The notes beneath the pieces are model-generated. The model made no database searches. It was not told the origin of the DNA and was given only the letters and a program-made list of their open reading frames with translations. From Aminobacter carboxidus (GTDB lineage: Bacteria > Pseudomonadota > Alphaproteobacteria > Rhizobiales > Rhizobiaceae), in assembly GCF_014863355.1 (NCBI RefSeq), contig NZ_JACZEP010000001.1, positions 124,001 through 188,000 of the forward strand: a DNA stretch of 64,000 nucleotides, read 5' to 3'. This document shows, one piece after another, positions 1-64,000 of the stretch (positions are counted from its first letter, which is position 1; every line of letters starts with the position of its first letter). A program made the translations under genes and the position numbers.

Positions 1-829
1 AACCGCGTCCGCCCAGCAATTGCGCGCCGCCAATGACGGTCGCGGTGATCGCTTGCAACTCGTAACCGATGCCGACATCGGTGGAGACGCCAGCAAAGCC
101 GCCGAGAAGTATTCCGGCAGTGACGGCGCTAAAAGCGGACACCATGAAGGCGAGAACGCGTACACGCTCGACCGGGACACCGGACATCTTTGCGGCGCGC
201 GGATTATCGCCGATCGCATGTAGCATCCGGCCAAAGTTGGTACGGTGCATCAACCAGTAGAAAGTGGCGCCGACCATGACAAGCGCGATCAGCGCCACCG
301 GGAGGAACTGAATGAGTGGAACGCCTTGGATGTTAACGCGGCCGAAATAGCGGAAGGTCTCGGGAAGATAGCCGCGCGGCGAGCCGCTCGACCACATGAA
401 GGCCACGCCGTTCAGCGTGATCATCATGCCGAGCGTTGCGATCAGCGACGGTACGCGCAGATAGCTGACCACCAACCCGTTGATCAGGCCCACGAGCGCG
501 CCGATGACGTACATGACCAGGATCACCCACCAGGTCGCGTCGGCATTGTTGTTGAGCAGCATGGAGGAGCCGACCACCGTCAGCGTGATCAACGACCCCA
601 CCGAAAGATCGAAGCCGCCGGAGACAATGACGTAGATCTGCCCGGCTGCGAGGATCGCCAGGGGTGCTGCGCGCTTGAGGAAATTCATGTAGCCGGTCGG
701 CTCGACAAAGCTTGGGTTGGAGACCGCGATCGCGACGATCAGCACGGCCAGCACAAAATAGACCGGATTGATCTGCTGCAGGCGGCGGCGCGCCGGCGCT
801 ATGTTACGCATGGAGGCAGGCTGGGTCAT
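1..829 (-). CDS. Ribose-type ABC sugar transporter permease (partial, runs off left edge)
   Basis: Inner-membrane permease of the RbsC/BPD_transp_2 family, which forms the sugar channel with the neighbouring permease and ATPase. About 276 N-terminal residues are visible, starting MTQPASMRNIAPARRR, with a run of hydrophobic helices and the family motif GGFDLSVGSL near residue 65. The reading frame is still open at base 1 (ending near ATVIGGAQLLGGR), so the C-terminus and probably the solute-binding protein gene lie outside the window. The start ATG overlaps the stop of the next permease (ATGA, 826-829), which shows translational coupling in one leftward operon. The substrate cannot be read from sequence. 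Confidence 0.9.
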   Translation of the reverse strand, partial: MTQPASMRNIAPARRRLQQINPVYFVLAVLIVAIAVSNPSFVEPTGYMNFLKRAAPLAILAAGQIYVIVSGGFDLSVGSLITLTVVGSSMLLNNNADATWWVILVMYVIGALVGLINGLVVSYLRVPSLIATLGMMITLNGVAFMWSSGSPRGYLPETFRYFGRVNIQGVPLIQFLPVALIALVMVGATFYWLMHRTNFGRMLHAIGDNPRAAKMSGVPVERVRVLAFMVSAFSAVTAGILLGGFAGVSTDVGIGYELQAITATVIGGAQLLGGRG

Positions 830-1803
830 GCTGCCATCCTCTTCGAACGCACAGCATAGAAGGCGACCGCGGCGACGATGATGATGCCACGCATCACCTG
901 CTTGGCGAATGCGTCGACGCCGGCGAGATTGAAGATCGAGTCGATCAACGAGAAGATGATGACGCCGGCGACTGTGCCCCAGATGCCGCCCTTGCCGCCG
1001 GAAAGGATGGTACCGCCGATGACGACCACCGCGATCGATTCAAGGTCGTAGGCACCTTCCGCGCCGATCCACGGCGAGCCCGATTTCAACCGGCTCGCCA
1101 AATAGAGCCCGGCAAGAGCCGCGTACAGACTACAGATGACGTGACTTGCAATGACGATGCGTGCCGTCTTGATGCCGGCCGCACGCGCTGTATCGCGATT
1201 GCCGCCGACGGAATAGACGTTGGAGCCAAAGCGGGTAAAGCGCAGCACAAGCCAGGCCAGCAAGGTCAGCATGACCAGTACCAGCAGGCTGATCGGCAAC
1301 CCAAGAAGATTGCCGTAGGCGAATATTTGAAACTCGTCCGGCACTGAACCCTTGAAGCTGCCGTAGAACGAGGCGAGGCAACCCTGGATGACCAGCGACA
1401 TGCCGAGTGTCGCGATCAGCGGATTGACTTCCAGCTTGGTGATCAGCAGCCCATTCAGCGTGCCGACCACTGCGCCCAGCGCCAGCGCGGCAAATGCGGC
1501 CGGCAGCATCATCGCCGGGTTGCCGTCCATGATTGCGGAGGAAACGACAGCTGAGGCGGAAATGAGATGCGCTACGGACAGGTCGATCGATCCGACAAGA
1601 ATAGCGAAGGTCTGCCCCACAGCAGTCATGCCGAGCGCGATGGAGCGATTGAGAATCGAAACCGCTGCCTCCGGCGTCAGGAACCGGGTCTGGCCAAGGC
1701 CCAGCGCCATCGCGATATAGATCAGCAGCGCAATGCCGAGCAGCAACGCCGGGGCGTAGCGCTCTAGCCTCCAGGCTGCTCTGTATCGGGCAAACGAGCT
1801 CAT
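826..1803 (-). CDS. Ribose-type ABC sugar transporter permease, second subunit
   Basis: 325-residue inner-membrane permease of the RbsC family, the usual full length, with about eight to ten hydrophobic segments and the conserved block GSIDLSVAHLISASAV around residue 70. A late GGTILSGGKGG motif is typical of the cytoplasmic loop that contacts the ATPase. It overlaps the ATPase gene by 4 bp at its 5' end and the first permease by 4 bp at its 3' end. The two permeases probably form a heterodimer in one sugar or polyol importer. The family is certain; the substrate is unknown. Confidence 0.93.
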   Translation of the reverse strand: MSSFARYRAAWRLERYAPALLLGIALLIYIAMALGLGQTRFLTPEAAVSILNRSIALGMTAVGQTFAILVGSIDLSVAHLISASAVVSSAIMDGNPAMMLPAAFAALALGAVVGTLNGLLITKLEVNPLIATLGMSLVIQGCLASFYGSFKGSVPDEFQIFAYGNLLGLPISLLVLVMLTLLAWLVLRFTRFGSNVYSVGGNRDTARAAGIKTARIVIASHVICSLYAALAGLYLASRLKSGSPWIGAEGAYDLESIAVVVIGGTILSGGKGGIWGTVAGVIIFSLIDSIFNLAGVDAFAKQVMRGIIIVAAVAFYAVRSKRMAA

Positions 1804-3311
1804 GCGGCCCCCACCTTCTCGCCGGTCGCGGCAAGCATAATCTGGGCTTCGGTGGCACCGCGCGCGAATTCGCCTGCCAGTTCACCCAAGCGCATGACCA
1901 GCACTCGATCCGCCGTGCCGAGCACTTCAGGCAAATCAGATGACACCATCATGATCGCCGCGCCCTTGCGGGCGAGTTCGCGCATGAGGTGATAGATGCC
2001 CGCTTTGGCGTTTACATCGATGCCGCGCGTCGGCTCGATAAAAATCAGCAGCTTCGGATCGAGCGACAGCCAGCGGGCCACGATCGTCTTCTGCTGGTTG
2101 CCGCCCGACAGCGACTTGATCTCTTGCGAGAAGTTGCCAGCCCGCACGTCGACCTGCCGCAGGAGAGCGTCCATCGACGTAGTTGAGGCAAAGCGTGTCG
2201 CCTTGTCGTGGCCGGCGAGGTTGGACAGCGCACGCGCTGTCAGCATGCCGTTGTCGGAAACCGACTGCATCAGTACTAGCGCCTCGCCCTTGCGGTCGCC
2301 CGGCAACAAGCCGACGCCGGCGCGGATTGCCTCACGCGGGCTCTGAAAACGGGCTGACTGACCAGCCAGCGTGACCTCGCCTTTAGTGAAAGGTGCTGCC
2401 CCGAATAGCGCCCTTGCAAGCGCGACGCGGCCAGCGCCCTGAAGTCCTGCAAAGCCGACGATTTCGCCGGCCTTGATGTCGAAGGATATGTTCTTGAGCT
2501 GGTCGTTTCCGGCGTTGCGCACTGACAGGACCAACGCGCCGATTTCCTGCGCCGTTGCGGGCTCCGCATAATAGTCGCCGATGTCGCGGCCGACCATGGC
2601 GTGCACGATCGTATCGGGCGTCGGCACATGGTCGTAGCTCGCCGCGGTCCAGCCGTCCTTGAGCACGGTCACGCGGTCCGCCAGCTTGGTAATCTCGCGC
2701 ATGCGGTGGGTGATGTAGACGATCGCTGTGCCGCGTTTCTTCAGCATTTCCACCAGCGCGAACAAGGCTTCGCATTCGGTTTCGTTGAGCGCGGCCGTCG
2801 GTTCGTCCATGACGATCACCTTGGCATCCAGCGACACCGCCTTGGCGATTTCAACCAGCTGCTGGCTTGCGACATCAAGGTCGGCCACCAGGGCATCCGG
2901 TTCGATGTGTTGCGCCTCGCCGAACAACGCCACCACGCGGCGCGCCTCCGTCTCCATGGCGCGGCGATCTACGATGCCGCACCGGGTCGGTTCGCGACCG
3001 AGAAAGATGTTTTCCGCCACGGTTCGTTCCGGCAACAACGAGAACTCCTGGTAGATAACTGAGATGCCGGCTTCGATCGCGTCGAGTGGATGTTTGAAAT
3101 GCCGCTCCTTGCCGGCGACGACAATCGCTCCGTCATTCGGCAGGTAAACGCCGGAGAGAACCTTCATCAGCGTCGACTTACCAGCGCCGTTCTCGCCGGC
3201 AAGTGCGTGCACTTCGCCGGGATAGGCGGCGAAGCTGACCCCGCACAGGGCCTTAACGCCTGGGAAACTCTTGGTGATGCCGCGCATCTCGATGATGGGA
3301 AGCTGCGTCAT
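1800..3311 (-). CDS. Sugar ABC transporter ATP-binding protein (RbsA/MglA type, two cassettes)
   Basis: 503-residue double ATPase that energises the two permeases. The N-terminal cassette has a canonical Walker A (GENGAGKST, residues 39-47), a signature-like region VASQQLVEIAKA and Walker B VIVMDEPTAAL. The C-terminal cassette has the degenerate P-loop typical of this family (GLQGAGRVALA) but keeps a good signature LSGGNQQKTIVAR and IEPTRGID. One strong and one degenerate site is normal for RbsA/MglA proteins. The gene overlaps both neighbours by 4 bp, so it is central to a tightly coupled leftward operon. Confidence 0.95.
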   Translation of the reverse strand: MTQLPIIEMRGITKSFPGVKALCGVSFAAYPGEVHALAGENGAGKSTLMKVLSGVYLPNDGAIVVAGKERHFKHPLDAIEAGISVIYQEFSLLPERTVAENIFLGREPTRCGIVDRRAMETEARRVVALFGEAQHIEPDALVADLDVASQQLVEIAKAVSLDAKVIVMDEPTAALNETECEALFALVEMLKKRGTAIVYITHRMREITKLADRVTVLKDGWTAASYDHVPTPDTIVHAMVGRDIGDYYAEPATAQEIGALVLSVRNAGNDQLKNISFDIKAGEIVGFAGLQGAGRVALARALFGAAPFTKGEVTLAGQSARFQSPREAIRAGVGLLPGDRKGEALVLMQSVSDNGMLTARALSNLAGHDKATRFASTTSMDALLRQVDVRAGNFSQEIKSLSGGNQQKTIVARWLSLDPKLLIFIEPTRGIDVNAKAGIYHLMRELARKGAAIMMVSSDLPEVLGTADRVLVMRLGELAGEFARGATEAQIMLAATGEKVGAA

Positions 3312-4156
3312 GCCGCCGCCCAGGTCTTGCGGATAAAGGTGGCACTTTCGGCAAACAGCGTGTCCAAATCGGGGAACAGCGGACGCCAGACCCGTGTGGC
3401 CGCGGCGATCGCCGGGAGCCCTGCGCCGAAAGCTTCCAGCGTCAGCCAGCCATCGTAGCCCGTCGCCTTCAGCGCCTTGAACATGGTCGGGAAATCGATA
3501 TGCCCCCGTCCCGGGATGCCGCGGTCGTTCTCCGATACGTGGAAGACGCCGATATCGTTGCCGATCAGAGTTATCGCAAGCTCGGGATTGCGCTCCTCTA
3601 TGTTGGCATGGAACGTATCGTACATGATCTTGAATGCCGGATGATCAACGCGGCTCACATAGGCGCGCGCCTGTTCCATCGTGTTCAGGAAATACGTCTC
3701 GAAGCGGTTGAGATGCTCGAGCGACAAATAGACGCCGTTCGCCTGCGCCCGTTCGGCAAGCCTGTGATGCGCGTCGGCGCCGTATTTCAGCTCGTCCTCG
3801 GTCGGACCTGAGCCCGTGAAACAGCCGATCGGCGCATGGAATGGACCGCCCATGCTTTCCGCCCCAAGTGCAATGGCGCAGTCCAATGCCCAATCAAGAT
3901 GCGTGATGCCCCGCGCCCGTACATCCGCATCAGAACTCACCGGACTGGCGTCCTGCGTTGGCACGATCGACGTTGTCGCGCGGGCAATGCCGATTCTCTC
4001 CAGTTCGCGGCCCAGTCTTTCGTAGTGGGCGACATCACCCTGCAAAACGGGCACCTCGACACCATCGTAGCCGAGGTCACGCAATTGCTCGATCCGGCCG
4101 AGATGCTTATCTTCGACCAGATCCGTCAGGCAAAGCAGGTTGATGCCGAGTTTCAT
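3308..4156 (-). CDS. Sugar phosphate isomerase/epimerase family protein (TIM barrel)
   Basis: 282-residue protein of the xylose isomerase-like TIM-barrel/AP endonuclease 2 superfamily. It starts MKLGINLLCLTDLV and carries typical metal-site surroundings such as LSLEHLNRFE, MYDTFHANIEE, VFHVSENDRGIPG and LTLEAFG. Members interconvert sugars, keto-sugars or cyclitols with a divalent metal. It overlaps the transporter ATPase gene by 4 bp and follows a second enzyme of the same family after 6 bp, so both probably act on the imported sugar or its first product. The exact reaction cannot be assigned. Confidence 0.85.
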   Translation of the reverse strand: MKLGINLLCLTDLVEDKHLGRIEQLRDLGYDGVEVPVLQGDVAHYERLGRELERIGIARATTSIVPTQDASPVSSDADVRARGITHLDWALDCAIALGAESMGGPFHAPIGCFTGSGPTEDELKYGADAHHRLAERAQANGVYLSLEHLNRFETYFLNTMEQARAYVSRVDHPAFKIMYDTFHANIEERNPELAITLIGNDIGVFHVSENDRGIPGRGHIDFPTMFKALKATGYDGWLTLEAFGAGLPAIAAATRVWRPLFPDLDTLFAESATFIRKTWAAA

Positions 4157-4162
4157 TGCCGC

Positions 4163-5029
4163 TTAGCTTGCCTTGATGCCAAGCTCGGTACAGGTGGCGC
4201 GAATCCAGCTCAGCGACTTTTCAATCATCGGACCGGATGCGCCCTCGCATTCGAGACTGAGGACTCCGGTGTAGCCATGATCGCGCAGCATGCCGAGACA
4301 GGTTCTAATGTTATCGGCATTGACGCCGTCACCGGATGCGCAATGGCTCACCGCGATGCCGGTCTGGCCGCCGCGCACCGCTTCCGCCAGCGAGGCGGAG
4401 ACGTCCTTGACGTGTACGTGGCTCACCTTGTCGATGAATTTCGCCAGAAACTCGGTCGGCTCCTGCCCGGCGATGTAAGTGTTGCCCGTGTCCATATTCA
4501 TGCGCAGCCACTTTGAGTCGACGAAGGCCAGCATCTCCTCCATGAATTTCGGCTTGGTAGTGAAGTGGCCGTGCGGCTCGATATTGACGATGATCTCGTG
4601 CGCCTCGGCGACCTCGATGATTTTCTTGTAGCTCTTCTTCATCAGAGCCATCGATTCAGTTTCGGTCATACCCTCGGGCATGTGTAGGCCGTCGGTGGTG
4701 TCGACACAGGGACTGCCGGCCTGGGCCGCCCAGGCAATCGATTTCAACACATAAGGAACACCGCGCATCGGGCCATCCTCGCCCGACAGCGGGTAGGCGG
4801 CGTCTACCTGGCTGAAGCGGACGCCGTAGTCGTCCATCTTGCGACGCAGCAGCGCGGGATCTTCATAGAGCGCCACATGCGGCTGGTATCCGAGGCCGTG
4901 CAGCCAGCTCACGCCATCGATGAGGCCGCATTCGATGTAGTGCACATCGTTGTCACTGGCCCATTTCAGGCATTTTTCGAACGACCAGAACGCAGAGTTG
5001 AACGCGTCCGTGTGGAATCCAATCCGCAC
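4163..5029 (-). CDS. Sugar phosphate isomerase/epimerase family protein (TIM barrel), first gene of operon
   Basis: About 288 residues, TIM-barrel xylose isomerase-like family, with motifs VNIEPHGHF, MNMDTGNTYIAG, VSHVHVKDVSA and LSLECEGASG that fit the metal-binding strands. An upstream ATG at 5056 is in frame, but a strong Shine-Dalgarno (GGGAGGA) lies 7 nt before a GTG at 5029, giving the start VRIGFHTDAFNS that matches the family beginning, so I choose GTG. It leads the leftward sugar operon and is divergent from the AraC regulator, with about 155 bp between the two starts for shared promoters. It is only distantly similar to the next gene, so it is not a recent tandem copy. Confidence 0.85.
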   Translation of the reverse strand: MRIGFHTDAFNSAFWSFEKCLKWASDNDVHYIECGLIDGVSWLHGLGYQPHVALYEDPALLRRKMDDYGVRFSQVDAAYPLSGEDGPMRGVPYVLKSIAWAAQAGSPCVDTTDGLHMPEGMTETESMALMKKSYKKIIEVAEAHEIIVNIEPHGHFTTKPKFMEEMLAFVDSKWLRMNMDTGNTYIAGQEPTEFLAKFIDKVSHVHVKDVSASLAEAVRGGQTGIAVSHCASGDGVNADNIRTCLGMLRDHGYTGVLSLECEGASGPMIEKSLSWIRATCTELGIKAS

Positions 5030-5184
5030 CGGCAAATCCTCCCAATAACTCCCCATGCCATTGACTTACAATGGCAATCACCAGCGCACCTCGGTTCGTG
5101 CTTGATGATGGCGCAGCATTGCGCAATAAAAGGTGTGCCGCGTTCGATCTAGAACAGTGGTAAATTTTAAACGCTGGAGGATCG

Positions 5185-6219
5185 ATGGAATCTGACAGGA
5201 ATGCGCGCGCCGCGGCGCGGCCAGCGGTTTTCCGTGAACCCGGTGCACTCCTCTATGCAGGCAATTGTCAGGACCTCCTCAAGGCTTCGATGGCCGGCAA
5301 GGTCACGCTGAACGCCTGGACCCGCCGTGGCTATCCTGGCATCGACCTCGGGAACGCGCTGCCGCAGGTCTGTTCCGTGGGCGGCTGGGACGCGACGCAC
5401 CCGCAGGACTGGGGTCTGCGCGAACATTGCAATGAAGGCGTCAAGATCGCCTTCGTTGCGCGCGGCTCGCTGACGATCACGATGGACGGCAAGAAAACGA
5501 TGCTGACGGAGGGCCGGATGTTCGTTGTCCGACCATGGCAGTTGCACGCGCTTGGCGATCCGGATGTCGGAGCCAGTCATATCGTCTGGGTACTGCTGGA
5601 CATGGGCGTGCGCAGGCCGCATGAAACCTGGCAATGGCCCGATTGGATCGGCTGGCCGGAACGCGACCGCAAACGGCTGACCGAACTGCTGTCCAAAAAC
5701 GAGCAGCTTTCCTATACCGCGACGCGTGATGTGGCGCGCAGCTTCATGGACATTGCAGATCTGGTCGCGACCCAGGATATCGAAAGCCATGAGGCGCGGT
5801 TGCGCCTGGTCATCTCGATGATGCTTCTGCAGTTTCGCGAGATGCTCGAGAGTCAGTCCCCGGTGCTCGACCTCGCACTGGCAAGCTCCAAGCGCACCGT
5901 CGAGATTTTCCTGAAGCGCTTGCTCCATGCGCTCGACGACGACTGGACACTGGAGAACATGGCGGCGGAATGCAACTTGTCGCGGACGCAGTTCACGCAG
6001 CATTGCCTGGCGCTGACCAACATGACGCCGGTGCGCTATCTGCAGATGATCCGGCTGGACGCGGCCCGCAACCAGCTTGAGGCGGGCAAGAAATCGGTCA
6101 CCAACATCGCCTTCGATTGCGGCTTCTCATCCAGCCAGTATTTTGCCACCTGCTACAAGAAGCGTTTTGGCCACTCACCGATGGAGACGCCGCGCGAACA
6201 GGAACTGCTGGCAGGGTAG
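5185..6219 (+). CDS. AraC family transcriptional regulator
   Basis: 344-residue regulator. The N-terminal half resembles a cupin-like effector domain (FVARGSLTITMDGKK and MFVVRPWQLHALG are typical). The C-terminal 100 residues hold the two AraC helix-turn-helices, including MAAECNLSRTQFTQHC and the hallmark NIAFDCGFSSSQYFATCYKKRFG. A good ribosome-binding site (GGAGG) precedes the ATG. Divergent placement next to the sugar importer operon suggests it senses that sugar and controls the shared intergenic promoter. It also marks the end of the ordered sugar block before decayed sequence begins. Confidence 0.93.
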   Translation: MESDRNARAAARPAVFREPGALLYAGNCQDLLKASMAGKVTLNAWTRRGYPGIDLGNALPQVCSVGGWDATHPQDWGLREHCNEGVKIAFVARGSLTITMDGKKTMLTEGRMFVVRPWQLHALGDPDVGASHIVWVLLDMGVRRPHETWQWPDWIGWPERDRKRLTELLSKNEQLSYTATRDVARSFMDIADLVATQDIESHEARLRLVISMMLLQFREMLESQSPVLDLALASSKRTVEIFLKRLLHALDDDWTLENMAAECNLSRTQFTQHCLALTNMTPVRYLQMIRLDAARNQLEAGKKSVTNIAFDCGFSSSQYFATCYKKRFGHSPMETPREQELLAG

Positions 6220-6492
6220 CGCCTCCTTGAGGTCGGAACCATTCTCTGCAGTTGGCGTCGATTTCAGAGGAGGTGGCCAAGCAGATTCGATTGCCGCAAC
6301 CGCCGCAAAGCTACGTTTGGCGTTGTAGTGATTGATGCACACACCTAACCGTGTGCTTGTGGGAGACCTGTTGTTAGACCGTCTGAAATCCATCTCGTCG
6401 CGAATCCCGAGCTGCTTCGATCCGCTGCTGTATTAGCACCACCAGCGCCAGCTTCCAGTTTTCGGGGCGGCTTTCGCGTCGCCCCGAGGGCC
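6220..6492. other. Intergenic stretch without a recognisable gene
   Basis: About 270 bp after the AraC regulator. I see no convincing coding frame, tRNA or strong terminator. It leads directly into the decayed fragments at 6493-6706, so it is probably part of an old insertion or deletion junction. Confidence 0.5.
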
Positions 6493-6582
6493 TTATGATT
6501 CAATCCAGAAGTCGTCGAAGCGACTCGACCAGTTTTGGGAGGGAGACTTCAGGTTCTTCACTCTCGACGAATGTGCGAGCGC
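6493..6582 (-). pseudogene. C-terminal remnant of a family 5 (peptide-type) solute-binding protein
   Basis: Read leftward, the last 22 codons before TAA (6493-6495) give VKNLKSPSQNWSSRFDDFWI plus Glu-Ser. The intact solute-binding protein ending at 54723 has the same residues at its C-terminus except for three substitutions (19 of 22 identical). The similarity extends a few codons further (LAH) and then the frame is lost. No start, signal peptide or body of the protein remains here. It is a relic of a paralogous peptide-type transporter gene, not a functional gene. Confidence 0.75.
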
Positions 6583-6598
6583 ACGGCTCTGCCTTCGG

Positions 6599-6706
6599 AT
6601 GCTCGAAGCTCAGCTCATGGTCGTGAAGGCGCAGATCCTCGAGAACGATCGCAGGGTCCGGGCGAGTGCACGTGAGACGGGGCTTGGTCGTAGATTGATG
6701 GAGATA
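6599..6706 (+). mobile_element. Probable IS110-type transposase fragment
   Basis: The forward frame from 6599 reads MLEAQLMVVKAQ followed by a helix ending ETGLGRRLMEI. This resembles the coiled linker just before the 'IPGVG' motif in the C-terminal domain of IS110-family transposases. The frame then leaves the family pattern and no terminal repeats or second domain can be found. If correct it is a small relic of an insertion sequence. The call is by pattern recognition only and could be a chance match. Confidence 0.35.
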
Positions 6707-6964
6707 CTGCCGAGCTTCTCTTTGCCCCCGCTTGAGTTCTGCTTCGGCACAAGCCCGACCCAAGTCGATAGGCAGCCAGCGTCTGCCTCTCAAATCGTTT
6801 CGTTTCCGAACCGCCGTATCGTTCGCTTGCTCTGCGTCAAGTCGGATCCGCAGATCAGATGATACGCTGGCATCGGTTGTCAGAGAGAGGTGCCTACGCT
6901 CCGTCTCGCGCGCAAACTCGATAAAGTGTTGGCCACTCACCGGGCGCAGAAAAAAGGAAGGGAT
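6707..6964. other. Non-coding stretch before the DevBCA-type exporter
   Basis: About 260 bp with open frames on both strands, none of which looks like a known family or has a ribosome-binding site. It should hold the promoter of the exporter operon that starts at 6965, but I could not pick a convincing FNR/FixK-type dyad or sigma-70 elements here. Confidence 0.45.
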
Positions 6965-8185
6965 ATGGCAGCAACTCCGGGCAGCGATCTACCAATGGAT
7001 CTAAAGCTTGCGGACGGCATCCCGCGTCGCGGGGGTCGGTGGTTCCGCAAAAGATATTTGCTCGTCCTGCTGATACCCGTCTTCATGTTCTTGGGCGGCG
7101 TCCTAGGTATGTATTTCCAGCCCGTACCTATCCAGAAGTTCTATGAGATTACCGGGCTGACGCCGGGTGCGGGATCCGCCTCGCCAATCGCGCTCCCTCC
7201 CAATATCGAGTTGCCGGCGCATTTGGCCGAAACGATGCTGCCCTCCGACGTCGTGGGGCTCGCCCGCGTGATGCCGCGCGGTGACGTCTCGATCGTTGCA
7301 GCGCCCTACGGGGCCGGAGATGCCAGGCTTTCCGAACTGCTTGTCGGTGTCGGCGATTGGGTCGACCGGGGCACGCCACTGGCGCGCCTGGACAACTACG
7401 ACGCACTCGAAAGCGCCGTTCTTCTCGCTGAGGCAAATCTGGCGGTACGTCAGGCTGCGCTTCTTCAGACCCGCAGCACCGTCTTGTCGAGCCGCGACGA
7501 GGCGCAGGCGACGCTCGACCAGGCTCGCTCCAATCTACGCGAAGCCAAAGCCAATCTCGATCGCACCGGGAAGCTCGCTGATAGCGGGGTTGCGACCGGC
7601 GCTACGCTCGATACGGCGCGCGCGGCCGTCCAGGATGCCGCGCTCAGCGTGACGCGTGCCGAGGCAACGCTCGCCCGCTTCTCCTCGGTTAACCTCGACG
7701 AGCAGCCAGACGTAGTTGTCGCTGGCCGCAACGTTGCTGCCGCCGAGGCCGATCTTGCCAGGGTGAAGCTCGACACGCAGCGGGCGGTCGTTGTCGCGCC
7801 TATTGCAGGAACAATCCTCGACATTCACGCGACGCCGGGGCAGCGACCACCGACGGAAGGGATCATGGAGATGGGCGACACCAGCCAAATGATGGCGGAG
7901 GTCGAGATCTATCAGGACCGGATCGCCAGCGTGCGAGCCGGCCAGCCGGTGGAACTGGTCGCCAGCGCGCTAGGGCGGACGTTGCTGGGAACGGTGGAAA
8001 GCGTCGGGCTGACCGTTGGCCGACAGGGGCTCATCTCCGACGATGCAGCCGCGAACACGGATGCGAGGGTCATTCGCATCCTCGTGGCTCTTGACACCTC
8101 GTCGACGAAGCTGGCTTCGGGCTACACCAACCTTGAGGTTATTGCCCGCATCGACACGTCGGCGGCGACACGGGCCGCACGATGA
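6965..8185 (+). CDS. HlyD/DevB-type membrane fusion protein of an ABC exporter
   Basis: 406-residue periplasmic adaptor. The frame is open from 6890, but the ATG at 6965 follows a good Shine-Dalgarno (GGAAGGG) and gives a short cytoplasmic N-terminus, one transmembrane helix (about residues 30-52, YLLVLLIPVFMFLGGVLG) and then the HlyD pattern. That pattern is a lipoyl half-motif, a long Ala/Arg/Glu-rich coiled-coil hairpin (about 150-260) and a second lipoyl half with VVVAPIAGTILDIHATPG. Its stop overlaps the next gene (ATGA, 8182-8185). With the FtsX-like permease and ATPase that follow, it forms a DevBCA-type exporter; in cyanobacteria such exporters deliver glycolipids. No TolC gene is nearby. 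Confidence 0.85.
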   Translation: MAATPGSDLPMDLKLADGIPRRGGRWFRKRYLLVLLIPVFMFLGGVLGMYFQPVPIQKFYEITGLTPGAGSASPIALPPNIELPAHLAETMLPSDVVGLARVMPRGDVSIVAAPYGAGDARLSELLVGVGDWVDRGTPLARLDNYDALESAVLLAEANLAVRQAALLQTRSTVLSSRDEAQATLDQARSNLREAKANLDRTGKLADSGVATGATLDTARAAVQDAALSVTRAEATLARFSSVNLDEQPDVVVAGRNVAAAEADLARVKLDTQRAVVVAPIAGTILDIHATPGQRPPTEGIMEMGDTSQMMAEVEIYQDRIASVRAGQPVELVASALGRTLLGTVESVGLTVGRQGLISDDAAANTDARVIRILVALDTSSTKLASGYTNLEVIARIDTSAATRAAR

Positions 8186-9354
8186 GCCGCCTGCTGCAAC
8201 GCCTCTTCGGGCGGCTCCCTATCGGCTGGTTGCAGTTGACCCACAATCGCACCCGCTTCGCGGCAGCGATCGCGGGCGTCGCCTTCGCCAACGTACTGGT
8301 CTTCGTCCAGCTCGGTATAATGAACTCGATGGCCGTTGCGACGCTCAGACCGTATGAGTTTTTTCGGGCCGACATCATCATTTCGGCGGCCGACGCCAAT
8401 GCGATCGCGGACGGAGGTAACGTTGCCCGTCAGTGGATGCTGCAGGCGCTGGCAAATCCGGACGTCATCGAAGGCATGGGCCTCTTTGTCGCCAATGTGC
8501 CCTGGGACCGCGGACAGACGGACATCAGCCTCACCACATTCGGGATAGATCCGTTCAAGCAGGACTTCATCTCGCCCAAGATTACGGCCGACCTGAACCT
8601 GCTGCAGGTGAACGACGCGGCGATCCTGGACAGGCTCGCGCGCGGAATTACGCGAGACGAAGCTGTCGCCATCCGGCCGCAGACGCCGCTCTCCTTCGAG
8701 ACTGACGGCCGCACCATCAAGGCCTACAACACGTTTTCCGGCGGTGGAGGGTTCGGCGGTGACGGCTACATGCTGGTCTCCGACCAGACCTTCCTGTCGC
8801 TGTTTCCCGCGCGAAGCTCGGCCGCGCCCGATCACATCCTCCTGCGCACGAGACCCGGAACATCAGTGGACGAAGTGTCGGAACACCTGCGTGGCCAGAT
8901 CTCGGATTCCTCGCTGCGCATCCGCAGCTATGCAGACGCGATGGCCGAGGATTTGCGATACCAGCAGACGCGACGTCCAACCGGAGTGATATTCGGGTTC
9001 GGCGTCTTTATCGGCATACTGGTTGGCCTGATTATCATCTATCAGGTACTCTCCACCGATGTGGCGGACCACTTGCGGGAATACGCGACCTTCAAAGCCA
9101 TGGGATATGGCTCGCGTTTTTTTCTGGGCATCGTATTCGAGGAAGCGTTGGTCCTCGGTGTCTTCGGCTTCATCCCCGGCCTGATAGTCGGCACAACGAT
9201 ACTGACTGTAATGGCAAAGGTGACGACGCTGCCGTTATCGATGACGCTCGCTATGGCAGCTTCTGTCTTCGTCGGCACTATCGCAGTTTCGTCTCTGTCG
9301 GGAGCGATCGCCACCAGACGCGTCGCTGCCGCAGATCCGGCGGACCTCTTCTGA
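8182..9354 (+). CDS. FtsX-like permease, DevC type
   Basis: 390-residue inner-membrane permease with one N-terminal helix (FAAAIAGVAFANVLVFVQLG), a large periplasmic domain (about 60-265) and three C-terminal helices, the usual MacB/FtsX topology of DevC proteins. It is translationally coupled to the adaptor gene (4 bp overlap) and ends 2 bp before the ATPase start. It should be the membrane subunit of the exporter. The substrate is unknown; lipid or glycolipid export is only an analogy with heterocyst DevBCA. Confidence 0.85.
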   Translation: MSRLLQRLFGRLPIGWLQLTHNRTRFAAAIAGVAFANVLVFVQLGIMNSMAVATLRPYEFFRADIIISAADANAIADGGNVARQWMLQALANPDVIEGMGLFVANVPWDRGQTDISLTTFGIDPFKQDFISPKITADLNLLQVNDAAILDRLARGITRDEAVAIRPQTPLSFETDGRTIKAYNTFSGGGGFGGDGYMLVSDQTFLSLFPARSSAAPDHILLRTRPGTSVDEVSEHLRGQISDSSLRIRSYADAMAEDLRYQQTRRPTGVIFGFGVFIGILVGLIIIYQVLSTDVADHLREYATFKAMGYGSRFFLGIVFEEALVLGVFGFIPGLIVGTTILTVMAKVTTLPLSMTLAMAASVFVGTIAVSSLSGAIATRRVAAADPADLF

Positions 9355-9356
9355 TC

Positions 9357-10058
9357 ATGGAAACGCCAGATCGCGACGTCATCGAAGTCCGCGGGCTCAA
9401 CCACTGGTTCGGCATAGGCGATGCCCGCAAGCAGGCGCTCTACGATCTCAATTTCGCGATCGAAGCTGGAAGCTTTACCGTGCTCATGGGGCCATCCGGC
9501 TCCGGCAAGACGACGGTGCTTACCCTGCTCGGTTGTCTTCGCGGCGTGCAGGACGGATCTGTGCGCCTGCTCGGGGAGCAGCTGAACGGTGCCCGTGAAA
9601 CCACGCTGATGACGCTGAGACGGCACCTTGGGTTCATTTTTCAAGCGCACAATCTGCATGAGAGCCTGACGGCCTTGCAGAACGTGATCATGGGTATTCA
9701 GGTTCATGGTGATGTTTCGGATGAACTCGCACACACGGCAGCGACGCATGTACTTAAACTCGTTGGCCTTGCCGATCGAATAAACTATCTGCCCGCCAAC
9801 CTCTCGGGCGGGCAGAAGCAACGCGTGGCTGTTGCCCGCGCACTCGTTGGCAACCCAGCACTCGTGCTGGCTGACGAGCCCACCGCCGCGCTCGACGGCG
9901 ACAGTGCATCCGAAGTCGTGGATCTCCTCAAGCGCCTCGGCAGCACCCGCGGCACGACCACTCTCCTTGTCACCCACGACAACCGGATACTCGAACGCGC
10001 AGACCGTATCCTTGTGCTAGAGGATGGTCGAATTGTCTCTGATACGGCACCACAATAG
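9357..10058 (+). CDS. ABC exporter ATP-binding protein, DevA/LolD type
   Basis: 233-residue single-cassette ATPase with Walker A GPSGSGKTT (about residues 44-52), signature LSGGQKQRVAVARAL, Walker B LVLADEPTAALD and the H-loop VTHDNR. It belongs to the DevA/LolD/MacB cassette group that partners FtsX-like permeases. It is the last gene of the three-gene exporter operon, 2 bp after the permease. About 270 bp without a gene follow. Confidence 0.92.
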   Translation: METPDRDVIEVRGLNHWFGIGDARKQALYDLNFAIEAGSFTVLMGPSGSGKTTVLTLLGCLRGVQDGSVRLLGEQLNGARETTLMTLRRHLGFIFQAHNLHESLTALQNVIMGIQVHGDVSDELAHTAATHVLKLVGLADRINYLPANLSGGQKQRVAVARALVGNPALVLADEPTAALDGDSASEVVDLLKRLGSTRGTTTLLVTHDNRILERADRILVLEDGRIVSDTAPQ

Positions 10059-10332
10059 CGCACAGCGGGACCGCAGAAACTACACCACGCCTGATGCTTT
10101 TGGCGCGCTACGCGGGCCTCCGCAACTGCCCTCCGGTTTATCGTGCCGCTGATGTGCGTGCTTCTTCTCAACTGCCATGGTCTTCAACGACCTGGTTCGG
10201 TTGCCCCAGCTCGATGGCGACAGGTTCGTCGTGCTTACGGCGCAACGTCCTTTTTGTCAGGAGCAGTGCGGCGAAGCTCGCCCACTTCCGATCGCAAGAT
10301 CAGGAATTGTGCGGTTGTTTGAGTGTGCTTGG

Positions 10333-10782
10333 TCAGAAATGCTCTCCGGACTTGAACGGGCCGATTCGAGTTCCAGCGGCGATCAGATAGGCCGTCGACC
10401 AACCAATTAGAAGAAATCCGTTCACGCCCTCAAGAGCTGCCAGCACGCGCCATGCGTGAGCAGGCACAATGTCGCCATAACCAACCGTAGAAAACGTAAT
10501 GGTCGAAAAATACAGGGCGGTTTCGAAGTCCTCAAAGATATCAAGCAACCAGTAAAGGCCGGCCCAAAGCCAGACCTCAATGGTGATGACGGCGAAGAGC
10601 CCCATCACCACGCTGATCATCGCGACTATGCGGCTGCGGCGCCCGTGCATGCGAAACCGGGCGACAAGGTATCGCATCGCATGCGTGACGACGATCAGAC
10701 CAAAGGTGTGGACCAGGACCGTTAGGCTTATGACGATTGTGCCGATGAGCAGATTGAGGATCATGCGCGCAACAATAGCCAT
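10333..10782 (-). CDS. Two-helix potassium channel family protein
   Basis: 149-residue membrane protein with the K+ selectivity filter TVGYGD at residues 99-104, preceded by the pore helix ALYFSTITFS and followed by a last transmembrane helix. Two further hydrophobic segments lie at about 5-35 and 53-80. It is a minimal KcsA/Ion_trans_2-type channel without a regulatory RCK domain. It is divergent from the broken universal stress gene, and their 210 bp spacer holds one good and one weaker FNR/FixK-type dyad. Low-oxygen control is plausible but unproven for this gene. Confidence 0.85.
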   Translation of the reverse strand: MAIVARMILNLLIGTIVISLTVLVHTFGLIVVTHAMRYLVARFRMHGRRSRIVAMISVVMGLFAVITIEVWLWAGLYWLLDIFEDFETALYFSTITFSTVGYGDIVPAHAWRVLAALEGVNGFLLIGWSTAYLIAAGTRIGPFKSGEHF

Positions 10783-10798
10783 TCAGAAGTCTTGGTCC

Positions 10799-10812
10799 TT
10801 GTGCGAGATCAA
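10799..10812 (-). promoter_or_regulatory. Weak FNR/FixK-type dyad near the K+ channel gene
   Basis: TTGTGCGAGATCAA; read leftward TTGAT-CTCG-CACAA. The half-site spacing fits but one arm is degenerate, and it lies only 17-30 bp from the channel start, which is too close for a classical class II activator site. Confidence 0.3.
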
Positions 10813-10928
10813 TCTTTGTGCCGGCGCAGGCCTGAATGTTTCCACCCAATCTTGCTGCTCGCTAGCACCTGACTTGCGGGCTGAGCCTGCGTGACTTTTG
10901 TCAAATGTAGCGATTTCCTATGCAATTT

Positions 10929-10942
10929 TTGACACATGTCAA
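10929..10942 (+). promoter_or_regulatory. FNR/FixK-type anaerobox upstream of the broken uspA
   Basis: TTGACACATGTCAA, a perfect dyad of TTGAC and GTCAA arms with 4 bp between, centred about 58 bp before the ATG at 10994. It fits the TTGAY-N4-RTCAA pattern repeated across this island. Confidence 0.7.
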
Positions 10943-10993
10943 AGCACTGTTGTCTTGAGGCGGGGCATTGTCTCCTCAACAAGGAGCACGCCA

Positions 10994-11818
10994 ATGAGCT
11001 TCAACACCATGATGCTTCAACTCGATATCGATAGTCCCGTCGGTCCTCGTGTCGCTTTCGCGTAGTCGATCGCCCTGAAGTTCGATGCGGACCTCATAGG
11101 CTTTTGCGCGGCTGAGCCGCGGTATGTGATGCCGGTGGGCGATAGCGACATGGCAATCGCGGACGAGATGCGGCGCCAGGCTGATGAGATTGAAGACAAC
11201 CTCATCAAGGTCAAGGAGGACTTCTTCCGTCAGGTGGATGGCGACCGTCGCATTACATGGCGAGGCGAGCTTGGTAACCCCACCCAAATGTTAGCGTTCA
11301 ACGCGCGCGCCGCAGACTTGATTATCCTGAACTGCCCAAGGCCTGGGTCGACGAACGGCTGCCGCACTGTAGATCATGGAACTCTACTTCTCTCCGTCGG
11401 CAGGCCAGTGCTACTGGCACCTCTCGACTTCCAACCGGTCAAGGCAGAGGGAGTCCTGATCGCCTGGAAGGACACGCGCGAGGCCCGTCGCGCAGTTGTC
11501 GATGCCTTGCCGTTTTTGTCTTCTGCGTCTCGGGTGCGTGTCGCAACCCTTGAAAGCAACGATCTTGCAGCGGCTCGGCAGAGCGCCGACGACGTGGTCA
11601 ATTACTTGGGTCGGCACGGCATAAGGGCAACCGCAGATGCCATCGATATCGGGGGAGCGGATGAGTCCGAGGCTTTGGTGCAAATTGCCACGGAGATCGG
11701 GGCCGATTTGATCGTTTCGGGCGCGTATGGTCACAGTCGTATCAGGGAATGGGCCTTCGGTGGGGTCACTCGCTCCCTGCTTCGGTGCTCCTCGATAAGC
11801 CGATTGATGTCAAATTGA
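10994..11818 (+). pseudogene. Universal stress protein (UspA family) interrupted by an amber codon
   Basis: A good ribosome-binding site (AAGGAG) precedes ATG at 10994 and the frame begins MSFNTMMLQLDID. Codon 24 is TAG (11063-11065), in the context AFA-stop-SIALKFDADLIGF, where an aromatic residue such as Trp would fit; one G-to-A change would do it. The rest of a tandem-type UspA follows in frame to 11818, ending SGAYGHSRIREWAFGGVTRS and a short tail. Full length would be 274 residues, like the intact Usp genes at 14243 and 21541. A start at 11126 could still give 230 residues but lacks the first beta-strands and has no clear ribosome-binding site. Confidence 0.8.
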
Positions 11819-11836
11819 GCACGCCATCCAGGTGCA

Positions 11837-12310
11837 ATGATGCCCGACTTTGAACTGGTTTCGATGTCTCCGCGGCCATACGCTTATGTCTCCAGGAGTT
11901 GCACTCTTCCGCAGATCTCCGGCGCGATGGCCGCGAGTTTCGAGGCCCTGAGCGAAGCCCTCTCGAAAGCCAGGGTGCTGCCAGCGGGACCGCCTTTGGC
12001 CCACTATCGCGAGATTGGTGACGGCAAGGTAACCTTCGATGCGGGCTTTCCCATAAGCGAGGACCAGTTTCTGGCTTTGCGTGGATCAGGATTGGGGCTC
12101 GGAGCGACTGCCGCTGGACAGGCAATCAAGGCGTTGCATATCGGTGCATACGAGCGCCTGTCCGACACCTACGCTGCGGTGCTCGACGAAATGCGCACGC
12201 GGGGTCTCGACGCAACCGACGACATGTGGGAGTCGTATTTGAGCCCACCGGGCACGCCTCCAAACGAGACTGCGACCGAAGTGCTTTGGCCTGTGCGAGG
12301 CACAGCCTGA
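11837..12310 (+). CDS. GyrI-like/effector-binding domain protein
   Basis: 157-residue stand-alone protein resembling the GyrI-like small-molecule-binding domain found in BmrR and AraC regulators. Features are a first strand with FELVSMSPRPYAYVSRSC, the middle block VTFDAGFPI and the second repeat ALHIGAYERLSDTYAAVLDEM. No DNA-binding domain is attached. It starts 18 bp after the broken uspA and may share its promoter. The start could be either of two adjacent ATGs (11837 or 11840). Such proteins bind hydrophobic ligands; the function here is unknown. Confidence 0.7.
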   Translation: MMPDFELVSMSPRPYAYVSRSCTLPQISGAMAASFEALSEALSKARVLPAGPPLAHYREIGDGKVTFDAGFPISEDQFLALRGSGLGLGATAAGQAIKALHIGAYERLSDTYAAVLDEMRTRGLDATDDMWESYLSPPGTPPNETATEVLWPVRGTA

Positions 12311-12350
12311 CAGACACGATATTGACCGGGCCGCGCTACTACAACATCCG

Positions 12351-12605
12351 CCTAGGCAACATCAAGGTTTTCAACAATCTGCTGACCATCAAAGGCGAAA
12401 AGACCGAAGAGAAAGAAAAAAGAAGAAGGATTATTTTCTCTCTGAACGTCGTTATGGCGCCTTTCAACGTTCTTTTCAGCTCCCGCAGGGCGTCGACGCC
12501 GAGAAGATCGAGGCGACTTTTGCGAAAGGTATCTTGACGGTGAAGCTGCCGAAGACAGCAGAGGCTCAGGAAGCCGAGAAGACGATCGCGGTCAAGGCCG
12601 GCTAA
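12351..12605 (+). pseudogene. Hsp20/alpha-crystallin small heat shock protein, truncated and frameshifted
   Basis: From about 12351 the sequence encodes the core of an Hsp20 protein (NNLLTIKGEKTEEKE). Within an A/G-rich run near 12417-12430 the frame shifts, and the match continues in another frame with DYFLSERRYGAFQRSFQLP, then GVDAEKIEATFAKGILTVKL and the usual Lys/Ala tail ending at TAA 12603-12605. The N-terminal third is missing and a frameshift is present, so this is a pseudogene. It lies directly after the GyrI-like gene. Confidence 0.8.
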
Positions 12606-12694
12606 CCAATACGCCTCAGGGTCGATGCCAGCCGGGCACTGACCCTTTGCGCAGGGGCTGGATTGGGATCGAGCGCTTGTCGTCAAAAGACAGC

Positions 12695-12922
12695 ATGGCG
12701 CGACTAGGGCCCGATCCGTCGGCAAGCGTTGCTGCGCTTCGCGACCTTGGTCTGTCTGACGAGGAGATCGCGAGATACTTCGTGACGACGCCGCAGGAAA
12801 TACAGTCCTTAGTCCAGCGCGCCCATAGCCGAAGGTCGGGTGCCGCTTTCCTTCCGGGCCGTCCGAAAACTGATCCAGATCGGACTGACGACATGAATCC
12901 GACGCGGCCAATCGCGGATTGA
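12695..12922 (+). CDS. Small hypothetical protein with HTH-like segment
   Basis: A possible 75-residue protein starting MARLGPDPSASVAALRDLG. The segment LGLSDEEIARYFVTTPQEI looks like a short helix-turn-helix, and similar small ORFs are familiar from rhizobial genomes. No strong ribosome-binding site is seen, and an upstream TTG at 12647 is also possible. The stop coincides with the beginning of the FNR/FixK-type dyad of the next gene. Real but unassigned at best. Confidence 0.4.
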   Translation: MARLGPDPSASVAALRDLGLSDEEIARYFVTTPQEIQSLVQRAHSRRSGAAFLPGRPKTDPDRTDDMNPTRPIAD

Positions 12923-12932
12923 TCTTGCTCAA
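12919..12932 (+). promoter_or_regulatory. FNR/FixK-type anaerobox upstream of the DUF2267 gene
   Basis: TTGATCTTGCTCAA: arms TTGAT and CTCAA with 4 bp between, centred about 62 bp before the ATG at 12988. One base departs from a perfect dyad. Confidence 0.6.
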
Positions 12933-12987
12933 TGAAGCCTGGTCATGAAGAGCGCATTGTTCCTTTGATGCGCAAGGAGTGAAGACG

Positions 12988-13413
12988 ATGAGCCACGCTT
13001 CAAGTTCGAGTTTCTCTCATGCCGCCCAACAGGCTCAGCAATGGGCAAATGAGTTGGCAGCTGATCTTGGTTGGCCTGAGCACCGAGCTCATCGGCTGTT
13101 GAAAGCTGTATTGCCGACGTTGCGCGACTGGCTGTCGCCCGAAGAGTCAGCGGACCTTTCATCGCAACTGCCAGAGCTGATCCGAGGGATGTATTTCGAG
13201 GGATGGAACCCGGCCACATCGCCGGCCGCGGAGCGTGAAAAGCGCGAATTCGTTATGCGGGTTACTGAAACCTTTGGCCACGATTCGAGCATTAATCTTG
13301 ATGAGGCGATCGGTGCTGTTTTCAGTCTTCTGGATCGACACCTTTCGCATGGAGAGATCGTTCAGGTCAGGAATTCGATGCGCAAGTCGCTGCGGCGATT
13401 GTGGCCGGAATGA
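12988..13413 (+). CDS. DUF2267 domain protein
   Basis: 141-residue soluble protein of the DUF2267 family, with the typical HRAHRLLKAVLPTLRDWLS and LPELIRGMYFEGWNP blocks. A GTG at 12979 is in frame, but AAGGAG ends 8 nt before the ATG at 12988, so I take the ATG. DUF2267 genes commonly sit in stress clusters with universal stress proteins; their biochemical role is unknown. The upstream dyad suggests low-oxygen induction, and the gene is followed after 6 bp by the phosphoribosyltransferase gene, so they form an operon. Confidence 0.85.
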   Translation: MSHASSSSFSHAAQQAQQWANELAADLGWPEHRAHRLLKAVLPTLRDWLSPEESADLSSQLPELIRGMYFEGWNPATSPAAEREKREFVMRVTETFGHDSSINLDEAIGAVFSLLDRHLSHGEIVQVRNSMRKSLRRLWPE

Positions 13414-13419
13414 CAGTCG

Positions 13420-14085
13420 ATGTTCCGCGATAGACAGGAAGCAGGCGAAAAACTTGGGCGCGAATTGCAGGCCAGCCAGCTCCGCAAGCCTGTAGTTCTG
13501 GCACTTCCCCGTGGGGGCTTGCCCGTAGCTGCGGCAGTTGCAAAGGCACTTGATGCACCTCTCGACATTCTCATAGTTCGCAAGGTTGGAGCCCCAGGGA
13601 ACCCTGAACTGGCGGTAGCGGCAATTGTGGATGGTGACCCGCCAGACGTGGTCATCAATCGAGAGATCGTTGAAGCGTATTCGCTCAGTGATGACGAACT
13701 GGCAGCTCTGATCAACATGGAGCGTCCCGAATTGCAACGGCGAAGGCAACTCTATCGCGGCTCCACTGGACCGCGATCTCTCGCTGGTAGGACGGCGGTT
13801 CTTGTCGATGACGGTGCAGCAACGGGAACGACGATGAAGGTGGCATTGCGCGCGATCAAGCGTCGAGGCCCGCTGCAGACCATAGTGGCAATTCCCGTCG
13901 CGCCGTCTGATGCGCTCGCCACCATCGAACAAGAAGCGGACAACGTCGTCTGCCTGAGCAAGCCAGGCCGCTTTCTGGCGCTTGGGCACCATTACCTCAG
14001 CTTTCCGCAGTTGACGGATGATGACGCGATTGAGGTTCTCAGGTGTGCGGCCGAGGAGCGAAAGCTCCGGCATCCGTCCAAATGA
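13420..14085 (+). CDS. Phosphoribosyltransferase domain protein
   Basis: 221-residue type I PRTase-fold protein. The PRPP-binding loop is at residues 126-139 (AVLVDDGAATGTTM), and an N-terminal ALPRGGLPVA block is typical of the stand-alone PRTase family found next to universal stress and DUF2267 genes. The natural substrate is unknown; it is unlike classical purine or pyrimidine PRTases. It is co-directional and 6 bp after the DUF2267 gene. Confidence 0.85.
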   Translation: MFRDRQEAGEKLGRELQASQLRKPVVLALPRGGLPVAAAVAKALDAPLDILIVRKVGAPGNPELAVAAIVDGDPPDVVINREIVEAYSLSDDELAALINMERPELQRRRQLYRGSTGPRSLAGRTAVLVDDGAATGTTMKVALRAIKRRGPLQTIVAIPVAPSDALATIEQEADNVVCLSKPGRFLALGHHYLSFPQLTDDDAIEVLRCAAEERKLRHPSK

Positions 14086-14138
14086 GATCAGCTTTGGAAC
14101 ACGCTTGACGGCTTATGGCCCTCTTTTGTCTTGCGAGA

Positions 14139-14152
14139 TTGCTCCAGATCAA
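14139..14152 (+). promoter_or_regulatory. FNR/FixK-type dyad upstream of uspA (14243)
   Basis: TTGCTCCAGATCAA: arms TTGCT and ATCAA with 4 bp between, centred about 97 bp before the start. It is one mismatch away from the island consensus. Confidence 0.5.
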
Positions 14153-14242
14153 TGCTGCGCCTCATCGCAGCGATCAATGTAGGTCAGTTGCGGGGCGGTT
14201 TGGCTGCCTGGTGCAAAAGCTCTTTTCCTAAGGAGACGCAGA

Positions 14243-15079
14243 ATGAAAACTCAGGTTTTTCTTCCGTTGGCGACATTTCCCGACGCGAACACGGACGCTG
14301 TGACCGTCAACGCTGTCGCCATTGCAGCGCAACTTCACGCCGATCTGCACGCCCTTGCACTCCATGCGAGAATTCCGCCAGTTTCGAGCCCACTTTCACG
14401 CATCCTGTTGGATCTTCCAGCACGCATCCGAGAAGCGGAGACCTTGAGCCTGCAAGCCGGTGGGCGGCTCCTTGCCAAAGTTGTCGATGAGGGCGCGAGA
14501 CAGGATGTTGCTGTCACTACCGCATCCGAGGCCGTCCTCCTTGCCGCACAGGGCGACGTCGCCACGGAACAGGCCCGCTATTTCGACATCTGTGTCGTAG
14601 GCTGGGAAACGGACAACCAGACCTCTCGCATGATTGCAGAGGCGGTTATCTTCGGTTCTGGCAAGCCGACGGTCCTGCTGCCTGACTCGGCAAGTGCTGC
14701 CAGGATAGAGCATGTTTCGATCGCCTGGGATGGCAGTCGAGTGGCCGCCCGCGCAGTTGCCGATGCGCTGCCGTTTCTAGCGCATGCCTCAAGGATTCAC
14801 GTCCTTGCCATTGTCGACGAAAAGCCCCTGATGGCCGTGGACGGCGCCGAGAGGTTGGCGGCTTTGTTGAGAAAGCGTGGCTTGAACGCTGATGCACTGG
14901 ATATCAAAGCGGAAGACTGTCCGATCGCAGTCACGCTGCAGGAGCGAGCGATCGAATTGGGTGCGGACTTGCTCGTGATGGGCGGATATGGCCATTCGCG
15001 CGTCAGGGATTTCGTACTTGGCGGCGCGACAGAGGGTGTTCTCTCGGATCTCCGCCTCCCGATATTGATGTCGCACTAG
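14243..15079 (+). CDS. Universal stress protein, tandem UspA domains
   Basis: 278-residue cytoplasmic protein with two UspA folds; the second ends in the ATP-type motif GADLLVMGGYGHSRVRDF followed by a VLGGAT loop. A clear ribosome-binding site (AAGGAGACGCAG) precedes the ATG. Usp proteins of this type accompany low-oxygen or stationary-phase survival; the molecular activity is not known in detail. It is intact, unlike its relative at 10994, and a FNR/FixK-type dyad lies upstream. Confidence 0.9.
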   Translation: MKTQVFLPLATFPDANTDAVTVNAVAIAAQLHADLHALALHARIPPVSSPLSRILLDLPARIREAETLSLQAGGRLLAKVVDEGARQDVAVTTASEAVLLAAQGDVATEQARYFDICVVGWETDNQTSRMIAEAVIFGSGKPTVLLPDSASAARIEHVSIAWDGSRVAARAVADALPFLAHASRIHVLAIVDEKPLMAVDGAERLAALLRKRGLNADALDIKAEDCPIAVTLQERAIELGADLLVMGGYGHSRVRDFVLGGATEGVLSDLRLPILMSH

Positions 15080-15191
15080 CTCGCACGAGGGGCTGCGATG
15101 CCCAAGGGTACTGGTGTGCTCTTGCCGTTGTGCAGCCTTGGCTCGGGCTACACTTCTGGTTTAGCTGGCTTGCGCGCTGACGACACCGATA

Positions 15192-15205
15192 TTGACGTGG
15201 ATCAA
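15192..15205 (+). promoter_or_regulatory. FNR/FixK-type anaerobox upstream of carbamate kinase
   Basis: TTGACGTGGATCAA: arms TTGAC and ATCAA with 4 bp between, centred about 82 bp before the ATG at 15281. It matches the island consensus fully. Confidence 0.65.
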
Positions 15206-15280
15206 CGCATCGCGGTGAACATGGGCGATAAATGACGGCCTCAACACCCGGGCGCATACAACAAGCCACGGAGGCGTAGC

Positions 15281-16213
15281 ATGAGACTGGTGATATCGCT
15301 GGGCGGTAACGCACTCCTGCGCAAGGGGCAGGCGATCACCGCCGAGAACCAACGCGAAAATGCATCCCAAGCGGCAATGTGGCTCGCGCCGGTGGCGCGC
15401 GCCCACCACGTGTTGGTCACTCACGGCAGTGGCCCCCAACTGGCGATGCTTGCGCAGCAATCCTTTTCGTACAGCGTTGCCGAGCCTACGCGGCTCGATT
15501 TGCTCTGTGCACAGGCCGGGGGCGAAACAGGCTATCTGCTCGCCCGCGAATTGCGCAATCGCCTTGGTGGCGACCGCTCGGTGGTCGCCCAGATGGCCCA
15601 GGTACTTGTCAATCCTGACGATGAGGCCTTCAGAAGTCCCACGAAACCGATAGGACCGTTTTATGAGCGGATCCACGCTCACCAGTTGCGCCAGCAGCGC
15701 GGTTGGGATTTTTCGGAGTTCAATGGAGAGTATCGCCGGGTGGCGGCAGTGCCGCATCTGCAGGCGACAATCGAAGCCCACGCCTCGGAGTTGATGCTGG
15801 AGTCCGGGTCTACGGTCGTGATCTGCGGTCCTGTTCCAGTTGCCGAGCTGCCAACAGGGGGGCTGTCCGGCGTAGAGGCGTTGCCTGATAAGGATGAGTT
15901 TGCATCCCTGCTAGCGCTCGAACTCAACGCCGACGCCTTGCTGCTTCTGACCGACGTGCTTTCGGTCGCCATCGACTATGGCAAACCCGAGCAGCGTCAT
16001 GTTCGACAGGCTACTCCCGCGATGCTTCGCGCAACATCCTTCGATGCCGGTTCAATAGGACCGAAAATAGAGGCAGCGTGCGCCTTTGTTAAATCGTCTG
16101 GGAAATGGGCTGCGATCGGCTCGCTCTCGAATGTCGAACGCATCTTGTCAGGCGATGCCGGGACACGTGTGGTCCCAACCATGGCTGGCGCGATTGAACT
16201 GTGGCCACGCTGA
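15281..16213 (+). CDS. arcC: Carbamate kinase
   Basis: 310-residue amino acid kinase-fold enzyme: start MRLVISLGGNALLRKG, THGSGPQLAML and late GSLSNVERIL-GDAGT motifs all match ArcC. It makes ATP from carbamoyl phosphate and ADP, with carbamate decaying to CO2 and ammonia. In the arginine deiminase pathway it follows arcA and arcB, but neither is present here, so the carbamoyl phosphate source is unclear. The anaerobox upstream fits an energy role under oxygen limitation. Confidence 0.93.
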   Translation: MRLVISLGGNALLRKGQAITAENQRENASQAAMWLAPVARAHHVLVTHGSGPQLAMLAQQSFSYSVAEPTRLDLLCAQAGGETGYLLARELRNRLGGDRSVVAQMAQVLVNPDDEAFRSPTKPIGPFYERIHAHQLRQQRGWDFSEFNGEYRRVAAVPHLQATIEAHASELMLESGSTVVICGPVPVAELPTGGLSGVEALPDKDEFASLLALELNADALLLLTDVLSVAIDYGKPEQRHVRQATPAMLRATSFDAGSIGPKIEAACAFVKSSGKWAAIGSLSNVERILSGDAGTRVVPTMAGAIELWPR

Positions 16214-16240
16214 GCCACGCATTGATCGGGAGATCATGTC

Positions 16241-16702
16241 ATGTGGGTTCGTGAACTTTCGACGTTGGATTGCACCAATGTTCTAACTCGTAGTCACTTT
16301 GGGCATCTTGGATGCGCAAAGGATGGGCGACCATATGTCGTGCCTTTCTATTTTTGCTACGCCGACAGCCGACTTTATGCGTTCTCGATGCCAGGACAGA
16401 AGGTCGATTACATGCGGGCCAATCCGTGTGTGTGCGTCCTTGTCGAGGAGAGGGGCGAGGGGCGGGAATGGAGGAGCGTGCTGGTCAATGGCCGCTTCGA
16501 GGAACTGAAGGATGACACGCCCCAGCACAAAGCTGCTCGAGAACATGCCTGGACGCTGCTGAGCAAACACGTAAATTGGTGGGAACCGGGTGGCCTGAAA
16601 CCGTTTGAGCGTCCTGTCACCGACCACTCCTTGCATCTCTTCTTTCGCATCGGTGTGGAGCAGATTTCTGGTCGCGAAGCGAAGGAAGACGGCATGCCTT
16701 GA
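16241..16702 (+). CDS. Pyridoxamine 5'-phosphate oxidase family flavin-binding protein
   Basis: 153-residue split-barrel protein of the PNPOx-like/nitroimidazole-resistance group. It starts MWVRELSTLDCTNVLTRS, with GHLGCAKDGRPYVVPFYF and VLVEERGEGREWRSVLVNG as typical flavin-barrel strands. It lies 27 bp after carbamate kinase on the same strand and may be co-transcribed. These proteins bind FMN, F420 or heme; which one is used here cannot be told. Confidence 0.8.
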   Translation: MWVRELSTLDCTNVLTRSHFGHLGCAKDGRPYVVPFYFCYADSRLYAFSMPGQKVDYMRANPCVCVLVEERGEGREWRSVLVNGRFEELKDDTPQHKAAREHAWTLLSKHVNWWEPGGLKPFERPVTDHSLHLFFRIGVEQISGREAKEDGMP

Positions 16703-16752
16703 AGCTGCCTCCGGATCGAGCAGGGATGACGCATGGCGCGTAATGACGCGGT

Positions 16753-18564
16753 TCACTCCACAGCTGACCTTGAACAAATACTCGCGGCATGACTTGGGTT
16801 GTCCAGATCGTTCAGGCCCTGTTTGGGGGCAAGGGTCCGCATCGCGTCGTATTGCGACAGAAACACCTGCCCCGTCAGCGCATCGAGGAAATGGGATCTT
16901 TTCAATCGGTCCATCACCGGGCCTTTCACTTCTGACAGATGCAGCTTCACATCCATCGTCCTCAGGCGATGGTTAATCGCCTCCAGGCTTTCCAGTGCGC
17001 TCAGATCGATCTCGTTGATGGCAGAGCACATCAGCACCACGTTTGTGATCGGGGAATCGGTGGCGACGCGATCGGCGACGTAATCCTCGAGAAAACGAGC
17101 GTTGGCGAAGTAGAGGCTCTCGTCGATGCGGATGGTGAGAAGGGTCGGATCGGTAAGGACGGTGTGGCGGTGGATGTTGCGGAAATGCTGGGTGCCCGGA
17201 ACAAGGCCAACCTCTGCAATATGAGGACGCGAGGATTTGTAGAGGTGCAGTGCGATGGATAGCACCACTCCAGTTGATACGCCGGTCTCTACGCCCATCA
17301 TGAGGGTCAGCGCGATGGTCGCGGCCACAGCGACGAAATCTGCCTTCGAATAGGTCCAACTGCGCTCCAAGATCGAGAAATCGACCAAAGAAAGCACCGC
17401 CACGATGATCGTCGCGGCCAAGGCGGCCGTCGGGAGGAAGTAAATCAGCGGGGTTAGGGCGATGGCCGCGACGGCCAATCCTATGGCGGTAAAGGCGCCG
17501 GCGGCGGGCGTCTCGGCCCCTGCATCGAAGTTTACAACCGAACGAGCGAAGCCACCCGTCACCGGGTATCCTCCCGTGAAAGCCGCCCCGATATTGGCGG
17601 CGCCCAGACCGATCAGTTCCTGGTCGGGGTCTATCCGCTGTCGCCTCTTGGCGGCTAACGTCTGCGCGACGGAGACGGATTCCACGAATCCGATGACCGA
17701 AATCAACAACGCGGGAAGCAGCAGAAGTCCGATCAGGTTGGTGGAAAATGAGGGCAGCGTTAGCGGCGGCAGTCCCTGTGGCACGACACCAACGATTTGC
17801 ACGCCCTTTGCATCCAGTCCGAGGCCCCAGACCGCGACCGTTGTCACGACCACCGCAAGCACCGGACCGGCCTTGGTCACCATATCCGCCAGGCGCGGGC
17901 CGAGGCCGAGGTGGCGCAGCATCGGTTTCAAACCCTTGCGGACCCAGAACAGAAACCCGGTGGCACCAATCCCGATCAGCAGGGTGATCCAATTCGTTGC
18001 AATGAGGTTCTCGGCCAGCGAAACCACCATTTCGGGTAGAGTGTCGCCGCCTGCTCTGACGCCCAGAATATGCTTGATCTGGCTGGTTGCGATGAGGATG
18101 CCGGATGCAGTGATAAAGCCCGCAATGACGGGATGTGACAGGAAGTTGGCGAGAAACCCCAGCCTCAAGAGACCCATCGCCAGCAGGATTGCCCCAGACA
18201 GTCCAGCCAGGGTCAGGGCGGCCACGGCATAGCCCATGGTCCCCTGTTCGGCGACATTGCCGATGGCAGCGGCGGTCATCAGCGACACTACCGCCACGGG
18301 TCCCACCGCCAACGCCCTGCTGGTACCGAAGATCGCGTAAAGCATGATTGGCGTGATCGAGGCATAGAGCCCGGCTTCCGGCGGCAATCCCGCCAGAAGC
18401 GCATAGGCCAGCGACTGAGGGATCAGCATGATCGTCACGATCACCGACGCCAGCAGGTCGCCCGTCAGGGCGTGCCGATCATAGGTCCGGCCCCATTGCA
18501 GGATCGGAAGATAGCGGGCGAGCGATGTGGCGGACATGGGACGAGACTTTTTGTGGTTCTTCAT
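16753..18564 (-). CDS. SulP family inorganic anion transporter with STAS domain
   Basis: 603-residue inner-membrane transporter. The N-terminal part has about 12 hydrophobic segments with the SulP motif region IPQSLAYALLAGLPPEAGLY (about residues 48-67). The C-terminal STAS domain (about 445-560) includes VLMCSAINEIDLSALESLE. Family members move sulfate, bicarbonate or other anions. It is the last gene of a leftward sulfur-related group with the DUF442 and MBL genes, which favours sulfate or another sulfur oxyanion. An alternative start is MSATS at 18537. Confidence 0.9.
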   Translation of the reverse strand: MKNHKKSRPMSATSLARYLPILQWGRTYDRHALTGDLLASVIVTIMLIPQSLAYALLAGLPPEAGLYASITPIMLYAIFGTSRALAVGPVAVVSLMTAAAIGNVAEQGTMGYAVAALTLAGLSGAILLAMGLLRLGFLANFLSHPVIAGFITASGILIATSQIKHILGVRAGGDTLPEMVVSLAENLIATNWITLLIGIGATGFLFWVRKGLKPMLRHLGLGPRLADMVTKAGPVLAVVVTTVAVWGLGLDAKGVQIVGVVPQGLPPLTLPSFSTNLIGLLLLPALLISVIGFVESVSVAQTLAAKRRQRIDPDQELIGLGAANIGAAFTGGYPVTGGFARSVVNFDAGAETPAAGAFTAIGLAVAAIALTPLIYFLPTAALAATIIVAVLSLVDFSILERSWTYSKADFVAVAATIALTLMMGVETGVSTGVVLSIALHLYKSSRPHIAEVGLVPGTQHFRNIHRHTVLTDPTLLTIRIDESLYFANARFLEDYVADRVATDSPITNVVLMCSAINEIDLSALESLEAINHRLRTMDVKLHLSEVKGPVMDRLKRSHFLDALTGQVFLSQYDAMRTLAPKQGLNDLDNPSHAASICSRSAVE

Positions 18565-18619
18565 GGTCTATGAGAGGCAGCTTCAGTGCGTCTGCAGAAC
18601 GGGGCAGACCGATGGGTGG

Positions 18620-18952
18620 TCATCCCCGGATTGCGGCGAAGAGGCTCTGCGCCCGTGCGCCCGTGCGGCAATAGGCCAGAACCTTGCCTTGAGCCGTGGT
18701 CACGGCGGTGTCGAAAGCGACGACGTCATACCTGGTTGCTTGACCTGGCGTGACCGGAATGTGGAGCGCCTCGAGCCCTGCCGCCTGGGCGGCAGCTTTG
18801 ATCTCGGCAAAGTTGGGCTGGCCTGCATCCTCATGATCGGGGCGGTTGCAGATCACTGTGGTAAAGCCTGCGGCCTTCAGTTCGGCGAGCTGCACAGGTG
18901 CAATCTGCGGGCTGACCGCGAAATCCGGCGTGATGTGTTTGATGTCTTGCAT
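18620..18952 (-). CDS. DUF442/TIGR01244-type sulfur transferase-phosphatase domain protein
   Basis: 110-residue protein of the family fused to or next to persulfide dioxygenase-like MBL proteins (the N-terminal half of 'Blh'). The putative catalytic loop is YCRTGARA with Cys95, and the body has the family pattern FTTVICNRPDHEDAGQPNF. The ATG at 18952 is chosen because the protein then begins at the family start MQDIKHITPDF. It lies 29 bp after the MBL gene. It probably handles persulfide groups in sulfide detoxification. Confidence 0.85.
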   Translation of the reverse strand: MQDIKHITPDFAVSPQIAPVQLAELKAAGFTTVICNRPDHEDAGQPNFAEIKAAAQAAGLEALHIPVTPGQATRYDVVAFDTAVTTAQGKVLAYCRTGARAQSLFAAIRG

Positions 18953-18981
18953 TTTCGTTGTCCTTGAATGGAGGTCAGAGC

Positions 18982-19866
18982 TCAAAGCCCGTTGATGGGC
19001 ACTTTCAGCATTGGCCGGCCGTCCTTGTCGGTCGGCACCTCGCCCGCGCGCATGTTCACCTGGAGCGACGGGATGATGAGTTTTGGCATCGCCAGCGTTG
19101 CATCGCGTTCGGTGCGCAAATTCACGAACTGCTCCTTCGTGGCTCCTTTGCCGACATGGATGTTGTGTTCTTTTTCCGCGGCCACCGTGGTTTGCCACTG
19201 GATGTCGCGGCCATTGGGGCCGTAGTCGTGGCACATGAACAGGCGCGTCTCGTTTGGCAAAGCCAGAACCTTCTGGATGCTATCGTAAAGGGTGGCGGCA
19301 TCGCCGCCGGGGAAATCGGCACGTGCCGATCCGCCATCGGGCATGAACAGGGTATCTCCCACGAAAGCCGCGTCGCCCATGATATGGACCATGCATGCCG
19401 GCGTATGGCCGGGGGTGTAGATTGCCACCGCCTCCATGTTGCCGATCTTGTAGGTGTCGCCGTCCTCGAATAGGGCGTCGAACTGGCTGCCGTCGCGCTG
19501 CAACTCGGTGCCTTCGTTGAAAATCTTGCCGAACGTGTCCTGCACGACCATGATCTTGTCGCCGATGCCGATCTTGCCGCCGAGAGCGCTCTGAATGTAG
19601 GGCGCGGCGGAAAGGTGGTCGGCATGCACATGCGTCTCGATGATCCACTCCAGCTTCAGGCCGTGCTTGCGGATGTAGTCGATGATGGCGTCGGCATGGT
19701 CATAAGTGATCCGGCCCGCCGCATAGTCGATGTCCATGACGGAATCGATCACGGCACATGCGCTCGAGGATGGGTCATTCACCACATAGCTGATGGTATT
19801 GGTTGCCGGGTCGAAGAACGCTTCGACCTTTGGCTTGACGGACATGTTGATCGGATAGTCTGTCAC
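18982..19866 (-). CDS. MBL-fold persulfide dioxygenase-like hydrolase (Blh/ETHE1 group)
   Basis: 294-residue metallo-beta-lactamase-fold protein. The metal motif THVHADHLSAAPY (around residue 80) with later GHTPACMVHI, GDTLF and FMCHDYGPNGRD are typical of the Blh/ETHE1 group, which oxidise glutathione persulfide to sulfite. The start is GTG at 19866, 7 nt after a perfect AAGGAGA ribosome-binding site. With the DUF442 gene downstream it rebuilds the split form of the Blh protein. In rhizobial relatives such genes are under the sulfide repressor BigR; no bigR is seen here. Confidence 0.88.
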   Translation of the reverse strand: MTDYPINMSVKPKVEAFFDPATNTISYVVNDPSSSACAVIDSVMDIDYAAGRITYDHADAIIDYIRKHGLKLEWIIETHVHADHLSAAPYIQSALGGKIGIGDKIMVVQDTFGKIFNEGTELQRDGSQFDALFEDGDTYKIGNMEAVAIYTPGHTPACMVHIMGDAAFVGDTLFMPDGGSARADFPGGDAATLYDSIQKVLALPNETRLFMCHDYGPNGRDIQWQTTVAAEKEHNIHVGKGATKEQFVNLRTERDATLAMPKLIIPSLQVNMRAGEVPTDKDGRPMLKVPINGL

Positions 19867-19891
19867 GACGGTCTCCTTTGTGGTTCAGGTT

Positions 19892-20154
19892 TCACGGCGC
19901 AGCACGCGGGCTGCGCGCGCCGCTCAGGGCCATTAGGCCCTTGGCGCCAAAGATGCAGGCGATCAGCGCCGGCACGAAGGCGACGACCTCGATCCGGCCA
20001 GTTCCCAGGGCGGGGAGCGCGGCCCCGGGCAGAACCAGGCGATGCTCCAGCCCACGCCGAACACGGCCGAGCCGACGAGCGCGGCAGCAGCGTTCTGCGC
20101 CTCGCCGACCTCAATGCGAAGCGCGCGGTCTATGAATCTTACATTGGCAATCAT
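19892..20154 (-). pseudogene. Fusion scrap: DUF2892 start joined to the C-terminus of a YeeE/YedE-type protein
   Basis: The frame from ATG at 20154 begins MIANVRFIDRALRIEVG, the signature N-terminus of DUF2892 membrane proteins. It then jumps to ALVGSAVFGVGWSIAWFCPG, which is the YeeE/YedE (DUF6691) sulfur-transport motif. After the CPG a single missing base shifts the frame near 20026; the match resumes as ALPALGTGRIEVVAFVPALI and ends at TGA 19892-19894. So a deletion fused two neighbouring membrane genes and a frameshift followed. Intact ancestors would have been part of the sulfur module. Confidence 0.7.
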
Positions 20155-20631
20155 TGTCAGTGATCTCCTGAGAACAGCACGTGCTTATGCTCTTTCGACT
20201 TGCCGTTCAGTGACGATGTCACCAAGTGGAAGAAAAAAGACCTACAGGCTGACTGACAGGTTTGCGGATGGGGCCCGTCCGGGCGCTGGAAAATGTGTGA
20301 TGTCGGATGGCTCCCTTACAAATGGGGGAACAGGCAACACCTTAATCTGTTGATGATTACTGTTTCGCGAGCGCTCCGATCCGCAAAATCGAGACTTGAA
20401 CATCGAAAGCTGGATGCCGGTGCTTCATGTCGCCGGGTCTCAGGATGTGCCACCTGAGTTCTCGGAGAAAAAGCTCTTGCACTCACGCCCGGTGCACGGA
20501 TGACTGTGTCAGAGTGCGTGAACGTTCACCTGGAACATCGCCACCTCGCCGAACTGGCGGGCAACTCATAAGCTTGTCACGGCAGGCAGTATTTCTGTGC
20601 TGTGGCATGGAAAGCAACCCTGGGGGCAGAT
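20155..20631. other. Intergenic stretch, no gene recognised
   Basis: About 475 bp between the YeeE remnant and the stop of the Crp/Fnr gene. Short open frames exist on the forward strand but none resembles a known protein or has a good ribosome-binding site. I see no convincing terminator. It may contain further decayed sulfur-module sequence. Confidence 0.45.
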
Positions 20632-21357
20632 CTATCCCGCATCGAGGGCGGCAAGTCTTTCTAATCCGGCAATATCTACCAAATCGATCGTCCCGCGCGA
20701 TTGACGGATCCAGCCCCGTCGCTGAAACTCGCCTAACTGGCGCGAGACAACCTCGCGCGCGGTGCCCAGTTCGGCTGCCATCTGCTGATGCGTGGCTTTG
20801 ATCTGTCGTGCGCCGCGCTCCAGATCGATCAGCTTCTGCGCAAGCCGGATATCGACGCGCTGGAACGCGATGTCTTCGATGACCTGAAACAGATCGGTGA
20901 TCCTTCTGGAATAGGCGGTGAATATGAAATTGCGAAAAGCGACCGACTGCGAGACCAACTCATCGAAGACCGCGCGCGGGATGGCCACCGCGCGCACATC
21001 GGTTTCGGCGATGCCCTGGGCGGAATAGTCTTCGTGGGCCAACAGGCAGGCGGTAGTCAGCACGCAGCTTTGTCCAGCCTCGACCCGATACAGAACTATC
21101 TCGCGGCCACCTTCGGAGACCTGCTGCACCCGCACTCTGCCTTCCAGCAGCAGAAGCAGGTTCTCTGGTGACTTGCCGGGACCGAAGATCACAGTACCTT
21201 TCGGGACCGCTATCACGGCGCTCTTGCGGGTCAGCGCGTCGCGTACGGCTGGCTCAAGACGGGACAAGCCCGGAAATTGCGTGATCCAGTCAGGCAAAAG
21301 GGTCGCTCTCCCACTATTACGGTGATCCGCAAGGTAGCTGAAACCGAACTCGATCAT
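20632..21357 (-). CDS. Crp/Fnr family transcriptional regulator
   Basis: About 241 residues: N-terminal cyclic-nucleotide-binding-type barrel (KGTVIFGPGKSPENLLLLLEG) and a C-terminal winged helix with the recognition motif TAREVVSRQLGEFQRRGWI. No FNR-type N-terminal four-cysteine cluster is present; a Cys occurs in QSCVLTTACLLA, inside the barrel. I prefer the start MIEFGFSYL at 21357 over MGCA at 21369, with low certainty. Its place beside the persulfide and SulP genes suggests it controls that module or senses a sulfur or redox signal. It differs from the FixK-like regulator at 32922. Confidence 0.88.
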   Translation of the reverse strand: MIEFGFSYLADHRNSGRATLLPDWITQFPGLSRLEPAVRDALTRKSAVIAVPKGTVIFGPGKSPENLLLLLEGRVRVQQVSEGGREIVLYRVEAGQSCVLTTACLLAHEDYSAQGIAETDVRAVAIPRAVFDELVSQSVAFRNFIFTAYSRRITDLFQVIEDIAFQRVDIRLAQKLIDLERGARQIKATHQQMAAELGTAREVVSRQLGEFQRRGWIRQSRGTIDLVDIAGLERLAALDAG

Positions 21358-21540
21358 AGCGCACCCCAACAGATCGGAATGTAAGATGACTAATTTGCCG
21401 ATCCTGATGTGTAGCTTCCGCTCGCCACGCGGATTGCCTCCATCGGTCTATCCACGCAATGCCTTATCTGGAAAACTGGGATCGTCTTCCAGCCAACCGC
21501 TTGGGGGTAAGCTTAGAGCGAGTCTGGACTAGCTGGCCAT

Positions 21541-22377
21541 TTAGTGCGCCATGAATACGGGCATCGAAAGGTCATTGAGTATCGACTTGGTAACGCCGCC
21601 GAACAACCTTTCGCGCAGGCGCGAATGGCCGTAGGCACCCATCACAACGAGGTCTGCCGACATATCCGCGGCATGTCGCTTCAGCACCTCAGCAACGCTC
21701 TGGCCCGAACTTGGGAGCCGCTCGACCATGACTTTCGCGCCGTGACGGGCAAGATAAGTCGCGACGTCGGCGCCGGGTTCGGCACCTTGGTGGCTTTCTC
21801 CTTCGACAGGATCGACAAGAATCAGGCGCACATCATCAGCGGCCGTCAGCATGTGGATTGCCTCACGAACGGCGCGGGAGGCTTCGACGCGCGAATCCCA
21901 GGCAATCATCACCTTCCTTGGTTGCAGGGTTGGCTTCGATCCTTCAGGAACCAGCAGCATTGGTTTGCCCGACGAAAAAAGGGCGCCTTCAATGGTCTTG
22001 TCTTTGAGGGTGCCGTCCGACAGTAGTTCCGGTCCAATGAGGGTCAGGTCGGCGTAGCGGGCCCGCCGACCGATGATTTCATCGGCCCAGCCGATTTCGG
22101 CATAGGCGTTGGTAATGTCGGCGGATATCGCGGAGCTGGCTAGCAGGTGCGAAACCGCGGCGGTCCGTTTTTCGAGCTGTTCGAGGTCGGCGCGACGTTC
22201 TTCCATCCAGGTATCGGAGATCGGAGCCGCGTAGTCGCCAATCGGTGGCGGGGCGGCGAGTGCCACCGCAAGCACAGATAGGTGAGCGCCGACTTCTTCA
22301 CACAGCTTGGTCGCCAGCTTGATGTCGTTGTCGCCGCGATGCGTACCGGTGACCGTTAGAATTGTCTTGAAGGGCAT
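21541..22377 (-). CDS. Universal stress protein, tandem UspA domains
   Basis: 278-residue two-domain Usp: start MPFKTILTVTGTHRGDND, a mid-protein VMIAWDSRVEASRAVREA (start of the second fold) and the end motif DLVVMGAYGHSRLRERLFGG. It is the same length as the Usp at 14243 but clearly diverged. It is divergent from the cytochrome c gene; the 174 bp between their starts carries two FNR/FixK-type dyads, one well placed for each direction. Confidence 0.9.
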   Translation of the reverse strand: MPFKTILTVTGTHRGDNDIKLATKLCEEVGAHLSVLAVALAAPPPIGDYAAPISDTWMEERRADLEQLEKRTAAVSHLLASSAISADITNAYAEIGWADEIIGRRARYADLTLIGPELLSDGTLKDKTIEGALFSSGKPMLLVPEGSKPTLQPRKVMIAWDSRVEASRAVREAIHMLTAADDVRLILVDPVEGESHQGAEPGADVATYLARHGAKVMVERLPSSGQSVAEVLKRHAADMSADLVVMGAYGHSRLRERLFGGVTKSILNDLSMPVFMAH

Positions 22378-22445
22378 AGCTTGGTTCCTCTCGCCTGATG
22401 GGAAACTTGAGCAGCAATCGATATCGCCAACGGCGGGGACATTCC

Positions 22446-22459
22446 TTGCGCTGCGTCAA
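22446..22459 (-). promoter_or_regulatory. FNR/FixK-type dyad, probably serving uspA (21541-22377)
   Basis: TTGCGCTGCGTCAA; read leftward TTGAC-GCAG-CGCAA. Centred about 75 bp upstream of the leftward uspA start. Confidence 0.5.
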
Positions 22460-22485
22460 ATCGTGGAGGGTGTCTCACGACAGGT

Positions 22486-22499
22486 TTGACGGGGATCAA
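22486..22499 (+). promoter_or_regulatory. FNR/FixK-type anaerobox, probably serving the cytochrome c gene
   Basis: TTGACGGGGATCAA: full match to TTGAY-N4-RTCAA, centred about 60 bp before the ATG at 22552. Confidence 0.65.
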
Positions 22500-22551
22500 A
22501 GATTGGCCAGGTCGATCAGCTAGGCTTTGTCCCTATTCGCGGGGAGCCGAA

Positions 22552-22953
22552 ATGAATCGTTTGATCGCAACCTCCATCTTTCTGGCAACAAGCTCAGGGC
22601 CAATCGCCGCCCAAGAGATGGGCTACGGCGAAAGTGAGTTCATCAATTCATGCGCGCCCTGTCATGGCGTGCGCGGGAAGGGTGATGGACGTCTGGCTAC
22701 GGAGCTGCAGACGGCCCCTTCCGACTTGTCTCTGCTCTCGGAGCGAAACGGCGATGAGTTTCCCTATCAACTGGTGATCGCGATAATTGACGGTCGCCAC
22801 ATCGTGCCAGGGCATGGCGAGCGCGAAATGCCCGTATGGGGACGCCAATTCCTCGACAGCGACCAAAGCACCTTTGGTGCGACAGGCGGAGAAGCTGTGA
22901 CCCAGGAGAGAATTCACCAGCTCGCAGAATACATACAGACACAGCAAAGATAG
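22552..22953 (+). CDS. Small c-type cytochrome, exported
   Basis: 133-residue periplasmic protein. A signal peptide (MNRLIATSIFLATSSGPIAAQ) is followed by the heme attachment motif CAPCHG and a later Met in EREMPVWGRQF that can be the axial ligand. The frame is open from 22486, but the GGGAG ribosome-binding site and signal peptide fix the start at 22552. It resembles class I cytochrome c proteins that feed electrons to terminal oxidases. A FNR/FixK-type dyad upstream suggests a role in low-oxygen respiration. Confidence 0.85.
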   Translation: MNRLIATSIFLATSSGPIAAQEMGYGESEFINSCAPCHGVRGKGDGRLATELQTAPSDLSLLSERNGDEFPYQLVIAIIDGRHIVPGHGEREMPVWGRQFLDSDQSTFGATGGEAVTQERIHQLAEYIQTQQR

Positions 22954-23005
22954 GGGCTGCCTCGCAGGGCGACGCTCGATAGCACTCGACCGATGGGAAA
23001 TCGCG

Positions 23006-23626
23006 ATGCTCACCGAAGATCAGACAGCCGCAGTCGTCTTCTTGTTGAATGCGGCGACGCATCGTGACGCCAACAAAGTGGAACTGATTGAGACGCATAT
23101 TCCCACGTCTTTCTTGTTGGAGAGCGCGCCTTCAAGATGAAGCGAGCGGTCAAGCTCCGCTATGCGGATTTTTCGACGGCAGACCTTCGGCTCGCTGCCT
23201 GCAAGCTGGAGGTCGCGCGTAATTCAATGATTGGGCCGGGCCTCTATCTTGCTACGCGGCGCTTGACGCGTACGCCCTAACGGCCAGCTGGAGTTCGATG
23301 GACCTGGCCGGGTTGATCCTTCCCAAGGCGGTTCGGTGGTTGCCGATGCCGTCCTTGATCGCCGGTCGGACAGGCAAGGGATCGAGCGTAGTGCCAGCGA
23401 AAGGCATTTACCCTTCGTCGGCTTCTGGCTTGAGGCTGACCCGGCTTTGCTTTGGCAGCGGGTGAGCGAACGAAAGGGAGGGCCATCGGACGCGACCATT
23501 GATGTATTGTCACGGCAGTTGCGACGCCATGACGATGATGTCAGTTGGGTGAAACTTGATGCTGCCCGTGTTCCTGCCCGGATCGCTGCAGATATTTTAG
23601 CTTTCAGCCCGCACCAACCGGGTTAG
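23006..23626 (+). pseudogene. Aminoglycoside-phosphotransferase/AAA kinase-type protein, frameshifted with internal deletion
   Basis: The ATG frame at 23006 begins MLTEDQTAAVVFLLNAATH and gives VELIETHI, then one missing base near 23101 shifts the frame. The match continues as HVFLVGERAFKMKRAVKLRY and ADFSTADLRLAACKLE in another frame, the N-terminal part of the bifunctional APH/AAA family. A second shift lies near 23278 (NGQLEFDGPG). Then most of the kinase and P-loop core is missing and the frame lands in the C-terminal part, VVADAVLDRRSDRQGIE to the stop at 23626. Full-length relatives have about 500 residues. It converges with the Pat-type gene, overlapping it by 23 bp. Confidence 0.75.
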
Positions 23627-26324
23627 CTGCAAGCACTTGAGGCGACTTCAGCATGAGTGTCGCGACACAGAGGCCGTAGTCCTCTGCGACGTGTTTAATG
23701 GCAAACCCGAATTCCCTGCAAATGGCCAGCATTTTCCGGTTCTCGCTGAGGACAATGCCTTCGATCTTGGCGATACCATCGGCACGTGCGTAGTCGATGA
23801 TCTGGCGTAGCAGTTCCCAGCCGAGGCCCTTGCCCTGTAAGTCCGTCCGGACGAGCAGCGCATATTCGGCCACGGCGTGGTCAGGGTCGCATGAGAGGCG
23901 ACTGATGCCTGCGAGCTTGCCACTGGCGGCCTCGATCGCAACGAATGCCATTTCTCGTTCGTAGTCGAGTTGTGTCAGCCGTTTCAGCATCTGGTCGGGA
24001 AAGTTCTTGCGCGGCCCGAGAAATCGGAACCTGAGGTCTTCCTGCGAGACTTGAGCGAGGAACGGTGGATAGAGACTGAAGTCAGTCGGTTTGATGGGTC
24101 TGATGGAATATTCCATCCCATTGAAGTCAACACTCCGCTCCCAGTTTGCTGGGTAGGGACGAATGACGAGATCGGCGTTGGGGCTCGGTTCTTCGACCTT
24201 CGCCGGATCGATTTGGATGCGGGCGTCCAAGGCCATCGCCCCGTCCGCGTCGACCAGGACAGGGTTGATGTCCAATGATGTGATGCACCGAAAATCGACG
24301 ACCAGTTGCGAAATGCTATTCAACGCCGCCAACAGTGCGGCGCGGTTGGCTGGCTCGCGATTGCGGAAGCCGGCCAACAGGCGGCCGGCACGCGTACTGT
24401 CGATCATATCTCCAGCCAGAACATCATCCAGAGGCGGTAGCGCCATCGCGGTGTCGTTCAACACTTCAACTGCAACCCCTCCCGTGCCGAACAGCATGAC
24501 GGGCCCGAATATCGGGTCGCGGTTCATGCCCAAGATCAGTTCATGGGCCTGCCTTCTTATGATCATAGGCTGCACTGAATAGCCGTCCACCGAGGCACCC
24601 GGCATGGCCTTACGGACACGCTGGTAGATGGCCTCAGCGGCATTTTCGGCCGCAGCAGAAGACCCGATATCAAGCACAACGCCGCCGATATCCGACTTGT
24701 GCGAAATGTCCTTGGACAGAAGCTTCACAACGACCTTTTCTGCGGTCAAGAGCATGGTGGCCGCTGCCTGACCAACTTCGGACGGGGAGTTGGCCACCAC
24801 TGTCTTTGGCGTCGGTATCCTGTAGGCCCCGATCACCGTCTTGGCCTCGGGTTCGGTCAGCATGGACCGCCCTTCCTTGGCAACTTGACGGAACACCGAA
24901 CGCGCAAGATCTCGATCCGCGTTGAAAGCGTCGTCGTGGGTTGAGGGCACTCGCATGAGCGCGGCTTGGGCCCGGGACCAGTCGCCGAGATAACAAACTG
25001 CTCGTGCTGCCTCAGCTGTCGTCTCGAAACTGGCGATGCCTGCGTTCTGCAGTATGTCTCTCCCGGCTTTTGCGGTGTTTTCGCCAAGCCAGCACGTGAG
25101 CACCGGTTTGCCATTTATCTTGCCGTCATGCGCAATGGCGGCGACGGCTGCGGCAGCTTCGGTCGCCGACGCGAGTCCCGTGGGACAGTTCAGAACCATC
25201 AGGGCGTCCGTGCCGGCATCGTCCGCCACGGCCTGGATGGCGTCGGTGTATCGACTTGGAGGCGCGTCGCCGATGATGTCGACCGGATTTGCCCGCGACC
25301 ACGTTGAAGGCAGACAAACATTCAGCCTGTCGAAAGTCGCAGACGACAGTTCGGCCAGGTCGCACCCCCGATCCAACAGTTCGTCGAGCGCGAGTACTCC
25401 AGCGCCGCCGCCATTCGTCACGATGCCTACGCGGCTTTGCTGCAGTGGGGCAAAGTGGGCCATGGTCTCGGCTGCATCGAAGAGTTCCAGCAGGCCTTCG
25501 ACACGGAGCACCCCGGCGCGCCTGAAAGCTGCGCTGACAGCGCGATCACCCCCAGCAAGCGCGCCTGTATGCGTAGCGGCAGCCTTGGCGGCCTGTTCAT
25601 GCCGTCCAGATTTTATGGCGATCACGGGTTTGAGGCGCGCTGCGGCGCGCGCCGCCGCCATGAACTTTCGCGGGTTCGGGATCGTCTCGAGATACATGAG
25701 GATGGCGTGCGTAGCAGGGTCGCCAGCAAGCATGTCGAGATAATCTCCGACGTCGACGTCGGCCATTTCCCCCAAGGAGACTACGTGTGAAAAGCCGACA
25801 TTGTTGTCCAGCGCCCAATCCACCAACGCGGTCACGACGGCCCCGGACTGTGAAAGCAGCGCAATCCCGCCAGATCGTGCCGGCTTGTGTGCGAAGCTGG
25901 CATTAAGCTTGAGCGACGGGATCATCAACCCGAGCGTGTTCGGTCCAATTATCCGGAAAAGATTTGGCTCGGCTGCATCGAGCATGGCTTGCTTGAGCCC
26001 GTTTTCAGCGGTGAGACCCGCTGTAATCACGACTGCCGCCTTGCCCCCCTTGTTGCCGAGTTCGCGAATGATGGCTGGAACGGTGGCTGGGGGGGTGACG
26101 ATGACACTGAGGTCCGGAATGCCTGGAAGGTCTTGTGCTTGGCGGTAACAAGGCCTGCCGACGATTTCCCGATATTTTGGATTGACGGGCCATATCTCCC
26201 CTTCATAGCCGCCTTGGGCGATGTTTTCGATGACAACGCGCCCGACAGATCCCTGTCGTGTCGAAGCACCAAAGACAGCCACTGATTTGGGGTGTACTGC
26301 GAATTCAAGATTCCGGATGGTCAA
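23604..26324 (-). CDS. Bifunctional acyl-CoA ligase (ADP-forming type) / GNAT acetyltransferase, Pat type
   Basis: 906-residue protein with a CoA-binding Rossmann domain (1-130), succinyl-CoA ligase-like domains, an ATP-grasp region (about 490-700) and a C-terminal GNAT domain (about 735-890, with the acetyl-CoA loop LQGKGLGWELL). The phosphohistidine of ADP-forming acyl-CoA ligases is present as His252 in ATHTGALAGG, so ATP formation from acetyl-CoA is possible; in Pat of enterobacteria this part is inactive. It could also acetylate lysines such as those of acetyl-CoA synthetase. Start is TTG at 26324, 9 nt after AGGAGG, and a FNR/FixK-type dyad lies about 55 bp upstream. Confidence 0.9.
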   Translation of the reverse strand: MTIRNLEFAVHPKSVAVFGASTRQGSVGRVVIENIAQGGYEGEIWPVNPKYREIVGRPCYRQAQDLPGIPDLSVIVTPPATVPAIIRELGNKGGKAAVVITAGLTAENGLKQAMLDAAEPNLFRIIGPNTLGLMIPSLKLNASFAHKPARSGGIALLSQSGAVVTALVDWALDNNVGFSHVVSLGEMADVDVGDYLDMLAGDPATHAILMYLETIPNPRKFMAAARAAARLKPVIAIKSGRHEQAAKAAATHTGALAGGDRAVSAAFRRAGVLRVEGLLELFDAAETMAHFAPLQQSRVGIVTNGGGAGVLALDELLDRGCDLAELSSATFDRLNVCLPSTWSRANPVDIIGDAPPSRYTDAIQAVADDAGTDALMVLNCPTGLASATEAAAAVAAIAHDGKINGKPVLTCWLGENTAKAGRDILQNAGIASFETTAEAARAVCYLGDWSRAQAALMRVPSTHDDAFNADRDLARSVFRQVAKEGRSMLTEPEAKTVIGAYRIPTPKTVVANSPSEVGQAAATMLLTAEKVVVKLLSKDISHKSDIGGVVLDIGSSAAAENAAEAIYQRVRKAMPGASVDGYSVQPMIIRRQAHELILGMNRDPIFGPVMLFGTGGVAVEVLNDTAMALPPLDDVLAGDMIDSTRAGRLLAGFRNREPANRAALLAALNSISQLVVDFRCITSLDINPVLVDADGAMALDARIQIDPAKVEEPSPNADLVIRPYPANWERSVDFNGMEYSIRPIKPTDFSLYPPFLAQVSQEDLRFRFLGPRKNFPDQMLKRLTQLDYEREMAFVAIEAASGKLAGISRLSCDPDHAVAEYALLVRTDLQGKGLGWELLRQIIDYARADGIAKIEGIVLSENRKMLAICREFGFAIKHVAEDYGLCVATLMLKSPQVLAANPVGAG

Positions 26325-26373
26325 GACGCCTGTCCTCCTGTTGTCACCATAGGCCCATGCGTGCGGAGATGCT

Positions 26374-26387
26374 TTGCTTCAAATCAA
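26374..26387 (-). promoter_or_regulatory. FNR/FixK-type dyad upstream of the Pat-type gene
   Basis: TTGCTTCAAATCAA; read leftward TTGAT-TTGA-AGCAA. Centred about 56 bp upstream of the TTG start at 26324. Confidence 0.5.
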
Positions 26388-26410
26388 CTCCAGCGGTTAG
26401 CTCGATGAGA

Positions 26411-26424
26411 TTGACCTGCGTCAA
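26411..26424 (+). promoter_or_regulatory. FNR/FixK-type anaerobox upstream of the Met-rich protein gene
   Basis: TTGACCTGCGTCAA: full match to TTGAY-N4-RTCAA, centred about 59 bp before the ATG at 26477. It lies in the divergent region shared with the Pat-type gene. Confidence 0.65.
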
Positions 26425-26476
26425 GGCAACAGAGTTGCCGATGTGGTCGACTGAGCTAACACGGGAGGAACTTGTG

Positions 26477-26824
26477 ATGAAGCACCTGATCAGATTGTCA
26501 CTGGGCGCCGCGATCGCAATTGCTGCGATGGCTGGTGGCACGTTCGCGCAAATGCACGGCCCCTTGATGTTCCAAGGGCACGAGATGATGTCGGCCGACG
26601 ACATGACCAAGATGATTGACAGGATGCACAATGCGAAGACCGAAGCGGAATGTGGCGCGATCCGAGCCGAGCATTGGCAGTTGATGCAGAAACGGGCAGA
26701 GGAAATGGGGATCAAGCTCCCGACGGAACACAAATGGGAAAACATGCCGCTCGGATGTGGTCCTGGCATGATGGGCGGCAGCGGGGTCCCCGGTACCCAA
26801 AACAATGATTCAACGGCCAAGTGA
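26477..26824 (+). CDS. Small exported Met/His-rich protein
   Basis: 115-residue protein with a signal peptide (MKHLIRLSLGAAIAIAAMAG ending GTFAQ) and a mature part rich in Met and His (MHGPLMFQGHEMMSADDMTK, later GPGMMGGSG). The frame is open from 26258, but GGGAGGA before the ATG at 26477 and the signal peptide decide the start. Met-rich periplasmic proteins often bind copper or other soft metals. The downstream metal P-type ATPase supports a joint role in metal handling. I do not recognise a named family. Confidence 0.75.
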   Translation: MKHLIRLSLGAAIAIAAMAGGTFAQMHGPLMFQGHEMMSADDMTKMIDRMHNAKTEAECGAIRAEHWQLMQKRAEEMGIKLPTEHKWENMPLGCGPGMMGGSGVPGTQNNDSTAK

Positions 26825-26880
26825 GCTTGTCGCATTCGCGTTTCGTCGCCGGGGAGGGCGGCCAGAGCCGGAGGAATGCC

Positions 26881-28740
26881 GTGAACGAACCGCTGCTCCG
26901 GAAATCTTTGCTTGGAATTGCTGTCGCCGGCTTGGCGGCTGGGCTTGCCGGCGTGTTGGGAGTCCAGCTTCCGCTTCCATCTGAAAGTGTATGGGCGCTG
27001 GCCACCTTGCCGGTAATCGCCGCGCTAGCGGTGTCCATCTTCCGCGATGTATTTGCTGGTCGCCTTGGCGTTGACGCGATCGCATTGCTTTCGATGACAG
27101 CGGCACTGTTGTTCGACGAAGCCTTGGCCGCTGTTGTCGTGGCGATCATGTATACGGGCGGCAACGTGCTCGAGGACTATGCACGGGGGCGCGCCGAGCG
27201 TGATCTGAAGGCGCTGACTGATAGGTCACCCCGGATTGCGCATCGCAGGTCCGGGGAACGTTTTGAGAGCATTCCGGTCGAACAGGTCTCAGTCGACGAC
27301 GAGCTCATGGTACGAGCTGGTGAGGTGCTGCCCGTCGATGGTGTGCTGCTCGACGACGCCAGAATTGACGAGTCTGCGATAACCGGCGAGCCGTTTCCAA
27401 TGGTCTGCAAGCGCGGCGATGTGTTGCGCAGTGGGACAGTAAATGCAGGTGAGATGTTTCACATGCGTGCGTCCGCGCTGGCAGGCCAAAGTACCTATGC
27501 CGGCATCGTAAGAATGGTCGAGGCGGCTCAGACAGCCAGGGCTCCGTTCATTCGCATGGCGGATCGTTTTGCATTGATATTGCTACCGCTGACACTGATG
27601 GTGGCGGCCCTTGCCTGGTACGCCTCGAGCGATCCCATCCGGGCACTTGCGGTTCTTGTGGTTGCGACACCTTGTCCGCTCATCCTGGCTGCACCGATCG
27701 CATTTATTGCCGGGGTATCACGTGCGGCTCGGCACGGCATTTTGATGAAAGGAAGCACCGCCCTGGAGGCTCTCGCCAAAGCCCGGACGGCAGTTTTCGA
27801 CAAGACTGGCACGCTGACTTACGGCGGAGCTCAACTCGTGGAGATGGAAGTCGCGCCGGGACGTGACAGCGACGAGCTTTTCGGGTTGTTGGCCTCTTTG
27901 GAACAGGCCTCCCATCACGTCCTGGCCGATGCAATCGTTGCTCTCGCCAAAAACAGGGGCCTCAACCTGTTTCGGCCTGAACGGGTTGTCGAGTATCGCG
28001 GATCGGGCCTCAAGGGGATTGTGTGTGGTGTGAGTGTATCCGCAGGCTCTCAATCGCTCATCCTTGCCGGCCGTGACTTGCCTGCATGGGCTGAAAGGAT
28101 CGTCGCCCGTTACAAAGGCCAGCCAGCGTTGGCCGTCTATGTCGCAGTCGACGAGCGGCTGGTTGCCATCCTTGTCCTGGGAGACGGGCTGCGTGCCGAC
28201 GCGGTCGACGCCTTGTCACGGCTCAGGCGCGCGGGGATCACCCGCAGCCTGATGCTTACGGGGGATGATGCCGAGACCGCCAATCGGATCGGTGGGACAC
28301 TCGGTTTTGACCGGATCGTTGCGGATGCGTCGCCGGCCGACAAGGTTAGGCTTATCAAAGCAGAAACCCTTGCGGCGCCGACAATGATGGTTGGCGATGG
28401 CATCAATGATGCCCCGGCGTTGGCCACCGCGACGGTGGGTATTGCGATGGGCGCCCGAGGTGCCACTGCTTCATCCGAAGCCGCTGACGTCATTGTGTTG
28501 ACCGATCACTTGGGGCCTGTCGCTGATGCTGTTGCTATTGCACATCGGACAACGACCATCGCAAAGCAGAGCATAGTTGTGGGGCTGGCACTGTCTGGCG
28601 CGGCGATGATCGCGGCAGCATTCGGCTTGATCACACCTGTCGCAGGCGCTCTTCTGCAAGAGGGAATTGATGTGGCCGTAATCCTGAATGCGCTGCGCGC
28701 CCTTGGTGGCGACCAAATTCTAAAGGCGAGGTACGGGTAG
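26881..28740 (+). CDS. Heavy-metal translocating P-type ATPase (P1B), no N-terminal metal domain
   Basis: About 619 residues with the phosphorylation motif DKTGTLT, the actuator loop ITGEPFP, the hinge VGDGINDAPAL and the metal-site motif TPCPL in place of the CPC of copper pumps. There is no heavy-metal-associated domain. The usual P1B His-Pro dipeptide is His-Val here (QASHHVLADAIV), which marks an unusual subgroup. The frame is open from GTG 26821, overlapping the previous stop, but GGAGG sits 6 nt before GTG 26881, so I prefer that start. The metal is uncertain; the Met-rich protein just upstream is probably a partner. Confidence 0.9.
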   Translation: MNEPLLRKSLLGIAVAGLAAGLAGVLGVQLPLPSESVWALATLPVIAALAVSIFRDVFAGRLGVDAIALLSMTAALLFDEALAAVVVAIMYTGGNVLEDYARGRAERDLKALTDRSPRIAHRRSGERFESIPVEQVSVDDELMVRAGEVLPVDGVLLDDARIDESAITGEPFPMVCKRGDVLRSGTVNAGEMFHMRASALAGQSTYAGIVRMVEAAQTARAPFIRMADRFALILLPLTLMVAALAWYASSDPIRALAVLVVATPCPLILAAPIAFIAGVSRAARHGILMKGSTALEALAKARTAVFDKTGTLTYGGAQLVEMEVAPGRDSDELFGLLASLEQASHHVLADAIVALAKNRGLNLFRPERVVEYRGSGLKGIVCGVSVSAGSQSLILAGRDLPAWAERIVARYKGQPALAVYVAVDERLVAILVLGDGLRADAVDALSRLRRAGITRSLMLTGDDAETANRIGGTLGFDRIVADASPADKVRLIKAETLAAPTMMVGDGINDAPALATATVGIAMGARGATASSEAADVIVLTDHLGPVADAVAIAHRTTTIAKQSIVVGLALSGAAMIAAAFGLITPVAGALLQEGIDVAVILNALRALGGDQILKARYG

Positions 28741-28856
28741 ATTTGCAGGCGGAGCCGGTCGGAATGTGCCCGGTCCAGTGACCAAGCCGTTGACAAGACG
28801 ATGACCCAATGGCCACTCAAGCGCTTGTCCGTTTCAGTGTACTGAGGAGCGCATAG

Positions 28857-30113
28857 ATGATGGACGAGATCATTGCCCGTCTCGGCCTTGCGCTCGCTAT
28901 CGGCCTTCTGGTTGGCCTTGAACGAGGTTGGCAGGAAAGAAACGCACCAGATCGAAGCCGGACCGCGGGCATTCGCACTTTCGGAATCTCGGGGCTGTTG
29001 GGCGGTGTCCTCGCAGCCCTGGCCCAGGCATTCAACACGCCATCAATGCTTGTTGCAGGTTTCCTCGGGTTTACTGTGGTCCTTGCTTGGTACAAGGCGC
29101 GCGAGGCAGTTCACGATGAAGATTTCAGCGTCACGGGAGTGGTCGCTGGGCTGGCAGTTTTTGCACTCGGGGCGCTGGCGGTGGCTGGTGACTATCGTGC
29201 CGCGGCAGCGGGCGGCGCCGCATTGGCAGCGGTGCTGGCCAGTCGCGAATTGCTGCATGGTCTTCTGCGGCGGCTGACTTGGGTGGAACTCCGTTCGGCT
29301 CTTATCCTTGCGGTCATGACGACGGTCGTTCTGCCCCTATTGCCGGATAGGACAGTCGATCCTTGGGGTGGGTTCAATCCGCGCGAGGTCTGGATCTTCA
29401 CTGTCTTGATCGCTGCGATCTCATACGCGGGTTATGTCGCGGTGCGCGTGTTCGGTCCGACGCGGGGACTGTTGGTAAGTGCAGTGACTGGAGCGGTTGT
29501 TTCGTCCACCGCTGTCACTGTCGCGCTGGCGCGTTCGGCCACCGCTGTCAGCGGTGTATCGTCGCTTGCAGGAGCAGCTTGCCTTGCGGCCCTGGTTTCG
29601 ATCGTTCGCGTGATGGTTATCGTGCTTATGTTGGAGCCAGCTGTTGCAGTAGGTGCGGCACCAGTGGCGCTCACTGCAGCTTCGGTTTTCGCGGTTGGCG
29701 GGCTGTTCCTTCTGTCGCGAGTTGGCGACCGTAAGGTCGCCGAAGCCCCCATGCGCAATCCCTTCGAACTTGGTCCTTTGCTTGTATTTGCCGCCTTTTT
29801 CGCTGTTGCCTCGGTGTTAAGTGCCTTGCTCGCCGGCTTCGTCGGCAGCAGTGGTGTGCTCGCGGTCTCGGTCGTTTCAGCGCTTTTCGATGTCGATATC
29901 GCGGTCCTGAGTGCGCTTCGCCTGGCTAAGGACGTTGCTTCCACCCAGGTCGCCACGCTGGCCGTACTGCTCGCACTTGCAGTGAACGCGATTGGACGTC
30001 TCGGATTGGCGATGATTTCCGGTCCGTTTCGGTTTTCGGCGCCCCTGCTTGTAGTGACCGCCATCGCGTTCGTATTCGGCATCGCCGGCCTGACGTTGGG
30101 GGCTGCGTTCTAG
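28857..30113 (+). CDS. MgtC/SapB and DUF4010 membrane protein
   Basis: 418-residue inner-membrane protein. The N-terminal MgtC/SapB part (about 1-130) has the family motif GLALAIGLLVGLERGWQER, and the rest is DUF4010 with many hydrophobic helices. MgtC proteins are linked to magnesium limitation and intracellular survival; the function of the long DUF4010 form is unknown. It follows the P-type ATPase after 116 bp on the same strand and could belong to the same transcript. Confidence 0.87.
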   Translation: MMDEIIARLGLALAIGLLVGLERGWQERNAPDRSRTAGIRTFGISGLLGGVLAALAQAFNTPSMLVAGFLGFTVVLAWYKAREAVHDEDFSVTGVVAGLAVFALGALAVAGDYRAAAAGGAALAAVLASRELLHGLLRRLTWVELRSALILAVMTTVVLPLLPDRTVDPWGGFNPREVWIFTVLIAAISYAGYVAVRVFGPTRGLLVSAVTGAVVSSTAVTVALARSATAVSGVSSLAGAACLAALVSIVRVMVIVLMLEPAVAVGAAPVALTAASVFAVGGLFLLSRVGDRKVAEAPMRNPFELGPLLVFAAFFAVASVLSALLAGFVGSSGVLAVSVVSALFDVDIAVLSALRLAKDVASTQVATLAVLLALAVNAIGRLGLAMISGPFRFSAPLLVVTAIAFVFGIAGLTLGAAF

Positions 30114-30132
30114 CAGGATTGCAACAGTCGAT

Positions 30133-30146
30133 TTGACGCGGATCAA
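30133..30146 (+). promoter_or_regulatory. FNR/FixK-type anaerobox upstream of the 128-residue unknown protein
   Basis: TTGACGCGGATCAA: full match to TTGAY-N4-RTCAA, centred about 56 bp before the ATG at 30196. Confidence 0.65.
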
Positions 30147-30195
30147 GGCCATTTGCAGGCCATAGGCTATTTCAGGGCAAAGAAAGGACTTTGCC

Positions 30196-30582
30196 ATGAC
30201 GTCTTTGAAAGATCTCACGCCCAATTTTCGCAACGTTCGGCTGCTGCTCGCACGCGAAAAGGGTCATCCCGGTGGAGAACAGGACGTCGGCTACGACCTG
30301 CTGATCCCTCTGGATGGTGAAAGCCGGATCGATGCTGCCGACTGGAAGAAACACCAAACGGTCTGCCGCGTCAGAAAATTCAGTGCAGATATGGAGGACC
30401 GCATCGGATTGCTCAGGCGCAAGCCGGGGGGACAATGGTTCTTTGACTTTTCCGAAGGCGACAAGGATGACGAGATCGGATTTCGCCTGGGAGAGGAACG
30501 GTTCGCTGTTGGCGAATATGTCTCTGTCGGCCCCAAGGGGGCAATACACACCTATCAGATCGCGAGGGTGGAGCGACCCTGA
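30196..30582 (+). CDS. Conserved-looking hypothetical protein, low-oxygen linked
   Basis: 128-residue soluble protein without signal peptide or membrane segment, beginning MTSLKDLTPNFRNVRLLLAR and ending YQIARVERP. It has a strong ribosome-binding site (AAAGGA) and a well-placed FNR/FixK-type dyad. A central run FDFSEGDKDDEIGFRLGEER looks like a beta-rich domain. I recognise no family. Position between MgtC and fixL, with its own dyad, argues that it is real and expressed at low oxygen. Confidence 0.7.
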   Translation: MTSLKDLTPNFRNVRLLLAREKGHPGGEQDVGYDLLIPLDGESRIDAADWKKHQTVCRVRKFSADMEDRIGLLRRKPGGQWFFDFSEGDKDDEIGFRLGEERFAVGEYVSVGPKGAIHTYQIARVERP

Positions 30583-30694
30583 TCCGCGCACAGTTGCTAT
30601 GGTCCTTCGACGCGCCGCGATGTAACGTCAAGCGCAACGTGTGACCAGCCGATCACGAATTGGACCCCGGCCATGGCAGCATTGAGACAAGGTC

Positions 30695-32206
30695 GTGGTT
30701 GAAGCCGCAAGCTTGAAGCCACTGCGCAGCTACGTTTTCCCGCTCCGTTACCATGGGAAGGCATCCTATCTTCTTGCGGTGGCGGTGGTCGGCGCCGCCC
30801 TGCTCCTTCGTCTGGGGCTGCAGGGTGCCCTTGCAGATCGCGTGATCTTTACGTTGTTCGTTCCGGCGATCCTCGCCGCCTCCATAGCCGGCGGTATCGG
30901 GCCTGGGCTGCTGGCTGTCGTCATGTCGTTGTCTGCAGCTTTATACATCGGCGGCCTTCAGCTTACGGGCGACACGGATGTTCTCGTTTTCGTGGTGTTT
31001 GCGCTGGTCGGGCTGGCAATTGTTGGAATGGGCAATCTCTTGCATCGCGCCTGGAGTGCCGTCGAGGAGACAAAACGCACGCTCGATGAGCGCGAAGCTC
31101 ACTTGAGGTCAATCTTGGACACAGTGCTCGATGCAACCATCGTCATCGAGAAGGACGGCACAATAGTTTCCTTCAACGCGGCAGCCATCCGGCAATTCGG
31201 CTATCAGGAGGATGAGGTCAGGGGGCAAAACGTGCGCATGCTCATGCCCGAACCTTATAGGAACGGTCATGATGGCTACATTCAACGCTATCTGACCACT
31301 GGCGAGAAGCGCATCATCGGTGTCGACCGTGTTGTGGTTGGCCGCCGCAAGGACGGTTCGACGTTTCCTATGAAACTTGCTGTCGGCGAAATGAAGTCTG
31401 GTAACAAGACATATTTTACCGGGTTTGTCCGCGATTTGACGGAGCGTGAGGAGTCTGCGACGCGATTGCAGGAAATCCAGGACGAATTGGCCAGGCTCTC
31501 CCGGCTCAACGAGCTTGGGGAGATGGCTTCGACACTTGCGCATGAACTCAATCAACCTTTGTCGGTGATTGCAAACTACGCCCAAGGATCCATGCGCATG
31601 CTGCGCGAAAGCCCGCAGAAGGCAGCATCCCACTTGCCAGAAGCTCTTGAGGAGATCTCGACGCAATCGCTTCGGGCGGGCGAGATCATCCGTCATCTCC
31701 GCGAATTCGTGATGCGCGGCGAGACAGAAAAGGCTCCCCAGGACATCCGAAAGCTCGTCGAGGAGGCTGGAGCGCTAGCCCTTATGGGATCGAGAGAACG
31801 CGGCGTTCGATCGGTTTTCGACTTCGCGCCTGGTGCGGGTATGGTGATGGTCGATGCGATCCAGATTCAGCAGGTTCTTACAAATCTCATGCGCAACGCC
31901 ATGGAGGCAATGCGCGACAGCGAGGTACGTCTTCTCTCCGTGCGAACATTTCTTGGAGAGCCAGGTGAAGTCGCCGTTGAGGTGTCCGACACTGGGCCAG
32001 GAATTCCCGATGAAGTCGCAGCCCGTCTGTTCAAACCCTTTGTCACCACCAAGCCAAGCGGAATGGGCATCGGTCTGTCGATTGCTAAGCGCATCGTCGA
32101 AGCCCATGCTGGCATCATAAGCATGAGAAGAAACGCTCACGGGGGCGTGACTTTCCGATTTACGTTGCCTGCTTATGACGAGGGGGGAGCCAATGGACAA
32201 GGGTGA
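30695..32206 (+). CDS. fixL: Oxygen-sensing histidine kinase FixL
   Basis: 503-residue membrane sensor. Four N-terminal transmembrane helices (about 25-117) are followed by a PAS domain with the heme-pocket features of FixL: candidate proximal His192 in [12 protein letters not shown] and Arg212 in [19 protein letters not shown]. Their spacing of 20 equals that of His200/Arg220 in Bradyrhizobium FixL. The kinase core has His283 in [12 protein letters not shown], an N box ([10 protein letters not shown]) and a G box (DTGPGIP). It is inactive when O2 binds heme and phosphorylates FixJ at low O2. It overlaps fixJ by 14 bp. Confidence 0.93.
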
Positions 32207-32828
32207 CTACGTCGTTCATCTCGTCGACGACGAGGAACCTGTCAGAAAGTCATTGGTGTTCTTGCTGACAATGGCTGGATACACTGTACGACAACATGAA
32301 TCTGCAACGGCGTTCCTGTCCGTCGCCTCAACAATAAACAATGGATGTCTGGTGACCGATCTGCGTATGCCAGACCTGGATGGGATCGAACTGCTTCGGC
32401 GCCTTCGCCAACTGCCTTCGTCCATTCCAACCATTGTAATTACTGGACACGGGGACGTCCCGCTGGCGGTTGAAGCGATGAAGGCCGGTGCGCTCGATTT
32501 TATCGAGAAGCCATTCAAGGAAGAAATTCTGGCCGCTGCGATTGATCGCGCGGCCGCCAGCCTTGGCAAAGTCGCAGTCCATGAAGACATTTCCGCCATT
32601 CGAGCTCGGGCCGCCTCCTTGAGCGAGCGGGAGCGTGAGGTGTTTTCGGCCGTTGTCGCGGGGCTCCCAAACAAGACAATCGCTTACGATCTTGACATCA
32701 GCCCGCGTACGGTTGAGGTCCATCGGGCCAACGTGATGTCCAAGATGGAAGCCAAAAGCCTGCCCGACCTCGTCCGAATGGCGCTCGAGGCTGGGCTGGA
32801 CTCAAGTAAAGAGCATCAGACTGGATGA
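32193..32828 (+). CDS. fixJ: Response regulator FixJ
   Basis: 211-residue two-domain regulator. The receiver has the acidic pair DDEE at 12-15, phosphoacceptor Asp56 in [13 protein letters not shown] and a conserved Lys in FIEKPFKEE. The LuxR-type helix-turn-helix includes [20 protein letters not shown] and [14 protein letters not shown]. The ATG at 32193 follows a GGGGGGAG ribosome-binding site and overlaps the end of fixL, so the pair is co-translated. It should activate fixK-type genes at low oxygen. Confidence 0.93.
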
Positions 32829-32831
32829 CGG

Positions 32832-32845
32832 CTACGTACTCTCCC
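32832..32845 (+). promoter_or_regulatory. Candidate FixJ-binding site before the fixK-like gene
   Basis: CTACGTACTCTCCC, 77-90 bp before the ATG at 32922, resembles as I remember it the fixK promoter element of Sinorhizobium meliloti (TACGTA core followed by a C-rich arm). It is located where FixJ control of this gene would be expected. Confidence 0.4.
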
Positions 32846-32921
32846 GTAGGGACATAACCGAATTTTCCAGCTGTCCGAATTGCGCGATAGATCTCTCGAC
32901 ACTGGCTTCCGGGAGAGCGCC

Positions 32922-33578
32922 ATGACCCTACACAGCAGAGCAGATTTCTTGACCGGCGCCGAATTGGACGACGGGTGCCCGCTTGTTCACACGCCCGCAT
33001 TCTCATTTGGCGCAGCAATGCCGTCTGCGTTTCATGCGGCCGGTTCGGAGATCTTTTCGCAAGGGAGCGAAGCTCGCTCACTCTACATCGTGAAGTTCGG
33101 ATGCGTACGAATCTATCGCCTGCTGGCAGACGGTAGGCGCCAGATTTCGGCGTTCCACTTGCCAGGCGAGGTCTTCGGATTTGAAGCAGACGATCGGCAT
33201 CATTTCTTTGCCGAGGCGGTAGGGGCTACCTGCACACTTTCCATCAGGGTTTCGGCAACCACCGAACTGTCACGGGAACTTCTGCCGCTGGCGTTGCGGG
33301 GGCTGGTACGGGCACAAGAGCATCTTCTGGTGCTGGGACGCCAAAATGCGCCGGAACGGGTCGCGGCATTTCTGGTAGATATGTTCGAGCGTCAAGGTGG
33401 TCTTGACCGGCTCGAATTGCCGATGTCGCGCACTGACATCGCCGACTATCTCGGCCTCTCGCTTGAGACCGTTTCGCGTGTCTTCACCAAGCTCAGGGAG
33501 CGTGGGATCATCCGTTTGTTGTCCCTGCGTACAGTCGAGATTGCGAAATGGCGGTCGCTCGCAGAGATGTGCGAATAG
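32922..33578 (+). CDS. fixK: FixK-like Crp/Fnr family activator
   Basis: 218-residue regulator with an N-terminal effector barrel (IFSQGSEARSLYIVKFGCVRI), a dimerisation helix and a C-terminal winged helix. The recognition helix LGLSLETVSRVFTKLRERG keeps the E-x-x-S-R pattern of FNR/FixK that reads TTGAT half-sites. There is no N-terminal four-Cys iron-sulfur cluster, so it is FixK-like and probably controlled at the level of synthesis by FixJ. GGGAGA before the ATG at 32922 fixes the start. It follows fixLJ directly and is the best candidate activator for the dyads in this island. Confidence 0.85.
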   Translation: MTLHSRADFLTGAELDDGCPLVHTPAFSFGAAMPSAFHAAGSEIFSQGSEARSLYIVKFGCVRIYRLLADGRRQISAFHLPGEVFGFEADDRHHFFAEAVGATCTLSIRVSATTELSRELLPLALRGLVRAQEHLLVLGRQNAPERVAAFLVDMFERQGGLDRLELPMSRTDIADYLGLSLETVSRVFTKLRERGIIRLLSLRTVEIAKWRSLAEMCE

Positions 33579-33627
33579 CGAAAGGCGCGGATTTGCGTAG
33601 TCTGGCCTCGTATCACGCGCCTTGTTG

Positions 33628-34106
33628 TCATGCTGATCGGTCGGGCGTTTCCTGACCCGCAATGAGCTGTTGGAGCCGGTCAAGAAACGGTCTCAGGCCG
33701 GTGATGATCTTGAGCTGCGCGTTGGGCACTGCAAACCACTCAGCGCGATCCCTCTGGGAAGTATTGCTTTGTCCCGTGGTGGCCATTCCATCTCGAACAG
33801 ATTGCTCCGTAGTTCGGCGGGTTCGAAATCTCCTTGCGGGGCGACGGCTGTCACCATCTTCCCACTCGGCTGGCGCTGGGTGCCAAGCGGAATAAGCTCA
33901 CCTGTAGGCTGGCAGCCTGTCTCTTCGAGGAACTCTCGCCTGGTGGCTGCATCGGGCTCCTCGACGTCGGCATTTTCGCCCTTGGGTATCGACCAAGCCC
34001 CAAGATCGCGCTTGCTCCAAAATGGCCCGCCAGGATGGATCAGGAGTACCTGCAGCTCCGCCGCAGTGCGCCTAAACATCAGGATGCCCGCGCTTTTCTT
34101 CGTCAT
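33628..34106 (-). pseudogene. NUDIX hydrolase, two frameshifts in the C-terminal part
   Basis: The leftward frame from ATG 34106 starts MTKKSAGILMFRRTAAELQV and holds a NUDIX box (about residues 34-62: GAWSIPKGE, then REFLEETGCQP). After LFEMEWPPR (near 33775) the family pattern QYFPE lies in a second frame, and DRAEWFAVPNAQLKIITGLR plus PFLDRLQQLI in a third, ending at TGA 33628-33630. Two small indels therefore disrupt the C-terminus. The continuous frame ends at 33693 with an unrelated tail of about 30 residues. The catalytic box is intact, so a truncated enzyme might still be made. Confidence 0.65.
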
Positions 34107-34156
34107 GCCGACGCTTGCCGATTGAGCTGATACTGCTGACGATATCGATCTCATAT

Positions 34157-34170
34157 TTGATCCCGGTCAA
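34157..34170. promoter_or_regulatory. FNR/FixK-type anaerobox between the NUDIX and MBL genes
   Basis: TTGATCCCGGTCAA: full match to TTGAY-N4-RTCAA. It is centred about 58 bp from the leftward NUDIX start and about 85 bp from the rightward MBL start, so it could serve either gene. Confidence 0.65.
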
Positions 34171-34248
34171 GGTTTGCCACGGGATATCGGCGAAGCTGGG
34201 CTGCCAATTGGACTGCCTGTTGCGTACGCCTCACGGAGCATCAAGGAA

Positions 34249-35841
34249 ATGATCCCACGTCTACGGTTCCATGGAGCGGCCCATGCAGTGACGGGTTCCT
34301 GCTATGAGCTCGAAGTTGGAGGTGGTCGAATCCTGATCGATTGCGGATTGTTTCAAGGGTCGAAGTCCGAACGAGAACTCAACTATGGCGATTTTCCCTT
34401 TGATCCAGCCAAGATCGACGCCGTGGTGCTGACGCATGCTCACATCGACCACAGCGGCCTGCTTCCCAAACTCATGAAGCACGGCTTTTCCGGCCCTATC
34501 CACGCTACGCGCGCGACAATCGATCTCTGTTCGGTGATGCTGCCGGACTGTGCGCATATTCAGCAGATGGAAGTCGAGCATTTGAACAGGCGCAACGCCC
34601 AGCGCGGCCGTGCCGCCGTGGCTCCGATCTACAGCACAGACGATGCCGCGAAGTGCATGACGCTGTTCCATGCGAGAGAGTACGGAGAATGGTTCAAGGT
34701 CGCGAATGGTATTCGGGTCCGGTTCTGGAACGCTGGCCATCTGCTGGGCTCAGCATCAGTGGAGATCGAAGTCGAGGATGCGGCAAGGCCGCTCAGGCTT
34801 TTGTTTTCTGGAGACATTGGCCCCGCTCACAAGCTTTTGCAGCCCGATCCGGAAGCTCCGGCCGATGTCGACTATCTGATCTGTGAATCCACCTATGGAG
34901 ACCGCGAGCGAGGCGAAATCACCCCTGACAGGCGCCGATCCTTGCTGCTGCACGAGGTGCGTGGCGCGCTCGAGGCTAATGGGCCGCTGATCATCCCGTC
35001 ATTTGCGGTCGAACGGACCCAGGAGCTTCTTGTCGACCTGTTCTACCTGATGCGCGAAGGAGCTATTCCTAAAGCTGACATCTTCGTGGATTCTCCGCTT
35101 GCCACGCGCGCCAGCACGATTTTCGAGCGGCACGCCGGCGAGATTCAGGAAGGCGACGTGCTGAGACAGGCTCTCAACTCGCGCGAAGTGCGCTTCACGG
35201 AAACCGTGGAGCAAAGCAAGGCCATCAACCGTCTGAGGGGCTTTTACGTCGTAATCGCCGCTAGCGGCATGTGTGACGCCGGACGTATCCGCCATCATCT
35301 CAAGGCCAACATATGGCGCAGGAATGCGACCGTCATGCTTGCCGGATTTCAGGCACAGGGAACCCTGGGGCGAATCCTCGTCGACGGTGCCGATCGGATT
35401 CGCATCCAGGGGGAGGAATTCCAGGTCAAGGCTCGGATACGGCAACTGGATTTGTATTCGGGACACGCTGATGCGAGCGAGCTCGATGACTGGGTGCGTC
35501 AACGCCTGCCGATCCACAAGGGCGTCTTCCTGACCCATGGCGAGGCATCTGGCTTGTCGGGATTGAAGTCGCGTGTGTCCGCCTTTGTTTCTGCCAACCG
35601 GATTATCTTGCCGGAACTTGATGATGCCTTCGATCTGGGACCGATGGGCGCGCACCAGATCGACCTCAATGAGCCGAAGCGACTGCTGCCGGGGAAAGTG
35701 GCACGCCTGGATTGGCACAACGACCTTTCGCAGTTGCTGTTGGATGTGAGCGAGGCGGTAGGCCAGCAAGCCGACGAGCGCGGACGTGCCGCAGTAATTC
35801 GACGTCTTCGGCACGCGCTGGGCTCAGCTAAGCAGAACTAG
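34249..35841 (+). CDS. MBL-fold/beta-CASP exonuclease-like protein with RNA-specificity domain
   Basis: About 530 residues. The metallo-beta-lactamase core has LTHAHIDHSGLLPKL and later SGDIGP; the beta-CASP insertion and the C-terminal RNA-metabolising domain (IAASGMCDAGRIRHHLK, VFLTHGEASG) match the YsgC/CPSF73-like group. These hydrolyse RNA or nucleic acids. The frame is open from 34174; I prefer ATG 34249 (MIPRLRFHGAAHAVTGSCY) because the family starts there. A FNR/FixK-type dyad lies upstream. Its stop overlaps the convergent ackA stop by 4 bp. Confidence 0.88.
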   Translation: MIPRLRFHGAAHAVTGSCYELEVGGGRILIDCGLFQGSKSERELNYGDFPFDPAKIDAVVLTHAHIDHSGLLPKLMKHGFSGPIHATRATIDLCSVMLPDCAHIQQMEVEHLNRRNAQRGRAAVAPIYSTDDAAKCMTLFHAREYGEWFKVANGIRVRFWNAGHLLGSASVEIEVEDAARPLRLLFSGDIGPAHKLLQPDPEAPADVDYLICESTYGDRERGEITPDRRRSLLLHEVRGALEANGPLIIPSFAVERTQELLVDLFYLMREGAIPKADIFVDSPLATRASTIFERHAGEIQEGDVLRQALNSREVRFTETVEQSKAINRLRGFYVVIAASGMCDAGRIRHHLKANIWRRNATVMLAGFQAQGTLGRILVDGADRIRIQGEEFQVKARIRQLDLYSGHADASELDDWVRQRLPIHKGVFLTHGEASGLSGLKSRVSAFVSANRIILPELDDAFDLGPMGAHQIDLNEPKRLLPGKVARLDWHNDLSQLLLDVSEAVGQQADERGRAAVIRRLRHALGSAKQN

Positions 35842-37034
35842 GCGGAAGCTGCTTCCGATGGCCCGGTTGCGCTCTCCAGCGTCAGGTGGACCTGCCTGGC
35901 AATAGCCATCTCCTCATTGGTGGCAACCACCCGAACTTCCACTTTGCTGTCGGAATCGCTGAGCACGTCATGGCTCTTTGACGGATCAAGCTTGACGCCC
36001 AGCCAGTCGAGGCGGCGGCAGATCGCGTTGCGTACCTGCGCGGCATGCTCGCCAATCCCTCCGGTGAACACCAAAAGCTCGATTCCTCCAAGCGTATTGG
36101 CCAGCGCCGCGATGGCGCGTGATACGCTGAAGGCAAACAAGTCAATCGCCGCAGCGGCCCGCGGATCGCTGCTTGCGAGCAGAACGCGCATGTCCGCCGA
36201 AATTCCGGACACCCCGAGCAGGCCCGAGCGGCGGTAAAGCAGGGTCTCTACTTCGTCGATTGATAGACCGCAGGTTTTCTGCAGATAGAGAATTATGCCC
36301 GGATCGACAGCACCCGAGCGGGTGGCCATCATCACGCCGTCGAGCGCGGTGAACCCCATGGTCGTATCCTGGCATTTGCCGTCGACCATCGCACACAGGC
36401 TGCAGCCGCTGCCCAGATGCGCAACCACCGTCTTTTTCGCGGGCAGCTCGGGTGAAATTCGTCCCAGCTGATGGGCAATGAACTCGTAAGACAGGCCGTG
36501 AAAACCGTAGCGCTTTATCCCCATCTCTTCATACTCGCGCGGAATGGCATAGCGGCTGACGGGTGGAGCGAGCGTGCTGTGAAAAGCTGTGTCGAAACAG
36601 CCGATCTGCATCAGCCCAGGCCGCAACTCCGACAGCGCCCTGACCGGACCCAGGCTTGCGGGCTGATGCAAGGGCGCAATGGGTGTGAGTTTATCGAGCG
36701 CATCGACAACCTCGCTCGTCAGATGAACGGGCGAAATGAAACGACTGCCGCCATGCACGATACGATGCCCGACTGCAACAATTTGCTCGCTGCCGAGCCG
36801 CGTGTCGAGAAAGTTCAAAAGCTCCTGCAACAACGCACCGGTTGATTGGCCCGGAAGGCGCAACGGCGCGTCGGCAAGAAGGCGTCCTGCAGCGTCTTGC
36901 GCCGAAAAGCGCGGCGTAACGGCCAGGCCGTCGAACAGGCCCCGCATCAGCGGCTCAACCTTGCGTTTCGTCGCAGCTTTGAACACGCCGAACTTGAGGC
37001 TGGACGAGCCGGCGTTGAGAGCCAGAACGATCAT
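35838..37034 (-). CDS. ackA: Acetate kinase
   Basis: 398 residues, full length for AckA. Motifs seen: the N-terminal phosphate loop MIVLALNAGSSSLKFG, the substrate region CFDTAFHSTL, ATP-site HLGSGCSL, and GGIGEH near the C-terminus. It converts acetyl phosphate plus ADP to acetate plus ATP. The frame is open from 37058, but MIVLALNAGSS is the family start. It lies 57 bp after phosphoketolase on the same strand, so the acetyl phosphate made by that enzyme is turned into ATP by the next gene product. Confidence 0.95.
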   Translation of the reverse strand: MIVLALNAGSSSLKFGVFKAATKRKVEPLMRGLFDGLAVTPRFSAQDAAGRLLADAPLRLPGQSTGALLQELLNFLDTRLGSEQIVAVGHRIVHGGSRFISPVHLTSEVVDALDKLTPIAPLHQPASLGPVRALSELRPGLMQIGCFDTAFHSTLAPPVSRYAIPREYEEMGIKRYGFHGLSYEFIAHQLGRISPELPAKKTVVAHLGSGCSLCAMVDGKCQDTTMGFTALDGVMMATRSGAVDPGIILYLQKTCGLSIDEVETLLYRRSGLLGVSGISADMRVLLASSDPRAAAAIDLFAFSVSRAIAALANTLGGIELLVFTGGIGEHAAQVRNAICRRLDWLGVKLDPSKSHDVLSDSDSKVEVRVVATNEEMAIARQVHLTLESATGPSEAASA

Positions 37035-37091
37035 GCTTTCTGATCCTTGTCCCACCATCCGACGGTCGCTTGCAGACCCGACTTGCCGGCG

Positions 37092-39485
37092 CTAGTGCCG
37101 CCACGCCCAGTCCCGCACCTCGGGCATGTCTTCCCCGTACTCGCGCACGAACAGCCAATGTTCGGCCAGCTTGTCCTCGAAGCTGCGGCGAGTTTTCGCC
37201 GCATCGGGCCCTGGGTTGCCGATCCTGTCAATGGCCTCGATGGCGAGGTGATAGCGGTCCAGCTCGTTGAGCACCGCCATGTCGAAGGGCGTGGTGGTCG
37301 TACCTTCTTCCTTGAAACCACGAACATGGAAATTGTTGTGGTTGTTACGCCGATAGGTGAGCCGGTGGATGAGGTAGGGATAGCCATGATAGGCAAAGAT
37401 CACCGGCCTGTCGCGCGTGAACAAGGCGTCGAATACGTCGTCGGCCAAACCGTGCGGATGCTGGCTGTCCGGCTGCAGCGTCATCAGGTCGACGACGTTG
37501 ACGACGCGGATCCGCAACTGGGGAAGGGCGCTTCGCAGCAGGTCCACCGCTGCAAGCGTTTCCAGTGTCGGCACGTCTCCTGCGCAGGCCATGACCACAT
37601 CGGGTTCGCCATCACCTCGCTCCGTGCCTGCCCATTGCCAAATGCCGGCTCCGGCCTCGCAATGGGCAATGGCGTCGGTGATGTTCAGCCATTGCAGTTG
37701 CGGTTGCTTGCCGGCAACGATCACGTTGACGCGGTTATATGTGCGTAGGCAGTGATCCGTGACCCACAGCAGCGTGTTCGCATCCGGGGGCAGATAGATG
37801 CGCACGATGTCGGCTTTCTTGTTGGCGACCAGATCGACGAAGCCCGGATCCTGATGGCTGAAGCCGTTATGGTCCTGCCGCCACACATGCGAGGTCAAAA
37901 GGTAGTTCAGCGAAGCGACCGGCAGCCGCCAAGCCAGCTCGCGCGAAACTTTGAGCCATTTGGCGTGCTGGTTGAACATTGAGTCAACGATGTGGATGAA
38001 CGCTTCGTAGCAGGAAAAGAAGCCGTGCCTACCGGTCAGAAGATAGCCCTCCAGCCAACCCTGGCAAAGGTTCTCGCTGAGCACTTCCATCACCCGGCCG
38101 TCATGGGCCAGGTGTTCGTCGTATGGCTCGATGCCTTCCATCCAGACGCGGTCGGTGACCGCAAAGACGTCATCGAGACGGTTGGAGGCGGTTTCATCCG
38201 GGCCCATCAGCCTGAAATTGCGTGCCTCGGCATTCAGCGTCATTACCTGTCGGAGCAGACGCCCCATGGCACGCGTAGCTTCCGACTTGATGGCGCCCGG
38301 GGCCGTGACCTCAACCGCAAGCGAACGAAAGTCCGGAAGCACGAGGTCACGCCTGAGCAATCCACCATTGGCGTGTGGGTTGGCACCCATCCGGCGCTTG
38401 CCTTTTGGCGCCAGCGCTTGCAGTTCTGCGTACAGCCGACCTTGTTCGTCGAAAAGTTCTTCGGGTCGGTAGCTGCGCATCCAATCCTCGAGCAGTTTGA
38501 GGTGACTTGCGTCGTTTCGCGGATCGGAGATCGGCACCTGGTGCGCACGCCAGAAGCCTTCGACTTTCTTGCCATCAACCTCCTTTGGGCCGGTCCAGCC
38601 CTTGGGGCTACGCAAGACGATCATTGGCCATTGTGGTCGATCGGTATTGCCCACGCTGCGCGCCCTTGCCTGGATCTCGGTGATCCGTTTCAGTGCGAAA
38701 TCGAGCGTTTCCGCCATCTGCCTGTGCATCTCTTCGGGTTCGTCGCCTTCGACGAAAAGAGGCTCGTGGCCGTAGCCGCGGAGAAGGCTTTCCAGTTCCA
38801 CCTTCTCTATCCGCGCCAGGATGGTCGGGTTGGCGATCTTGTAGCCATTGAGGTGCAGGATCGGCAGCACGGCGCCGTCATGGGCGGGGTTCAGGAACTT
38901 GTTCGAATGCCACGAAGCCGCCAGCGTGCCGGTTTCGGCCTCGCCGTCGCCGATGACGCAGGCGATGACAAGATCGGGATTGTCGAAAGCAGCACCGTAA
39001 GCGTGGACGAGCGCATAACCGAGCTCGCCGCCCTCATGAATGGAGCCGGGCGTCTCGGGGGCTGCGTGGCTGGGAATACCGCCGGGAAAGGAGAACTGGC
39101 GGAAAAGCTTGCGCACGCCGTCGAGATCGCTGCTGATCTCTGGATAGATCTCGCTGTAGCTGCCCTCGAGATAGGTGTTGGCGACCATGCCTGGCCCACC
39201 GTGACCGGGACCGCAGACATAGATCATGTCCAGGTCGCGCATCCGGATAAGTCGATTTAGATGGGCATAGATGAAGTTGAGGCCGGGTGTCGTACCCCAG
39301 TGACCGAGCAGCCTGGACTTGACATGCTCGGGCTTCAGCGGCTCGCGCAGCAAAGGATTGTCGAGAAGGTAGATCTGGCCGACCGAAAGATAATTCGCTG
39401 CCTGCCAGTAGCGGTGGAGCAGCGCAATTTCCCCATGCTCGATGGCGTGCGCCCGATCGTTGTCGTCAAGCCTTCCCATGCGCAT
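37092..39485 (-). CDS. xfp: Phosphoketolase (Xfp type)
   Basis: 797-residue thiamine-diphosphate enzyme, normal length. Motifs: early [20 protein letters not shown], the ThDP/metal motif [20 protein letters not shown], and [18 protein letters not shown]. It cleaves xylulose 5-phosphate and/or fructose 6-phosphate with phosphate to acetyl phosphate plus a triose or tetrose phosphate. With acetate kinase it forms a short route to ATP that avoids respiration. A FNR/FixK-type dyad lies about 65 bp upstream. Start could be Met1 (39485) or Met3 (39479). Confidence 0.95.
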
Positions 39486-39544
39486 TTCCTTCCACGGTCA
39501 TCAGAACTTGGCAATCACTAAGGAAGAATAGGGCGCTCCCCGCC

Positions 39545-39558
39545 TTGAGCCAGGTCAA
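39545..39558 (-). promoter_or_regulatory. FNR/FixK-type dyad upstream of phosphoketolase
   Basis: TTGAGCCAGGTCAA; read leftward TTGAC-CTGG-CTCAA. Centred about 66 bp upstream of the leftward phosphoketolase start and about 140 bp from the rightward Spy/CpxP-like gene. Confidence 0.6.
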
Positions 39559-39692
39559 AGAGCGTCCTTGGAATCCTACTCGACAGGGAGGCACCTTCAC
39601 ATTTCTTTACACTTCCCCGTCACTCGAGAAACGTTGGTCATCCAGTCTGGCGTTATCGCGGCTGCAAGTGCCGCCTAACCAAGGAAGCGATC

Positions 39693-40253
39693 ATGGACAA
39701 CGACAAGCAGAATATGCAGCCCTCATCGGCTCCGAACACCGCAACTGGGTCGCGTGGCTGGGGACGGCACATCGTCATCGGCGGCCTCGCTGCCGCAGCA
39801 GTTGCCGGCATTGGACTTGCTGTGGCCAACAGTGGCGAGTTCGGAGATGGGCACGGAATGCTGCATTTTGGCCAGGGGCACCAGATGATGGATGCTTCGA
39901 TGGGCCGAGGTGGCTTCTCGGAGCGCCGGATGGAGCATATGATGGAAGATATCGATGCCACACCGGAACAGTCGAAGAAGCTGAGGGAGCTCTTGGGTTC
40001 TGCCCGAGATGAGATCGCTCCGATGCTCGACGACTTCAGGGACACGCGCAACGCCGCTGCCGACATTCTGGGCGCGCCGACTATCGACCGGTCTGCGATC
40101 GAAACGTTGCGCAGTGAGCGCGTTGCCGCGATCGATGCCGCCTCGCGGAAAATGACGGCCACTCTGGTCGATGCAGCAGAAATCCTGACGCCAGAACAAA
40201 GGGCTAAGATGTTGGAGCGTTTCAAGGCGCGCGGAGATCACGGCCGGTGGTAG
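39693..40253 (+). CDS. Spy/CpxP-like periplasmic protein with N-terminal membrane anchor
   Basis: 186 residues: one transmembrane segment at about 28-46 (IVIGGLAAAAVAGIGLAVA), a His/Met-rich linker (GDGHGMLHFGQGHQMMDASM) and a helical LTxxQ-type domain of the Spy/CpxP or heavy-metal-sensor group, with two repeats ATPEQSKKL and LTPEQRAKM. Such proteins act as envelope chaperones or metal sensors. It starts after AAGGA, about 210 bp from divergent phosphoketolase, and leads an operon with a response regulator and kinase, in the manner of cpxP-cpxRA. Confidence 0.8.
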   Translation: MDNDKQNMQPSSAPNTATGSRGWGRHIVIGGLAAAAVAGIGLAVANSGEFGDGHGMLHFGQGHQMMDASMGRGGFSERRMEHMMEDIDATPEQSKKLRELLGSARDEIAPMLDDFRDTRNAAADILGAPTIDRSAIETLRSERVAAIDAASRKMTATLVDAAEILTPEQRAKMLERFKARGDHGRW

Positions 40254-40278
40254 GATTTCAACTGCAAGGTTGAAATCC
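40253..40278 (+). promoter_or_regulatory. Perfect inverted repeat ahead of the response regulator gene
   Basis: Arms GGATTTCAAC (40253-40262) and GTTGAAATCC (40269-40278) with a 6 bp loop, starting at the stop of the Spy/CpxP-like gene and ending just before the GGAGAG ribosome-binding site of the next gene. It could be an RNA hairpin that tunes expression of the regulator, or an operator. It has no T-tract, so a strong terminator is unlikely. Confidence 0.55.
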
Positions 40279-40288
40279 GGAGAGTCTC

Positions 40289-40990
40289 ATGGCGGAACAG
40301 GTGCTGATCATCGATGACGACACACGCCTGTCCGCCATGATCGCGGACTATCTCTCGGGAAATGGCTACGCTGTGCACACCGCTGCAACCGGGTATGCCG
40401 GCCTCGCCGATGTGCAACGGCGTTCGCCAGACGCGGTAATTCTCGACGTCATGCTGCCCGACCTGGACGGCTTCGAGGCCTGCCGCCGCATGCGCGCCGT
40501 ATCTGACGTGGCCATTCTTATGCTCACGGCGAAGGGGGACGAGACGGACCGGATTATCGGGCTGGAGTTGGGTGCAGACGACTACTTGCCAAAGCCGTTT
40601 AATCCGCGCGAACTGCTTGCACGACTCAAGGCTATCCTGCGGCGGCGCCGTGGCGGCGATCTGGCCGCATCACGCATCCTTAGGTCCGGGCGGCTTGAGA
40701 TAGATCCCGGTTCTCGCTCAGTCCGTATCGATGGCCGCGATTGTCCGATGACCAGCTATCAATTCGATCTTCTCGTTACATTGGCGGAGAATGCCGGACG
40801 GGTGCTGTCGCGCGAGCAACTGATGGACCTTGTCAAAGGCGAAGAGCTCGAAGCGTTCGATCGCTCGATCGATGTGCATATTTCTCGGATCAGGGCGGCA
40901 ATCGAGGATGATCCCAAACACCCGCGTCGCATCGTTACCGTGCGCGGCGCCGGCTATGTTTTCGCTCGCTTTCAGGACGATCAGAAATAA
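40289..40990 (+). CDS. OmpR-family response regulator
   Basis: 233 residues. The receiver domain has acidic residues IIDDDTR at the N-terminus, the phosphoacceptor in VILDVMLPDLDGFE and the Lys in YLPKPFNPREL. The C-terminal winged helix ends with VDVHISRIRAAIEDDPKHPR and TVRGAGYVF. Good ribosome-binding site GGAGAG. It is followed after 14 bp by its kinase and preceded by the Spy/CpxP-like gene, which it probably regulates. Confidence 0.93.
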   Translation: MAEQVLIIDDDTRLSAMIADYLSGNGYAVHTAATGYAGLADVQRRSPDAVILDVMLPDLDGFEACRRMRAVSDVAILMLTAKGDETDRIIGLELGADDYLPKPFNPRELLARLKAILRRRRGGDLAASRILRSGRLEIDPGSRSVRIDGRDCPMTSYQFDLLVTLAENAGRVLSREQLMDLVKGEELEAFDRSIDVHISRIRAAIEDDPKHPRRIVTVRGAGYVFARFQDDQK

Positions 40991-41004
40991 GTCGGGGCGA
41001 AATT

Positions 41005-42279
41005 GTGGTGCGCAACAGCCTTTTCCTCAAGATCTACCTCACGCTGCTGGCGAGCTTGGCCGTAGTCGCATTCACGAGTGCGTTTTTTGTCCGGCTGGGG
41101 CAGGACGAACTGGACCGGGGATGGGGCGGCCGGCGTGACAAATTCATCGCCACAATGTTACCCGTGACCGACGATCCGGCTATGCTCAAGATCACGCTTG
41201 ATAGGCTTGCGGACGCCTTCGCAGCCGACTTGGCGCTGTACAACCCGCACGACCAATTGATTGCCAGTGCCGGAGAACCATTCAAACTCGACGCGCCCGG
41301 CTCGCTTCAGTCACATGATGGTAAACGGCCGTTTGCAATTCGACTGGCGGATGGACGTTCGATACAGGCCCGCATGCCCCTGGGGCCGGGTGGACGAAAC
41401 CCACTTGGCTATCTGGCAGTCATCGCCGGTGTTATCGGCCTTGCAGCCTATCCTGTGGTTCGCCATCTGACGCGGCGGTTGGAGCGTCTGCGCCGTGGCG
41501 TGGAAATTTGGGGGGCTGGCGAGCTTGGAACGCGGGTTGCGGCGAGTGGCAGCGATGAAGTCGCAGCAGTCGCGCGGAGTTTCAACGTTGCGGCCGATCG
41601 CATCGAACGTCTAGTCGATGCGCATCGATCCCTGCTCGCGAATGCCAGCCATGAACTGCGTTCGCCGTTGGCAAGGCTTCGCATGGCCATAGATCTCTAC
41701 GAGCGTTCGGCCGATCAGGCAACGAAGCGAGAGATCGTGCAAAGCCTCTCGGAACTCGACGGTCTGGTCGAGGAAATTCTGTTGGCCAGCCGGCTCGACC
41801 ATGTCCAAACACTGGACCATGTGGAAGCCGTCGACATGCTTGCACTTACAGCCGAAGAAGGCGCGCGCAACGACGTTGCGGTCACCGGCTCGACCGCCAT
41901 GATCTCGGGCGATGTGCGGTTGCTGAGGCGCCTGGTTCGCAATCTGATGCAGAATGCGTTGTGCCATGGGGCCCCGCCGGTGATCGCCGAGGTCGAGACC
42001 GATGGGGCAATCGTGCGCCTGTGCGTCAAAGACCACGGCGAGGGCATTCCAGATGGCGAGGGCACACGGGTCTTTGAACCGTTCTACCGTCCGACGGGAC
42101 GAAGCGAGAGCAAGGGCGGTTGGGGGCTTGGACTATCCTTGGTCCGCCAGATCGCTACTCACCACCGAGGGTCCGTACGCTATGAAAGGGTGCCGGAGGG
42201 TGGGGCCTGTTTCATCGTGGAATTCCCTGCGTCGAGTGTGGCGCAGCCAATCGCAAGACCAGCGCCGACGAGCGGTTGA
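41005..42279 (+). CDS. Two-component sensor histidine kinase
   Basis: 424 residues. Two transmembrane helices (about 10-30 and 132-150) enclose a short periplasmic sensor, followed by HAMP, HisKA (SHELRSPLARLRMAIDLYER), an N box NLMQNALCHG and G boxes DHGEGIPDGEG and GWGLGLSLV. The layout is like CpxA/EnvZ. It is paired with the regulator immediately upstream. The likely signal is envelope or metal stress, inferred from the Spy/CpxP-like gene in the operon. Confidence 0.9.
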   Translation: MVRNSLFLKIYLTLLASLAVVAFTSAFFVRLGQDELDRGWGGRRDKFIATMLPVTDDPAMLKITLDRLADAFAADLALYNPHDQLIASAGEPFKLDAPGSLQSHDGKRPFAIRLADGRSIQARMPLGPGGRNPLGYLAVIAGVIGLAAYPVVRHLTRRLERLRRGVEIWGAGELGTRVAASGSDEVAAVARSFNVAADRIERLVDAHRSLLANASHELRSPLARLRMAIDLYERSADQATKREIVQSLSELDGLVEEILLASRLDHVQTLDHVEAVDMLALTAEEGARNDVAVTGSTAMISGDVRLLRRLVRNLMQNALCHGAPPVIAEVETDGAIVRLCVKDHGEGIPDGEGTRVFEPFYRPTGRSESKGGWGLGLSLVRQIATHHRGSVRYERVPEGGACFIVEFPASSVAQPIARPAPTSG

Positions 42280-42461
42280 TCTGTCCCGTCAGCCCCGAAC
42301 TTCCAGTGCTTAGCGCATCAACTGGGATGTCTTGTGCATCGAAATAGGTGCGGTCCCTTGTCTGAATGACACGCTCACTCATTGCGTTTCCCAAGCTGCG
42401 TCGACTGGCAACATGGCGTTCGCTGCTGGCTGGGACATTTGGCGCGGTATCAGTCGGTCGC

Positions 42462-42475
42462 TTGACAAGGATCAA
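42462..42475 (+). promoter_or_regulatory. FNR/FixK-type anaerobox upstream of the sulfide:quinone oxidoreductase gene
   Basis: TTGACAAGGATCAA: full match to TTGAY-N4-RTCAA, centred about 103 bp before the ATG at 42572. Confidence 0.6.
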
Positions 42476-42571
42476 TGTCCAACTGGTGAGGAGGCCGTAT
42501 ATCACAGGCGTTCGGCGGCGCTGAAACAACGGTTTGTAGCGTGTGCGAGGGCATCACAGCGGGAGGAATGC

Positions 42572-43879
42572 ATGGCGCATGTTGTCGTTCTCGGTGCCGG
42601 GCTTGGCGGCACGATCATGGCCTATGAGCTTCGCAAAGGTCTTGGGAAAGAACACAGGGTTTCGGTTGTTTCCAATGGAGACCGCTATTCGTTCGTACCT
42701 TCCAACCCTTGGGTTGCGGTCGGCTGGCGCGATAGGGAATCGATCGAAGTCGACCTTGCACCGGTGTTCGCACGCCACGACATCGCGCTGCATCCACAAG
42801 GCGCCAAGCGCCTGAAACCGGCAGAGCGTCGCATCGAACTCAACGACGGATCTTCTGTTACCTATGACTATCTGGTGATTGCCACGGGTCCCGAACTGGC
42901 TTTCGATGAGATCGACGGGCTTGGACCTGACCACAACTCGCAGTCCATCTGTCACATCGACCATGCCCTCAAGACAAAGACGGCGTTCGATGCGTTGGTC
43001 GACAATCCAGGTCCAGTGGTCGTCGGCGCTGTGCAGGGCGCTTCGTGCTTCGGTCCCGCCTACGAATTTGCATTCATCCTCGAGAAGGCGCTGCGCAAGG
43101 CCAAGGTTCGCGATCGGGTGCCGATGACCTTCGTCACCTCGGAGCCGTATATTGGTCACCTTGGCTTGGACGGTGTCGGCGACACCAAAGGGCTTCTCGA
43201 AAGTGAGCTGCGCCAGCATCACATCAAGTGGATCTGCAATGCCAAGGTTGACCGAGTCGAGCCGGGAAAGATGTCCGTCTCGGAAATCGCCGACGACGGG
43301 TCCTTGAAGAAGGCGCATGAACTCCCGCAAGTATTTTCAATGATGCTTCCGGCGTTTCGCGGTGTTGCGGCCGTATATGGCATCGAAGGCCTAACCAATG
43401 CTCGCGGCTTCATTGTCGTCGACAAGCATCAGCGCAGCACCGCCTACCCGGATATTTTCGCAATCGGTGTGTGCGTTGCCATCGCGCCTCTCGGAAAGAC
43501 CCCGGTCCCGACCGGCGTTCCAAAAACGGGCTTTATGATCGAATCCATGGTGACTGCTGCAGCCCGGAACATTGACCGACTGGTTACAGGCGCCGAGCCG
43601 GATGCCCAAGCAACATGGAACGCGGTTTGCCTGGCCGACCTGGGCGATTCCGGCGTTGCTTTCGTCGCTCAGCCGCAGATCCCGCCGCGCAATGTCAATT
43701 GGTCGTCCTCCGGCAAATGGGTTCATACGGCGAAGGTCGGCTTCGAGAGGTATTTCCTGCACAAGGTCCGGACAGGCAAGGCCGAGCCGTTTTACGAGCG
43801 TCTCGCCTTGCAGGTGATGGGTGTCGACAAGCTGAAGGAAATCAAGATCGATGACGGCGCGGCTACGCCGCATGTCTAA
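42572..43879 (+). CDS. sqr: Sulfide:quinone oxidoreductase
   Basis: 435-residue membrane-associated flavoprotein. It has the N-terminal FAD loop VVVLGAGLGGTIMAYEL and the three SQR cysteines Cys127 (SQSICHID), Cys159 (QGASCFGPAYEF) and Cys353 (NAVCLADLGDSG), near-identical positions to Cys128/160/356 that I recall for the Acidithiobacillus enzyme. It oxidises sulfide to sulfane sulfur and reduces quinone. The frame is open from 42332, but GGGAGG before ATG 42572 and the dinucleotide motif decide the start. It leads an operon with DUF2892 and an RND pump; an anaerobox is upstream. Confidence 0.92.
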   Translation: MAHVVVLGAGLGGTIMAYELRKGLGKEHRVSVVSNGDRYSFVPSNPWVAVGWRDRESIEVDLAPVFARHDIALHPQGAKRLKPAERRIELNDGSSVTYDYLVIATGPELAFDEIDGLGPDHNSQSICHIDHALKTKTAFDALVDNPGPVVVGAVQGASCFGPAYEFAFILEKALRKAKVRDRVPMTFVTSEPYIGHLGLDGVGDTKGLLESELRQHHIKWICNAKVDRVEPGKMSVSEIADDGSLKKAHELPQVFSMMLPAFRGVAAVYGIEGLTNARGFIVVDKHQRSTAYPDIFAIGVCVAIAPLGKTPVPTGVPKTGFMIESMVTAAARNIDRLVTGAEPDAQATWNAVCLADLGDSGVAFVAQPQIPPRNVNWSSSGKWVHTAKVGFERYFLHKVRTGKAEPFYERLALQVMGVDKLKEIKIDDGAATPHV

Positions 43880-43971
43880 GTGCTTGATGCTTTGCCGAGC
43901 AGGACATGCGGCGGCACGTTCCGGCTCCCTATCCAAAAGTCACGCCTTTCCCAGACAGATGGAGATTACCA

Positions 43972-44172
43972 ATGACGCTTGACCGTTCCGTTCTCGCATT
44001 TGCCGGCTTCATGGTGCTGCTTTCGGTGGTGCTCACGATTTGGGTTTCGCCCTTGTTCGTTTGGCTCACGGTCTTTGTTGGCCTGAATCTGGTGCAATCC
44101 GCGTTCACTGGATTCTGCCCGGCAGCGGCCGTCTTCAAGATGCTCGGCGTCAAGCCGGGCCGCGCCTTTTAA
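43972..44172 (+). CDS. DUF2892 (YgaP-type) small membrane protein
   Basis: 66-residue protein with two hydrophobic helices (about 8-24 and 26-45) and the family ending NLVQSAFTGFCPAAAVFKML-G. The ATG at 43972 follows GGAG. In E. coli YgaP this domain anchors a rhodanese; free forms occur beside sulfide oxidation genes. Its position between sqr and the RND genes fits a sulfur role. Confidence 0.85.
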   Translation: MTLDRSVLAFAGFMVLLSVVLTIWVSPLFVWLTVFVGLNLVQSAFTGFCPAAAVFKMLGVKPGRAF

Positions 44173-44183
44173 GGTTCGCCGAA

Positions 44184-45146
44184 ATGCGCACGTTCCTATT
44201 GGTCGCCGGGCTGCTCGCGTGTGGACCGGCATTGGCTGGAACCCTGACGCTCGCTCCCACGCCGGTGATCGAGTGGAAGGCGGTCTATGGTCGGGTCGAG
44301 GCACGCGATACGATTCCTGCGCGTGCCCGCATTGGTGGGGTAATCGTCGAACTCAATGTGAGTGAGGGCGATAACATAAAGGCCGGGCAGAAGATCGCCA
44401 CGGTGCGCGATGACAAAATCGCCTTTCAGATTGCAGCGATCGACGCGCAACTTCGCGCGCTTGAAGCGCAACTTGTCACGGCAAGATCCGAATTGGCCCG
44501 CGGGCAGACCCTGGTCGAAAGGGGCGTGATGACCGCGCAGCGTCTCGACCAGCTTCGGACCTATGCGGATGTTACACAAAACCAACTGGCTGCAAGCGAG
44601 GCGCAACGATCGGTCATCGTTCAGCAAGGCGCTGAGGGAGAAGTATTCGCGCCCGGCGAAGGCCGCGTGCTGACCGTGCCGGTGACACGGGGCGCCGTCA
44701 TCATGGCCGGCGAAGTGGTGGCCACGATAGGCGGTGGCGGCGTTTTCCTGCGCCTGGCGATGCCTGAACGCCATGCCCCGCTGCTGAAAGAGGGGGCCTC
44801 GATCCGTATCAATACGAACGGCGCGGACTCGACCGGCCGTCTCGCAAAGATTTACCCACAGATCGAGAATGGCCGCGTTCTCGCCGACGTCGAGGTCGAA
44901 AAGCTGGAAACGGCTTTTATCGGTGCCCGTGTACTCGTCGAGGTTCCGGTTGGCGAGCGCTCGGCACTGCTCGTGCCGGCCGCATCCCTTGAAGCCCGGT
45001 CGGGGATCGATTTTATCCGTGTCATGGTTGGTGACGTCGAGATTGATCGGGCAATTGTGCTGGGCGAGCGGATCGCAGGTTCTGACGGGGACTACGTCGA
45101 GGTCCTGACTGGACTCTCCGTCGGCGATGTCGTGATCACGCCATGA
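44184..45146 (+). CDS. RND efflux periplasmic adaptor (membrane fusion protein)
   Basis: 320 residues with a signal peptide (MRTFLLVAGLLACGPALAG), lipoyl half-motifs around GGVIVELNVSEGDNIKAGQK and EVFAPGEGRVLTVPVTRG, a coiled-coil hairpin (about 85-150) and beta-barrel domains. ATG 44184 is chosen because the signal peptide starts there. It overlaps the RND pump gene by 4 bp (ATGA). It links the inner-membrane pump to an outer-membrane channel that is not encoded nearby. Confidence 0.88.
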   Translation: MRTFLLVAGLLACGPALAGTLTLAPTPVIEWKAVYGRVEARDTIPARARIGGVIVELNVSEGDNIKAGQKIATVRDDKIAFQIAAIDAQLRALEAQLVTARSELARGQTLVERGVMTAQRLDQLRTYADVTQNQLAASEAQRSVIVQQGAEGEVFAPGEGRVLTVPVTRGAVIMAGEVVATIGGGGVFLRLAMPERHAPLLKEGASIRINTNGADSTGRLAKIYPQIENGRVLADVEVEKLETAFIGARVLVEVPVGERSALLVPAASLEARSGIDFIRVMVGDVEIDRAIVLGERIAGSDGDYVEVLTGLSVGDVVITP

Positions 45147-48100
45147 AGCTCCCGACGAATTTTGGTATTGCGGGGGGCTTAACGCGAGCCTTCATCGCCT
45201 CGCCACTGACGCCGCTGTTCCTGGTCGCGGCCTTCGCGTTCGGACTCATCGCTCTGTTGACACTTCCACGTGAGGAAGAGCCGCAGATTTCGGTTCCGAT
45301 GGTTGATATCCTTGTTCGCGCTGACGGCCTGAAGGCCGATGATGCCGTCAAGCTTGTCACCGAACCGTTGGAAATGATCGTCAAAGGAATAGATGGCGTG
45401 GAGCACGTCTATTCGCAAACTGGCGACGATCAAGTGATGGTAACTGCACGTTTCATCGTTGGAACTTCATCCGACGCCGCAGTGTTGCGTGTCCATGACA
45501 AGGTTCGCGCGAATTTGGACCGCATTCCGTTCGGCGTCCCCGAACCGCGCATCGTCGGCCGCGGCATTGACGATGTTGCGATCGTCACGCTGACGCTTTC
45601 GCCGAACCCAAATATGGCCGATCGCATAACGGCGAACGATTTGACGCGCATCGCACGCGAATTGCGCACCGAGATTGCCAAGATCGACGACGTCGGGCTG
45701 ACTTATCTTGTCGGCGAAACGGGAGAGATCATACGGGTGGCGCCGCGTCCCGAAAAGCTCGCTCTCTACGGCGTCACACTGCAGCAGCTTGCAGCGAAGG
45801 TTTCCGGAGCTAACAAGGCTATTCCTGCTGGGTGGGCTAGGGACGATGGTGAGCAGATCGCCGTCATTGCGGGCGAGACGCTGAGTTCACCAAACCAGAT
45901 CGGCAATCTGTTGGTTACGACGCGTGATAACCGTCCAGTCTATGTCCGTGACGTGGCCGACGTTGCCTTCGCAACCGACACGGGGGAAATTCTGGTATCG
46001 ACGGTCTTACGATCGAAAAATGGAGTTTCGCGCGTTCCTTCGGTCACGCTGGCCATTGCCAAACGTGCCGGTTCGAATGCAGTGACAGTTGCGGAATCGA
46101 TCCTGCACCGGGTCGAAATGCTAAAAGGAAGCCTCATCTCGGGCGAGGTGTCGGTCGAAGTCACACGCAATTATGGCGAGACCGCCAACGAAAAGGCGAA
46201 CGAGCTACTTTATCACCTCGGGCTCGCCACGATCTCGATCATCCTTCTTGTCTGGCTGGCCATTGGGTGGCGTGAAGCCGTGGTCGTCGCTGTAGTTATT
46301 CCCGTAACGATCCTGCTTACCCTCTTCGCTTCGTGGTGGATGGGCTATACGCTCAACCGCATATCGCTTTTTGCCCTCATCTTTTCGATCGGCATTCTCG
46401 TTGACGACGCCATCGTCGTCATCGAAAACATCGCGCGCCACTGGGGCATGGGCGACGGCCGCGAACGCAAGGAAGCTGCAATTGAGGCGGTTGCGGAGGT
46501 TGGCAATCCGACCATCGTTGCCACACTTACGGTCGTCGCTGCGCTTCTGCCGATGCTTTTCGTATCGGGGATGATGGGACCCTATATGAGCCCGATCCCT
46601 GCAAATGCGTCGGCAGCGATGATCTTTTCGTTCTTCGTGGCTGTCACGGTAACACCTTGGTTGATGCTCAGGATTGCCGGTACGGCAACCCCGATCAGTC
46701 ACCATCAGGGCCATGGCGGGCTGTTTGGCCGCACCTATGCCGCCGTGGCGCGTCCGATCCTGTCGTCGAAAATCGCAAGCTGGTCGTTTCTGCTCGCAGT
46801 CGGCATTCTTACCCTCGGTTCCCTTGCGTTGTTTTACACCAGGGATGTGACCGTCAAGCTGCTTCCCTTCGACAATAAGTCAGAGCTATCGGTCACGATC
46901 GACCTGCCCGAGGGCTCCTCCGTCGAAGCAACCGACGGGGTTGCGCAGGAGGTTGCGCGCATAGTTCTGGCCCTGGAGGAGGTGATGTCGGTCCAGACGC
47001 ATGCCGGGGCTGCGGCACCTTTCAATTTCAACGGCCTGGTGCGCCATTCCTTCTATCGGACGGAGCCGCAACAGGGCGATGTCGCAATAAACCTTCTGCC
47101 CAAAGCGGAACGCATCCGCTCCAGCCATCAGATCGCGCTCGAGATTCGAGAGCGCATCAAGGTCGTTTCCATGCCGTTGGGCGCCAGCCTAAAGGTTGTC
47201 GAGCCGCCGCCTGGACCACCCGTCATGGCAACGCTTCTCGCAGAAGTCTACGGACCCGATGGCGAGACCCGCCGAAAAGTCGCGGAGAAGGTCGAGATGG
47301 CCTTTCGGTCGGTTCCATTCATCGTCGACATCGACAATTCCTACGGGCAGCCCGCGCGTCGCCTGCGTATGCGGATTTCAACCGACGACGCCGAGTTCTT
47401 CCATGTCGAAGAGAGCGACGTCTTCGACACGATCGCAATCCTCAACGGCGGCACGACGGTCGGCTATTCCCATCGCGGAGGCGGCCGGCAGCCAATCCCC
47501 ATCCGCATCGAGCGGCCGAAGGGCGATAGGGTTGTCGACGAGCAGTTCTTGGCGACGCCGCTTCCAGCCAACGTACTGCCGGGTGATCGCGGCGTTGTCG
47601 AACTCGGCGACGTTGTGCGGGTCGCCGAAGAGCGTGCGTCGTTTCCGGTATTCAGGCACAATGGCCGCGCCGCCGAAATGGTAACGGCTGAACTCGCCGG
47701 AACGTTCGAAGCCCCTCTTTACGGCATGCTTGCGGTGCGCGAGGCCATCGACGCGCAGGACTGGACGGGGCTTCCGAAGCCCGTCATCTCGCTGCATGGC
47801 CAACCGCAGGATGAGGGTTCTTCGACGCTCCTTTGGGATGGCGAATGGGAGGTTACCTGGGTGACCTTCCGCGACATGGGCGCAGCATTTGTGGTCGCGC
47901 TGCTTGGCATATACATATTGGTCGTTGCGCAGTTCGGCTCCTTCAAGCTGCCGCTTGTGATCCTGACACCGATACCGCTGACCTTCATCGGCATACTAGG
48001 TGGCCATTGGCTGCTTTCCGCACCATTCTCGGCGCCCTCCATGATCGGATTCATAGCGCTCGCTGGCATAATCGTGCGTAATTCAATCTTGCTTGTCGAT

Positions 48101-48337
48101 TTTATTCGTCATGCCAACACCGGCGAACTGCCTCTGACCGAGATACTGATTGAAGCTGGTTCAATTCGTTTCAAGCCGATTCTCCTCACCGCGCTCGCGG
48201 CGATGATTGGCGCGGCGGTAATTCTGTCGGATCCGATCTTCCAAGGGCTCGCGATCTCGCTGCTGTTCGGTCTCGCTTCATCGACCTTGCTCACGGTGCT
48301 CGTCATTCCGGCGATCTACAGGGTGCTAAGGACGTAG
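45143..48337 (+). CDS. RND family efflux transporter (AcrB/MdtB-like)
   Basis: 1064-residue inner-membrane proton antiporter of the HAE/HME type. Transmembrane helix 4 carries the paired aspartates of proton relay in SIGILVDDAIVVIENIARH; large periplasmic loops follow TM1 and TM7. Substrate could be hydrophobic compounds or metals; there is no distinctive heavy-metal signature that I can name. It is co-translated with the adaptor and probably transcribed with sqr and DUF2892, which is unusual company for a drug pump. Confidence 0.92.
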   Translation: MKLPTNFGIAGGLTRAFIASPLTPLFLVAAFAFGLIALLTLPREEEPQISVPMVDILVRADGLKADDAVKLVTEPLEMIVKGIDGVEHVYSQTGDDQVMVTARFIVGTSSDAAVLRVHDKVRANLDRIPFGVPEPRIVGRGIDDVAIVTLTLSPNPNMADRITANDLTRIARELRTEIAKIDDVGLTYLVGETGEIIRVAPRPEKLALYGVTLQQLAAKVSGANKAIPAGWARDDGEQIAVIAGETLSSPNQIGNLLVTTRDNRPVYVRDVADVAFATDTGEILVSTVLRSKNGVSRVPSVTLAIAKRAGSNAVTVAESILHRVEMLKGSLISGEVSVEVTRNYGETANEKANELLYHLGLATISIILLVWLAIGWREAVVVAVVIPVTILLTLFASWWMGYTLNRISLFALIFSIGILVDDAIVVIENIARHWGMGDGRERKEAAIEAVAEVGNPTIVATLTVVAALLPMLFVSGMMGPYMSPIPANASAAMIFSFFVAVTVTPWLMLRIAGTATPISHHQGHGGLFGRTYAAVARPILSSKIASWSFLLAVGILTLGSLALFYTRDVTVKLLPFDNKSELSVTIDLPEGSSVEATDGVAQEVARIVLALEEVMSVQTHAGAAAPFNFNGLVRHSFYRTEPQQGDVAINLLPKAERIRSSHQIALEIRERIKVVSMPLGASLKVVEPPPGPPVMATLLAEVYGPDGETRRKVAEKVEMAFRSVPFIVDIDNSYGQPARRLRMRISTDDAEFFHVEESDVFDTIAILNGGTTVGYSHRGGGRQPIPIRIERPKGDRVVDEQFLATPLPANVLPGDRGVVELGDVVRVAEERASFPVFRHNGRAAEMVTAELAGTFEAPLYGMLAVREAIDAQDWTGLPKPVISLHGQPQDEGSSTLLWDGEWEVTWVTFRDMGAAFVVALLGIYILVVAQFGSFKLPLVILTPIPLTFIGILGGHWLLSAPFSAPSMIGFIALAGIIVRNSILLVDFIRHANTGELPLTEILIEAGSIRFKPILLTALAAMIGAAVILSDPIFQGLAISLLFGLASSTLLTVLVIPAIYRVLRT

Positions 48338-48411
48338 GTGAGAACTCAACGAATGACCCGTGCAAGTCCCACCGAAAAAACTCCAGCAGACATGCAAGGT
48401 CGGGAAGGGCA

Positions 48412-48792
48412 ATGCGCATCCGCTTGAACAAGATGCCGGGCCGCCTGGCAAATTTGATCCTACTGGCTGCGTTCGTCACCGCACTTGTTGCCAGTGGGTT
48501 CTTCGCCATTCGCCTAACGGTCCATACGATCTACTGGTCATCGCACCGCGAGGAGCCGATCGAACCATGGATGACAGTGGGCTACGTGGCCCACTCCTAC
48601 AATCTGGAGCCGAAAGCGTTGTTCAGTGCGCTTAATCTTCCGATTGGCGTTTCGGACAGGCGGACCCTTGGCGACATGGCATCGGCCAAGGGCGTTTCGT
48701 TTGAGACGCTCAAGTTCACCATCGAAGCGAGCATACGCAGGAGCCGCCAGCAATTGAACGGCGAACTGTCCGATAGAATGAGCGGCAGCTAG
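48412..48792 (+). CDS. Hypothetical membrane-anchored protein
   Basis: 126 residues: one transmembrane helix (about 14-36, ANLILLAAFVTALVASGFFA) and a soluble tail with YVAHSYNLEPKALFSALNLP and TLGDMASAKGVSFETLKFTI. The tail looks like small helical modules found at the end of DUF4405-like membrane proteins. I do not recognise a named family. It lies 74 bp after the RND gene and 4 bp before the DedA gene, so the three are likely co-transcribed. Confidence 0.65.
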   Translation: MRIRLNKMPGRLANLILLAAFVTALVASGFFAIRLTVHTIYWSSHREEPIEPWMTVGYVAHSYNLEPKALFSALNLPIGVSDRRTLGDMASAKGVSFETLKFTIEASIRRSRQQLNGELSDRMSGS

Positions 48793-48796
48793 TCCC

Positions 48797-49408
48797 ATGA
48801 GCGACGCGGCGATGACTTTTCTGTCGAATTATGGAGCCTTTGCGTTGTTTGGCATCCTTGCTCTTGGAAGTCTCGGTGTGCCGCTTCCCTCATCGCTCGT
48901 CCTGCTGATGGCGGGTTCGCTGGTGGCGCGCGGCCAATTGGATTTGGTCTCGATCTTCGCGTGGGGGATTGCTGGCGCGGTGTTGGGTGATCAGGCGGGC
49001 TACCTGATTGGCCGCTTGGGGAGCGAGGGACTGGCCGAAAGGCTAGCCGAGAGGTTACATATGGCCGCCACCCTTGACCGTGCGCGGACAGCAACTATCC
49101 AATGGGGGGCTATCAGCGTCTTCCTTAGCAGGTGGCTGTTTAGCCCGCTCGGTCCGGGAATTAACATTGTTGCTGGTATGATGGCCTATCCTTGGTCGCG
49201 CTTTACCGTCTGGGGTGTCTTCGGCGAAGCTGTCTGGGTGTTCCAATATGTTGGGTTGGGAATACTCTTCAGTCGAAGCATTTTGGGCGTTGCCGACATT
49301 CTCGGCGATTTGACCTGGTTCCTTGTGTTTGCCGTATTTGCCGTTTTGTTTGGCGTCAAGATTCTTTATGAAAGGCGAATTGGCTCGGCTCCGTTGCAGT
49401 CGCATTAG
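48797..49408 (+). CDS. DedA family membrane protein
   Basis: 203-residue inner-membrane protein with the DedA/SNARE-associated pattern: LGSLGVPLPSSLVLLMAGSL, GAVLGDQAGYLIGRLG and FLSRWLFSPLGPGINIVAGM, then C-terminal helices. The family includes polyprenyl-phosphate and phospholipid translocases involved in envelope integrity. It is the last clear gene of the island. Confidence 0.88.
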   Translation: MSDAAMTFLSNYGAFALFGILALGSLGVPLPSSLVLLMAGSLVARGQLDLVSIFAWGIAGAVLGDQAGYLIGRLGSEGLAERLAERLHMAATLDRARTATIQWGAISVFLSRWLFSPLGPGINIVAGMMAYPWSRFTVWGVFGEAVWVFQYVGLGILFSRSILGVADILGDLTWFLVFAVFAVLFGVKILYERRIGSAPLQSH

Positions 49409-49653
49409 CTTCTTCGGAGTTGGTGAGATATCCTTCGTCGAAATACCACGTTCGAGCCCGGTGCCTATCGGATTCCCGGTGGCGACCTCCGGCACGCTCT
49501 GTTGCTCAGTGCAACGCGCGCACAAACAACCGATGGACCGAGAACCGGATGAGCGGCGCCGAACTCCGGCACCCGGACGGCGCATCCTTCCGCACAAGAA
49601 ACACCATTAGCCTGGAACCGCCTCATTGATCTTGCCACCGCAAGGTGGATACG

Positions 49654-49830
49654 ATGGTTCATCGGCGCTGCCATATCGAGATCGTGCGTCACGGTCACGT
49701 CGGATTTGCCGTCGTCGCGGAACGAAACGTTCAGGCCTTCGAAGCCTGCGAGTTCTTCGAGATCGCCGAGACGGATGCGCGCCAGGTGATCCGCGAGACG
49801 GCGCAGCGCGGTCGGCTGTCGGTGCTGTGA
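49654..49830 (+). CDS. Possible small protein of unknown function
   Basis: A 58-residue frame from ATG 49654 (AAGGTGG ribosome-binding site 5 nt upstream), MVHRRCHIEIVRHGHVGFAV to RGRLSVL. No family recognised. The segment between the DedA gene and here (49409-49653) has no convincing gene. It might be a remnant; the reverse strand is also open, so the evidence is weak. Confidence 0.3.
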   Translation: MVHRRCHIEIVRHGHVGFAVVAERNVQAFEACEFFEIAETDARQVIRETAQRGRLSVL

Positions 49831-49844
49831 GCGATAAAAAACCT

Positions 49845-49865
49845 AGTTAGATCAATGATCTAACT
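49845..49865. repeat. Perfect 9 bp inverted repeat
   Basis: Arms AGTTAGATC (49845-49853) and GATCTAACT (49857-49865) around AAT, just after the small ORF stop. The short loop and A/T-rich arms look more like a protein-binding operator than a terminator. It marks the island boundary. Confidence 0.5.
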
Positions 49866-50174
49866 GGGGATCAAGCAATCGAGTGGGAGTGACGGATACA
49901 AACGGCGGCAATCGCGTAATTTCGGCGGCGAAATCCGCCGGCGCGCAATGTCATTGCATAGCTCATTCCGCTGACCTGGCGTTCTCCATCGACGCCTTGC
50001 TAGTCCGATCTGCTTCCATCTTCGAGTTTATGTAAAGTTGCCTTAAGGGACGGGATCGCCTTGGCGTCGAACGGCGCGCGTGCGGGGCAACATAGGCGTG
50101 AAGATGATCGAGAGGGCGACGGGTAGGACCGCCACGGTAACGTTCCTGATCGTATTTGACACCGCAGATACGTC

Positions 50175-50206
50175 GGCGCCATCGCTGTCGTGATTGTGAT
50201 GGCGCC
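50175..50206 (-). terminator. GC-rich hairpin after the PHP hydrolase gene
   Basis: Arms GGCGCCATC (50175-50183) and GATGGCGCC (50198-50206), 16 bp after the leftward stop codon. There is no T-tract, so it may protect the mRNA end or need Rho to terminate. Confidence 0.4.
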
Positions 50207-50222
50207 GCAGCCTTGGGAGGCT

Positions 50223-51131
50223 TTAGAGGTAGATCGGGTTCGACCAGGCCAACTTGCCGTCCTCGTCGATAACCACCACCCGGCACCAGTCGCCCGCAAA
50301 TTTTTCCCATGGCAGGCGGGCCGAGGTCATGCCTGTTCCGGACGCTTTTTCGTTCCTGGATGCACGTCCGACCAGCGAAATCTGAAAGCAAGGCGAGGTG
50401 TCGATCGTAATGAAATCGTCATCGACGGCGACATTGTTGATCTCCGGCCCCTGGCTGGAATAGTACCGGCCAAGCTTCAGCGCTTCGACCAAAGCGTCGG
50501 GTTCATTCTGTTCGGCCTTGACCATGACCCAACCGCCGAATGCGTCGCGGTTCTGGTCTTCTCCGGCTACCCAATGAGCGTCGTCGCAGGCGAGGGCATT
50601 GATGCGCCTGCCGGTGTTCAGGATGTCGTCGAGATAGTAGGATCCGCCGCCACGGCCGTTAAGAATCTGGCTGGTGTGATTGTAGACCTCCACAGCATGG
50701 GCGCCAGGGATTGACGCCGCGTCACCAGCCGTCAGCGCATACCATTCGGGATGCGGAATGGCGACGAACGCGCCGGCATCCAGACAGCGTTGTGCCAGCT
50801 CCGGGCCTGTCTCATTTGCCGTGTTGGGCGGAAAATCGGCTGGCAGACCGACCGCCAGAATATGCCACTTTTCTCCTTGCTCGGTTGCCGGGGCATGGCA
50901 CTCCGCACCCAGGATGGTGGTAAAATTGTTGGTGCGGAACGGGCGCGTGTCGGCGATGGGGTAATCGTAATGCGGCATGAAATGATCTGAGAGACAGATG
51001 AAGTCGTAGCCGCGCTCGCGATAACGCGTGCAGACTTCTTTCGGGTCCAGCTTTCCATCGGAGAGCGTCGAATGGGTGTGCAGGTTGCCCCGGTAGAAGT
51101 TTCCGGGAGCTGCGAAGGCCTCAACTGACAT
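50223..51131 (-). CDS. PHP-domain metallohydrolase (CehA/McbA family)
   Basis: 302 residues. The PHP motif is NLHTHSTLSDGKLDP near the N-terminus, followed by CLSDHFMPHY, IPHPEWY and ALACDDAHW, giving the His/Asp metal ligands of CehA/McbA-like hydrolases. The family includes carbaryl (carbamate ester) hydrolase and uncharacterised phosphoesterases. It overlaps the ABC ATPase gene by 11 bp and ends the leftward importer operon, so it probably hydrolyses the imported compound in the cytoplasm; no signal peptide is seen. Confidence 0.85.
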   Translation of the reverse strand: MSVEAFAAPGNFYRGNLHTHSTLSDGKLDPKEVCTRYRERGYDFICLSDHFMPHYDYPIADTRPFRTNNFTTILGAECHAPATEQGEKWHILAVGLPADFPPNTANETGPELAQRCLDAGAFVAIPHPEWYALTAGDAASIPGAHAVEVYNHTSQILNGRGGGSYYLDDILNTGRRINALACDDAHWVAGEDQNRDAFGGWVMVKAEQNEPDALVEALKLGRYYSSQGPEINNVAVDDDFITIDTSPCFQISLVGRASRNEKASGTGMTSARLPWEKFAGDWCRVVVIDEDGKLAWSNPIYL

Positions 51132-52788
51132 GCTTTACGGTCCTTTGCGCCGCTTGTGCGGACGCGGTTGAAAATGCATCGAGAAGTTTTCGCGTGTAGG
51201 GCGATTTCGGGTTGGTGAGGATGGTGCCGGTGTCGGCGTAGTCGCGCACCTGGCCCTTTTCCAGAACCAGGATCTGATCCGACATTTCAGCGACCACTGG
51301 CAGGTCGTGCGAGATGAACAGGTAGGCTGTGTTGTGCTCCTGCTGCAGCCGCTTCATCTGCTTCAGCACCTGCGCCTGCACCGTGACATCAAGGGCTGAG
51401 GTGATTTCGTCGCACAAGACAAGGTCGGGCTTGCAGGCGAAGGCGCGAGCGATCGCCACGCGCTGCTGTTGCCCGCCTGAGAGTTGGCGCGGCGAGCGTG
51501 CAAGCAGGCTTGCGTCGAGGTCGAGTTCCTGAAGCAGTTCAACGACCCGGTCGCGGCTGGCCGCGCGGGACATGCCGAAGAATATCTGCAACGGCCGCGC
51601 AATGATCTGCTCGACCGTGTGCTGCGGATTGAGCGAGGAGGCGGGATCCTGGAAAATCATTTGGACGCGCCTGCGCAGGTCGCGATCGCGGCTGGTCGCC
51701 AAGCCCGTGAGTTGCTTGCCTTCGAAGAGGATTTTGCCGCCATTGCCGTCGACCAACCCGGCGACAAGGCCAGCGAGCGTCGACTTGCCGCTGCCGGATT
51801 CGCCGACCACGCCGAGCGTCGAGCCAGGGGTGATCGACAAAGAGATGTCGTCAAGCGTCCGGCTCGGTGCCGGGCCTGGGAAAAGCCGGCGCAGCAATTT
51901 TGAGCCGCCACCTCCATAGGTGAAGTCGAGATCACGAACCGACAGCACCGGTGCGTCGACGGCGACCTTCAGCGGCGCCGACTTGGCGTCCGATCTCAGT
52001 TTTGGAATGGCTGCGATCAGCGAGCGGGCATACTCGGTTTTCGGCTGCGTAAAGACCTCGAGCGTGGGACCATCTTCAAGTACCTTGCCCTTCTGCATCA
52101 CCAGCACGCGCTCGCACATGCGCGCCACGACGTTCAGGTCGTGGCTGACATAGATCAATGTTGTGCCGGTGCGCTTCTGCAGGCGGCTGACCAGGTCGAG
52201 CACCTGCGTTTCCACTGTCTTGTCGAGCGCGGTGGTCGGCTCATCCAGGATGATCAGTTCGGGCTCGGCAACGAGTGCTGCCGCGATCACCACGCGCTGG
52301 CGCTGGCCGCCCGACAGCTGGTGGGGATAGCGCTTGAAGATCGCGGCCGGGTCGGGAAGCTCCATTGCCGCCAGCAGTTCCAGCGCCTTGTCGCGGGGCG
52401 TCAACGAACCTGCGGCATTGTGCTGGCGGATCAGTTCGACCATGTGCTGGCCGATCGTGCGGTGCGGCGTCAGCGACGATAGCGGGTTCTGCGGCACCAT
52501 CGCCGCCTTTCGGCCGCGGAACTGCAGCAGCTGAGCAGCATCGAGCGACAGGATGTCGGTGCCTGACACCAACACGCTTCCTCCGGCGATGCGAGCGCCT
52601 GGACGCGTGTAGGCGAGGAACGCGCGCGCCAGCGAAGACTTGCCGCAGCCGCTTTCACCGACGATGCCGAGCGTCTCGCCCTTGCCGATGGAAAAGCTGA
52701 TGTCGTCGACGGCAGCCAGTTCGGTGCCCGGTCCGGTCTTGTAGACCAGCCTGAGGTTGCGAACGTCGATGTGCGGTATCTGGGTCAT
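51121..52788 (-). CDS. Peptide/nickel-type ABC transporter ATPase, fused DppD-DppF
   Basis: 555 residues with two complete cassettes. First: Walker [10 protein letters not shown] (about 43-51), signature [15 protein letters not shown], Walker [13 protein letters not shown]. Second: [24 protein letters not shown], and [12 protein letters not shown]. Both sites look active, and fusion of the two ATPases is common in rhizobial transporters. It follows the second permease gene with 1 bp between stop and start. Confidence 0.94.
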
Positions 52789-52789
52789 G

Positions 52790-53674
52790 TCAGCCGAGCT
52801 CCGCCGTTGCGATGCCGAAAGCGCGCGACAAGCCGTCGACCATGAAGTTGACGCCGATGATCAGGCTGGACAGCATGATCGCCGGCAGCAGCAGGAACCA
52901 CGGATCGGTGAAGACGACGCCCATGGCCTCCTGCACCATCAGGCCCCAGTCCGGCGTCGGCTGGCTGATGCCAAGTCCAAGAAACGACAGGCCGCTGATG
53001 CGCAGCACGGCAGACGAGATGCGCACGGCCAGCTCGACACCCAAAAGGCCGATCAGGTTTGGGAAAATCTCGCGCAGCATTACAGCCAACCGGGTTTCGC
53101 CGCGTAACTCCGCGGCGCGTACGAAATCCAGCGTCGACAGGCTTATCGTCTTGGCGCGCACGACACGTACGACGCCCCAGGTGTAGACAACGGCGACGAC
53201 GGGGATCAGCGCACTGACGTCCTTGCCTAGCGCCAGCGTCAGGATGGCGATCAAGATGAGGTCGGGGATGGACATCATCGAATCGACGATGCGCATGACG
53301 ATCTCGTCGGTACGGCCGCCGATGTAGCCGGCGACGACGCCCAGAATGGTGCCGACAAAGAGCGAGATCGCGACGCCGAGAAAAGACACCATCAGCGCGA
53401 TGCGGCCACCGGCCACCACGCGGCTGAAATAGTCGCGTCCGATCTGGTCGGTGCCCATCAGGAATTCCCAGGACGGGCGCTGCAGCGGTGCGCCGACAAG
53501 TGCGCTGGTGTCGTAGGGCGCGATGATCGGCGCCAGCAGAGCCATCAGGAGATGCGCGACGACCAGGATGATCCCGATCAGCGTCGCGGGTTCCGAAAGC
53601 GCGCGGCGCAGGCGCGGCGAGCCGAACAGGTCGCTAAGACGACGCCTCCTCGTGTCGATCAATATGTTAGCCAT
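52790..53674 (-). CDS. Peptide-type ABC transporter permease, DppC-like
   Basis: 294 residues. The frame is open to 53884, but the family start MANILIDTRRRRLSDLFGSP is at 53674, overlapping the first permease by 8 bp. It has six transmembrane helices and the EAA-like loop (AAELRGETRLAVMLREIFPN). It pairs with the DppB-like protein. Confidence 0.92.
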   Translation of the reverse strand: MANILIDTRRRRLSDLFGSPRLRRALSEPATLIGIILVVAHLLMALLAPIIAPYDTSALVGAPLQRPSWEFLMGTDQIGRDYFSRVVAGGRIALMVSFLGVAISLFVGTILGVVAGYIGGRTDEIVMRIVDSMMSIPDLILIAILTLALGKDVSALIPVVAVVYTWGVVRVVRAKTISLSTLDFVRAAELRGETRLAVMLREIFPNLIGLLGVELAVRISSAVLRISGLSFLGLGISQPTPDWGLMVQEAMGVVFTDPWFLLLPAIMLSSLIIGVNFMVDGLSRAFGIATAELG

Positions 53675-54647
53675 TGGATGACCTCGTGCGTACGCGCGGG
53701 TCCAGCGCCAGGATCGCCAGGTCGGCAATGAGGTTGGCGAAGACGACGGCAAGGGCGGCCAGGAAGGCGATGGCCTGGATGGTTGGGATTTCGCGTTGTG
53801 AAAGCGCGCGCAGCAGTTCGCCGCCGGCACCGGGAAACTTGAAGACCGCTTCCACCACCACCGACGTCGCCAGCAGACCGGCAACGAAATAGGCGGTAGC
53901 GTTGAGCATTGGGATCAGGGCGGAGGGCAGCGCATGGATGACGCTGATTCGCCACTGCGGAATTCCGGCCAGCCTGGCACGCTCGACATAATCACTGTTC
54001 AGCGCCTCGACCATACCGGCGCGCAGGAGCCGGAACTGATAGGCTGCGCCATGTACGCACAAGGCGATGACCGGAACGATCGCCGCAGCCAGGATCGTCA
54101 GCTTAGGTGCGTTGGTGGGCGCGAAGATCACGGCTGGCACCAGGCCCAGCCAGACCGCGAAGACAATGACGAAGACGTTGCTGACGACGAAATCGGGCAT
54201 CGAATAAGTGAACAGCGTCGTCGTGCTGATCGCGTTGTCGAGGCGACCGCCGGGCTTCAGGCTGGCCAGCACGCCGAGCGCGATGACCAGCGCCAGCATG
54301 ACGACGAGTGCGAGGCCGGCCATGATCGCCGAATTGACGATGGGGTGGAAGATGCGCGTCGCCACGGACTCCTTCTTCATGATCGTGGTGCCGAAATCGA
54401 ATGTCATGAGCTGGTGCCAGACTTCGAGAAACCGAACCGGGATGGACCGGTCCATGCCCAATTCGCTGCGCATCTGGGCCAGTTGCTCAGGCGAGTAGAA
54501 CTGCAATTCTTCCGCCGGGATGGAGGCGGTAAGTGCGTCGCCTGGGAGAACTTCGGTGCCGAGAAACACGATCAGTGCGGTGAAGCTCAGGATGAAGAAG
54601 GCCATGAACAGCCGTCTTCCGATCATTCTCGCGATGCTTGCCAACAT
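53667..54647 (-). CDS. Peptide-type ABC transporter permease, DppB-like
   Basis: 326 residues, starting MLASIARMIGRRLFMAFFIL after a strong GGAGG ribosome-binding site. It shows the DppB pattern: an early periplasmic FLGTEVLPGDALTAS, then helices and the EAA loop (SDYVERARLAGIPQWRISVI). It is separated from the solute-binding protein gene by 75 bp that contain a strong hairpin. Confidence 0.93.
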   Translation of the reverse strand: MLASIARMIGRRLFMAFFILSFTALIVFLGTEVLPGDALTASIPAEELQFYSPEQLAQMRSELGMDRSIPVRFLEVWHQLMTFDFGTTIMKKESVATRIFHPIVNSAIMAGLALVVMLALVIALGVLASLKPGGRLDNAISTTTLFTYSMPDFVVSNVFVIVFAVWLGLVPAVIFAPTNAPKLTILAAAIVPVIALCVHGAAYQFRLLRAGMVEALNSDYVERARLAGIPQWRISVIHALPSALIPMLNATAYFVAGLLATSVVVEAVFKFPGAGGELLRALSQREIPTIQAIAFLAALAVVFANLIADLAILALDPRVRTRSSNG

Positions 54648-54677
54648 TGCTCCGCCTCCCGCGCAAGTGATGTCAAT

Positions 54678-54705
54678 TCAGGAGCTGGGGTGACCCAGCT
54701 CCTGA
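54678..54705 (-). promoter_or_regulatory. Strong intercistronic hairpin between binding protein and permease genes
   Basis: Perfect 12 bp arms at 54678-54689 (TCAGGAGCTGGG) and 54694-54705 (CCCAGCTCCTGA) with a 4 bp loop, and no T-tract behind it. Such hairpins commonly stabilise the abundant binding-protein mRNA and reduce read-through into permease genes. Confidence 0.7.
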
Positions 54706-54722
54706 GCCTGGTTGCGAATCTC

Positions 54723-56315
54723 TCAGCTCTCGATCCATACGTCGTCGAAGCGGCTGGACCAGTTTTGGGAATGCGACTTCAGGTTCTGAACCCCTGGCGC
54801 GTGCGCCAGCATGTTGCGGCGTCCGCCAAGTACGATAGCCGGCGTGTCCGACTGCAGGATCTTCTGAAGCTCCTGGTACATGCCGATCCGCTTTTCCTCG
54901 TTCGGCTCGGCGATGGTTTCAGCGTAGAGCTTGGCGTAGGCGTCGGCCTTCTCGCCCGTCCACGCACCTTTCTCGACGTCGTTTGCCACCATGCGCCCGA
55001 GGTTGATCGCGGGATTGCGCGGCCCGACCACACCAGCCGAAGGGCGTCCATAAGGCGGGTTCACGCCCTTCACATAGGCATCAAACCCGTCGGTCGGCAT
55101 TTCGCGGATATCCATGTTGATGCCGGCCTTCTTCAGCGATTCCACCACGATCGCCATGATGCGAGGCATTTCCGGGAAGGATGGCGAGAAGACGATCGGC
55201 GGCAGGTCGATGCCGTTAGGATGACCGGCTTCCGCCAAGAGCTTCTTTGCCGTCGCAATGTCGAAGGCCTTGTCGCGCGGTACAAATTCACGGTTCAGAC
55301 CCGACATCTGGGTGTCGTTGCCGACCCAGCTTCCGGGATCGTTGTAAACGATCGTATTGATGGCTTCGCGGTCGATGCTCAGGCTCATGGCAAGGCGCAC
55401 GCGCGGGTCATTCCAGGCGATGTCTAGGTTCTTCGGCATCGAGATCAGGAATTGATCGCCGCCCTTGGACTTGTGCACGATACCGCCCGCACCTTCGAAT
55501 TGCGCGGCCGTCGTCGGGTCGATGTTGAAGACTGCGTTGAACTGGCCGGAGCGGAAGCCGTTGATCGCTGTCTGCGAATTGACGACATATCCCTCCAACT
55601 CGTCGATGAAAGGGCGGCCTTTCATCCAGTAGTTTTCATTACGTACTGCCTGGAAGCCGCGGCGGTTGTCGACCGAGACAAGCTTGAAGGGGCCGGTGCC
55701 GATGCCATCCGTGAGGATCAGGTCGGGTGCCGCTGCCGGAGCGATCGCCAGGCGATACTCGGCAAGCGCGTATGGCCATTCGGCATAGGGCGCGTTCAGG
55801 ATGAAACGAACGCCATACTTGCCTTGGGCCTCGACCTTTTCGAACCACTTGGTGATGAAGCTGCTGCCCTTCTGGGCGATATGGGCGTTGAACGAGGCGA
55901 CGACGTCTTCGCTAGTCATCTCCTTGCCGTTGTGGAACATCACGCCTTCGCGCAGCTTGAAGTCCCAGACTTTCAGCGTGCCATCGGATGGCGCCCAGCT
56001 CTCGGCCAGTTCACCCTGGACATTGTAGTCGTGGTCGATCCACACCAGGCTGTTCCAGATCGAGCGGGTCAGCAGGTCGATCCAGTAGTAGGGGTGCTTG
56101 CCGTTGTCGGAACTGCCCACCGCCCAATTCGGATAGGTCTGGCCATAGATCAGCTTGCCGCCCGTCTTCGGATTGGAACCGGCAGGCAGGGCGGCCCAGG
56201 CCGGCAGCCCGTCCACGGTCTGTGCTGCCGCCGAACCGGTGATGAATGGCTGAACGCCAAACGCCGAAACACCGAGTCCGAGAAGCTGCAGAAATTCTCT
56301 CTTCGTAATGGCCAT
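54723..56315 (-). CDS. Peptide-type (SBP family 5) solute-binding protein
   Basis: 530-residue periplasmic receptor. The frame is open to 56486, but MAITKREFLQLLGLGVSAFG at 56315 gives a Tat-like signal (no RR pair but a KRE-F-L pattern) ending near AAAQ, and AGGTGTAGGA precedes it. The body shows family 5 features: EGVMFHNGKEMTSEDVVASF, GTGPFKLVS and a C-terminal NWSSRFDDVWIES. The ligand is unknown; the nearby phosphonate genes make an organophosphonate conjugate a possibility. A near-identical C-terminal scrap lies at 6493-6582. Confidence 0.9.
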   Translation of the reverse strand: MAITKREFLQLLGLGVSAFGVQPFITGSAAAQTVDGLPAWAALPAGSNPKTGGKLIYGQTYPNWAVGSSDNGKHPYYWIDLLTRSIWNSLVWIDHDYNVQGELAESWAPSDGTLKVWDFKLREGVMFHNGKEMTSEDVVASFNAHIAQKGSSFITKWFEKVEAQGKYGVRFILNAPYAEWPYALAEYRLAIAPAAAPDLILTDGIGTGPFKLVSVDNRRGFQAVRNENYWMKGRPFIDELEGYVVNSQTAINGFRSGQFNAVFNIDPTTAAQFEGAGGIVHKSKGGDQFLISMPKNLDIAWNDPRVRLAMSLSIDREAINTIVYNDPGSWVGNDTQMSGLNREFVPRDKAFDIATAKKLLAEAGHPNGIDLPPIVFSPSFPEMPRIMAIVVESLKKAGINMDIREMPTDGFDAYVKGVNPPYGRPSAGVVGPRNPAINLGRMVANDVEKGAWTGEKADAYAKLYAETIAEPNEEKRIGMYQELQKILQSDTPAIVLGGRRNMLAHAPGVQNLKSHSQNWSSRFDDVWIES

Positions 56316-56482
56316 TGTTCCTACACCTTCGCGTTCTTGCGGGGCGAAATGCCCGGCAAGTGACAACCTTTTTTGGGATTTCGCTACCAGCCCTTCCGAG
56401 CGGACAGCGCCAATTAGGGGACGATTACAACACGAGAGTGACAGTCGGCCTTGCAGGAGTCTAATCTGATATATCAATGAAG

Positions 56483-56501
56483 CCATTGATCAGATCAATG
56501 G
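56483..56501. promoter_or_regulatory. Palindromic operator candidate upstream of the ABC importer operon
   Basis: CCATTGATCAGATCAATGG: perfect 8 bp arms around CAG, with a further partial copy (ATCAATGA) just before it. Placement upstream of the binding-protein gene suggests a regulator site; which regulator is unknown. Confidence 0.5.
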
Positions 56502-56582
56502 TTCGGCAAAATTCATTGAGGAAACAAAATATCAAGTCCGACGCGGCCAACAGAAGATCGTGACGATGCAAGGGGCGGCTGC

Positions 56583-56622
56583 AAAACAAAAACAGCAGGA
56601 CCCGTGCAATACGGGCCTGCTG
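56583..56622 (-). terminator. Rho-independent terminator of the phnA-phnY transcript
   Basis: Leftward RNA: a stem pairing CAGCAGG (56616-56622 side) with CCTGCTG (56593-56599 side), extended by a CCCGT/ACGGG pairing with one bulge, followed by a T-rich tail (TTTTTGTTTT). It lies about 25 bp after the phnY stop. Confidence 0.8.
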
Positions 56623-56646
56623 CCAAGCTACGAGGGAGCGCAGATT

Positions 56647-58101
56647 TTACCAGGGCAAAGAGAATGTCTTGACGTTGGTGAAGCTTTTCATGGCTTCGAT
56701 GACGCCTTCCTTGTAGCCGTTGCCGGAGTCCTTGATCCCGCCAAAAGGCGACATCTCGATGCGGTATCCCGGGACTTCCCAGATATTCACCGTGCCGACC
56801 TGCAGGCCGGCGATGTATTTCTGCATGCGCCGGAAGTCGTTGGTGCACACACCTGACGACAGGCCGAAGGCGGTCGAGTTGGACAGCGCGATCAGCTCGT
56901 CGTCATTGTCGGGCGCGCGCACGATCGGGATGATCGGACCGAAGGTCTCTTCCATCACCAGCTCAGAGGTATGCGGCACGCGGTCGACGACGATCGGCGG
57001 CAACAGCGCGCCCTTTCGGCCTGGGTCGTAGAGCACTTCGGCACCTTGTTCGGCGGCCATGTAGACGCGCTTTTCAAAGAGTGCGGCAGCCTTCTCGTGC
57101 ACCACGGTGCCGAGATCGGTACTGCGGTCCATCGGGTCGCCGAACCTGATCTTCCTGGCCCGCTCCAGCACCATCGGCACGAAACGGTCGGCAACACTTT
57201 CCTGGCACAGGATGCGCTTGACCGCGGTGCAGCGCTGGCCCGAGTTCTTGGTGGCGCCAGCGACCGCCAGATCGGCTGCCTTGGCGAGATCGTCGTCGGA
57301 GAGGTCGTTGAGGATGATCAGAGGATCGTTGCCGCCGAGCTCCAGCACCTGACGCTTGTAGCCGGCGGTGCGGGCAATCAGCTTGCCCACCGGCACACCG
57401 CCGGTGAAGGTGATCAGCTCGATATTCTCGTTGGTGATCATCTCGGCGCCGATGTCGGCGGGCATGCCCGTCACGACAGACAGCATTTCCGGCGGCAGGC
57501 CGGCCTCATAGAGGATGTCGGCGAGGATCAGCGCCGTCATCGGCGTCAATTCAGTCGGCTTGACCACGACGCAGTTGTTGGTGGCGATTGCGGGTGCCAC
57601 CTTGTGCGAGACCATGTTGAGCGGATGGTTGAACGGTGTGATTGCCGAGATCGCTTTCAACGGCTCACGCGTGGTGAAGATTTTCCGCGCCTTGCCATGC
57701 GGCGTGAGATCGCAGGAGAAGATCTGGCCGTCGTCCTGGATGCACATCTGCGCCGACAGCGTGAATACGTCGTAGGCGCGGCCAACCTCGTACAAGGAGT
57801 CGGCCTTGGAGATGCCGAGCTCCAACGTGATGATGTCGGAGATCTCTTCCTTGCGCGCGGCAAGGGCTTCGGCCGTGCGGAACAGGATCTGCTGACGCTC
57901 GTAGCGCGTCAGCTTCGGCTTGTAGTTGGCCGCGATCTCGAAGGCCTGGCGGGCGTGCTCGGCCCGCCCCGCCGGCACCGTGCCGATCACCGCATCGGTG
58001 TAGGGGTAGTGGACGTTGACGACGCCATCGGCATCGACCTTGCGTCCGGCGATGCGCATCGGCTCATGACGCACCTTGAACGTTGTTTCAGCCTTGACCA
58101 T
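56647..58101 (-). CDS. phnY: Phosphonoacetaldehyde dehydrogenase
   Basis: 484-residue aldehyde dehydrogenase. Catalytic Cys291 ([12 protein letters not shown]) is at the position I recall for Sinorhizobium PhnY, and the general base Glu254 sits in LELGGNDP. It oxidises phosphonoacetaldehyde to phosphonoacetate with NAD+. The frame is open to 58155; GGGAGG upstream and the family start give ATG 58101 ([10 protein letters not shown]). It follows phnA by 13 bp, so the two enzymes act in sequence from one transcript. Confidence 0.92.
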
Positions 58102-58114
58102 CACAGGTCCTCCC

Positions 58115-59371
58115 TCAGGCCAGTGCCGCCGCCATGGCGGCATAATAGAACGCATCGAAGTTGCGCAGAACCGGCTCGTTGGGCAGCGACGGCAGCTTGC
58201 GGTTGACGATGAACGGTACCGCCTGCTCGGTCAGGCCGCCATGCGAGCGCAGTGGCTCGTTGAGCGCTGCCAGATCATGGCGATGCTCGCTGGTGCCGAT
58301 GGTCTTGTTTTCAGTGGACACCAAAACGATGTCGCCGATGCGGTCAAAGGGCAATTCGAAGCGCTCGCAGGCGGTGGCGTTGTCGATGACCACGTCGATG
58401 CCTTCGATGGACGCAAGGCGCTTCATGATGCCGGCCTGGTCAGCACCTTCGGGCAGGTAGGCGGTGGCAAACGAGCCGAGCGCGCCGTGATGGACGACAT
58501 AAGGATCGGTGATCGGCAGGATGACGCGCGCTGCGTCCTTGCCGAGCCACTCGTCGAGCAGGTCCTGGACATAGACCACGTCAGGGGTGCCGTCGGCCTT
58601 GTGCTTGGGCTTCATGCCATGGTCGGCGGTGATGACGATGGCAGCACCGAGCGCGTCGAGTTCGCCGAGATACTTGTCGAACATCTCGTAGAAGGCGTTG
58701 GCCTGCGGCACGCCGGGCGCATATTTGTGCTGCACGTAGTCGGTCGTGGTCAGGTACATCACGTCAGGCTTGAATTCCTTCAGCAGCTTGACGCCGGCGG
58801 CAAATACGAACTCCGACAGTTCGGCCGAATAGACCTCCGGCACCGGCTTGCCGAGCCAGGCCGAGGCATTGTCGATGCCGTGCTCGGCCTTGGTCGAGAC
58901 GTCCGACTTTTCCGACGAAAAGCAGATGGCGCGGCCTTCGTCGAACTTCAGGCCGCTGCCGAGCAGGGCGCGCAGCTTGTCCTTGGCGGTGACCACGGCA
59001 ACGCGTGCGCCGGCATCGTAGAAGGCCTGGAAGACGGTCGGCGCGCGCAGGAAGCGCGGGTCGTTCATCATCACTTCCTTGCCGGTCTCGCGCTCATAGA
59101 GATAGTTGCCGCAGATGCCATGCACCGCCGGCGGCCGGCCGGTGGCGATCGACAGATTGTTGGGGTTGGTGAAGCTCGGGATGACGCTGTGGGCGGTGCG
59201 CTCGGTGCCCTTGGCGCGGATCTTTACCAGGTTCGGCATCAGGTCCGCCTTGATCGCCTCGTCGAGATAGGCCGGCTCGCAGCCGTCGAGGCAGATGGCA
59301 ATTGCCGGCACGCGCGGCCATTCATAGTTGCGGCCGTTGGCGCTGACGTTGATCGTGGTCATCTTGTTCAT
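58115..59371 (-). CDS. phnA: Phosphonoacetate hydrolase
   Basis: 418-residue alkaline-phosphatase-superfamily enzyme that cleaves phosphonoacetate to acetate and phosphate. Counting from MNKM at 59371, the zinc and catalytic residues fall at Asp29, Thr68, Asp211, His215, Asp250, His251 and His377, which matches the numbering I recall for the Sinorhizobium meliloti enzyme. This agreement also supports the chosen start over the frame start at 59455. The protein looks fully active. A CCATA..TATGG dyad lies about 130 bp upstream. Confidence 0.95.
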
Positions 59372-59493
59372 GGGGAGAGGTCCTTGGGCTTGGAGCAATC
59401 CGATTGCCGGTGGTATGCGCCGCCTCGGATATCGGTCGTCTCTTCTGTGCCGCAACTCAATCTATTTGCCAAATCGCAATTATGAATTCGATC

Positions 59494-59515
59494 GATAGGC
59501 CATATCTATGGCTAG
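59494..59515 (-). promoter_or_regulatory. LysR-type operator candidate upstream of phnA
   Basis: Core GCCATA-TC-TATGGC (59499-59512), a perfect 6 bp inverted repeat, preceded by GATAG. Related dyads occur at 61248-61270 and 62144-62154. Confidence 0.6.
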
Positions 59516-61176
59516 ATTGCCTTGGCCAAGCGGCTTTCCAACAGATCGCCGCTTGCGGTCAGAATGGGGTAGGCGACCGTAACCAGCAGTGAATTGATCT
59601 CTTTCAGGCCGCGGGCGATTTCGAGATGCATCCCGCTCGTTTCAATGCTTTCCGGCGTTCCGGACTGCAGCCGCTTCAAATGCTGGCCATGCGTATGGCG
59701 GTGCAGGTCGCGCATTCTTTGCTTTTCGACGACCAACTGCCGTGCGGACAGCTGGTCCTGCGAAATGAGAACGTTGAGGGCAAGGTGCATGTTTTCGATC
59801 AAGCGCTCGTGCAGGTCGGCCAGTTCCTTCCAGCCCTCGTCGGAGAAGCGCCAGTTCTTGTCGGCGCGCTCTTCGGCGAGGACCAGCAGGTTCTTGGCTA
59901 TCACGTCGCCGGCATGCTCGAGATTGATAGCCAGATCGGTCAACTCGATGCTGCGGCGCGCTTCCTCAACCGTCATCTGGCCGCGGTTCACCTCGGCAAG
60001 ATAGAGCTTGATGTCGGTGTGGGCCTGGTTGAGCGCTTCATCCAAGGCGCGGACGCGAGCGATCTCGCTGCGGCTGCCGGCGCGCAGGAGGTCCATGACA
60101 GGCCGCACCATGGTTTCCAGCAATTCGCCCATGCGCAGCAGTTCGCGCGTGGCGCTGGCGAGCGCGAGGCGCGGTGTCGCGATGACGGAACGATCGAGCG
60201 CGCTGACGCGATGGCTCAAGGGGGCGCCGGTGGCTTCAGCCTGCGTATCGGGCACTAGGTGACGGGTGACTATCGCCATGGCTGATATGAAAGGCAGGCT
60301 CGCTGCGACCAGACCGACGTTGAACAAGAGATGGAAATTGACCAGCGCCGTGCCTGGCCCGGACCCCAGCATGTCGATCGAAAATCCGCTTGTTTCGAGC
60401 GCAACAAGAGCAAGAAGGGCACCCATCGCGCGGAAGATCAGATTGCCGACCGGGATCCGCTGCGCCACGGCAGGCATGCCACGTGAAAGCCAGAAGGCAA
60501 TGAGGCCGCCACCGAGATTGCAGCCGAGCACGAGCGGCACACCGGCCTCCAGCGGCACGAGGCCCTGAGCGGCAAAAGCCGTAACCATCAGGACAGCGGC
60601 GACGCTCGAATGCACCACCCAGGTGAAAAAGGCCCCGACGAGAAAAGCGGTGATGTAGTCGTCAGCCAGGTAAGCCGACATCGATGGCAGCATGGCGCCG
60701 CTGCGCAACGGACCCGTTGCCGTGCCAATCAGCTGCAGCGACAAAAGGACGAAGCCGACGCCAAGGATCATCCGTCCGGTTTCGCGAAGCCTCTCGCTCG
60801 ACAGCTTCAGGTGCATCACGCCGCCAGCAAACAGGCAGACCGGTACCAGCCAACCGAGATCGAACGACAGGATGCGCACGACAACCGCCGAGCCGAGGTC
60901 CGCACCAAGCAGCAACGCAAGCCCGGTCGGTAGCGCGAGAACCCCGCTCGCCGCGAAACCACAGGCAAGCATCGCGACGGCGGTTGAGCTTTGCAGCATC
61001 ACGGCCATCGCCGTGCCGCCTGCCGCGGCTTTGATCTGGCCGCGCCTGGCTTCTCCCAGCATGGTTCGCAGCGTGTCGCCGTGGGCGCGCTCCATACCGG
61101 TGCGCACCATATGCACGGCAAAAAGCAGGAGCATGGTTGCGCCGGCCAGATGAAGCAGGATTAGGGAAAAGTGCAT
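59512..61176 (-). CDS. Na/Pi cotransporter family protein with PhoU-like domain (YjbB type)
   Basis: 554 residues. The N-terminal half has two inverted Na/Pi repeats with MLQSSTAVAMLACGFAASG and later FFTWVVHSSVAAVLMVTAFA, the QSS/HSS signatures of this family. The C-terminal part (about 340-550) is a helical PhoU-like domain. Relatives import phosphate with Na+, but E. coli YjbB exports it. Being the gene directly upstream of the phosphonoacetate hydrolase gene on the same strand, release of excess phosphate is a sensible role. A strong dyad lies 72-94 bp before the start. Confidence 0.88.
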   Translation of the reverse strand: MHFSLILLHLAGATMLLLFAVHMVRTGMERAHGDTLRTMLGEARRGQIKAAAGGTAMAVMLQSSTAVAMLACGFAASGVLALPTGLALLLGADLGSAVVVRILSFDLGWLVPVCLFAGGVMHLKLSSERLRETGRMILGVGFVLLSLQLIGTATGPLRSGAMLPSMSAYLADDYITAFLVGAFFTWVVHSSVAAVLMVTAFAAQGLVPLEAGVPLVLGCNLGGGLIAFWLSRGMPAVAQRIPVGNLIFRAMGALLALVALETSGFSIDMLGSGPGTALVNFHLLFNVGLVAASLPFISAMAIVTRHLVPDTQAEATGAPLSHRVSALDRSVIATPRLALASATRELLRMGELLETMVRPVMDLLRAGSRSEIARVRALDEALNQAHTDIKLYLAEVNRGQMTVEEARRSIELTDLAINLEHAGDVIAKNLLVLAEERADKNWRFSDEGWKELADLHERLIENMHLALNVLISQDQLSARQLVVEKQRMRDLHRHTHGQHLKRLQSGTPESIETSGMHLEIARGLKEINSLLVTVAYPILTASGDLLESRLAKAI

Positions 61177-61247
61177 GGGTGTCCCTTCGTCGACTAAACA
61201 AAGGGTCAGGTTTCAGGGTGTATTCGTCAACTCGATAGTTTCAATAG

Positions 61248-61270
61248 ATCCATAGTGCACGTCTATGGAT
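61248..61270 (-). promoter_or_regulatory. LysR-type operator candidate upstream of the Na/Pi gene
   Basis: ATCCATAG (61248-61255) and CTATGGAT (61263-61270) are perfect 8 bp arms separated by 7 bp. This is the longest of the three related dyads and sits in the spacer between the Na/Pi start and the lysR stop. Confidence 0.65.
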
Positions 61271-61273
61271 GGA

Positions 61274-62146
61274 TCACCCCTGGGGATGCAGGACAGACGT
61301 CATGAAAGCCTCGATCTTGGGCGAGTGCTGGCGTTCCTGCAGGCATGCAAGCCGATACTCCGTCTGGATCGTTGCGTCCGCGATGCGGATCGTCTCGAGG
61401 CGAGGGTGCGCAACAAATTCGAAGTCCGCGACGACACCGATGCCCAGACCACGCTCCACGGCTTTCCAGACGCCCTCGCGGCTGCCGATCTCGAGCAACG
61501 GCTTTATCGGGACTCCGGCCTTTTCGGCGGCCTGTTCAAAGGCACGGCGGGTGGTCGATCCCGTTTCGCGCAGGATGAGCGGCTGGTCTGCCAGTTCGGC
61601 CATCGTGATGCTCTCGCGGCCATGCCAGGCATGATCCGAATTTACGAACACGACCACTTCATGTGTGCTGAAGGGAACCGAGTAGATACGCGGATCATCG
61701 ACGACATGCGCGAGGATTGCGACGTCGGATTCGAGCTCGAGAATCCTTTGCAGTGTCTGGTCCGAGTTGCCCAAGAGCATGCTGACCTTGATCGACGGGT
61801 ACTTCGTCAGGAAGCGCGCCACCATCTCCGTGGCATGGAACGGTCCAACCGCCGCTACGCGCAACTGGCCTGTCGTCAGCCGCCCGCTGCTGAGCAGCAA
61901 TTCCTCGGCCTCGTCCTGCAAGCTCATGATGCGCCGGCTGATGTCGAAGAGTGCGGCACCTGTCTCCGTCAGTTCGACGCGGCGCCCGCGGCGCACCAGC
62001 AATTCGACGCCATAGCGATCCTCCAACTCCTTCACCTGCGTTGTGACGGTTGGCTGGCTGATGTGAAGGGCGTTGGCTGCGGCCGTGAAACCTCGGTTTT
62101 CAGCGACAGCATGAAACGAACGGAGGTGGGTAAATACTATAGCCAT
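61274..62146 (-). CDS. LysR-type regulator of phosphonate catabolism
   Basis: 290 residues. The N-terminal helix-turn-helix (FHAVAENRGFTAAANALHIS and QPTVTTQVKELE) and periplasmic-binding-like effector domain match LysR regulators found with 2-aminoethylphosphonate genes. It is divergent from the iron-type alcohol dehydrogenase gene, with 93 bp between starts. One CATAG..CTATG dyad overlaps its own start codon, and relatives sit before the Na/Pi and phnA genes, which suggests autoregulation and substrate-dependent activation. Confidence 0.9.
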   Translation of the reverse strand: MAIVFTHLRSFHAVAENRGFTAAANALHISQPTVTTQVKELEDRYGVELLVRRGRRVELTETGAALFDISRRIMSLQDEAEELLLSSGRLTTGQLRVAAVGPFHATEMVARFLTKYPSIKVSMLLGNSDQTLQRILELESDVAILAHVVDDPRIYSVPFSTHEVVVFVNSDHAWHGRESITMAELADQPLILRETGSTTRRAFEQAAEKAGVPIKPLLEIGSREGVWKAVERGLGIGVVADFEFVAHPRLETIRIADATIQTEYRLACLQERQHSPKIEAFMTSVLHPQG

Positions 62147-62157
62147 AGTCTATGATT
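62136..62157. promoter_or_regulatory. LysR-type operator candidate over the lysR start / divergent promoter
   Basis: CATAG-T-CTATG (62144-62154) with CTATAG just before it. It overlaps the leftward lysR start codon and lies about 90 bp before the rightward dehydrogenase gene. Confidence 0.6.
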
Positions 62158-62239
62158 AGCGACAAGGATTTGTATTAGTCAATGGATCGGCCCTCCGCCA
62201 CACTTCTCCTGCCATCAGTTCAAGACAGGAATTACAACC

Positions 62240-63367
62240 GTGTGGTCATACAGCAATCCAGTCGACATCCGTTTTGGCCGGGGCAGTTTTTCCAGGCTTT
62301 CCGACGCGATCGGCGGCCGCAGATACGCTCTGGTCACCTACGGAGATCCATATTTCCGGGGCCTCGTAGCCGAGCTCGAAGCCAAGGCGGGCAGCCCATC
62401 CCTGATCATCGACGATATCGCGCCCAATCCCGACATTGCTCTTCTCGAGATGCAGACCACGCGCTTTGCCAAGCTGGCTGTGCAACCTGAAGTCGTCGTC
62501 GCGCTCGGCGGAGGGTCAGTCATCGACTCGGCCAAAGTTTTTGCCGCGGCACTCGGAGATTTCGCGACGGTAGACGCCTATCTCAAGAAGCGGGCCGGTG
62601 CCGAGACGATCAAGCCCTGGCCGCTGATTGCGGTTCCGACAACCGCTGGCACCGGAAGCGAAGTCACGTGCTGGGGAACCGTTTGGGACAATGTCGGCGG
62701 GGTGAAGTTCTCGCTGGCCCACCCGGGCCTCTATCCCCAGTTCTCGATCGTCGATCCCGATCTGATGATTGGCAAGCCGCGCGAACTGACGATCCAGACC
62801 GGACTTGACGCGCTATCGCATGCACTGGAAAGCCTGTGGAACCGGAACTCCAATCCCGTTTCCATGGCACATGCGGTCATGGCGGCCCGCGGCGTGCTCT
62901 CGACCTTGCCGCTTCTTGCCAACGACCTTCGCAATGCCGATCTCCGTGAGCGGATGGCTCGCGCAGCGACGCTTGCCGGATTTGCCTTCTCAAACACCAA
63001 GACGGCGATCGCGCATTCGCTGTCTTATCCGATCACCTTGCGCCACGGCGTCCCGCACGGCATCGCCTGCTCCTTCTCCTTGCCAATGATCATCCGCAGC
63101 GTTGCGGGAGAGGGTGGCATCTGTGCGGAAGGACTGAACGCGATATTTGGTAGGGATGCCGACGGCGCGGCCGACCAACTCATGGCGTTCCTGGCCAAGC
63201 TCGGGGTCGCCACCAACCATCACCACTACGGTATCGAAGATGGCGAATGGCGCGAGTTGATCGACCTCGCCTTCGATGGCGAGCGTGGACAGAACTTCAT
63301 CGGCGGCAAGGACAACCTGCTGAAGGCAGCCGGTCTAGGCAAGGAGAAACGCCAAGCAGTCGCATGA
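62240..63367 (+). CDS. Iron-type alcohol dehydrogenase, probable phosphonoacetaldehyde reductase (PsrA-like)
   Basis: 375-residue group III (iron-containing) alcohol dehydrogenase: NAD loop VVALGGGSVIDSAKVFAAAL, metal-site block PTTAGTGSEVT, and metal ligands in DALSHALES and HGVPHGIACS. Relatives linked to phosphonate operons reduce phosphonoacetaldehyde or act on hydroxyethylphosphonate. The start is GTG at 62240, after AGGA. It is divergent from lysR and 56 bp upstream of phnD. The direction of the reaction in the cell is unknown. Confidence 0.85.
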   Translation: MWSYSNPVDIRFGRGSFSRLSDAIGGRRYALVTYGDPYFRGLVAELEAKAGSPSLIIDDIAPNPDIALLEMQTTRFAKLAVQPEVVVALGGGSVIDSAKVFAAALGDFATVDAYLKKRAGAETIKPWPLIAVPTTAGTGSEVTCWGTVWDNVGGVKFSLAHPGLYPQFSIVDPDLMIGKPRELTIQTGLDALSHALESLWNRNSNPVSMAHAVMAARGVLSTLPLLANDLRNADLRERMARAATLAGFAFSNTKTAIAHSLSYPITLRHGVPHGIACSFSLPMIIRSVAGEGGICAEGLNAIFGRDADGAADQLMAFLAKLGVATNHHHYGIEDGEWRELIDLAFDGERGQNFIGGKDNLLKAAGLGKEKRQAVA

Positions 63368-63423
63368 TTGAAGCGCTGCAGCGGGAGGACGCTGCGGTAT
63401 CACCGTTTTTTTGGGAGGAAAAC

Positions 63424-64000
63424 ATGAGTGCTCTGAAATATACGTTCGCCGGCCTGATGACTGCCGGGGCAGTCGTCGCCTATGCGAGTTCGGGACTGGC
63501 GCAGGAGTGCAAGAACCCGGACCAGCTGGTCTTTTCGATCATCCCGACCGAGGAGACCACCCAGGAACTCGACATCTACAAGCCATTGCTGGACAAGCTG
63601 AAGGAAAAGACCGGCAAGCCTGTCGAGTTCTTTATGCCGACGTCTTACGCCTCGGTGATCGAGGGCATGGTCAATGGCTGGGTCCAGATCGGTGTCCACG
63701 GACCCAACTCCTACGTGCTGGCCAAGGAAAAGGATCCGGCCCTCGAGGTGTTCGCGACCTACACCAAGCTCAAGGGCCATTTCCAGGAGGAAGGTCCGGG
63801 CTATCGCGCGGTGCTGGTTTCCAGGGCGGATTCCAAGTTCGACAGCATCGAGAGCCTGAAGGGCAGCGTCGTTGGGCTTGCCGATCCGGCTAGTACCTCC
63901 GGCAATCTCTTCCCGCGGATCGTGTTCGGTGACTTGGTTGGGGTAGGTCCCGAACTCGAGAAGTATTTTTCGAAGGTCGTTTATACAGGTGGCCACGATC
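63424..64000 (+). CDS. phnD: Phosphonate ABC transporter substrate-binding protein (partial, runs off right edge)
   Basis: 192 N-terminal residues of a PhnD-type periplasmic protein: signal peptide MSALKYTFAGLMTAGAVVAY ending GLAQ, then LVFSIIPTEETTQELDIYKP and GVHGPNSYVLAKEKDP, typical for binding of phosphonates such as 2-aminoethylphosphonate. A strong GGGAGG ribosome-binding site precedes the ATG. The ATPase and permease genes presumably follow outside the window. It supplies the phosphonate for the catabolic genes to its left. Confidence 0.9.
   Translation, partial: MSALKYTFAGLMTAGAVVAYASSGLAQECKNPDQLVFSIIPTEETTQELDIYKPLLDKLKEKTGKPVEFFMPTSYASVIEGMVNGWVQIGVHGPNSYVLAKEKDPALEVFATYTKLKGHFQEEGPGYRAVLVSRADSKFDSIESLKGSVVGLADPASTSGNLFPRIVFGDLVGVGPELEKYFSKVVYTGGHD

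Follow-up and report, generated by a model that had tools for sequence, protein, structure and literature searches.

The closest described relatives of the transporter studied here are the YjbB proteins of Escherichia coli and Salmonella, which have the same two-part architecture, i.e. a Na/Pi-type membrane domain followed by a PhoU-like tail, share 35% identity with it over nearly the full length and also have a second motif without Gln. In RefSeq, YjbB is named putative inorganic phosphate export protein. Over-expressed Salmonella YjbB is described to activate PhoB in Pi-rich medium (PMC10055408) and, according to the YjbB passages of the respective papers, YjbB can export Pi upon over-expression (PMC11850910) and does not suffice for Pi import (PMC13170248). 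The yjbB gene is located between metH and pepE, i.e. in no catabolic operon, whereas the gene in the window, by which we mean the whole 64 kb stretch of DNA analysed here, is associated with phosphonate enzymes and with a putative LysR operator.

A PF02690-type membrane domain like that of the window protein is also present in SLC34 and in NptA, found in Staphylococcus, Enterococcus and, in short forms, Proteobacteria. NptA from Staphylococcus has a PhoU tail, just like the window protein, and imports Pi, and in S. aureus its PhoU domain affects PhoPR signalling (both from the NptA passages of PMC13170248). NptA-type proteins contain the QSS motif twice, whereas the window protein contains QSS and then HSS; in human NaPi-IIa, the counterpart of the second motif is part of the Na3 site as modelled, according to a section of PMC6325988.

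The co-occurrence of such a transporter with phnWAY genes is already in print, where it is read as a phosphonate symporter. A figure of the phnWAY operon of Shinella DD12 names the gene 'sodium/phosphonate symporter (yjbB)' (PMC4748535), and the relevant passage of a review assigns AEP uptake by S. meliloti to a putative sodium-dependent symporter encoded in the operon (PMC10574752), which probably corresponds to the Na/Pi gene located on pSymB between lysR and phnW. In our plasmid search this gene of the phnWAY operon was 53-54% identical to the window transporter. The pSymB gene order (lysR, Na/Pi gene, phnW, phnA, phnY, 2AEP ABC transporter) is that of a second cluster in the window genome, whereas the window cluster has genes for an iron-containing alcohol dehydrogenase (Fe-ADH) and a phnD-type ABC transporter where S. 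meliloti has phnW and AepX.

Pi is released by bacteria that draw their nitrogen from 2AEP (PMC8316502; review PMC10574752), and it has been argued that the marine P cycle receives Pi from such 2AEP mineralisation (PMC8316502). The passages of PMC8316502 that deal with export name no exporter; they do describe AepP, a relative of GlpT-like antiporters that is required for Pi-insensitive growth of P. putida BIRD-1 on 2AEP. Among the matches listed, our literature search found no paper joining a phosphate exporter with phn operons. Sulfonate operons follow the same logic, i.e. an anion freed by catabolism is exported, by the sulfite/sulfate exporters TauE and YeiH; these are unrelated to the window protein and handle sulfur, not phosphorus. 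On S. meliloti pSymB, the phn cluster has an xsc cluster with a YeiH-family gene a few kb away.

Results

The window gene encodes a YjbB-type protein with a PhoU-like tail

The transporter gene (59512-61176, minus strand) starts with ATG and codes for 554 aa. Its product contains two PF02690 Na_Pi_cotrans stretches (E 9.9e-38) and PF01895 PhoU in the C-terminal part (E 3.2e-13), scores above the cut-off of the NCBIfam model NF037997 (Na/Pi symporter) and is 35.4% identical to E. coli YjbB over 539 aa, which agrees with the original prediction of a YjbB-like Na/Pi protein with a PhoU-type domain. E. coli YjbB exceeds the cut-offs of both TIGR01013 (569 bits) and TIGR00704 (455.9 bits), whereas the window protein stays below them (159.5 bits, cut-off 306.15, and 175.2 bits, cut-off 210.1, respectively).

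In an AlphaFold2 model (48 rows, mean pLDDT 90, pTM 0.61) the C-terminal half superimposes on PhoU in a fold search (4q25; Z 24.4, rmsd 2.0, 207 residues). The modelled membrane half loosely resembles SLC13, VcINDY and ArsB-type carriers, with Z-scores of 7.8-9.6 and rmsd values of 5.6-6.5 for NaCT, ArsB, NaS1 and VcINDY. As this class comprises importers, but also exporters such as ArsB, the fold does not indicate the direction of transport; the loose matches do not settle membership either. The fold-search list for the model did not contain SLC34; zebrafish SLC34 chains gave a weak sequence match (E 0.0023). In the alignment, invariant columns extend through the membrane half.

In a quick tree of 111 proteins, labelled by hand and with 33 housekeeping rows left out to thin the sample, the window protein falls into a 15-row clade and its paralogue from the second cluster into a 9-row clade, all members of both being phosphonate-linked. 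YjbB and the window protein share a branch of 108 rows (SH-aLRT 100), outside of which are two Firmicute proteins and L226. The phosphonate label, carried by 48 rows and inflated because phnA had served to select part of the sample, requires 17 changes on the tree, at least 15 of them forced by supported branches, as compared to a shuffled mean of 36.2. Thus, the phosphonate link is clustered, yet has been gained or lost many times.

The window protein has QSS in the first repeat and HSS in the second, whereas all 13 NptA-type sequences have QSS in both. Gln is missing from the second motif in 152 of the 162 YjbB-type sequences, the residue at this position being H, Y, S, A or W instead, and no phosphonate-linked row contains it. 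The ten exceptions with Gln (L260, L261, L263, L265-L267, L274, L275, L278, L279) have the housekeeping paralogue as best match. With 10/162 YjbB-type sequences carrying Gln, we rejected the change in the second motif as a clean exporter sign and used it only to separate YjbB-type proteins from NptA.

The transporter gene is part of a phosphonate cluster

As originally stated, the transporter gene lies directly upstream of phnA on the same strand, the gap being 122 bp if phnA starts with the ATG at 59389. The order on the minus strand is lysR, transporter, phnA, phnY, with the Fe-ADH and the phnD-type ABC genes divergent from lysR. PhnA (phosphonoacetate hydrolase; 58115-59389, minus strand) and PhnY (phosphonoacetaldehyde dehydrogenase; 56647-58155, minus strand) score above the cut-offs of TIGR02335 and TIGR03250, respectively. 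The LysR-type regulator (61274-62146, minus strand; PF03466 and PF00126) reaches 306.7 bits with TIGR03339 phn_lysR, which is under the cut-off of 341.1. On the plus strand, the Fe-ADH gene (62240-63367; NCBIfam PsrA, TIGR03405, 428.9 bits, cut-off 423.7) is followed by the gene for a phnD-like binding protein (63424-64000, continuing past the window end; start codon read by eye from the translation), which scores above the cut-off of TIGR01098 and below that of TIGR03431 PhnD. Further downstream on the contig are phnC, phnE and phnE, as named by eye from their translations.

The set of lysR, Fe-ADH (PsrA) and phnD-type ABC genes (61274-64000 in the window, 13424-16836 in L004, the 20 kb around the window cluster) resembles a 2-hydroxyethylphosphonate route into phnY-phnA, and comparable lysR/Fe-ADH/phnD-type sets without phnW are present in L099, L122 and L229. 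On the other side of the cluster, after phnY and on the same strand, genes for an Opp/Nik-type ABC transporter with an SBP_bac_5 binding protein are located (51121-56486).

An operator-like motif recurs within the cluster

The motif ATAG-N7-CTAT occurs before phnA (59495-59509), before the transporter gene (61252-61266) and in the lysR/Fe-ADH divergence, where it overlaps the lysR start (62139-62153). The original prediction had proposed a common operator type for the transporter and phnA, and the motif indeed precedes both. The window contains three copies, all confined to the phosphonate cluster, with 0.14 expected; three copies were reached in 0 of 100 shuffles. In the whole genome there are 18 sites versus 11 for a reversed-pattern control, i.e. 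the motif is not rare genome-wide, and the weight thus rests on clustering, position and conservation in L229. This Devosia MAG has the gene order of the window, its transporter shares 74-75% identity with that of the window, and all three motif positions recur in it, together with an additional fourth copy at 1347, which we take as chance. In L141 the places at the lysR/dehydrogenase divergence and before phnA are conserved, and there is no copy before the transporter. The motif was not found in L122, L099 and L115, though their lysR is of the same kind, nor in the second phosphonate cluster of the genome (L006). Four other genomic sites, at three places, were inspected by eye and revealed no additional regulon member, one pair flanking another lysR and the others lying among genes without plain link.

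No Pho-box-like site with up to three mismatches was found near the transporter gene; the window contains two such hits (1940 and 26330), with 4.59 expected. This test is weak, as even the C-P lyase locus, with a best site of two mismatches, gives a total near chance.

The transporter is linked with phnA, not with C-P lyase

The family set comprises 199 genomes, with phnA above cut-off in 42, PhnJ in 139, PhnX above cut-off in 14 and a relative of the transporter in 133. Linkage was defined as a listed transporter relative within 12 kb, based on the best 150 transporter matches, weaker ones lying outside the comparison, and a PhnJ fragment of 90 bases was excluded. Among the matches listed, linkage by this definition applies to 24 of the 45 phnA sites (two in the window genome), 1 of the 14 phnX sites and none of the 142 phnJ (C-P lyase) sites, PhnJ marking a pathway that is usually under Pho control. 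Thus, the co-occurrence with phnA in other genomes, which had been proposed as a check, was borne out. The Fisher value for the phnA linkage, 3e-18, ignores shared ancestry, four of the genomes belonging to the window's own genus; moreover, the phnA sites in L120 and L121 may be one, as they have equal scores and lie at opposite ends of one contig. In a class-wide sample, the transporter was found near 7 of 50 phnA loci, plus an edge fragment in L079. The gene is therefore not needed everywhere, 21/45 phnA sites of the family and 43/50 loci of the class having none nearby.

Three close relatives away from phnA have other phosphonate genes as neighbours: phnW and phnX in L167, AepX and an AepX ATPase gene, in line with the relative, in L165, and a phosphonate-type lysR, AepX and a TauD/HD pair in L169, which may represent an oxidative phosphonate pathway. 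No phosphonate gene was nearby in L166. Of 80 named loci, 32 contain, by our reading, the housekeeping paralogue, and 14 of the 48 others contain phnW or phnA; as the plasmid and named-genome sets were chosen by query likeness, these link rates are not frequencies.

Phosphonate importers and Pit often coexist with the transporter in the family

Phosphonate importers were sought with AepX and PhnD of the window genome (>200 bits), i.e. with rhizobial queries that miss distant importers. In the family, AepX or PhnD was recognised in 18 of the 24 phnA loci with the transporter and in 12 of the 21 without (odds ratio 2.25, Fisher p 0.23), giving no sign that the transporter replaces an importer. 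In the class sample the corresponding numbers are 2/7 and 11/43. With AepX or PhnD not recognised in five of the seven loci, this sample leaves room for an import role and does not favour export.

Pit (PF01384), present in 147 of the 199 family genomes, had no match in the window genome or in the three others of its genus (4/4 genomes), and a search for PstS with TIGR02136 gave 136 bits, which is below the cut-off. A role of the phnA-linked transporter as stand-in for a missing Pit was ruled out, as Pit is present in 17 of the 23 genomes with a phnA-linked copy. The window genome contains a third paralogue (42% identical) near genes that read, by eye, as dnaG and rpoD, with no phosphonate genes seen nearby; it might serve Pi uptake in this genus without Pit match.

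The second phosphonate cluster has its own transporter

The second phosphonate cluster, on contig C23 (L006), consists of lysR, a transporter paralogue that is 59% identical to the window transporter, phnW, phnA, phnY, a DMT-type membrane gene and the gene for an AepX-type binding protein, so that each of the two phnA clusters has its own transporter copy. The LysR of this cluster passes TIGR03339 (366.9 bits). The two phnA-phnY pairs are 98.5% identical over 2736 bp of DNA with sharp ends (window 56650-59385, L006 4027-6762), from which we conclude that the pair was recently copied or gene-converted between the clusters. The DNA of the two transporters is 67.8% identical and the flanking genes differ, i.e. 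in both clusters a recent enzyme pair lies beside an older, diverged transporter. The DMT-type gene between phnY and AepX (L006 3022-3861), which is below the cut-off of the phosphonate-associated model TIGR03340 and is also present in many relatives, possibly encodes another exporter.

The original prediction had framed the window cluster in terms of 2-aminoethylphosphonate, and this part was not confirmed. No PhnW match was present in L004, i.e. in or around the window cluster, which contains Fe-ADH and a phnD-type ABC transporter instead, so the substrate is probably not 2-aminoethylphosphonate; reasoning based on this compound suits the second cluster better. For the window cluster, we infer from the gene content that the substrate may be 2-hydroxyethylphosphonate or a relative.

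Relatives lie beside other phosphate-releasing genes

In two Shimia loci (L291 8807-11632, L303 8833-11641), a ugp-like ABC transporter (identity read by eye from translations), GDPD and then a YjbB-type gene are arranged on one strand. Relatives also lie beside GDPD in Devosia neptuniae and beside annotated ugp and metallophosphoesterase genes in Sulfitobacter, and a metallophosphoesterase gene adjoins the relative in L168. A YjbB-type gene also heads an operon on a Ti plasmid (L219 8947-10599), where it is followed by traR and the gene for sucrose phosphorylase. Divergent from this operon are ABC, GDPD-like and inositol-monophosphatase-like genes, a set that corresponds to acc as described in the literature. 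According to the relevant part of PMC5924552, AccR releases acc as well as arc, the divergent operon that contains traR. An agrocinopine-type pathway would be a second setting where a Pi valve makes sense. As many relatives have no phosphate-releasing neighbour, these organophosphate neighbours are a lead.

Discussion

The window transporter is likely to be a YjbB-type phosphate exporter that would serve as overflow valve for phosphonate catabolism. When a phosphonate is used as carbon (or nitrogen) source, LysR may sense the substrate or an intermediate and, via the ATAG-N7-CTAT operators, would co-induce the phosphonate importer together with the alcohol dehydrogenase, the transporter, and phnA-phnY. 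Fe-ADH would oxidise 2-hydroxyethylphosphonate, or a relative, to phosphonoacetaldehyde, which PhnY and PhnA would convert to acetate and Pi. As one Pi per substrate would thus be freed in the cytoplasm, exceeding the needs of growth, the membrane domain may release the surplus from the cell, and the PhoU-like tail probably gates transport or senses Pi. Export is of advantage to a pathway that is induced by its substrate and frees Pi. The direction of transport, the transported substrate, the gating, the binding of LysR and the inducer are inferred. The export reading of the original prediction is strengthened by the link with phnA, the shared operator-like motif, the absence of linkage with phnJ (0/142), the presence of an importer in 18/24 family loci and the reported Pi export by over-expressed YjbB, whereas the class sample, with recognised importers in 2/7 loci, does not favour it.

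The published label suggests that the protein may instead be a phosphonate importer, i.e. a sodium/phosphonate symporter, or a phosphonate:Pi exchanger, as GlpT-like AepP may be. The consulted parts of PMC4748535 and PMC10574752 read this gene, or probably the same gene, in the former way, and the requirement for AepP in Pi-insensitive growth of P. putida BIRD-1 on 2AEP, as described in part of PMC8316502, would fit the latter. The gene arrangement in L165, where AepX and the AepX ATPase gene are in line with the relative, as well as the five of seven class loci in which AepX and PhnD remained unseen, point in the same direction. However, family loci with the gene have an ABC importer in 18/24 cases, as compared to 12/21 without (p 0.23), relatives lie beside GDPD, ugp and agrocinopine genes, whose substrates are not phosphonates, and the family consists of phosphate carriers, so that we regard phosphonate transport as unlikely.

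The family names would be in line with an ordinary Na+-driven phosphate importer that is a mere passenger in the cluster, as would the import of Pi by NptA from Staphylococcus, a protein with a PhoU domain (NptA passages of PMC13170248), and the lack of a Pit match in the window genome. Import would, however, be illogical beside a pathway that frees Pi under the same operator, and Pit is also found in 17/23 genomes with a phnA-linked copy. Moreover, the second motif is HSS in the window protein, while both motifs read QSS in the proteins from S. aureus and Enterococcus, a branch with a support of 100 places the window protein with YjbB, and a Pho box was not found near the gene; we thus consider this function improbable. 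The clear PhoU fold of the modelled tail and the effect of the S. aureus NptA PhoU domain on PhoPR signalling (same passages of PMC13170248) might also indicate a role mainly in signalling, in which the tail would report high cytoplasmic Pi and restrain the Pho system or other transporters with little net transport. As the membrane half is as conserved as the rest, with invariant columns running through it, and as we saw no pointer to a partner kinase, such a role appears very improbable.

Phosphate export thus being our preferred reading, the transporter is a candidate, complete with regulon logic, for the exporter behind the Pi release by phosphonate-mineralising bacteria, and export provides an alternative function for a gene that papers label as phosphonate symporter. 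YjbB-type proteins would also gain a physiological role beyond the effects of over-expression. Whether they are, in general, substrate-induced phosphate overflow valves that have been recruited repeatedly into operons for the use of organophosphorus compounds as carbon or nitrogen source is, in our view, evenly balanced. If so, these operons would span phosphonates (PhnA, PhnX and oxidative TauD/HD), glycerophosphodiesters (ABC uptake and GDPD) and the agrocinopines of Ti plasmids, and the valve would free catabolism from phosphate feedback and return Pi to the surroundings.
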